From positions 1 to 25,115 of the IMG/VR virus record IMGVR_UViG_3300037847_002155: a stretch of DNA of 25,115 bases. The stretch is one strand, 5' to 3'. The notes under the pieces were generated by a model. The model made no database searches, was not told the origin of the DNA, and saw only the letters and a list, made by a program, of their open reading frames with translations. Numbering within the stretch: the stretch's first letter is position 1; each line of letters starts with the position of its first letter. Below, piece by piece: positions 1-25,115 of the stretch. Made by a program: the position numbers and the translations under genes. This DNA comes from a virus.

Positions 1-1
1 A

Positions 2-649
2 GGGGCAAAAACTTTCTCCTCTGATGTAGTCATTGCAGGTACTACACCGCAACTGACAATCGGCGATGCTGGAGCAGAAGACACTCTTCTGGTTTTTGAT
101 GGTAATGCTGAAGACTTCCGCATTGGAATCGACGACGGCACAGACACACTCGAAATCGGTGTTGGTGCTGCCCACGGAACCAACCCAATCATCAAGATTG
201 ATTCGGCAACCAACTGCCAAGTAATGCACAACTCAGCCGTTGCTGATGGTGAGTACTCTGGCAACTTGGCTATGTATCAGGCGGGTGAGGATCTCGAAGT
301 TGGCGAAGTCGTATACTTCAAGTCAGACGGCAAAGTTTACAAAGCGGTCGCGACGGCTGCGGCGACGAGTAGATGTGTCGCAATGTGCGTAGCGCCGACA
401 AGCGCTAACGCCATGGGACCATTTCTGTTGGAAGGTTTTGCGCGATTCAACACTAACTTCCCAACATGGACTGTCGGTGGAGTCATCTATACACCAGAAG
501 CGGAAGTCTCAAACGGGAACAACAACGTCAATGTCCCCGAACAAACTGCCCCTGATACAGATGGCGACTTTGTTCAAGTCATTGGGTATGCAATCTCAGC
601 CGATACAGTTTACTTCAAGCCTGATAGTACTGTGATTGAGGTGGCCTAA
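2..649 (+). CDS. Tail-fibre-like structural protein, C-terminal part (5'-truncated)
   Basis: The frame is open from base 2 of the window, so the gene starts upstream and only about 215 residues are visible. The first ~70 residues hold a glycine/aspartate-rich segment (LTIGDAGAEDTLLVFDG, then DFRIGIDDGTDTLEIGVG, then HGTNPIIKID). This resembles the repeated beta-strand unit of tail fibres and other receptor-contact proteins in phages of aquatic bacteria. The remainder is a beta-rich domain without a recognised catalytic motif. An internal ATG at 224 is not a convincing start, because coding continues without a break upstream of it. The stop overlaps the next ATG (TAATG), so the two are translationally coupled. 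Virion role is inferred from the repeat and the neighbours. Attachment function is plausible, not shown. Confidence 0.75.
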   Translation, partial: GAKTFSSDVVIAGTTPQLTIGDAGAEDTLLVFDGNAEDFRIGIDDGTDTLEIGVGAAHGTNPIIKIDSATNCQVMHNSAVADGEYSGNLAMYQAGEDLEVGEVVYFKSDGKVYKAVATAAATSRCVAMCVAPTSANAMGPFLLEGFARFNTNFPTWTVGGVIYTPEAEVSNGNNNVNVPEQTAPDTDGDFVQVIGYAISADTVYFKPDSTVIEVA

Positions 650-1833
650 TGCCCGACATTCAGGCCCTCAATGCGGTGTCAGGCGCAAGCGTTCAAGCTG
701 TCAACAGTGTGGCTGTTGCTGACATCCAAGCGATAAATGGTTTCGATGTACCATCGGGACCGGCTACTGCTACTCGTTGGGTTGCTGCTACGCAAAATGG
801 GTACGTCGCTCATGCTGCAAACAGTGATCTCACATCATGGACTGCCTATGATGCCTATGACGAGGGCAGCGCTACTCAGGCTTCAGGCGACTCCGAGTCT
901 GTGGCCTACGGGAAAAACAGCAGTGGTGCGGGTATTTTTATCGCTACTAGATCAATCCAAAATGGTGGCACACAGATTCGAGAGTTGACCGTGTCTGGAA
1001 CCGATGTCACAAGCAGCGGCGAATGGACAAATGTCGATCTGGACGGAAGCAGTAGCTTGCAAGCAATCATGGAGGTTCAGTGGGGCCCACGATCAGATGG
1101 GTCAACTGCTGGAACATGGATTGCAGTGGGTAAGCAGGGTTCTGGTAATATCTACAGATCAACTGATGGTGCAGCAAACTGGTCAGCAGTAAGCCTCACC
1201 AGCCTTTCTGGGCATTTATACGGTAACGTCAATCAAGACTGGATTAATGGCGTTGCGAATGACGGTAATGGAAAATGGATGTTCGCGCAGGACAATCGGA
1301 TCTACTACAGCACTGACGACGGCGCTTCTTGGTCTGTAAGCACACCCTTTAGTAGTAACTCTCCGGGCTATGCTCACAACATCGTGTACACCAACAACTC
1401 ATGGGTGTTTATTTACTCTCGACAATCACAAGTTCGATTTCGGTCATGTGCTGCTTCAGACATTACTGACTGGGGCGATGAGGTCACTTGTGTAAGCATG
1501 CAACACACTACGGCTGATAACCGAGGTGTGAAAGCGGCAGCAGCAAATGGTAATGTTTGTGTTGTCACTGAGAATGACGCCGACATCAATCGATTCACCG
1601 TCGATGGCAAAACCATCGGGACGGTTAGCAATACGGCTTTGACTAACACGGGTAACTGCCGTCACATCGCAACTGATGGTACTAAATGGGTTGTAGTATG
1701 CGACGATGGTGATCTGCATGAATCCACTGACAACGGTGCTAACTGGACACAGCGGCTCGATGGCTTTCAAGCAGATGGTAGCAATGCTTTGGACTTTGAG
1801 GGCGTTGCAGCCGACGTTTATTTACCGCTATAG
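649..1833 (+). CDS. Asp-box (BNR-type) beta-propeller protein, probably tail-associated
   Basis: The protein has 394 residues. At least three Asp-box motifs of the S-x-D-x-G-x-x-W kind are visible: STDGAANWS near residue 170, STDDGASWS near 225 and STDNGANWT near 362. They sit in repeats of the W(I/V/M)...G.(I/L)Y.STD type, as in sialidase- or Ycf48-like propellers. The first ~35 residues hold a separate short repeat (IQALNAVSGASVQAVNSV, then ADIQAINGFDV), probably a trimerisation or tail-attachment segment. No sialidase Arg triad or other catalytic set was recognised, so a binding or structural role is favoured. It lies directly downstream of a tail-fibre-like gene and shares one base with it (TAATG), so it is probably a late virion gene. 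A carbohydrate-contacting role is inference. Confidence 0.72.
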   Translation: MPDIQALNAVSGASVQAVNSVAVADIQAINGFDVPSGPATATRWVAATQNGYVAHAANSDLTSWTAYDAYDEGSATQASGDSESVAYGKNSSGAGIFIATRSIQNGGTQIRELTVSGTDVTSSGEWTNVDLDGSSSLQAIMEVQWGPRSDGSTAGTWIAVGKQGSGNIYRSTDGAANWSAVSLTSLSGHLYGNVNQDWINGVANDGNGKWMFAQDNRIYYSTDDGASWSVSTPFSSNSPGYAHNIVYTNNSWVFIYSRQSQVRFRSCAASDITDWGDEVTCVSMQHTTADNRGVKAAAANGNVCVVTENDADINRFTVDGKTIGTVSNTALTNTGNCRHIATDGTKWVVVCDDGDLHESTDNGANWTQRLDGFQADGSNALDFEGVAADVYLPL

Positions 1834-1842
1834 GGAGAAATC

Positions 1843-2205
1843 ATGGCATTGAATGTTACTGGATTTAGTTCTACCGCTCTAGACTATAAAGCATTCCACG
1901 ATACAGCGGTCACAGGTGTACTAGTCGGAAATGTGACGGGCTCTTCCGGGCGGCTATACCACTTACAACTAGATAATACGACTGCTGGTACGGCTGTCTA
2001 CTACAAGATTTATTTTACAGCATCAGCCGGTGCCGCAGACGATCCCGACATGAAGATATATGTCCCGGGGAGCACACAAGAGATTCTTGAGATCCCGGGC
2101 GGGGTCGCATTTACCGAGCTTAGCTATTTGGCCACCACATCTATTGGTAGTGGCAACCAAGCTAACTCAAATACAACCGTTAAGCTTTACGGCGTTACCT
2201 CTTAG
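1843..2205 (+). CDS. Small beta-rich structural protein, paralogue 1 of 4
   Basis: The protein has 120 residues. A GGGAGA ribosome-binding site lies just upstream. The family core is SSGRLYHLQLDNTTAGTAVY, followed by an acidic turn, an I-Y-V-P-G segment and a hydrophobic C-terminal part (TELSYLATTS). The same layout recurs in the genes at 2214, 2783 and 3164: a serine/glycine turn, (I/L)Y.(I/L).(I/L)(D/N)N(T/S)(A/T), a KI or KL strand, then a Pro/Ala-Gly turn and a W- or Y-containing strand. No signal peptide or membrane segment is visible. The position between tail-fibre-like and lysis genes suggests a virion component such as a tail tip or decoration protein. The family is not one whose function I can name. 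Confidence 0.7.
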   Translation: MALNVTGFSSTALDYKAFHDTAVTGVLVGNVTGSSGRLYHLQLDNTTAGTAVYYKIYFTASAGAADDPDMKIYVPGSTQEILEIPGGVAFTELSYLATTSIGSGNQANSNTTVKLYGVTS

Positions 2206-2213
2206 GGGATGAG

Positions 2214-2579
2214 ATGGCAGTTACAACCACAACTTTAGCCGATCCTATTGGCGCAAAAGTAATCATCGATACTGATGCTGACACCACGGTTGAGCAGGCG
2301 CTCTCAAGTGGGGCTACCATCTATCAAATCCAGATCAACAACACTGCGAATACCACTACATCTGTCACTGTTAAAATCGCTGATGTTAATAGCAATGCCA
2401 CTACTTCATCTGCGATCACGCATCAGTTCAGTTGCCCCGCAGGAGACAAAGTGTCATTCATCTTGAACACTGGGATAGTCCTTAGCTCTGGTCTAGCATT
2501 CTGGTGTACAACTGGAGTCTCTTCCACAGACACAACCGCTCCGGTTGGCGAAGTAGAAGTACGATTCCTCACTTCATAG
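2214..2579 (+). CDS. Small beta-rich structural protein, paralogue 2 of 4
   Basis: The protein has 121 residues. It carries the shared core GATIYQIQINNTANTTTSVT, then VKIADV and an F-x-C-P-A-G turn, and ends in LAFWCTTG and VEVRFL strands. It is closest in layout to the gene at 3164: both have YQI..(I/D)N, VKIAD, and a WCT segment near the C terminus. The start at 2214 is preceded by AGGGG at a 5-base spacing; an earlier ATG at 2209 is out of frame. The composition is Thr/Ser/Ala-rich without charge clusters, which is usual for extracellular or virion beta-sandwich proteins. Function is unknown; a virion role is inferred from location. Confidence 0.7.
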   Translation: MAVTTTTLADPIGAKVIIDTDADTTVEQALSSGATIYQIQINNTANTTTSVTVKIADVNSNATTSSAITHQFSCPAGDKVSFILNTGIVLSSGLAFWCTTGVSSTDTTAPVGEVEVRFLTS

Positions 2580-2587
2580 GAGAAACC

Positions 2588-2779
2588 ATGAAGGATCTTA
2601 TCAACTCTCTTTTTTGTTCTCAGAAGCGCGTATCTTGGCGTCGGCTTGCTGTTCTGGTTCTTGGTACTGGTCTTCTTGCCAGCGGCATGCTTGCTTCGGA
2701 CCAATGGCTGTACTTAGCTCTCGCTTACATTGCTGGCGACAGTGCTGAAAAAGCCATGGCTGCCATTGGAAAGAAGTAG
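2588..2779 (+). CDS. Small membrane protein, holin candidate
   Basis: The protein has 63 residues. The ATG at 2588 follows an AGGAG site (2578-2582). An in-frame ATG at 2504 would overlap the preceding gene deeply and is rejected. The layout is a short amphipathic N terminus, basic KRVSWRR near residues 13-19, a hydrophobic stretch at about 19-36 (LAVLVLGTGLLASGM), then a second shorter hydrophobic stretch at about 40-50 before a charged, lysine-ending tail. Size and one-or-two-helix topology fit a holin or other small phage membrane protein, but no family was recognised. It sits inside the run of four paralogous structural genes, between copies 2 and 3, and stops three bases before the next ATG. 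Confidence 0.6.
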   Translation: MKDLINSLFCSQKRVSWRRLAVLVLGTGLLASGMLASDQWLYLALAYIAGDSAEKAMAAIGKK

Positions 2780-2782
2780 TAA

Positions 2783-3160
2783 ATGGCCCTTAGTGTCTCA
2801 GGTTTTTCTGATGCTTTTGATTACACGATTGTAAACGAAAGCGCTGCTACAGCGACAGCAAACAAGAATGTTACGCTGTCATCAGGCACACTCATGTCGG
2901 TATTCATCGACAACACTGCGGGCACTCAAACTTGCTATGCCAAGCTTTATGATGGCGAAAACTGCACAGTGGGCTCAACAGCCCCACAGCTTGTACTTAA
3001 ATGTGCAGCTTCTTCGACGCAGAGATACGATTTTGAAGAAGGCTACCCATTCTCAAACTTGAACATGTGGGTAACAAAGCTTCCCGCACATACAGATACA
3101 ACTGTGCCGACTGTTAGTAGCGGTACAGTCGGCCTTACAGTTGTAGTAAAAGCGGAGTGA
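2783..3160 (+). CDS. Small beta-rich structural protein, paralogue 3 of 4
   Basis: The protein has 125 residues. The N terminus MALSVSGFSDAFDYTIVNES closely parallels the MALNVTGFSSTALDYKAFHD opening of the 1843 copy, which shows common ancestry. The core SSGTLMSVFIDNTAGTQTCY, the AKLYDG strand and the C-terminal LNMWVTKLPAH segment align with the other copies. It starts three bases after the stop of the small membrane protein gene. No transmembrane helix, signal peptide or enzyme motif is visible. It is probably a late, virion-associated protein; the specific role is unknown. Confidence 0.7.
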   Translation: MALSVSGFSDAFDYTIVNESAATATANKNVTLSSGTLMSVFIDNTAGTQTCYAKLYDGENCTVGSTAPQLVLKCAASSTQRYDFEEGYPFSNLNMWVTKLPAHTDTTVPTVSSGTVGLTVVVKAE

Positions 3161-3163
3161 TGC

Positions 3164-3535
3164 ATGGCATTTGTAAAGAACACCACTCCTACTGCTCTCG
3201 CTGGAGTACTCGTTACATCTACGTCTCTTGGCCCAACGTCAGAGGATAACGTCACGGGTAACTCTAGCGGAAAGATTTATCAGATTGCTATTGATAACTC
3301 AGCAAACCCGAACTCTACTGCCTATGTAAAAATAGCTGATGCATCGTCTGCGACCCCTGCTTCAACAGCGGCCAACTGGATTTTCCCCGCTAAAGGTGGG
3401 CAAAAGATTACATACATCATGGATACGGGCGCACCCTACACAGCCGGTATATCCATTTGGTGTACCAGTACTCCATCAACAGGTTCTCAAGGATCGCTGA
3501 ATAACGTAGTCTCTTTCTCACTTTTGGCGAGCTGA
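3164..3535 (+). CDS. Small beta-rich structural protein, paralogue 4 of 4
   Basis: The protein has 123 residues. The start at 3164 has GGAG six bases upstream; an ATG at 3160 is closer to that site and is in another frame. The core is SSGKIYQIAIDNSANPNSTA, followed by YVKIADASS, NWIFPAKGGQKITYIMDTG and ISIWCTSTP. It is most like the 2214 copy, which suggests that pairs (1843 with 2783, 2214 with 3164) arose by duplication of a two-gene block. The stop overlaps the next ATG (TGATG). Function is unknown; a virion role is inferred from the neighbours. Confidence 0.7.
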   Translation: MAFVKNTTPTALAGVLVTSTSLGPTSEDNVTGNSSGKIYQIAIDNSANPNSTAYVKIADASSATPASTAANWIFPAKGGQKITYIMDTGAPYTAGISIWCTSTPSTGSQGSLNNVVSFSLLAS

Positions 3536-3789
3536 TGGACAACATCCTTACAGTGCTATCAGTGATCATAATCTCTATGGTTACTCTTTTTTTGGGTAAG
3601 CGTGCGCGACCGGGCAAGCCCAAGAAAAGTGCTGAAGGGCCGCCTACGAATGTGGCTGCTGATACTGCTCGCGATAGTATCCAGCAGACTTTCGAGGACC
3701 AAGTAGCAGAGGTTGCTGAAGACCTCGAAAGTGAAGACTCCGCTGAACGCCTTGCCGCCCGGGCAAACGCAAGGAAACGGCGAAAATGA
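3535..3789 (+). CDS. N-terminally anchored membrane protein with charged tail
   Basis: The protein has 84 residues. A single hydrophobic helix at about 4-20 (ILTVLSVIIISMVTLFLG) is followed by a strongly basic patch (KRARPGKPKK) and then by an acidic, probably helical segment (about 47-75) and a basic C terminus (RANARKRRK). The positive-inside rule would place the basic segment in the cytoplasm, so the bulk is probably cytoplasmic. It sits at the start of the membrane/lysis cluster and overlaps the next gene by four bases (ATGA). It could be a lysis accessory, an antiholin-like protein or a tail-assembly membrane protein. No family was recognised. Confidence 0.6.
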   Translation: MDNILTVLSVIIISMVTLFLGKRARPGKPKKSAEGPPTNVAADTARDSIQQTFEDQVAEVAEDLESEDSAERLAARANARKRRK

Positions 3790-4241
3790 TTTTCTTAATC
3801 GCATTGATGCTGTCTTCTGCTAATGCTGAGGATAAGTACGTTTTACCCCAACGGCCTAAACCGCCAGCGGAAGTTGTGGGCGAATGCGAAAAAGTTCTCG
3901 CAGTTGATAAGGGACGACCACTACCAGAGTTATTTCGGATCTCTCCATCTTCCTCTCCTTGCTCTGGTTTGGTCGTCCCTCTTTCTGATTATGCCGACCT
4001 ACTGAACACAGAATCATGGGCAGAAGCGATTGATGCCCAATACAGATTAGATATTTCTGCGCTCAAAATGGAACGCGATTGGTATAAAACCAAGCTTGAA
4101 CAGGCGAACTTGCCAGAGCCTTGGATTGAAAGGCCCGCAACTCAACGCTGGGTTGGTAGAATAGAAACACTTATTGTAGTCGGCATAGTCACTGCTGGGT
4201 TAGCCACGACGTACCATTACGCATCGGGAGTACAGAGATGA
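3786..4241 (+). CDS. Secreted or envelope protein with signal peptide and C-terminal membrane anchor
   Basis: The protein has 151 residues. A short signal peptide is visible (MIFLIALMLSSANA, cleavage expected after Ala14). A proline-rich segment with two cysteines (34 and 59) follows, then a helix at about 75-107 and one transmembrane helix at about 127-146 (TLIVVGIVTAGLATTYHYA). A signal at one end and an anchor at the other means the middle part would lie in the periplasm, a layout reminiscent of a unimolecular spanin. There is, however, no lipobox cysteine at the cleavage point, so outer-membrane anchoring is not supported. It overlaps both neighbours by four bases within the lysis cluster. 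A lysis role is inference. Confidence 0.6.
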   Translation: MIFLIALMLSSANAEDKYVLPQRPKPPAEVVGECEKVLAVDKGRPLPELFRISPSSSPCSGLVVPLSDYADLLNTESWAEAIDAQYRLDISALKMERDWYKTKLEQANLPEPWIERPATQRWVGRIETLIVVGIVTAGLATTYHYASGVQR

Positions 4242-4525
4242 ACCTTAAAGATTACGCGCTCCCCGCTGTGACTATCACCTTTGCGGCAGGAATCTCTTTC
4301 GCATCTTTCGAGTCCGCTGCCCAAGACGCAGAGGATCTTGGGAAGCGAGTTACTGTCCTCGAATCGAAAGAGGGTAAGCAAGAGATTGTGGACCTGAAGA
4401 TTGAGGGAGTAGAGAAACGCCTTGATAAGATGGAAGAACTGATGGAAAAGATGGTCGAGATCCAACAGAAACAGGCCATCAACCAAGCTAAGATCTGCTC
4501 GGCCACAAGTGCGGACTGCGACTAA
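4238..4525 (+). CDS. Membrane-anchored coiled-coil protein, spanin-like candidate
   Basis: The protein has 95 residues. An N-terminal hydrophobic segment at about 7-24 (ALPAVTITFAAGISFASF) is followed by a long heptad-like helix at about 29-85 rich in Glu, Lys, Leu and Met. Two cysteines (87 and 94) lie close to the C terminus. One N-terminal anchor plus a coiled coil is the layout of inner-membrane spanins; the paired end cysteines could form intermolecular disulfides. The start has GGGAG seven bases upstream, and ATGA overlaps with the previous gene imply coupled translation. The hydrophobic stretch could instead be a cleavable signal, with Ala-Ala near 27-28. Function is inferred only from layout and neighbours. 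Confidence 0.55.
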   Translation: MNLKDYALPAVTITFAAGISFASFESAAQDAEDLGKRVTVLESKEGKQEIVDLKIEGVEKRLDKMEELMEKMVEIQQKQAINQAKICSATSADCD

Positions 4526-5100
4526 TGCGGCCTATTCTCTTAGATTACGTGGCTTCTCTGGGCCACACTGTTTTTGAGAAAGGTACTTACAACCTAAATA
4601 TCATTGGTATCCGTAGCCGCGATCATCAAGCCAATAGCTTCGATGACCGGATCTGCGTAGTATTTAGGGACGAACAGGGATGGGTCACTCGCACATGGAA
4701 ATGTACGACAGAGCCCGGACAGTACTGGCTGGAAAATCCCAGCAACGTAAATGGGACAGCCATCCTAGTTCCCGGGCAGTACCGATCTACATGGAAGATT
4801 GATAAGCACCAAGGAAGATATGACGCGCTCTGCCAGAGAAAGGGTAAGGTCAAGACTTACAGGGACAGCAATAAAGACGACATTATTGATCTTGATATAC
4901 AGTCTATTACTGAAGGCTATTATGGGATCAATATCCACAAGGCTGGATCCTCGTCAACGCAAGTAGATAAGTGGTCTGCTGGCTGTCAGGTATTCGCAAA
5001 CGCAGATGACTTTGAAGAGTTTATGTCCATCTGCTATGCATCAAAAGAGAAGTGGGGAAACAGCTTCAGCTACACGCTGATTGAAGAACCGGAGTTCTAG
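4525..5100 (+). CDS. Putative peptidoglycan-active enzyme with L,D-transpeptidase-like active site (endolysin candidate)
   Basis: The protein has 191 residues. The C-terminal half holds GINIHKAGSSSTQVDKWSAG followed by CQVF: His138 (I-N-I-H), then Ser151-Ala-Gly-Cys154. This H...S-x-G-C pattern is the catalytic signature of the YkuD-type L,D-transpeptidase fold. Phage proteins carrying it have been discussed as cell-wall enzymes. The N-terminal part (about 20-110) is beta-rich and has no recognised cell-wall-binding repeat. There is no signal peptide, so export would need a holin. It is flanked by small membrane proteins and a holin-like gene, the usual place for an endolysin. No amidase or muramidase motif was seen. 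Whether it cleaves or only resembles the fold cannot be told from sequence. Confidence 0.6.
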   Translation: MRPILLDYVASLGHTVFEKGTYNLNIIGIRSRDHQANSFDDRICVVFRDEQGWVTRTWKCTTEPGQYWLENPSNVNGTAILVPGQYRSTWKIDKHQGRYDALCQRKGKVKTYRDSNKDDIIDLDIQSITEGYYGINIHKAGSSSTQVDKWSAGCQVFANADDFEEFMSICYASKEKWGNSFSYTLIEEPEF

Positions 5101-5406
5101 ATGGAAGCTTTGGTCGATTCTCTCCTCAGTGACGGACACCTTGGGGTCTTTGCCGCATTCTTGATTTTCCAGTTCATGACAATGCAGAAGCGACTCGACA
5201 AGCTAGTCAATGGATTCCAAGAACAGATCGATGAGATCCGTAAAGAGTATGACAGTCGCACAGAAAAGATGCGTGAACGGTATGATCGAGTCATCCAAGA
5301 GTATCGAGACAGAGAAGACTCTCAGTCTAAAGACTTCTTGATCACTCGAACCAAAGTACACAATGACATCGTATCGAAACTAGACCGCCTACTGGAGAAG
5401 CGGTAA
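5101..5406 (+). CDS. UviB/BhlA-like holin candidate
   Basis: The protein has 101 residues and starts immediately after the stop of the putative endolysin gene. A short hydrophilic start is followed by one transmembrane helix at about 13-28 (HLGVFAAFLIFQFMTM). A long charged helix follows at about 29-100 with alternating Lys/Arg and Glu/Asp. This topology and size are those of the BhlA/UviB group of small phage holins and bacteriocin-associated membrane proteins, although the charged tail here is longer than usual. An i-spanin role is the main alternative, since that also has one N-terminal anchor and a coiled coil. It is the last gene on the + strand; its TAA ends at the base before the stop of the opposing minus-strand gene. 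Confidence 0.5.
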   Translation: MEALVDSLLSDGHLGVFAAFLIFQFMTMQKRLDKLVNGFQEQIDEIRKEYDSRTEKMRERYDRVIQEYRDREDSQSKDFLITRTKVHNDIVSKLDRLLEKR

Positions 5407-5688
5407 CTACTTCTTTGATACAGACTTGATGGTCAAGTAGCGGAAATCATTACCCGCGTCATCTTTAATAGAATGTGCCAAACCCTTAGAGACTAAGCCC
5501 ACATGACTATTCAACCGGGCTAGTGCGGCATCCCGAATCTTCTCAGACAAGAAGGATAGAGTCCCACTGTTCGGGTACCCTTCTACTTCAAGGAGAAACT
5601 TGGGCTTCGGCGCAGCCTTCTTCTTTGCGGGAGCTTTCTTTTTAGCGGGAGCTTTTTTAGCCGGGGCTTTCTTTTTAGTCTCTGCCAT
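5407..5688 (-). CDS. Lys/Ala/Pro-rich basic protein, histone H1-like N-terminal tail
   Basis: The protein has 93 residues. Residues 5-29 are repeats of the KKAPAK and KKKAPAKK kind, a composition found in histone H1-like nucleoid proteins and in phage DNA-binding tails. The C-terminal ~60 residues form a separate small domain (FLLEVEGYPNSGTLSFLSEK near the start, ending in YLTIKSVSKK) that I do not recognise. A strong site, CAGGAGG, sits six bases before the ATG. Upstream is the large hairpin at 5730-5800. Non-specific DNA or RNA binding by the tail is inferred from composition. The last gene of the left arm converges on this one with no bases in between. Confidence 0.68.
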   Translation of the reverse strand: MAETKKKAPAKKAPAKKKAPAKKKAAPKPKFLLEVEGYPNSGTLSFLSEKIRDAALARLNSHVGLVSKGLAHSIKDDAGNDFRYLTIKSVSKK

Positions 5689-5729
5689 GTTGGCCTCCTG
5701 ATAACGTATAGTAACACAAATAAAAAAGG

Positions 5730-5800
5730 CCCCCCACCCGGTGGGAATCTCACTTCGATAGGATGTCCCGTCTATCGAATCTTGAGACGTGGGTGGGGGG
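5730..5800 (-). terminator. Long branched stem-loop with U-tract (terminator for the minus-strand operon)
   Basis: A perfect 10-bp outer stem, CCCCCCACCC (5730-5739) with GGGTGGGGGG (5791-5800), encloses inner pairs TCTCA/TGAGA (5748-5752 with 5783-5787) and TTCGATA/TATCGAA (5754-5760 with 5773-5779). On the minus strand the stem is followed by GGCC and six T, as expected of an intrinsic terminator after the gene that stops at 5814. At 71 bases it is much larger than an ordinary terminator, so it might also be a small structured RNA. Confidence 0.65.
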
Positions 5801-5813
5801 TTGGGGATTATAG

Positions 5814-6140
5814 CTATAGCAATACTCTGTATAGCGTCGGCATATTATCTAGTTCTTGTAACTCATTACAAGCTTTCATATTAGTCAATGCATGCTCTTC
5901 CACTGATACTGACTCTGGTTTCAGGTGGTTGATACGGCAAAGATTCGGGCGAGTATCATAGATTTCGCAGCCCCATCCGGGTTGACCATCAGGCCGAGTA
6001 ACCTCGATCAAATGGCCACATGAACCGTCATCGTTGACTGGGTAATCATACCCAGAATCGATACCAGCCTCTTCGCATGCTGCTAAGAAACCCCGGGCAC
6101 GACGACAACAAGCGCCACACATCGTACAGGGAAAGTCCAT
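5814..6140 (-). CDS. YkgJ-type cysteine cluster protein (metal or Fe-S binding)
   Basis: The protein has 108 residues. The N terminus has the family signature C-x2-C-G-x-C-C (Cys5, Cys8, Cys11, Cys12). Further cysteines lie in GSCGHL (about 41), GCEIYDTRP (about 58) and LCRI (about 68). This spacing is that of the YkgJ/UPF0153 family, described as a zinc- or iron-chelating domain of unknown cellular role; the phage version is about the minimal length. It overlaps the upstream gene (TAATG) and is the last gene before the large terminator hairpin. The metal-binding call is firm from the motif; the function is unknown. Confidence 0.78.
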   Translation of the reverse strand: MDFPCTMCGACCRRARGFLAACEEAGIDSGYDYPVNDDGSCGHLIEVTRPDGQPGWGCEIYDTRPNLCRINHLKPESVSVEEHALTNMKACNELQELDNMPTLYRVLL

Positions 6141-6388
6141 TACCTACCCATTGATCGTAGTAGTGCCGCTTTACCAATATCAGTTGGGTGAATCTGTTTC
6201 TGTGAAATGAGGAGCATCTTCCTACGTCGGAGTGATCCAATAGTCTCAGTGACGGTGTACACCGTTACCGATATATCAACTGCTATTTCCTCAGCGGTCC
6301 ACTCTCCGGGCTCGGAAACGGCATAGCTCATAACAGTCTGCGGAAGACTCCCTTTACGTAAGAAGTTTTGCCCCAGATTGACTGGCAT
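6140..6388 (-). CDS. Small putative winged-helix DNA-binding protein
   Basis: The protein has 82 residues. The order is typical of a winged helix-turn-helix: W-T-A-E-E-I-A (about 30-36) as the first helix of the motif, a turn, VTVYTVTETIGSLRRRKMLL (about 41-60) as recognition helix, then ISQKQIHPTDIG as the wing. This resembles MarR/ArsR-like or replication-initiator winged helices (W(T/S).EIA...(V/T)...L.RR..L). It would be a small regulator. It starts two bases after the stop of the preceding gene and ends with a TAATG overlap. The fold call rests on pattern only. Confidence 0.55.
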   Translation of the reverse strand: MPVNLGQNFLRKGSLPQTVMSYAVSEPGEWTAEEIAVDISVTVYTVTETIGSLRRRKMLLISQKQIHPTDIGKAALLRSMGR

Positions 6389-6390
6389 AG

Positions 6391-6675
6391 CTACGCCTCT
6401 CCCCCCGTTTGCCCGAAAACATAGAAGAACAAAAAGCCCAACGTATCCACAGAGTCAGAGGCATCTTGGTCTGGTCGATGCCCTGCTGCACAGATTATCC
6501 GACCGTTAGCATACAAAGCGAAACCAAGTAGCCCCTCTTCCTTTTCACTGACGACTGGGATCGCATAAGCCCCTGTCTTCTCTTCCAATAGGTCAAGAAG
6601 GTAGGTAGCGTTCTCCCATTCATCGGAGGTTATGCCACCTAAGTCTTCTGAATGTAAGTCACGGATAGAACTCAA
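6391..6675 (-). CDS. Hypothetical protein, TTG start
   Basis: The protein has 94 residues and no recognised motif. The first ~35 residues are acidic and helical (EWENATYLLDLLEEKTGAY). The middle looks like a small alpha/beta domain (GLLGFALYANGRIICAAGHR), and the C terminus is hydrophobic (LGFLFFYVFG) without being a clear transmembrane helix. The start codon is TTG at 6675, sharing bases with the stop of the upstream gene (TTGA), with GGAGAG six bases before it. That spacing favours TTG over any internal ATG. It belongs to the same operon as its neighbours. Function is unknown. Confidence 0.6.
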   Translation of the reverse strand: MSSIRDLHSEDLGGITSDEWENATYLLDLLEEKTGAYAIPVVSEKEEGLLGFALYANGRIICAAGHRPDQDASDSVDTLGFLFFYVFGQTGGEA

Positions 6676-6878
6676 CGCAGTCTCTCCATTGCTGAGACCA
6701 GTTTATCAGCTACATCAGCAAGTTCCATAGCTAGGTCTTCAGTCTGCAAACATTTAAGAGCCTCAGAAGCATGTTCTCTAGCTTCTTCAGTTTCTCTATG
6801 GAACCTACACATGGGGCACTCTAGCTCCATGTGTATGATCATCATCTTGTCATGTCTGTCGCAAGAAAACATTCTCAT
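6672..6878 (-). CDS. Small putative zinc-binding protein
   Basis: The protein has 68 residues. The ATG at 6878 is chosen because it forms an ATGA overlap with the stop of the SMC-like gene; an in-frame ATG at 6905 would lie inside that gene. Cys and His residues are grouped as FSCDRHDKMMIIHMELECP followed by MCRFH. This could form one zinc site, with C-x2-H, then C-x2-C and a following His. The rest is a single helix (about 28-68). Similar small treble-clef or ribbon proteins are common between phage replication genes. Function is unknown. Confidence 0.58.
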   Translation of the reverse strand: MRMFSCDRHDKMMIIHMELECPMCRFHRETEEAREHASEALKCLQTEDLAMELADVADKLVSAMERLR

Positions 6879-8191
6879 GATTTTTCCAAGTCGATGTAAG
6901 TCCACGCCTCACGAGCACGCCCACGGGGCTTTTGCGTACTCATCATAATCACTTGGCAATCGACTGCCTCCAGTTCCTTCATGGTCTTGGCGAGTGTGGC
7001 GGTGTCCCACATCCGGTCATCCACTACAATGATGGACAGTTTATCGACATTCGAGTCCTCATTCTTAATGAGTGCAGCCGACATCGCAGCCAAAGTCCGG
7101 GCTTCTGTACTGCCCGAAAGGGCGACGTGTAGACCATTAGGGCGTCGAAGGCCCAACTTCACTGTGCCGTTATCTACAACAGTAAACTCATCACCCTTGG
7201 GCAAGAAGTCATTGACAGTATCAGCGTAGTTTTCCCAGACAAGATTATCTTTCATCACAGCAGGTACTACATCGATCAATGCCTTCTCTAGTTTATTCAG
7301 GCGATCGATGACAGACTCACCCCAATCAACTGTATTCTTCAGCCCAAGGCACGCCTTGTACTTACCCATCTTCAGATACGCATCTTCAAGATTCTTACGG
7401 GCATCTTCTGGAGAAATCATTTCTTGGATTTTCTCCTTTGATCCAATGCTAGCAAGTGATGCCTTTATCTTATCGAGTACACGAGTCTCCTCACCATCTT
7501 CTCGGTATGCCTTGTACATTTCCTTGAGGCGTTCGAGTCTTTGGGATTCAGCAAGCTGTAGCCAGAGAGCAGAGATGGTGTTGTCATCGATGTATGACGC
7601 ATCCATCTGCTCAAGCATCTGCTTGGCTGCCTTTACCTTCGCCGACTCTTCCCGCTTTTGCTTACCCACACCTGCGATGACTTTAGTCAGCGAGAGGGAA
7701 TCCTCATCGTAAACGTATTCGTCAAACGTATCCTTGATGGTATCGCTGAGATAGTTGCGGATGTCATCACGGTCGGTCTTCTGTACCATATGGTCATAGA
7801 AGAATGCGCGAATCGACTGATCACTGCCAGCTAATACAGCCCGAAGATCATTCATCGGAATAGCGTAACCTTCGGCCCCATTCCGCTTAGGCCGCTTACC
7901 GCTTTCCAGTATCCACTCTGCCGACTCTCCAGTGTCGAGTGTAGCCTGTGAATACACAACCTCTGCTCCATCAGGACGGAGAACCTCAAGCTGATTGCCA
8001 GCTTTGATTGGTTTGTTTCTATAGAGTAGCCCGAAAGCTGAGCCGGTAAGCGCAAGTTGAACTGCCTCTGCGATAGCAGACTTTCCACTCTCATTCGGGC
8101 CAACAAGTAGGGTGTGTTTGCCCAACTCAAAGGTCTTTGATTGACCGTCTCTACTTTTGATATTTGTCGTAATAGTTTTGACGAAACTCAT
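6875..8191 (-). CDS. Compact SMC/Rad50/RecF-like P-loop ATPase
   Basis: The protein has 438 residues. The N terminus holds the Walker A motif G-P-N-E-S-G-K-S (about 31-38) right after a strand, as in Rad50, SbcC and RecF. A helical, partly coiled middle (about 170-320) lacks a CxxC zinc hook. The C-terminal part has an ABC-like signature (ALSGSTEARTLAAMSAAL, about 363-380) and a Walker B strand SIIVVDD (Asp391-Asp392). The usual catalytic Glu is replaced by Asp. The protein is far shorter than SbcC, so it is a minimal form. A partner SbcD/Mre11-type nuclease is not in this window. A DNA end-processing or recombination role is inferred from family and neighbours. AAAGGAG precedes the start. 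Confidence 0.8.
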   Translation of the reverse strand: MSFVKTITTNIKSRDGQSKTFELGKHTLLVGPNESGKSAIAEAVQLALTGSAFGLLYRNKPIKAGNQLEVLRPDGAEVVYSQATLDTGESAEWILESGKRPKRNGAEGYAIPMNDLRAVLAGSDQSIRAFFYDHMVQKTDRDDIRNYLSDTIKDTFDEYVYDEDSLSLTKVIAGVGKQKREESAKVKAAKQMLEQMDASYIDDNTISALWLQLAESQRLERLKEMYKAYREDGEETRVLDKIKASLASIGSKEKIQEMISPEDARKNLEDAYLKMGKYKACLGLKNTVDWGESVIDRLNKLEKALIDVVPAVMKDNLVWENYADTVNDFLPKGDEFTVVDNGTVKLGLRRPNGLHVALSGSTEARTLAAMSAALIKNEDSNVDKLSIIVVDDRMWDTATLAKTMKELEAVDCQVIMMSTQKPRGRAREAWTYIDLEKS

Positions 8192-8409
8192 TTGTTGCTC
8201 CTTTGCACCTTCGCCATTTCTAGGATTACCCAGCCAAACATTTGCCTAGGCTTGTTCTTACCGATCCGCCATCGGTAAACGCTCATTGAACTTGGGTGGA
8301 CACCACCGGGCATCTGCTGCCCAATGCCCACCGCTATCTGCTCATCTGTCATCCCTGCTTCCCGCAGAAACTCTAATGCTTTGATCACATCTTCTTGTTT
8401 TACTTTCAT
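8188..8409 (-). CDS. Small helix-turn-helix regulator
   Basis: The protein has 73 residues. The segment MTDEQIAVGIGQ (about 20-31), a turn with PGGVHPSS, then MSVYRWRIGKNKPRQMFG (about 42-59) fits a helix-turn-helix of the phage Cro/CI class, with VYRWRIGKN as recognition helix. The ATG at 8409 is taken as start because GGAG lies five bases before it and it overlaps the previous stop (TGATG); a GTG immediately before it is too close to that site. It ends in an ATGA overlap with the SMC-like gene. It could control the early operon or serve as a small DNA-binding accessory. Confidence 0.65.
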   Translation of the reverse strand: MKVKQEDVIKALEFLREAGMTDEQIAVGIGQQMPGGVHPSSMSVYRWRIGKNKPRQMFGWVILEMAKVQRSNK

Positions 8410-8870
8410 CACTTCTCCGGTTCGGTTGAGATTCTAAAGCCCGTTGTCCAGTCTTCTGGATCGAAGCTTTCGATCCCATAAACCCTTGAAATGGTTCCAG
8501 ATTCTTGATCCCACAAGCAGACTTTGCGGCCTTCCTGTAATGCCAACCCGAGGATACCTGCGGTCGCACGACCACATTCCCTACTGGGCACTACAAACAT
8601 ATGATAACGTATGTCGCCAGTTGTTGCATGTTTTCTTTTCACTACAGACTGCTGCCACCTTTCCCAATCGCCCGTGAAGGTATGCTTGTGCTCTGTCCTT
8701 CCCGACGTAACTGTGACATTCGGAGACATGTGTGCGCCAATCTTTTCATGGAACCGTTTCGTCAGAAAGTCTGACAGGGCCTTGCGCTCATGCTCAATCT
8801 TTATGGGAGACTCATTGGCAGCGTGGGCATAGAAGACGCCCATTCTTTTTAGCTTTCTTGGGTCAGCCAT
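8409..8870 (-). CDS. Hypothetical protein, possible Rossmann-like (deoxyribosyltransferase/SLOG type) fold
   Basis: The protein has 153 residues and no confident family. It starts with a strand after a basic segment (RMGVFYAHA), has a central helix-rich part, and then HMFVVPSRECGRATAGILGL followed by ALQEGRKVCLWD. The order hydrophobic strand, S-x-x-x-G-R-A-T, helix, A-x-x-x-G-(R/K)-x-V is reminiscent of nucleoside 2-deoxyribosyltransferase and SLOG-type domains, but the match is loose. It overlaps the 57-aa gene upstream by eight bases and the helix-turn-helix gene downstream by one. Function is unknown. Confidence 0.6.
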   Translation of the reverse strand: MADPRKLKRMGVFYAHAANESPIKIEHERKALSDFLTKRFHEKIGAHMSPNVTVTSGRTEHKHTFTGDWERWQQSVVKRKHATTGDIRYHMFVVPSRECGRATAGILGLALQEGRKVCLWDQESGTISRVYGIESFDPEDWTTGFRISTEPEK

Positions 8871-9036
8871 TACTGCCCCCCAACTTTCTTAGCTGCCTTT
8901 TGGCTGCCCTCTCTGCGCCGATCTTTGCCGTATACCGGCCTGTATAGACAACCTTGTTGTCCGTAGTGATAACCATTTCCCAGCACCTCCCGTCTTTTGG
9001 GGCGTTGGGGAGATTGTTAATAGAACATTGATACAT
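8863..9036 (-). CDS. Small basic hypothetical protein (57 aa)
   Basis: Reading the minus strand from 9036 gives a 57-residue frame starting MYQCSINNLPNAPKDGRCWE and ending in a basic helix (AERAAKRQLRKLGGSNG). It fills the gap between the polymerase gene and the 153-aa gene. The ribosome-binding site AAGGAGG lies in the last codons of the polymerase gene, six bases before this ATG, and the stop overlaps the next gene by eight bases. This tight fit, together with sensible composition, supports a real gene. An alternative ATG at 9041 in another frame gives a Thr/Arg/Gln-rich 50-residue product and looks wrong. Function is unknown. Confidence 0.65.
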   Translation of the reverse strand: MYQCSINNLPNAPKDGRCWEMVITTDNKVVYTGRYTAKIGAERAAKRQLRKLGGSNG

Positions 9037-9037
9037 C

Positions 9038-11587
9038 TCATGCCTCCTTCCAGTTCATTCCGATCTCAGCTTCAGCCGTATATTTGACTCGGGCGTTCGC
9101 TCTACGTTCCCGGGTCATAGCAATCTGAAGCCACTCTTTTACTCTTTCTCCGTCCTCCTCTTTGACTTCAAACAGGAGAGAGTCATGGCACTGGTTGACT
9201 AGTCCAGTCTTGTTCTCATAGTCAAAAGGAACAACCCCAATCTCTGTAGGGTCCACTGCTTTCGTAGACCATCCGGGATTGCCCATTGTCAGTTGCAGCA
9301 TTGACTCATGTACTACAACTGCTCCGCCTGTTTGAATCGGGTGATTCACAAGCTCATTCAGTTTCTCTTCGTTCTGGAAATCTCTACGTCTTCCCCAAAG
9401 AGAGTCAGCTATATACCCGTTGCGTCGATAACTGTTTCTAGTTTTCTGCCACCACTCCGGGATCTCCGGGTCGGCTCGCTCCAGTCCTCGGACAACATCA
9501 CGGATGTCCCTCTTCGTAAGGTGTGCGTAGATAAGCTGACCGTCATCATCTTCGACACTGACGACTTGTTCCCAGATTTTGGGTACGCTGGCGGCATACT
9601 GCCAAGCATATCGGACATTCTTGGTAACTCCGCGAGTAGCTTTGAATGTACCTTTGCCCTTCTGTGTTCTTTCTTCCGGCGCTCCATCGAGCGACCATAT
9701 ACTTTTGCCATAAACAATCTCCATGGTTTCATTGTGGGGGTCGAGCCCAGAGTTGATGACTTCGATTAGCCGCTCTGCGCCTGCTTCTTCAGCGATGTAC
9801 CTAAGTTCCAACTGGTCTGCATCAGCACCAACAAACACATGCCCGGGCTGGGGGATGAAGATGTCACGTAGATCAAAGGGAATGTTTTGGGCATTAGGTT
9901 CAGAGGATGAATACCTGCCCGTGGCGGGGAGACGGTTGTACGCGGGATGAACCCTCCCATCGGGCAGCACTAGACCCGAGCGCAGTGGTCTGATGTAGGT
10001 ACTTAATAGCTTAGTATTCCGACGCAGCAGTCGGATTGATTGAATGAAAATGTTTTTCTCTTCATCCAACCTGTACTCTGTGAGCATGCGTCGGAGAGAG
10101 TCATCATCTGTACTGGGGTCTCCGCTCTTCTCATTGTATTTAACCGGAGGCAAGTTCCATTCATCGAATAGGATCTTACGTAACTGATGCGTCGAGTTGG
10201 GATTAAACTCATCCGGCCCGACTTCTAGGCAAATCTTCTTGTGCTTCTCTAGCTCTAGTTGGAAGCGGAACTCATGCTCACTTAGCTTCTCCTGATCGAC
10301 AAACATGCCGAGGCGCTGCATCCGACACCCAATGTCCTGAAGCTGATGCTCCCTCTCAATCAGATGGAACTGCTCTCGCCTACGAATCACACGAGACAGC
10401 GGCTTCACAATCCGGGCTGTTACACAAGCGTCCTTAGCGCAGTAAGTATGAAGTTCTTTATCTGTCCGGGCTTGAGTTGCAGTGTGGTCAGCCTTCCATG
10501 CCTCAGTGAAATCAGTGTACCGTGATCCTACAAAGCCAAGGTTATGGGGCATCTCGTTATTAGAAAGTAGATGGAGAAGTAGAGTATCAGCGCTGAGGGC
10601 TGGGGTTACTCCAAGCTGTTCCTCACAAACGATTCTGTCATACTGCCCTGCATTGTGCCCGGTCAATGGGACTTGGGGATTGGTCAGGAAGTCACGCAGA
10701 ATATCAAGCACACGGGCTTCATCGCCCGGGCTGAAGGATCGGGTCGCCCCGTCAATAGATAAGATTGGAACCAGTACACTTGTGTTCTCATTAGAGAAAG
10801 CGAGGCATCTCAGGTTTGCATCGAGTGGATTCTTCGCATCGGTCTCAACGTCGTAGGCTACAGGCTTACCTTCTAAGCGTAGGACATTGAGGTACTCAGT
10901 CACTTTATCCACAGTGTTTGCCCACAAGATGTCCGGGTCTTTCCAAGAAAGGTTTCCGTCAAAGAAGCGAGCAGCCTTTGCGATGTCGTGCTGGAAAGTG
11001 TCACGCCACTTTGGGAAGCGGATGACGAAAGATGGGTGCAGGGTGTATGAAACTAGGATCTCTGTGTTGGGATCCCATGGTGCAGGTATCTTTTCGCAAG
11101 ACCCACGCAGCTTCGTAATGCTTGGATTACCACCGCGAAGTGCAGCCGATGCAGTCGCGCCCAAGCAGAGGAAATGTTTATATTGTTTGAGGTTCGCATG
11201 CAGCCGTGGGCGACATGAGTTTTGGGGGGTTGACCACGGGTCTTCACCCTTACTAATCTTCTTTCGATTACGTCTGCCTAACCGAAGCATGTAACCCGAG
11301 AGGTCATCAGCTTTTGGGCGACAACCCAAAACATTATCTAGAAGACATTCTGTCCTACTTATGCCGACTAACTCTAAAGCAGACTGAAGTTCCATACCAC
11401 TCGGGCCAACGAATGGGCGTCCCTCCTCTACCTCTTGTGTGCCCGGGAAGTCTCCCAGAATGACGAGGCGATCCTCATCATGCTTCTCTGCATCTACCGA
11501 AAACTTTTCCCCAGAGCGATGCAGGTCGCATCCCAAAGGACACGACCTGCAAAGGGCTCCGTTGAAGGATTCAACAGACTCAGGCAT
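9038..11587 (-). CDS. DNA polymerase A with N-terminal family-4-like uracil-DNA glycosylase domain
   Basis: The protein has 849 residues if started at ATG 11587, overlapping the SSB stop by eight bases; ATG 11593 is possible. Residues 10-200 resemble Fe-S uracil-DNA glycosylases: C13-x2-C16, GDFPGTQEVEEGRPFVGPSG, C89-R-P, C125, LGATA and HPS near 184. Residues ~243-400 are a DEDD 3'-5' exonuclease (Asp246, Glu248; HNAGQYD; YCAKD with Asp386). Residues ~420-849 are family A polymerase: TGRYSSSEPNAQNIP, motif A with Asp589 and Glu594, O-helix R652, K656, Y660, Y664, and motif C H801-D802. All polymerase catalytic residues are present. It is the replicative enzyme, in one operon with SSB and the recombinase. 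A UDG-PolA fusion is also known in SPO1-like phages. Confidence 0.93.
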   Translation of the reverse strand: MPESVESFNGALCRSCPLGCDLHRSGEKFSVDAEKHDEDRLVILGDFPGTQEVEEGRPFVGPSGMELQSALELVGISRTECLLDNVLGCRPKADDLSGYMLRLGRRNRKKISKGEDPWSTPQNSCRPRLHANLKQYKHFLCLGATASAALRGGNPSITKLRGSCEKIPAPWDPNTEILVSYTLHPSFVIRFPKWRDTFQHDIAKAARFFDGNLSWKDPDILWANTVDKVTEYLNVLRLEGKPVAYDVETDAKNPLDANLRCLAFSNENTSVLVPILSIDGATRSFSPGDEARVLDILRDFLTNPQVPLTGHNAGQYDRIVCEEQLGVTPALSADTLLLHLLSNNEMPHNLGFVGSRYTDFTEAWKADHTATQARTDKELHTYCAKDACVTARIVKPLSRVIRRREQFHLIEREHQLQDIGCRMQRLGMFVDQEKLSEHEFRFQLELEKHKKICLEVGPDEFNPNSTHQLRKILFDEWNLPPVKYNEKSGDPSTDDDSLRRMLTEYRLDEEKNIFIQSIRLLRRNTKLLSTYIRPLRSGLVLPDGRVHPAYNRLPATGRYSSSEPNAQNIPFDLRDIFIPQPGHVFVGADADQLELRYIAEEAGAERLIEVINSGLDPHNETMEIVYGKSIWSLDGAPEERTQKGKGTFKATRGVTKNVRYAWQYAASVPKIWEQVVSVEDDDGQLIYAHLTKRDIRDVVRGLERADPEIPEWWQKTRNSYRRNGYIADSLWGRRRDFQNEEKLNELVNHPIQTGGAVVVHESMLQLTMGNPGWSTKAVDPTEIGVVPFDYENKTGLVNQCHDSLLFEVKEEDGERVKEWLQIAMTRERRANARVKYTAEAEIGMNWKEA

Positions 11588-12134
11588 CGTCATCGAGCAA
11601 GAAGTCGAAGTCATCACCGCCGCTCTTAGCAGCAGGTGCGGGGGCTTCTTTGCTAACAGTCTGCTCAGCAGTACCGTTGTTAGCCGGTGCAGCCTCAACA
11701 ACTACATCTGATTCAGCGGCATCACTGTATGCGAACATCTGATCCCACTGTGCCTTCTGATAGAAGACGTAACGAGCATAGCTGCCCTCTACGCGACTAC
11801 CATCAGAGTTTGTATCTGCCGGTGTGTACTGGAAGTAAGCATTACGACCAGCGAGTTTATGGAAAGGCACCTTGCCCTTACCAGAAACATTCTTCTCAGG
11901 TACTCCAGCGGAAAGCAGGAATGCCTTAAGGAAGGGCAGACTGTTCGGATTATCCAATCCAAAGCTTTCCCGGTGACGGATACCACCAGTCAGCATGTAG
12001 ACATACAGACGGTTTGTATCAGGGAAGTGCCGGAACTCTGCGATTTTCCCGACATGCAATCCAGCGGGCAGAGTGCCCAGCCCACCAGCAGCGTTGATTC
12101 CTTCAAAGTCCAATTCAATATTAAGTTCGTCCAC
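11580..12134 (-). CDS. Single-stranded DNA-binding protein with acidic C-terminal tip
   Basis: The protein has 184 residues. The beta-rich N-terminal ~125 residues (GTLPAGLHVGKIAEFRHFPD, YVYMLTGGIRHRESFGL) fit the OB-like core of phage SSB proteins of the DUF669 kind. An Ala/Glu/Pro-rich linker (about 140-172) leads to the acidic tip GDDFDFLLDDDA, the protein-docking tail typical of SSBs. The start is GTG at 12134, with CGGAG six bases before it. It lies between the Sak4-like recombinase and the polymerase, and its end overlaps the polymerase start. It would coat single strands and recruit partners. The class is well supported by tail and context; the exact OB family less so. Confidence 0.8.
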   Translation of the reverse strand: MDELNIELDFEGINAAGGLGTLPAGLHVGKIAEFRHFPDTNRLYVYMLTGGIRHRESFGLDNPNSLPFLKAFLLSAGVPEKNVSGKGKVPFHKLAGRNAYFQYTPADTNSDGSRVEGSYARYVFYQKAQWDQMFAYSDAAESDVVVEAAPANNGTAEQTVSKEAPAPAAKSGGDDFDFLLDDDA

Positions 12135-12170
12135 GACGTACTCCGTTTCTTATGTTTATTGTGTAATAGA

Positions 12171-12240
12171 CAGAGGAGCAGTAGCCCCAAATGGGGAGAG
12201 GTAAGAGATAAGTATCCCCACCAGAGCTACCACTCCTCTG
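12171..12240 (-). terminator. Structured intergenic stem-loop between recombinase and SSB genes
   Basis: CAGAGGAG (12171-12178) pairs with CTCCTCTG (12233-12240). GTAG (12181-12184) pairs with CTAC (12227-12230) across a small internal loop, and the interior holds a short CCCCAAATGGGG palindrome (12185-12196). The outer stem overlaps the stop codon of the recombinase gene. There is no strong U-tract, so partial termination, mRNA processing or stabilisation is as likely as true termination. It would separate expression of SSB and polymerase from the nuclease and recombinase genes. Confidence 0.45.
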
Positions 12241-13132
12241 CGGTTTCCTCGATGAACAACTCATCGAGAAGATTGTTGCGGGCATTCAAGAGGACTGCGC
12301 GATGCAGTGAGTCCTGAACGGCCCAGCGAATGTGAGGAAGCTCATACTTCTTCCTAAGTTTATCAGCAGCAGGTTTCAATACCTCCCGCCAGTCTTCGAG
12401 TCCAGCTTCAAGCACTCGACCTGAAAGCTCATCGACAACCTTGTTCATCCACTCCAACCCTTTCGGGCGAGGGATGTCATACCCAGCACAGCGCAGTGCT
12501 TCTCCCAAGTTTATCGGAGATGGATCTGGGAAAATGTCCAGCCTGTCGCCGCTGATGTATTCAGCATCAGGCCCAGTGCGGAGGATGTATTTCCATGGGG
12601 CTGCGGTTGCGTCATACTTGACTCGGGCAACGACATCGGCAAACGCCGAGAACTGTTCTGGTAGTTGTCCCGGAAGCTGTGGTCCGCCACGGACATACTT
12701 ACCTGATGAAGTCTTGGGTGGTGATTGGTGACAGTTGAAGATGACATGGGTTCCTTTTGCTGTGGCTGCACGGGCAGCATCACGCATCTCTAATACTTGG
12801 TGTCGGAGTGCTCGCCACATCTCACCGAATGAGTGCTTCTTCTCTAGCTGTTGGATTGTCTGCTCAGTGAGCAGAGAGAAGTCATCGATGACAATCGACG
12901 GAAACTTTCCTGCGTTTTCTCTGACGATCTTGGCAGCTTCAGTCACATTAGTTGGAGCGAGGTACTCAATCCCAGACAAGCCAAGATAGTTTGTGATTGG
13001 CAGCAACCCACCGGGCTGTGCAAGAAACAAACCTGCGGCTCCAGCAGCGCCAGTCGCTGTACTCTTCCCTGTTTTAGATGGGCCATAGATTACGGCGAAG
13101 ACGCCAGCCCCTTCAACTTTCTGCTTATCCAT
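12227..13132 (-). CDS. Sak4-like RecA-fold recombinase ATPase
   Basis: The protein has 301 residues. Walker A is G-P-S-K-T-G-K-S (about 17-24) and Walker B is SIVIDDFS (Asp83-Asp84). These are followed by a RecA-core layout with FNCHQSPPKTSSGKYVRGGP near the middle, as in Sak4-type phage single-strand annealing proteins and related AAA_24 ATPases. The extra ~90-residue C terminus is helical. The start overlaps the stop of the nuclease gene by eight bases. With the Cas4-like nuclease upstream and SSB downstream it makes the usual exonuclease/annealase/SSB set, working in recombination-dependent replication or repair. A terminase-like or DnaB-like ATPase is less likely given length and company. 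Confidence 0.82.
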   Translation of the reverse strand: MDKQKVEGAGVFAVIYGPSKTGKSTATGAAGAAGLFLAQPGGLLPITNYLGLSGIEYLAPTNVTEAAKIVRENAGKFPSIVIDDFSLLTEQTIQQLEKKHSFGEMWRALRHQVLEMRDAARAATAKGTHVIFNCHQSPPKTSSGKYVRGGPQLPGQLPEQFSAFADVVARVKYDATAAPWKYILRTGPDAEYISGDRLDIFPDPSPINLGEALRCAGYDIPRPKGLEWMNKVVDELSGRVLEAGLEDWREVLKPAADKLRKKYELPHIRWAVQDSLHRAVLLNARNNLLDELFIEETAEEW

Positions 13133-13940
13133 CTGTCAATCCCCATTGGCATTTATCATATGCGTCACACTTACCGTACTTGTGTGTGCAGACTAAGTTT
13201 GAATACGCACCGGGCCACTCCATAGGTGGCTTGCCTTCGTACTCTTCAATCGTTGCTTCTAACTCGCAGAGGTTGCTTGCGAACTTAGACAGTGCATGTG
13301 GCGCAGGCTCCAACATAGAGCGGTCAAACTGGAATGGTGCGCGAGTAGTGATTCGATTGATGATGACTCCACCGAAGTCTTTACCGAATCTCTTTCTGCC
13401 AAACATCTGGTAGCCCAACATCTGACCATCTAAAACATGAGGAGCCAGAGTCTTGGATGTAATGCGGAAAGCGGTTTTGTGATCTACGATCCACACCTTA
13501 CCGAACTGGTCACGGACAATCAGGTCCGCCCGCTGTGTGTACAACCACTTACCCCGCAACTTGGCACGCAACTCTTCTTCTACGGAAATCACTTCCCAGT
13601 TTCTGTCGTCACCCCACTTGAGTCTGTAAGCATTTACCATGTCACAGCACAAGTCGATTAGCTCTTCCCATGCTGGGCCGTTCTTCTCAGCCAGCTTGAG
13701 CACTGCATCAGTCGGGCTGTAGTATTTCTCTGGGTCACGTCCCGCATCGATCTCTTGCTTACGCGCATAGATATGAGCGAGCCCAATATGAACCAGTGAG
13801 CCACGGATCAGAGGAACACTTTCGGGAAAAGGAACGTGCCCTGATTGCTTGAGCGCGTACAATCTAAGGCAACGCGCGGCAGCTTCGATGCGGTGCCACC
13901 CCCTCTCGGATGGACCTGCGTCCAAAAGTATTTTCTCCAT
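13125..13940 (-). CDS. Cas4/RecB-like PD-(D/E)xK nuclease with Fe-S cysteines
   Basis: The protein has 271 residues. Nuclease motifs are visible in order: RGSLVHIGLAH (His51), Glu in the VEEEL segment, Asp139 in QRADLIV, the D-x-K of WIVDHKTA (Asp153, Lys155) and Gln173 in the D-G-Q-x-x-x-Y-Q motif. One cysteine near the N terminus (C24, in ARCLRLY) and three at the C terminus (C251, C258, C264) match the four-Cys [4Fe-4S] clamp of Cas4 and AddB. It would resect DNA ends. It is the first gene of an operon with the Sak4-like ATPase, SSB and polymerase. A near-consensus promoter lies directly upstream and AGAGGTAA precedes the ATG. No CRISPR array or other cas gene is nearby. Confidence 0.87.
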   Translation of the reverse strand: MEKILLDAGPSERGWHRIEAAARCLRLYALKQSGHVPFPESVPLIRGSLVHIGLAHIYARKQEIDAGRDPEKYYSPTDAVLKLAEKNGPAWEELIDLCCDMVNAYRLKWGDDRNWEVISVEEELRAKLRGKWLYTQRADLIVRDQFGKVWIVDHKTAFRITSKTLAPHVLDGQMLGYQMFGRKRFGKDFGGVIINRITTRAPFQFDRSMLEPAPHALSKFASNLCELEATIEEYEGKPPMEWPGAYSNLVCTHKYGKCDAYDKCQWGLTDG

Positions 13941-13961
13941 TTACCTCTACCTCTCCCTATC

Positions 13962-13989
13962 AGTATAACATATGACTACGTGGTGTCAA
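13962..13989 (-). promoter_or_regulatory. Strong sigma-70-type promoter for the nuclease-recombinase-SSB-polymerase operon
   Basis: On the minus strand TTGACA (complement of 13984-13989) is followed by a 16-base spacer and TATACT (complement of 13962-13967). That is a perfect -35, a five-of-six -10 and near-ideal spacing. Transcription would begin near 13955, giving a leader of about 15 bases that is mostly ribosome-binding site before the ATG at 13940. The -35 box contains the TGA stop of the helicase gene. Confidence 0.8.
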
Positions 13990-15590
13990 GCACTTGTTGC
14001 AGATATTATTCGTGCCAGCAGGTCACCCTCTGACGTGGAAAACGATTCCTCGAACTCTGTGATCATCTCGTCCTCTGCGACCGCTCCGATTGCGGGCAGC
14101 TTATCCAGCAAGATCTCGGCCACGTCCTCATCCACGGTGCCTTCCGCAATGATGTAGGACACCAGCACCGGGCGGTCACCACCGAGACGAATGAAGCGAC
14201 CTTCCCACTGACGTATCTGTCGGGGCGTCCAAGGCAGCATGACGATCAATGCCAGATCTGTTTTCTGTAGATTGATGGACTCACCCATCGAATCCCCAGT
14301 AGCGACCAGCACCCCCGCTCCCCCATGCCCCATGTACTCGCCTCGGATCTCATCCCTCTTCTCAGTGGTTAGTCCACCATGTGCCCACCACACTCGGGCA
14401 GACAAGGAATGTTTCTCGAAGAACTTCTGGACCTTCTCAGCTATATGCTCGCAGTCAGTACGACGGCCCGTAAAGACGGTCACTTTCTGTCCGCATCGCA
14501 CAGCTTCAGCGACACGCTCAATGACATACTTCTGTTTACGTGTCGCAGCTTCCTGTAAGTAGATCTCGAATAGGCCCTCGTGATTACCTACTTTGGACGC
14601 TCGCTTTATCTCTTGCTTAAACCCACCCGATGGCCGGTTCTGTTCTTCGGGTGACAGGTGGACGACTTGCCTACGCTTGGGCGGTAGGTTTGCAAGCATC
14701 GCCTTCTGAGATGTCTTGTGCTTTACGAGCTTGAGCCTTTGGTTCAACTCTTTCTCATTGCTCAGCCCATCATACTTCCACCCATAGGTATCCTCGTACC
14801 CACCGCAGTAGCGAGCACCGAACTGATGGAACGTGCCCCACTGCCATGGCTCTACCAGATCCAACTGTGCCCACAAATCCTTGGGCCGGTTGGGGATTGG
14901 CGTAGCAGTCAGCCCTAATCTACGAGAGCAGTTACGGCTCAGGTCTGAGGCACTAGCAGAAATGTTCTCGCGAGACTTCCACTGCTTCTTCCCATCTGCA
15001 CCCATGACTGCGTAGACCCGCTTGGGATTCTTCGCACAGTGGATCTCATCGAACACCACACTGTCGGGCTTCATAGCGCTGAGCACTGGACCCCAATGGA
15101 TAAGAGTCTCCCAAGCTGTGATGTACACAACGTCAGCCTCGGGAGTAAAGCGTTCTGCACTGTGACCCATTAGTAGTTGTGGCCGCAGGGTTGTGTACTT
15201 CCGCACCTCTTCCTTCCATGTTCCTCGGGCGATGGCTCGCGTCACTACCAGCTTGAAGTTTCTACCAGCAGCACACAGCCATGTGATTCCGCAAAGTGTT
15301 TTCCCCGAACCCGGTGGTGCCCAGATGTTAGAGGCTGGCCTCTTTAAGCAGTGAGATACCGCAGCCTTCTGATGTTCCATCAGGAACTCGGACACCCACG
15401 AGTGCAGCATGGGTGAGGCCAAAGTCTTTTCTAGAATCTTGGCCCCGTCCCTCTGGTGTTGGTTCCATTCGAGCATCCCACACAGGTTGTGGGGTACACG
15501 ATAGCCATTGTTCTTCTTGTTCTTCCATACACCGGGCAGGTCTTCTGCCCAAGGCGGAACGGTGTCCGCCCAAGCGAATAAATCAGGCAT
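13986..15590 (-). CDS. SNF2/SF2-type DNA helicase
   Basis: The protein has 534 residues. Motifs appear in the superfamily 2 order: I, A-P-P-G-S-G-K-T (91-98); Ia, VVTRAIARGTW; II, D-E-I-H (181-184); III, GLTATP; IV-like, VFTGRRTDCEHIAE; V, GVLVATGDSMGESINLQK; and VI, QWEGRFIRLG with the Q-x-x-G-R-x-x-R arginines. The last is the SNF2-family form. The N-terminal ~60 residues are extra and unrecognised. It would use ATP to translocate on or remodel duplex DNA, for instance at forks or during recombination. AAGGA lies six bases before the start, nine bases after the primase-helicase stop. The end carries the promoter for the next operon. Confidence 0.9.
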   Translation of the reverse strand: MPDLFAWADTVPPWAEDLPGVWKNKKNNGYRVPHNLCGMLEWNQHQRDGAKILEKTLASPMLHSWVSEFLMEHQKAAVSHCLKRPASNIWAPPGSGKTLCGITWLCAAGRNFKLVVTRAIARGTWKEEVRKYTTLRPQLLMGHSAERFTPEADVVYITAWETLIHWGPVLSAMKPDSVVFDEIHCAKNPKRVYAVMGADGKKQWKSRENISASASDLSRNCSRRLGLTATPIPNRPKDLWAQLDLVEPWQWGTFHQFGARYCGGYEDTYGWKYDGLSNEKELNQRLKLVKHKTSQKAMLANLPPKRRQVVHLSPEEQNRPSGGFKQEIKRASKVGNHEGLFEIYLQEAATRKQKYVIERVAEAVRCGQKVTVFTGRRTDCEHIAEKVQKFFEKHSLSARVWWAHGGLTTEKRDEIRGEYMGHGGAGVLVATGDSMGESINLQKTDLALIVMLPWTPRQIRQWEGRFIRLGGDRPVLVSYIIAEGTVDEDVAEILLDKLPAIGAVAEDEMITEFEESFSTSEGDLLARIISATSA

Positions 15591-15599
15591 CTGTTTTCC

Positions 15600-17828
15600 T
15601 TAAGCGTTCGGGAAATCTACGACTTTGTTTTGCGCTTTTCTGCGCTTTGTCAGTCCGACGTACACCCTCACCTGAGTTCCAGCGATACGCGCGTTAGTAG
15701 ATTCAACCTCGGGCAGAGACACAATCGCGAGGTTCAACTCGGATTCGGGTGGGATGTTTGAGTACCCATGTGCCTCGCACCATTCACGGAAAGAACCATA
15801 CATCCTCTCACACGGGATACAGTTCTGTAGAACAGACTCTGACATCCTAACTCCCATGCGTGGCTTGTATGTTTCTAGTATAGAGATGGCCCCCAGCTTC
15901 TGGATCTCATGTAGGAACGCATCGATTGGGGACCGGCTTGCCGACTGCACTTGTCGTCGGGCTTTTGTATCCAGCGGATACGCAATCAGTTTCCAGTCTA
16001 CTTTTAGATTCTTTAGGAAGTGAGCATAGGAAGCGATCTCATCACGAAACATGGGCTCAAAGGTTCCCTTCTTTGAATCGAAACAAGACCTCAACATTCT
16101 CCGATGCTCAGTGGTAGGTTTATCCGCTGCCAATACTGTGATTCGTCTATCGTTTTCATCGAGCACCAATGGTCTTCGGTTGTTCGATGTCATCCACCAT
16201 GACATCCTGTTCTGCACCTTCGTCCGGGCAGCATATGGAGTAGCGCAGTGGATCTCTTCGTCAGTGATATAGCTCTTCAGTTCACTCACCACGTCAGTCA
16301 TGCGTGGGTCCATGCCAACTTCATCAGCTAAGACAAGCAGAGCAGTGACGTAACTAGAGTTAAACTTGTCCCGTAATGCGCGATTGGAAACCACAGAAGT
16401 ATTTCCCGGACCAATCATCTCAGACAGTATCCGACCATATAGACTCTTACCTATCCCCTGATGTGGAGAGATAGATATGACAGCCACCATCGATCTACGT
16501 TCAGGGTGCTGAACCATGGCAGCAGACCAGTGAACCAACCATCGAATAGCCTTCGGATCATTCTGAGTCAGCACCCGAATGATTCTTTGAATCCGATTGT
16601 AGTCTCCTTTTACCGGGTGAATCCTTGGCTTGGAATACAGGTTGACCATACGCCCTTGGTCAGTCCACAGGATTGGGCCAGCCGTAGAGGAACAGTCAAA
16701 GCCATAAGCTTGACGGGAAAGGATGTGATCAACTAAAGCATTCGCGTGACGGACATCCATTCCAACCGGAAGACGCCCGACCAAGTGGTCAACCAAGTGC
16801 CCCTTCTGCCATGGCTGAGAGATCTCCCAAGAGTCTTGCTCTCTTCGGTAGAACACTCCCTGTAAACAGTTGTAGACAATCCTGTTCTCGGCATACTCAA
16901 CCAACTCATCAGGCACCTCGGCAATCAACTTGCCCCGGGCTTCTACACTTCTTGGGGCAGCGCGCTTCTTCTTACCTTCGCCAGCCTTCTTTATCCAGAA
17001 CTGTTTTCCCTCATGTGTATGGCTCTCGCTCGTACATTGGAGGAACGCTCGCCCGTCTTCCATGACACGCAGAAATGCTGAGCCCATTGATGCCCCGGGC
17101 TGGAATGGGCATGCACACTTGTACTTACCAGCACCCTTCTCAATCAACTCATCCACTGTCATAGACTTACCAGTTTCAAGGGACAGGTCAGTCTCACCCA
17201 ATAGCTTAGGCTTTTCTCCACCCCCTACACGTTCAGAGGCAGACGCTAGTTTGTCTACCTCCACTGGTTTACCAGAAATATTTATCTCACCCACATACTC
17301 CTCCGCTCCCAGTCTCCGCACGGGTAAGGCATAATGCCTTGCTATGTCTCGGCACTGACGATCAACTCCCTCCACATAACTCAAGAGAGAAAGACCATTC
17401 TCCCACACTCGTGGAAACTCATGCGGAAGTATTGGGCGGTCGGTGAAAAACACCAGTCGGAATCGTGGGTTAGCTTTGGTGTGACTCCACGTAGAATAAA
17501 TAGCAAACGCGATGTCTTGTTTCTTTAGGTCATCTGACACAACCTTGGGCACGACATCAGAGGAATCAAAGTCATAGACCAGAGCCGATAACTCAGAAAC
17601 ATTTCCGTTCTTTCTGGTCTTACCGGGCTGATACAAAGCTGGCGACCAACACGGAAGCCTCCGCTTGGGGAAATCTAATGGCTTAGTCGTTGGACGCAGG
17701 AACAACTTATCAATCTGAGACTGACATTTGACAACGGTTTTCTGCGGATTTATACTCTTAAAGCCGGACAAGAAAAGGGAAATGCTCCACGGGAATACCG
17801 CTACTCCCGAATCATTTGAACTCTGCAC
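15600..17828 (-). CDS. AEP-type primase fused to SF3 (D5-like) helicase
   Basis: The protein has 742 residues with a GTG start at 17828 (CGGAG six bases upstream). The N-terminal domain shows the archaeo-eukaryotic primase set: D-F-D in ALVYDFDSS (Asp86, Asp88), S-x-H-like WSH (Ser115, His116) before NPRFRLVF, and Asp156 in GVDRQCRD. A zinc-ribbon-like segment lies at about 238-272 (C-x-C ... C265 ... H270, H272). The C-terminal helicase has Walker A PHQGIGKS (455-462), Walker B LLVLADE (Asp502, Glu503), sensor WMTSNN (about 545-550) and an Arg pair (561-562). It would synthesise primers and unwind the origin as a hexameric ring. It is probably the replication initiator of this phage. Confidence 0.9.
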   Translation of the reverse strand: MQSSNDSGVAVFPWSISLFLSGFKSINPQKTVVKCQSQIDKLFLRPTTKPLDFPKRRLPCWSPALYQPGKTRKNGNVSELSALVYDFDSSDVVPKVVSDDLKKQDIAFAIYSTWSHTKANPRFRLVFFTDRPILPHEFPRVWENGLSLLSYVEGVDRQCRDIARHYALPVRRLGAEEYVGEINISGKPVEVDKLASASERVGGGEKPKLLGETDLSLETGKSMTVDELIEKGAGKYKCACPFQPGASMGSAFLRVMEDGRAFLQCTSESHTHEGKQFWIKKAGEGKKKRAAPRSVEARGKLIAEVPDELVEYAENRIVYNCLQGVFYRREQDSWEISQPWQKGHLVDHLVGRLPVGMDVRHANALVDHILSRQAYGFDCSSTAGPILWTDQGRMVNLYSKPRIHPVKGDYNRIQRIIRVLTQNDPKAIRWLVHWSAAMVQHPERRSMVAVISISPHQGIGKSLYGRILSEMIGPGNTSVVSNRALRDKFNSSYVTALLVLADEVGMDPRMTDVVSELKSYITDEEIHCATPYAARTKVQNRMSWWMTSNNRRPLVLDENDRRITVLAADKPTTEHRRMLRSCFDSKKGTFEPMFRDEIASYAHFLKNLKVDWKLIAYPLDTKARRQVQSASRSPIDAFLHEIQKLGAISILETYKPRMGVRMSESVLQNCIPCERMYGSFREWCEAHGYSNIPPESELNLAIVSLPEVESTNARIAGTQVRVYVGLTKRRKAQNKVVDFPNA

Positions 17829-17841
17829 TCTGTTCTCCGTT

Positions 17842-17876
17842 GCCCCAAGACCTTATTCGCTCCAAGGTCTTGGGGC
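17842..17876 (+). terminator. Perfect 13-bp hairpin with T-run on the + strand
   Basis: GCCCCAAGACCTT (17842-17854) pairs perfectly with AAGGTCTTGGGGC (17864-17876) around a 9-base loop. On the + strand the stem is followed by TTTTCTCTGTT, the form of an intrinsic terminator. On the minus strand, where all nearby genes lie, it is followed by CAACGGAG and has no U-tract. It could stop antisense transcription, or in the sense RNA act as a processing or stability element nine bases after the stop of the 141-aa gene and just ahead of the primase ribosome-binding site. Confidence 0.6.
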
Positions 17877-17885
17877 TTTTCTCTG

Positions 17886-18311
17886 TTAGGGGTGAATGTT
17901 TAAGCTGTCTACAGAATGGCACCGCTCCCACACCAGTGGTCGAAGTCCACCACGACGCCTGACTTGACGACGCTCATAACCAGCAGCAGCCAACAGTTTA
18001 CCAGCCCAGACTTTTACGTCATGCTCGGCTAGCAAAACTTGATTTGGAAAAGCAGCATCGAGAAGCTCGTCCATCGTGAAAGCACGGATTGAAATCTGGT
18101 CTTCTGACTCAGACATTACGTGTGCAGTAGACAACAACTTGGCTGCATCCAGTGTGTCATACCGACTTGCCGCACTCTGCACTGGCGCAGGTGCGGTTCC
18201 GTAACTGGAAAGGAACAGCGAGAGGGCCTCTCGTAGAACTGTTTCTTTGGGGAAACTGGATGTCGTCATCGCCAACTCCAGCATTTTTTGTAGCTCTTCC
18301 TTACTACTCAT
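17886..18311 (-). CDS. Hypothetical protein, possible helical/winged-helix accessory to primase
   Basis: The protein has 141 residues. The N-terminal ~45 residues are helical (KEELQKMLELAMTTSSFPKE). A middle helical part contains ISIRAFTMDELLDAAFP, and the C terminus reads KVWAGKLLAAAGYERRQVRR followed by RGGLRPLVWERC. The G-(K/R)-x-L-x-x-x-G-(Y/F)-x-x-x-(Q/R)-x-R pattern resembles the small winged C-terminal domain of D5/DUF3987-type phage primase-helicases. It sits just upstream of exactly such a gene, so it may be a DNA-binding helper. That link is inference. AGGAG lies five bases before the ATG. It is the first gene after the repeat-rich control region. Confidence 0.6.
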   Translation of the reverse strand: MSSKEELQKMLELAMTTSSFPKETVLREALSLFLSSYGTAPAPVQSAASRYDTLDAAKLLSTAHVMSESEDQISIRAFTMDELLDAAFPNQVLLAEHDVKVWAGKLLAAAGYERRQVRRRGGLRPLVWERCHSVDSLNIHP

Positions 18312-18352
18312 TGGATCTCCTTATTCCGAGTATCAAAGTATCTGACCGGACC

Positions 18353-18363
18353 TGACATGTCAA
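18353..18363 (-). promoter_or_regulatory. Palindromic operator candidate overlapping a TTGACA box
   Basis: TGACATGTCA (18353-18362) is a perfect 10-base palindrome. On the minus strand it overlaps TTGACA (complement of 18358-18363), a consensus -35 box about 50 bases before the ATG at 18311. A matching -10 is weak: GATACT at a 15-base spacing (complement of 18337-18342) or TACTTT at 17. A dimeric repressor could bind here and block this promoter; the small helix-turn-helix proteins of the window are candidates. Confidence 0.4.
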
Positions 18364-18434
18364 GGTATGGTTCATAACTTATCTAACGTGTCTAACTAGG
18401 GGGGTACTTGACACCCTCTGATAAACTCCTAACC

Positions 18435-18463
18435 TATATATTCTTATCATCTACCAATGTCTA
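18435..18463 (-). promoter_or_regulatory. Promoter candidate for the primase-helicase operon
   Basis: On the minus strand TAGACA (complement of 18458-18463; one mismatch to TTGACA) is followed by exactly 17 bases and TATATA (complement of 18435-18440). The -35 box is itself a copy of the TGTCTA/TAGACA motif repeated in this region, so the repeats may be promoter elements or binding sites placed over them. Transcription would run toward the 141-aa gene and the primase. Confidence 0.5.
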
Positions 18464-18570
18464 CAGGTGTCTAACGTCTAGTGTCCAGTTGTTAGTACAT
18501 TGGTTCATACGCATGGGGGTACTAGATTGTAGGTGTGTCTACTATCCCCTTAGTACATAAACACACAAAA

Positions 18571-18604
18571 ACCCCTGAACAACCATTCAGTATTGCTCAG
18601 GGGT
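18571..18604 (-). terminator. Intrinsic terminator after the Cys-rich protein gene
   Basis: ACCCCTGA (18571-18578) pairs with TCAGGGGT (18597-18604). On the minus strand the stem is followed by TTTTTGTGTGTTT, a good U-tract. It lies 11 bases after the stop of the Cys-rich gene and ends that transcription unit before the control region. Confidence 0.8.
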
Positions 18605-18614
18605 TCTGGTTTAT

Positions 18615-18818
18615 CTATGTCTCTGACGGACCCATGTCCGTTTCGGCATCCTCACATTCCACACAAATGTTTTCTTGATTCGTGTTGATAATGGTATCGC
18701 AATCCTCAGTGGCGCAAGGTGCGCAAGCGCACACCTCACAACCACTAAGGTGATACCTCTGATTACATCGGCTACATGTTTGATAGTACATGCCCCAATC
18801 ATCAGGAAGGTTGTCCAT
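18615..18818 (-). CDS. Cysteine-rich small zinc-binding protein
   Basis: The protein has 67 residues. Four cysteine groups are visible: TCSRC near 15, GCEVCACAPC near 27-34, EDC near 40 and ICVEC near 52. That is enough for two zinc sites of ribbon or RING-like type; the exact pairing is unclear. The tail is acidic. The second ATG (18818) is preferred because GGGAG lies six bases before it; the ATG at 18821 is only three bases away from that site. It overlaps the 274-aa gene stop. The protein could be a nucleic-acid- or protein-binding adaptor. The family was not recognised. Confidence 0.68.
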   Translation of the reverse strand: MDNLPDDWGMYYQTCSRCNQRYHLSGCEVCACAPCATEDCDTIINTNQENICVECEDAETDMGPSET

Positions 18819-19642
18819 CATTCACTCCCGAAAGACATAAGCGCTGCGATAACGCTAGTCTTCTTGGTCTTCTCGACTGCATCATGTAGCTTCTTCATGG
18901 TTACGCCAAGCATGGATTCGTATTCACGAATCTTCTGACGCTTCTCACCTAGAATACGCTCGCGAGATTGCAGTGCTCGCTTCTTGAGCTTACCGGATGC
19001 GACTTCAGCCTCCATGTCTTCCAGTTCTTTACAGATATTGTTCTCTAAAGAACCGACGACAGCACGGATAGCTTCATCATCCATAGCAGTCGTGAACATG
19101 AACACCTTGGCCCGACCATTAGTAGAACTGTTTTCTACAGCACGGGCCACGTCCTTCCAGACTGCCATTGAATCTTTAGGGATCCAGTAAGCACCACCTG
19201 CACCAGAGGCACAGGGTACACCACCGAAGTGATAGGCCAAACGAACCAACATCTTTGAGACATCATTAGAAGTAATGTTCTCCATGTTGGTCTCGAAAGC
19301 ACGCTGCACTTCGTCGATGCGAGGGTCACCGTATTCAAGGCCAGTGCATACCAGCTTGTCCAACTCAGCACGGTAAGTCATGGTTGACTGGCCGGTCCAG
19401 TCTTCACGGGTAGCAACGGCATTGATAACTGCGAAGTTCGCAAAGCCAGTAAGAACCTTGACCTTATCTACGCCATACACAGAACGAAGTGCATTACGCA
19501 AAGCCAAGTGACGAGTGGTTGACTCCGGGCAGAAGTCAGCGACACCAATGTCAGTCAGCTTCTTGAGAAGACTGTTCCGATTGGCTGAAGATGATTTCCA
19601 CACGCAGACAGAGCCGCCGATTGAAAGTTCATTGGTTTCCAT
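18818..19642 (-). CDS. Hypothetical protein linked to the MoxR/VWA genes
   Basis: The protein has 274 residues. It begins with a small beta segment (GGSVCVWKSSSANRNSLLKK), followed by alpha/beta stretches (HLALRNALRSVYG; VKVLTGFANFAVINAV; ending with AKVFMFTTAMDDEAIRAVVG). The last ~70 residues form a long charged helix (KKRALQSRERILGEKRQKIR). Phage proteins of this general layout are found beside MoxR and VWA genes; it may belong to a DUF6744-type family, but I cannot confirm that. No catalytic motif is visible. A hairpin/leader unit precedes it, with AGAGG nine bases before the ATG. It may be an adaptor or substrate of the MoxR/VWA pair; that is speculation. Confidence 0.65.
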   Translation of the reverse strand: METNELSIGGSVCVWKSSSANRNSLLKKLTDIGVADFCPESTTRHLALRNALRSVYGVDKVKVLTGFANFAVINAVATREDWTGQSTMTYRAELDKLVCTGLEYGDPRIDEVQRAFETNMENITSNDVSKMLVRLAYHFGGVPCASGAGGAYWIPKDSMAVWKDVARAVENSSTNGRAKVFMFTTAMDDEAIRAVVGSLENNICKELEDMEAEVASGKLKKRALQSRERILGEKRQKIREYESMLGVTMKKLHDAVEKTKKTSVIAALMSFGSE

Positions 19643-19683
19643 TTTCTCTTTCCTCTTGTTTGTGTGACGAGATTGTCAGCACA
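19643..19683 (-). promoter_or_regulatory. Leader stem-loop and ribosome-binding box before the 274-aa gene
   Basis: On the minus strand TGTG, one unpaired C, then TGAC pairs with GTCA-CACA around an AATCTC loop (19661-19683). The box AACAAGAGGAAAGAGAAA follows and leads into the ATG at 19642. The loop, the bulged C and the CACAAACAAGAG sequence recur before other genes of this region, with altered but still paired stem bases. Confidence 0.6.
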
Positions 19684-19688
19684 CTAAG

Positions 19689-19714
19689 GGGCATCGACCT
19701 GACAGCCGACGCCC
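19689..19714 (-). terminator. Hairpin after the VWA gene (terminator-like)
   Basis: On the minus strand GGGCGTCG (complement of 19707-19714) pairs with CGATGCCC (complement of 19689-19696), including one U-G wobble that pairs only in the minus-strand RNA. It is followed by CTTAGTG, a poor U-tract. It lies 15 bases beyond the stop of the VWA gene and immediately before the leader stem-loop of the next gene. Confidence 0.5.
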
Positions 19715-19728
19715 GATAGTTTGATGAC

Positions 19729-20925
19729 TCATCCCTCAATAGAGACAGTGCGAGCCCAGTCGGGCGCACGTTTGGCATGCCCACCTGTGATAGCAACAAT
19801 GACTTGCATCCCCTTTGGGGCGCGGTCAGGCCATGGTGTGTAGCCATCAGTCAGTACGATACACAAGTCGGGAGAAGGCTTTAGCTTCTGAGCTTCAGCC
19901 AGACCGACTCGCATATCAGTACCGCCACCACCCAACACCTCAATCTTGGAGGCGTGGGTGACTCGTTGGCGAGAATGTACCTGTGAATCTGTTGCCAGTA
20001 CACGGATACCTCGACCACCCAAAGTCTTGAGAACACCTTGGGTTTCATCCAAAGCAGACTGCAAGTCGGGACCATACATAGAACCAGAAGTATCTAGAAC
20101 AATGACAGTCTCGGGCACGGGTCTACGGACAGCAGGCATAATGACATCGCCATAGACTGACTGACGACGTGATGGTCTACGGTAAGTAAAGTCTACCGCT
20201 CCCGCTACGTCAGCAGCACAAGCACGAATGGCAGCAGCCATCTCTTTCTGCCATGGAACTTTGGGCGGAGACAAGTTTGCCTCAGCAGCCAAAGCGATTC
20301 CACTCGGAACGTGACCGCCGTCTTTGATATGCTCCACTACATTCTCAGATACCTGTTGCTTAATGCATTCCTGCATAGACTCAGGGATCTCTGAGACACC
20401 TGACTCAGACTCTGGACCGTCTTCCCAGTCACGGGGAATACCATCCATAGATGAGCCACCGTCTTCCGGCTCGCCCTCTCCTTCACCATCTCCTTCACCC
20501 TCTCCTTCTTCATCTTCTTGTTCTTCATGCCCGAAGTAATACTCAGCGAGTTCACCATCGGGCTGACCAATCTGATGTGGCAGAAGTGGGGGAAATGCTT
20601 CCGGGAAAGGCATGCACTCCTTCTTGAGATCATCATTGATCTCTCTATCGACAGACTTGTTCCAGATACTTGGCGGTCGCCCGCATCTACGCTCGGCATG
20701 GTCAAGCCAGACATGCAGGCATTCATGCAACCAGATGGTAGCAAGTTCCTGCACAGAAACAGCTTTGACAAACTCCGGGTCATAGTAGAAACGACCACGA
20801 GTATCAGTGGCACAAGTGCCGATACTCTTAGGCACCAGAACCATAGACAGTAGTTGGGGACCGAAGTACGGCCACCTCTCTACTGCTACCAGTCTGGCAG
20901 CCATAACTCTTTCTTTGACATTCAT
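19729..20925 (-). CDS. Metallopeptidase-like/VWA-domain protein (DUF2201 type), partner of MoxR
   Basis: The protein has 398 residues. The N-terminal domain carries a zinc-protease H-E-x-x-H motif in WLHECLHVWLDHAER (His67, Glu68, His71; His76 nearby) and a conserved-looking DREIN (93-97). A very acidic Glu/Gly linker spans about 133-170. The C-terminal von Willebrand A domain has the metal-ion adhesion site D-T-S-G-S (Asp278, Ser280, Ser282), Thr336-Asp337 in GGGGTDMR and Asp360 in LTDG. This pair of domains is that of DUF2201 proteins, which occur with MoxR ATPases and are thought to work with them in protein or metal-cofactor remodelling. Both motif sets are intact. A MoxR gene lies two genes upstream. 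Confidence 0.85.
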   Translation of the reverse strand: MNVKERVMAARLVAVERWPYFGPQLLSMVLVPKSIGTCATDTRGRFYYDPEFVKAVSVQELATIWLHECLHVWLDHAERRCGRPPSIWNKSVDREINDDLKKECMPFPEAFPPLLPHQIGQPDGELAEYYFGHEEQEDEEGEGEGDGEGEGEPEDGGSSMDGIPRDWEDGPESESGVSEIPESMQECIKQQVSENVVEHIKDGGHVPSGIALAAEANLSPPKVPWQKEMAAAIRACAADVAGAVDFTYRRPSRRQSVYGDVIMPAVRRPVPETVIVLDTSGSMYGPDLQSALDETQGVLKTLGGRGIRVLATDSQVHSRQRVTHASKIEVLGGGGTDMRVGLAEAQKLKPSPDLCIVLTDGYTPWPDRAPKGMQVIVAITGGHAKRAPDWARTVSIEG

Positions 20926-20965
20926 GTCTTACCTCTCTTGTTTGTGTAGTTGAATCACGTACACA
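20926..20965 (-). promoter_or_regulatory. Leader stem-loop and ribosome-binding box before the VWA gene
   Basis: On the minus strand TGTGTA, one unpaired C, then GT pairs with AC-TACACA around GATTCA (20943-20965). AACAAGAGAGGTAAGAC follows and leads into the ATG at 20925. The last part is nearly identical to the leader before 23941, while the stem bases differ and remain complementary. Confidence 0.6.
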
Positions 20966-20970
20966 GGAAA

Positions 20971-20996
20971 GGACACCGACTTGAAAGCCGGTGTCC
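20971..20996 (-). terminator. Hairpin after the 282-aa gene (terminator-like)
   Basis: GGACACCG (20971-20978) pairs perfectly with CGGTGTCC (20989-20996). On the minus strand it is followed by TTTCCTGTG, a short U-tract. It lies 17 bases after the stop of the 282-aa gene and six bases ahead of the leader stem-loop of the VWA gene. Confidence 0.6.
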
Positions 20997-21013
20997 AATA
21001 CAGTGGACATGTT

Positions 21014-21862
21014 TCAGCGTTCGCCATCGAGCTGATATTCTTCAACGACCCAGATAGGTTTCTTACCTTTGACTGAGCCAATGTTCTCTTCAGCAGTCCG
21101 CTCAATAAAGATCCAGTACTCATTGAAGTCCTGATCTCTCGCAGGTATATATCCACACCCAGCCCTGATTATGTGGTCAGGGATGAGTGTTGGATAGAAC
21201 CTGAGCCCGTCTTTCGACAAGTCACTGTGTATGATTCCAGAGAGCAGAGCTTTCTTGAACCACACACCATGCTTCTGACTGACGCCATGAGAGTTAGTGA
21301 ACCGGCATCTATATCTCTGGTACTCATCATGTAGAGTTACCCGTTGGGATGCAGCAGCCCTCAGCTTCTCTCGCTGAGCTTCAAGCCTCACCATTATATC
21401 TGTCTTGTCTTCTCGCTGGAGCCAGCGACGATTACTCTTCATCGCGTAGCAACGCTCTGCGATTTTAAGGAGAGGTTGGGGTATGACTTTCTTGTCTATC
21501 CCATATGTTCTCCCTTCACAGACACCACGGTATGCCTCTAAGACTTCAACACAGCGATACTTCTGACCCATAGCTTGGGCCACCTTCATCGCTTGTCTCG
21601 CTTTCTTACCTTGGTGGGCGGCCATAGTTAGCCGACCGTCAGGCCAAAGAAGAAGCCGGTGATGCTTGCGGCAACACCGGACTTTTACTTCTAAGATTGG
21701 CATACCCGGAACTGTTTCTTCCACATCAGGAAAGAGTTCATAGGGAATACTATGCTGAAAACTCTGATAACCCAGACCATGCTCACGCATGGCAGCATTG
21801 TTTCTGACTTTGATTACTCTTTCCAGACCAGACTCAGGATGTACGAACTTTACTCTCTTCAT
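21014..21862 (-). CDS. Hypothetical protein between MoxR and VWA genes
   Basis: The protein has 282 residues and I do not recognise it. It has a beta-rich start (VKFVHPESGLERVIKVRNN), a Cys/His patch (VRCCRKHHRLLLWPDGRLTM) that could bind metal, a Lys/Arg/Gln-rich helical middle (about 85-185) and a C-terminal domain with several Tyr, Trp and Phe (NEYWIFIERTAEENIG). The protein is basic overall, which suggests nucleic-acid contact. It starts three bases after the MoxR stop with AGGGG/AAGG just upstream, so it is cotranscribed and probably cotranslated with MoxR. It may be a client or specificity factor of that ATPase; this is inference from position. Confidence 0.65.
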   Translation of the reverse strand: MKRVKFVHPESGLERVIKVRNNAAMREHGLGYQSFQHSIPYELFPDVEETVPGMPILEVKVRCCRKHHRLLLWPDGRLTMAAHQGKKARQAMKVAQAMGQKYRCVEVLEAYRGVCEGRTYGIDKKVIPQPLLKIAERCYAMKSNRRWLQREDKTDIMVRLEAQREKLRAAASQRVTLHDEYQRYRCRFTNSHGVSQKHGVWFKKALLSGIIHSDLSKDGLRFYPTLIPDHIIRAGCGYIPARDQDFNEYWIFIERTAEENIGSVKGKKPIWVVEEYQLDGER

Positions 21863-21865
21863 GCC

Positions 21866-22951
21866 TTACCCCTTCACCAAACCGGCAGCTTGGAACATGG
21901 GAAAGAACTGGTCAATGTTGTCAGGAATGACAGCACCAGCAGGCATCCCACCTTTGAGTAGTGACCGACATGCAATAGCTGCAACGTCAGTGCCACCTTT
22001 CTCAGCAGCAGTAACCATGACTTTGATACCATTCTCCCACCGCTTAGTTGTGTTCTTTGCGAGCACAGCAGCGGCAACACTTGCCAGTACAGCATGAGCC
22101 TTGTCCCCACGGTCATAGTGTTCATACAAAGACGGGTCAGCAATCAGAGCTTCAGGGTCAGGCAAGTCAAGCTGCTCACAGAATGTAAGGAAACTGATAG
22201 CAGGATGACCGACTGTACCCTTCGCCAAGTGACTGATGACTGCTGGCTCTACACCACAAGACTCAGCAGCAGCCAAGAGATAGCAGAGATTGTCCCACGA
22301 ACGTGGAGACGGCCATGCTCTACCTTGACTCGCTTCATCTTCGGGCAATGCCAGCAAATGACTTTGTCCAAAGCGACGAATGTAAGACGTGACCAGAGCT
22401 ACCTTTGACGGAACTAGTTCTCGCCAACCCGATGGAAGTTTAGGTACATCCATCTTGGGCCAGCCAGCAATCATTCCATCACACCAGTCGTCAGCAGACA
22501 AGGAACATTCCAAGTGAACCATACGGTTCGCCATCGGAGGTGCCAAGTCCCAACCACCAGCAGCTTGGTCAGCAGGGTTCGCAGACATAGCGATAGACAG
22601 ACCCTTGGGCAGAGACAAGTCACCACACTTGCGTTCACCCACAATCTTCAGAGCCGAAGCCTGAACAGCGGGCGGAGTACAAGAGAACTCGTCCAAGTAC
22701 AAGAGAGTATTGTCATCACAATCAACAGCCCACTTAGGAGCTACACGCTCGAACAGACCAGACTTGACGACTGGGAGACCAACATCAGTAGGATCCCAAG
22801 TCGAGCAGACTTGTTCGACCAGTGACTTGCCAAGAGACTTGGCGATTGACTGTGTTCGCATTGTCTTTCCAATACCGGGTGGCCCCCACAGAATGACGGG
22901 CACTCCAGCTTGGATACATACAGCGTAAGCAATATCTATATTGTTACTCAT
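21866..22951 (-). CDS. MoxR-family AAA+ ATPase
   Basis: The protein has 361 residues. Walker A is G-P-P-G-I-G-K-T (23-30), Walker B is LLYLDE (83-88) followed by FSCTPPAVQAS, and sensor 1 lies in SIAMSANPADQAAGGW (Asn125). This is the MoxR/RavA clade of AAA+ proteins, which act as hexameric remodelling machines together with a VWA partner; such a partner is encoded downstream. The start at 22951 is chosen over ATG 22987 because the AGAGGTAAGAG box, shared with other leaders here, lies just before it. The 282-aa gene follows three bases after the stop. The phage role is unknown; assembly, DNA metabolism or action on a host target are all possible. Confidence 0.88.
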   Translation of the reverse strand: MSNNIDIAYAVCIQAGVPVILWGPPGIGKTMRTQSIAKSLGKSLVEQVCSTWDPTDVGLPVVKSGLFERVAPKWAVDCDDNTLLYLDEFSCTPPAVQASALKIVGERKCGDLSLPKGLSIAMSANPADQAAGGWDLAPPMANRMVHLECSLSADDWCDGMIAGWPKMDVPKLPSGWRELVPSKVALVTSYIRRFGQSHLLALPEDEASQGRAWPSPRSWDNLCYLLAAAESCGVEPAVISHLAKGTVGHPAISFLTFCEQLDLPDPEALIADPSLYEHYDRGDKAHAVLASVAAAVLAKNTTKRWENGIKVMVTAAEKGGTDVAAIACRSLLKGGMPAGAVIPDNIDQFFPMFQAAGLVKG

Positions 22952-23015
22952 TTTACTCTTACCTCTAAGAACACCAGACAAAAACATCTGGCGTGCATAC
23001 TGATTGCATCAGCAC
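22952..23015 (-). promoter_or_regulatory. Leader stem-loops and ribosome-binding box before the MoxR gene
   Basis: On the minus strand GTG-CTGAT pairs with ATCAG...CAC around GCA (22993-23015). A small CCAGA/TCTGG hairpin follows, and then AGAGGTAAGAGTAAA before the ATG. The stretch CCTTTTACTGTG at the hairpin edge and the GCAATCA loop are shared with the leader before 23941. Confidence 0.5.
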
Positions 23016-23020
23016 ACAGT

Positions 23021-23063
23021 AAAAGGCCAGACGCTATCCAACACGGACAACTTCTGGCCTTTT
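23021..23063. terminator. Bidirectional-type terminator hairpin ahead of MoxR
   Basis: AAAAGGCCAGA (23021-23031) pairs perfectly with TCTGGCCTTTT (23053-23063) around a 21-base loop. On either strand the stem ends in a T-run. It lies 11 bases beyond the stop of the 113-aa gene, whose minus-strand transcript it would end. Confidence 0.75.
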
Positions 23064-23074
23064 CCAATGGGCTG

Positions 23075-23416
23075 TTACTTTCTCTCACCATTCACAAAGT
23101 TTGTGAATGAATCTACCCACTCAGGATGTTTATCAATCCATTCCTGAGCAGACTGTTCAGCACTCTTCTTCTTTAGTGAGACCTTTCTCTTCTCACGGGC
23201 ATCGATGCCAGCCTGAATGAAGTCATCTTCATCCATCACTTCCTCTACTTCTACGGGCGTGACTTCTTTCTCACCAGACTCAATGAACTTAGTAAGCTCA
23301 TCGTTTGCTTGGTTGTACTTGTCACGCCAGAGATTGTAGAGTCTGCCACTTGGCTCATCTTCATGGCGCTTCATCTGTTCGTAAGCAATACGAACTCTGC
23401 GATTGAGTTCATCCAC
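23075..23416 (-). CDS. Hypothetical charged helical protein, GTG start
   Basis: The protein has 113 residues. The GTG at 23416 is chosen because GGAGG lies six bases before it and it overlaps the previous gene by eight bases; the frame is also open further upstream (ATG 23506), but that would sit inside the neighbour. It is predominantly helical with many Glu, Lys and Asp (DELNRRVRIAYEQMKRHEDE), an acidic middle (VTPVEVEEVMDEDDF) and a Trp-containing end (QEWIDKHPEWVDSFTNF). There are no cysteines or known motifs. It could be a scaffold or inhibitor-like small protein. Function is unknown. Confidence 0.62.
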   Translation of the reverse strand: MDELNRRVRIAYEQMKRHEDEPSGRLYNLWRDKYNQANDELTKFIESGEKEVTPVEVEEVMDEDDFIQAGIDAREKRKVSLKKKSAEQSAQEWIDKHPEWVDSFTNFVNGERK

Positions 23417-23735
23417 GTTGCACCTCCAGCCAGTGAGGAACCGATACCATAGTACCGTCCCACTCTTTACCATTAAGATAAAGAGAACCTTTTCTCTGGC
23501 AGACATTCACACCGGGCAGACCATTCAGTCGTTCACGAGTAGTGGCTGTGTTCCACCCAGCAGTAGTGATCTCCAAGTCATCCCAGCCTACACCCAAAGT
23601 CATTTGAGCAATGGTGTTACCGTGCAGAGTCAGTCGCCAACGACATTTATTGTCGATGACAACTTCTGTATTGCTAAGACTGAATGGCTTTCGCTTGATG
23701 AAACATTCAACAGCAGCTTGAGTAATCTTTCTCAT
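23409..23735 (-). CDS. Hypothetical small protein
   Basis: The protein has 108 residues. The ATG at 23735 has AGGAGG six bases upstream and overlaps the previous stop (TGATG); the GTG three bases earlier is too close to that site. The visible pattern is a small alpha/beta domain: an N-terminal helix (KITQAAVECFIKRKPFSL), strands with a DNKCRWRLTLHGNTIAQ segment, then TTAGWNTATTRERLNGLPGV, which could be a helix packed on a sheet, and C-terminal strands. Many small phage proteins share the form 'strand, N-T-x-T-x-x-R-L-N', but no function is known to me. Confidence 0.62.
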   Translation of the reverse strand: MRKITQAAVECFIKRKPFSLSNTEVVIDNKCRWRLTLHGNTIAQMTLGVGWDDLEITTAGWNTATTRERLNGLPGVNVCQRKGSLYLNGKEWDGTMVSVPHWLEVQRG

Positions 23736-23941
23736 CACTCACCTCCTTTTGCGATTAGATTCCGCAATGATTTAATGGCCGCTTTCGGAGTTTTACGCGC
23801 TCCCGTCTGGGGTGAACCGGGCATCGCATAAGCGGTAGCCCAGTACAAGTGCGGAGCGTTACCCGCCATTCGCCATACCGTTACATCATTGTCTACACGG
23901 CAATAGTAATCGCCTGTCCATATGTTTAGATTCCAGTCCAT
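23735..23941 (-). CDS. Hypothetical small protein
   Basis: The protein has 68 residues. It is rich in Trp and Tyr near the start (MDWNLNIWTGDYYCRVDNDV), with a basic C-terminal helix (KTPKAAIKSLRNLIAKGG). The Trp/Tyr-rich strands followed by a helix suggest a small single-domain fold. It is the first gene of a three-gene unit and has the hairpin/leader arrangement upstream, with AACAAGAGAGGTAAGAG just before the ATG. No family was recognised. Confidence 0.6.
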   Translation of the reverse strand: MDWNLNIWTGDYYCRVDNDVTVWRMAGNAPHLYWATAYAMPGSPQTGARKTPKAAIKSLRNLIAKGGE

Positions 23942-23974
23942 CTCTTACCTCTCTTGTTTGTGCTTGATTGCACA
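23942..23974 (-). promoter_or_regulatory. Leader stem-loop and ribosome-binding box before the 68-aa gene
   Basis: On the minus strand TGTGC pairs with GCACA around AATCAA (23959-23974), followed by AACAAGAGAGGTAAGAG and the ATG at 23941. Only 37 bases lie between the preceding GC-rich hairpin and the ATG, too few for a full promoter plus this leader unless the promoter overlaps the hairpin. Confidence 0.6.
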
Positions 23975-23978
23975 GTAA

Positions 23979-24008
23979 AAGGCCCGACCAACTAAATGAC
24001 CGGGCCTT
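23979..24008 (-). terminator. Terminator-like hairpin after the Pyr_excise-like gene
   Basis: AAGGCCCG (23979-23986) pairs perfectly with CGGGCCTT (24001-24008). On the minus strand the stem ends in TTTTACTG. It is 11 bases beyond the stop of the 173-aa gene. Confidence 0.7.
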
Positions 24009-24019
24009 CTCCTTTGGAA

Positions 24020-24541
24020 TCAAACAAGTGACTGACGCCACAACTCTATCTCTGTTAACGGAACTGGTTCTGGTTCTTTGACTACCCACCACTCGGGCGG
24101 GTCACAGAACTTCCAGTCCGCAACACTCTGTTTAGCTTCTACATAGTACAGACGGTAAGCTGTGACAGCATCGTCTCTCTTGTAGATGTCAGGCATAGCC
24201 TGAGCAAACGGAGTGAGACTACCAGCAGGGATAGACTCACGTTTATGGAAACAGTCTTGGATAACTTCTAAACAGGCATGGACTTTGCCGTATCTGTTTG
24301 TGTACTCGTCACACAAAGCAAAGCCATGGTGACAGAGCCAGTCGAAGTTATCGCGAGACTCACGAGCCCAGACAGAACACGGATGGTTCTGATGTGTGGG
24401 CTTGTACTTACCAGAAGAACCGCACAGATGAAGTGCAGAACACAACATCTGAGCGGTCTCAAGCGGCATCTTTACAATGTGTTTGTCACACTGCAAACGG
24501 GCCGACTCTTCTGGGCTACTACCGAGAACAAATATGTTCAT
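24020..24541 (-). CDS. Pyrimidine-dimer glycosylase-related (Pyr_excise-like) phage protein
   Basis: The protein has 173 residues. The N terminus MNIFVLGSSPEESARLQCDK leads into H-I-V-K-M-P-L-E-T-A-Q (Cys18, Asp19, Lys20, His21, Lys24, Glu28), then THQNHPCSVWARES (49-62), CDEYTNRYGKVH (77-88) and QAMPDIYKRDDAVTAYRLYY. This is the conserved pattern of a widespread phage family usually annotated as pyrimidine dimer DNA glycosylase/endonuclease V-related. Glycosylase activity is not shown for most members. If active, it would begin excision of UV dimers. It is coupled by ATGA to the 53-aa membrane protein gene upstream. The family call is good; the activity is uncertain. Confidence 0.75.
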   Translation of the reverse strand: MNIFVLGSSPEESARLQCDKHIVKMPLETAQMLCSALHLCGSSGKYKPTHQNHPCSVWARESRDNFDWLCHHGFALCDEYTNRYGKVHACLEVIQDCFHKRESIPAGSLTPFAQAMPDIYKRDDAVTAYRLYYVEAKQSVADWKFCDPPEWWVVKEPEPVPLTEIELWRQSLV

Positions 24542-24699
24542 GAGTCAAAGCTGTGTTTGCGATGGCTCTCGGCCAGATTGTACAGAGCTTGACGACGCAA
24601 GCGCTTACGCTGTTTGTTATCTGAGTAGCACCAGAACACAGTGCCAATCAGAGCAAAGAACGGGAAGCATACAGCAAACACTTCTACTAAAATACTCAT
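24538..24699 (-). CDS. 53-aa membrane protein
   Basis: Reading the minus strand from 24699 gives 53 residues: one hydrophobic N-terminal helix (MSILVEVFAVCFPFFALIGT, continuing VFWCY), then a basic segment (KQRKRLRRQ, about 29-37) and a short polar tail. The positive-inside rule puts the C terminus in the cytoplasm. AGAGGTAAGAG precedes the ATG, the same box as before other genes in this region, and the stop forms ATGA with the next gene. These features make it a real gene despite its size. Function is unknown. Confidence 0.68.
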   Translation of the reverse strand: MSILVEVFAVCFPFFALIGTVFWCYSDNKQRKRLRRQALYNLAESHRKHSFDS

Positions 24700-24737
24700 C
24701 TCTTACCTCTTGGTTAGTGGTGTCTAAGTTAACACCA
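24700..24737 (-). promoter_or_regulatory. Leader stem-loop and ribosome-binding box before the 53-aa gene
   Basis: TGGTGT (24718-24723) pairs with ACACCA (24732-24737). On the minus strand the hairpin is followed by CTAACCAAGAGGTAAGAG and the ATG at 24699. The arrangement matches the other leaders, though the stem sequence differs. The 100 bases further upstream hold two more weak 5-bp hairpins and no clear promoter. Confidence 0.5.
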
Positions 24738-24840
24738 GACAGAACACTGACAGAACAGACAGTGTGCTAACTGTTGGCAACTTTGACCAGACCAGACATG
24801 ACGACAATAGATAGATTCGAGCTGAGATAGAACGCAGAAA

Positions 24841-24864
24841 GCCCACCCAGTTTCCCGGGTGGGC
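24841..24864 (-). terminator. Terminator hairpin after the Lys/Ala-tailed gene
   Basis: GCCCACCC (24841-24848) pairs perfectly with GGGTGGGC (24857-24864). On the minus strand it is followed by TTTCTGCGTT. It lies nine bases past the stop codon at 24874. Confidence 0.65.
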
Positions 24865-24873
24865 TGTCTTTGT

Positions 24874-25115
24874 TTACTTCTTCTTCGCGGCTTTCTTCGT
24901 GGCTTTCTTCGCGGTTTCTTCTGCTGGCGGCTTGTATGAGCCGTCATCGTTAATCCACGGAGCCATAGCCGGGTCAATCATCTTCGCCATCGGAACAGCG
25001 TCCTCAATACTGATATTCAGCGTTGAGCACTTGCGACCTATCGCGAGAGTCTGACGCGCCAGCGCGATTAGGTTCCTCACCGCAATCGGGCGCTTGGCCT
25101 TTTCTGGAATGCCTT
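24874..25115 (-). CDS. Protein with Lys/Ala-rich C-terminal tail (5'-truncated by window edge)
   Basis: The frame is open to the last base of the window, so the start lies outside and about 80 residues are seen. The visible part begins GIPEKAKRPIA, continues with a helical segment (VRNLIALARQTLAIGRKC) and a short acidic region, and ends in a tail of KKATKKAAKKK type after PPAEETA. A GTG at 25080 is in frame, but coding continues upstream of it. The basic tail resembles the N-terminal tail of the protein at 5407-5688 and suggests nucleic-acid binding. Function is unknown. Confidence 0.62.
   Translation of the reverse strand, partial: GIPEKAKRPIAVRNLIALARQTLAIGRKCSTLNISIEDAVPMAKMIDPAMAPWINDDGSYKPPAEETAKKATKKAAKKK

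Follow-up and report, generated by a model that had tools for sequence, protein, structure and literature searches.

A three-strand RNA element repeated before several early genes in a lineage of uncultured phages: a possible role in processing of the early transcript

Why are unrelated genes in the early region of one phage preceded by leaders of the same plan? The question is raised by a virus record of 25,115 bases (IMGVR_UViG_3300037847_002155; here called the window, or W, meaning the whole stretch of DNA analysed), in which the early and replication genes occupy the minus strand between about 25 kb and 5.4 kb. In addition to the genes listed in Table 1, these encode a primase, a SNF2 helicase, an exonuclease, a Sak4-like protein and a DNA polymerase. 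No match was found in a near-DNA search of named phages with the window, nor in a search of named phages with the Sak4 protein. The window ATPase and VWA proteins matched named phages at 25–30% only, mostly Schitoviridae.

An earlier note on this DNA had described five leaders, before the genes starting at 19642, 20925, 22951, 23941 and 24699, as sharing a GC-rich central hairpin and a second short stem. All five are present there, and the second stem, here called P3, folds as described in each of them. The central hairpin is likewise found in all five, but in the case of 24699 the GC-rich terminator is a separate hairpin and the true core is another one (Table 1). In the 22951 leader a third hairpin is present as well as the two that had been counted. 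The sequence AGAGGTAAGA is exact in four of the five leaders and differs by one mismatch in that of 19642; eight sites with at most one mismatch occur in the whole window, against 1.6 expected. There are exactly three exact occurrences of ACAAACAAGAG in the window.

Table 1. Coordinates of the leader elements and associated genes in the window.
Feature	Position	Strand	Details
MoxR-like ATPase gene	22951-21866	-	
VWA-type protein gene	20925-19729	-	
DUF6744-like protein gene	19642-18818	-	
Element before 23941	23959..24026	-	upstream arm A TGTTTGATT in 24011-24026 region
Core hairpin, 23941 element	23977-24010	-	
P3, 23941 element	23959-23974	-	TGTGC-AATCAA-GCACA; loop AATCAA pairs with arm A
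Ribosome-binding site AGAGGTAAGAG	23942..23952	-	precedes ATG 23941
Element before MoxR-like ATPase gene (22951)	22994..23079	-	arm 23064-23079, core 23021-23063, P3 22994-23018
Extra third hairpin, ATPase leader	22970..22993	-	CCAGA..TCTGG; also in orthologous leaders of G1-G4
Element before VWA-type gene (20925)	20943..21016	-	arm ~20997-21016, core 20971-20996
P3, 20925 element	20943-20965	-	TGTGTA-c-GT/AC-TACACA
Element before DUF6744-like gene (19642)	19661..19733	-	arm ~19715-19733, core 19689-19714
P3, 19642 element	19661-19683	-	TGTG-c-TGAC/GTCA-CACA
Element before 24699	24718..24787	-	imperfect long hairpin 24722-24787 (central hairpin ~24723-24783), no T-run
P3, 24699 element	24718-24737	-	TGGTGTT-AACTTA-GACACCA; loop pairs upstream with AAGTT
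Separate GC-rich terminator-like hairpin	24840..24865	-	after gene ending at 24874; outside 24699 element

The plan of two hairpins, central hairpin and P3, had overlooked a third strand upstream of the core; once this is included, three strands take part in pairing and two folds compete. Folding of the leaders pairs this upstream strand with the loop and the 5' arm of P3. The general order is A, core hairpin, B, A', B' and ribosome-binding site, with A:A' and B:B' as the conserved pairings. At 23941 it reads A (TGTTTGATT), core hairpin, B (TGTGC), A' (AATCAA), B' (GCACA), AGAGGTAAGAG and ATG. In one fold A:A', together with weak mismatched pairs with B, makes a single long imperfect hairpin of about 25–30 bp with an internal loop beside the core. 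In the other, B:B' closes A' as the loop of the short hairpin P3. The ribosome-binding site is unpaired in both folds.

Both folds are possible in 25 out of 25 elements, with mean gains of -13.3 (lower stem) and -8.8 kcal/mol (P3). From the core outward, the lower stem consists of the internal loop, 2–4 pairs, a mismatch, 2–5 pairs, a further mismatch and a strong distal helix. Its mismatches recur in eleven leaders, position 1 always being G.A, position 4 never Watson-Crick and position 7 mismatched in 9 out of 11. Several elements show scattered single mismatches only. P3 starts no more than about 6 nt from the end of the core, beside the internal loop, and its 5' arm is therefore precisely the part of the lower stem that pairs weakly. 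The distal pairs of the lower stem extend two bases into B', so that the two folds compete at least partly, and both pairings may also be formed simultaneously as a kissing-type pseudoknot.

The plan is not confined to the window. Three relatives, G1 (56.7 kb), G2 (35 kb) and G3 (57.4 kb), were found by a DNA pattern scan, a 71% identical relative, G4 (L005/L006), by an ATPase scan, and a more distant clade (G8, G9, G10, G12, G14, G18 and others) by a Sak4 scan. The window and its relatives are members of a single uncultured, podovirus-like lineage. In relatives at 25–75% protein identity the plan is found again in front of the same genes, with other letters and in many cases no T-run. It is found before ATPase orthologues in G1, G2, G3, G4 and G8, before about six genes in G4, and before the ATPase, VWA and DUF6744 genes of G8, where the letters are wholly different and there is no T-run. 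The A:A' pairing is made by AAAAGC with GCTTTT in G1, by AGAAG with CTTCT and GAATCA with TGATTC in G4, and by ACTGATAC with GTGTCAGT in G8. In G1 and G4, three hairpins take the place of the three-strand plan before the DUF6744 gene. Single leaders in still more distant contigs (L108/L109 and L110) look alike and are candidate elements, and DNA pattern scans outside the family gave mostly chance matches. The plan is absent from the leaders of the MoxR/VWA-gene phages Thermus phiFa, Vibrio PJN101, Manatee Spring cto1L10 and Acinetobacter nACB1.

The pairing was scored in 25 leaders picked as non-redundant, whose core ends had been fixed manually in advance of any scoring of the lower stem. With a leader's own flanks the lower stem has a mean duplex energy of -11.7 kcal/mol, with permuted flanks -7.0 (sd 0.54); no permutation out of 20,000 came up to the real value. 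The same is true of the P3 arms (own -7.6, swapped -4.1; 0 out of 20,000) and of their inner parts past the outer four pairs (own -3.5, swapped -0.7; 0 out of 20,000). In 11 leaders of equal frame, some of them in a common loop class so that the independent cases are nearer eight, 95.2% of cells of the named structure are paired and 12 pairs have changed on both sides. The covariation score of the named structure in these 11 leaders is 0.645, against 0.234 (sd 0.032) for shuffles and 0.189 for the best slid control. A separate set of leaders from the distant clade, standing before orthologous genes, gave 1 out of 40,320 permutations for the lower stem, that is the true pairing alone, and 4 out of 40,320 for P3. 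When the window and G1–G4 (192 kb) were scanned mechanically for core, lower stem, P3 and start codon, 30 matches were found; dinucleotide shuffles gave 1. The other records, pooled, gave 28 against 9, little better than shuffles, and the case there therefore rests on the named leaders.

The earlier proposal that the stem bases differ yet still pair under selection on RNA structure is strongly supported, since the pairing beats swaps and shuffles both between leaders and in related phages. Covariation above background in homologous phages, which had been named as one check, is seen for the lower stem and P3 alike, the distant clade included. It is very likely that the RNA element and its two pairings are real.

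What the element does was approached through transcription signals. The best sigma70 scores in the leaders average 7.6 out of 12, against 7.57 in control stretches, and no motif is shared upstream of the leaders. This agrees with the earlier view that an ordinary promoter does not fit. Promoters of sigma70 type in or above the leaders were dropped as candidates, there being no excess over control; a scan of the window placed none at the leaders but strong ones elsewhere, for example at 13989–13962. A PF00940 profile (T7-like RNA polymerase) had no match in six records, a search in which the positive control was also silent, and the largest proteins of G1, including a large virion protein, gave no polymerase match.

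Attenuation or partial termination had also been suggested. Regulated terminators or attenuators, in which the core would end most transcripts, read-through would set a falling gradient of expression and P3 would only protect the ribosome-binding site, draw on the 13 out of 25 cores that end in a run of at least four T and on a terminator scan with 27 sites, against 14.8 in shuffles. Such a run is absent from the other 12, however, and from every G8 element. Termination is therefore not the conserved function of the element. This explanation also leaves the covariation of strand A unaccounted for: its partner bases are transcribed only after any termination point, and the strand therefore acts in read-through RNA already past the hairpin. 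The idea is weakened on both counts and is unlikely to be the main function of the element.

Known RNA families and sites were also compared. Rfam gave no match at gathering score, ribozyme families included, for the window and five stretches of relatives. A CRP-like DNA palindrome (TGTGC-N6-GCACA) was ruled out, because the length and letters of the stem vary while the pairing holds. There is no constant boxA of a lambda-type nut site upstream of P3.

A phage or host RNA-binding protein might instead switch the two folds, with P3 resembling boxB, and so control translation, stability or antitermination of the early region. The presence of copies before many genes, the fixed mismatches, the conserved GG-core-ACTGTG sequence of the window clade and the 6-nt length of most short P3 loops would all be in keeping with this. 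Since the letters of G8 are completely different, however, a sequence-specific protein would have to co-evolve with them; no candidate protein was found, and the ribosome-binding site is open in both folds. Such a switch has a small chance of being correct.

The position of the elements relative to exchanged genes is informative. G1 and G2 are 94–99% identical over most shared genes outside the accessory region, and within this region their similarity ends at elements. The leaders of G1 3880 and G2 14979 agree at 96%, but the genes that follow them differ (40%), and the gene at G1 4864 and G2 14979 is 94% identical with unrelated upstream sequence. At G1 2886 the combinations of leader and gene have been exchanged. 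As in the PeSL cassettes of T4-type phages, a stem-loop lies at the borders of swapped genes.

These breakpoints, together with the standard purine-rich ribosome-binding site and the occurrence of copies before unrelated genes, would suit a structural insulator that works without cutting, in the manner of PeSL or SAS. It would isolate coding regions and provide each gene with an open ribosome-binding site of standard form, the benefit being modular exchange of genes. This is improbable, as it leaves unexplained both the strand upstream of the core and the strand shared by the competing folds. The breakpoints and the inverted repeats could also be produced by an element acting as DNA, such as a promoter, a cruciform, a site of recombination or a quasi-palindrome whose complementarity is maintained by template-switch repair. 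In addition to the promoter results above, such an element is made very improbable by the single orientation of all copies, always between a stop codon and a ribosome-binding site, by the mismatches that persist at fixed positions where repair would remove them, and by the covariation of P3 as a second, overlapping pairing.

The reading we lean towards, tentatively, is that the copies punctuate a polycistronic early transcript between its cistrons, each being a processing site like those of T7 with a built-in 5' cap hairpin. RNase III-like processing was among the possibilities raised before, and on the structure, a long imperfect hairpin with an internal loop, it is now the best reading; cleavage itself is what we infer from this structure. 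A double-strand-specific RNase of the RNase III type would cut the long hairpin near its internal loop, as at the T7 intercistronic sites. A search for a phage RNase III gene found none, with the positive control detected, and the enzyme is therefore assumed to be that of the host. After the cut, the upstream message would retain a hairpin at its 3' end, and the downstream message, released from strand A, would refold into P3. P3 would then be the extreme 5' end, with the open ribosome-binding site directly after it. Cut and cap together would make the message of each gene stable and independent of its neighbours, and this independence would also permit the exchange of gene cassettes at element borders. 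In the published view summarised in PMC6993053, the upstream message is made more stable by a single RNase III cut after which its 3' end is folded, and half-life is prolonged by a 5' UTR hairpin. Points against this reading are the lack of a phage RNase III gene, the small size of the internal loop compared with T7 R1.1, the elements in which there are just single scattered mismatches, the resemblance of about half of the copies to intrinsic terminators, the possible pseudoknot and the deviating DUF6744 leaders of G1 and G4.

The T7 early transcript of about 7,000 nt has five sites of cleavage, and in the assay reported there one phosphodiester of R1.1 is cleaved (PMC4858673); the R1.1 hairpin measures 60 nt and its internal loop 4/5 nt (PMC6121014). 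T7 RNase III sites (R0.5, R1.1 and others) and the present elements are alike in being long imperfect hairpins with internal loops, between early genes of a polycistronic message and near the downstream ribosome-binding site (PMC4858673; PMC6121014). The internal loop of the present elements is smaller than the 4/5 nt of R1.1, and the cut is one that we infer. They have, besides, a conserved downstream strand, B', that competes and forms a 5' hairpin. To our knowledge, T7 RNase III sites have not been described with a competing downstream partner strand, nor is competition between upstream arm and P3 part of the description of PeSLs.

In the PeSL cassettes of T4-type phages, as in the present elements, stem-loops recur at the edges of genes that can be exchanged (Arbiol 2010; Comeau 2014, cited in PMC4503421). 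PeSLs carry an early promoter, whereas the present leaders have the control-level sigma70 scores given above. SAS/ESAS of cluster K mycobacteriophages are likewise repeated elements, with inverted repeats, just upstream of the start codons of many non-structural genes, but RNA pairing of the ESAS repeats is little supported by their authors (PMC3203893), whereas the present elements covary strongly. The fixed 13-bp core of GGGATAGGAGCCC type is absent from the leader alignments, which have GAGGTAA-type ribosome-binding sites instead. Synthetic insulators using RiboJ and an RNase III site (PMC6993053), in which a cut followed by a short hairpin before the ribosome-binding site gives context-independent expression, are a functional analogy only; those of RiboJ type are engineered from a ribozyme, and the present elements match no ribozyme family.

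It is possible, though somewhat doubtful, that the three-strand RNA, with its two competing folds as substrate and product state of one processing step, represents a new class of phage RNA punctuation. Were this so, the element might be repeated before most early genes, each message being cut out and capped by its own sequence. At the same guarded level, structure rather than letters could be what is conserved across this uncultured lineage, making the element a natural border for cassette exchange. There is a fair chance that it will prove to be its own class once RNA ends are mapped.

If the proposed processing is correct, a phage without obvious internal promoters would split one early transcript into separate, individually protected messages through an RNA that refolds once cut. 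The element would then be a natural counterpart of engineered expression insulators, and it would give a concrete, testable cause for where gene cassettes end in the accessory regions of phages. Other phages could be searched with the three-strand rule, which is simple enough for that purpose.

The protein encoded next to the MoxR-like ATPase gene carries the label 'HNH endonuclease' in PHROG. This label looks wrong, because DTSGSM, a motif that VWA domains typically carry, can be read in the protein's sequence and because of the MoxR-like neighbour. The four adjacent genes in the structural region appear to be paralogues forming a tandem family, since their relatives match one another across genomes. 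Relatives of the glycosylase-like gene are found at other genome locations in G14 and G18, which belong to a more distant clade.

Features of the window and of Acinetobacter phage nACB1 (record L239)
Feature	Location	Strand	Details
Four adjacent genes	window 1843-3535	+	~120 codons each
Near-consensus sigma70 promoter	window 13989-13962	-	TTGACA-16-TATACT, TG extension
Strong sigma70-type promoter	window 17728-17756	+	TTGACA-17-TATACT
Labelled 'HNH endonuclease'	window 19729-20925	-	phrog_1314
Pyrimidine dimer DNA glycosylase-like gene	window 24020-24541	-	PF03013
Long intercistronic hairpins in gaps	L239 4413-4456 and 7345-7397		Schitoviridae

The nACB1 hairpin gaps lie one after the MoxR-like gene and one before the helicase, and in neither was there an evident P3, the short hairpin just before the ribosome-binding site.

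In the window, the strong promoter lies in antisense orientation where the primase gene begins, and it may produce antisense RNA towards the leader region. Similar promoters are present at about the same place in the related genomes G1 (10555 -), G2 (20672 -), G3 (52766 +) and G4 (1544 +), a recurrence that protein conservation could partly explain. The near-consensus promoter directly precedes the exonuclease gene, and it is therefore probable that this phage uses host-type promoters.
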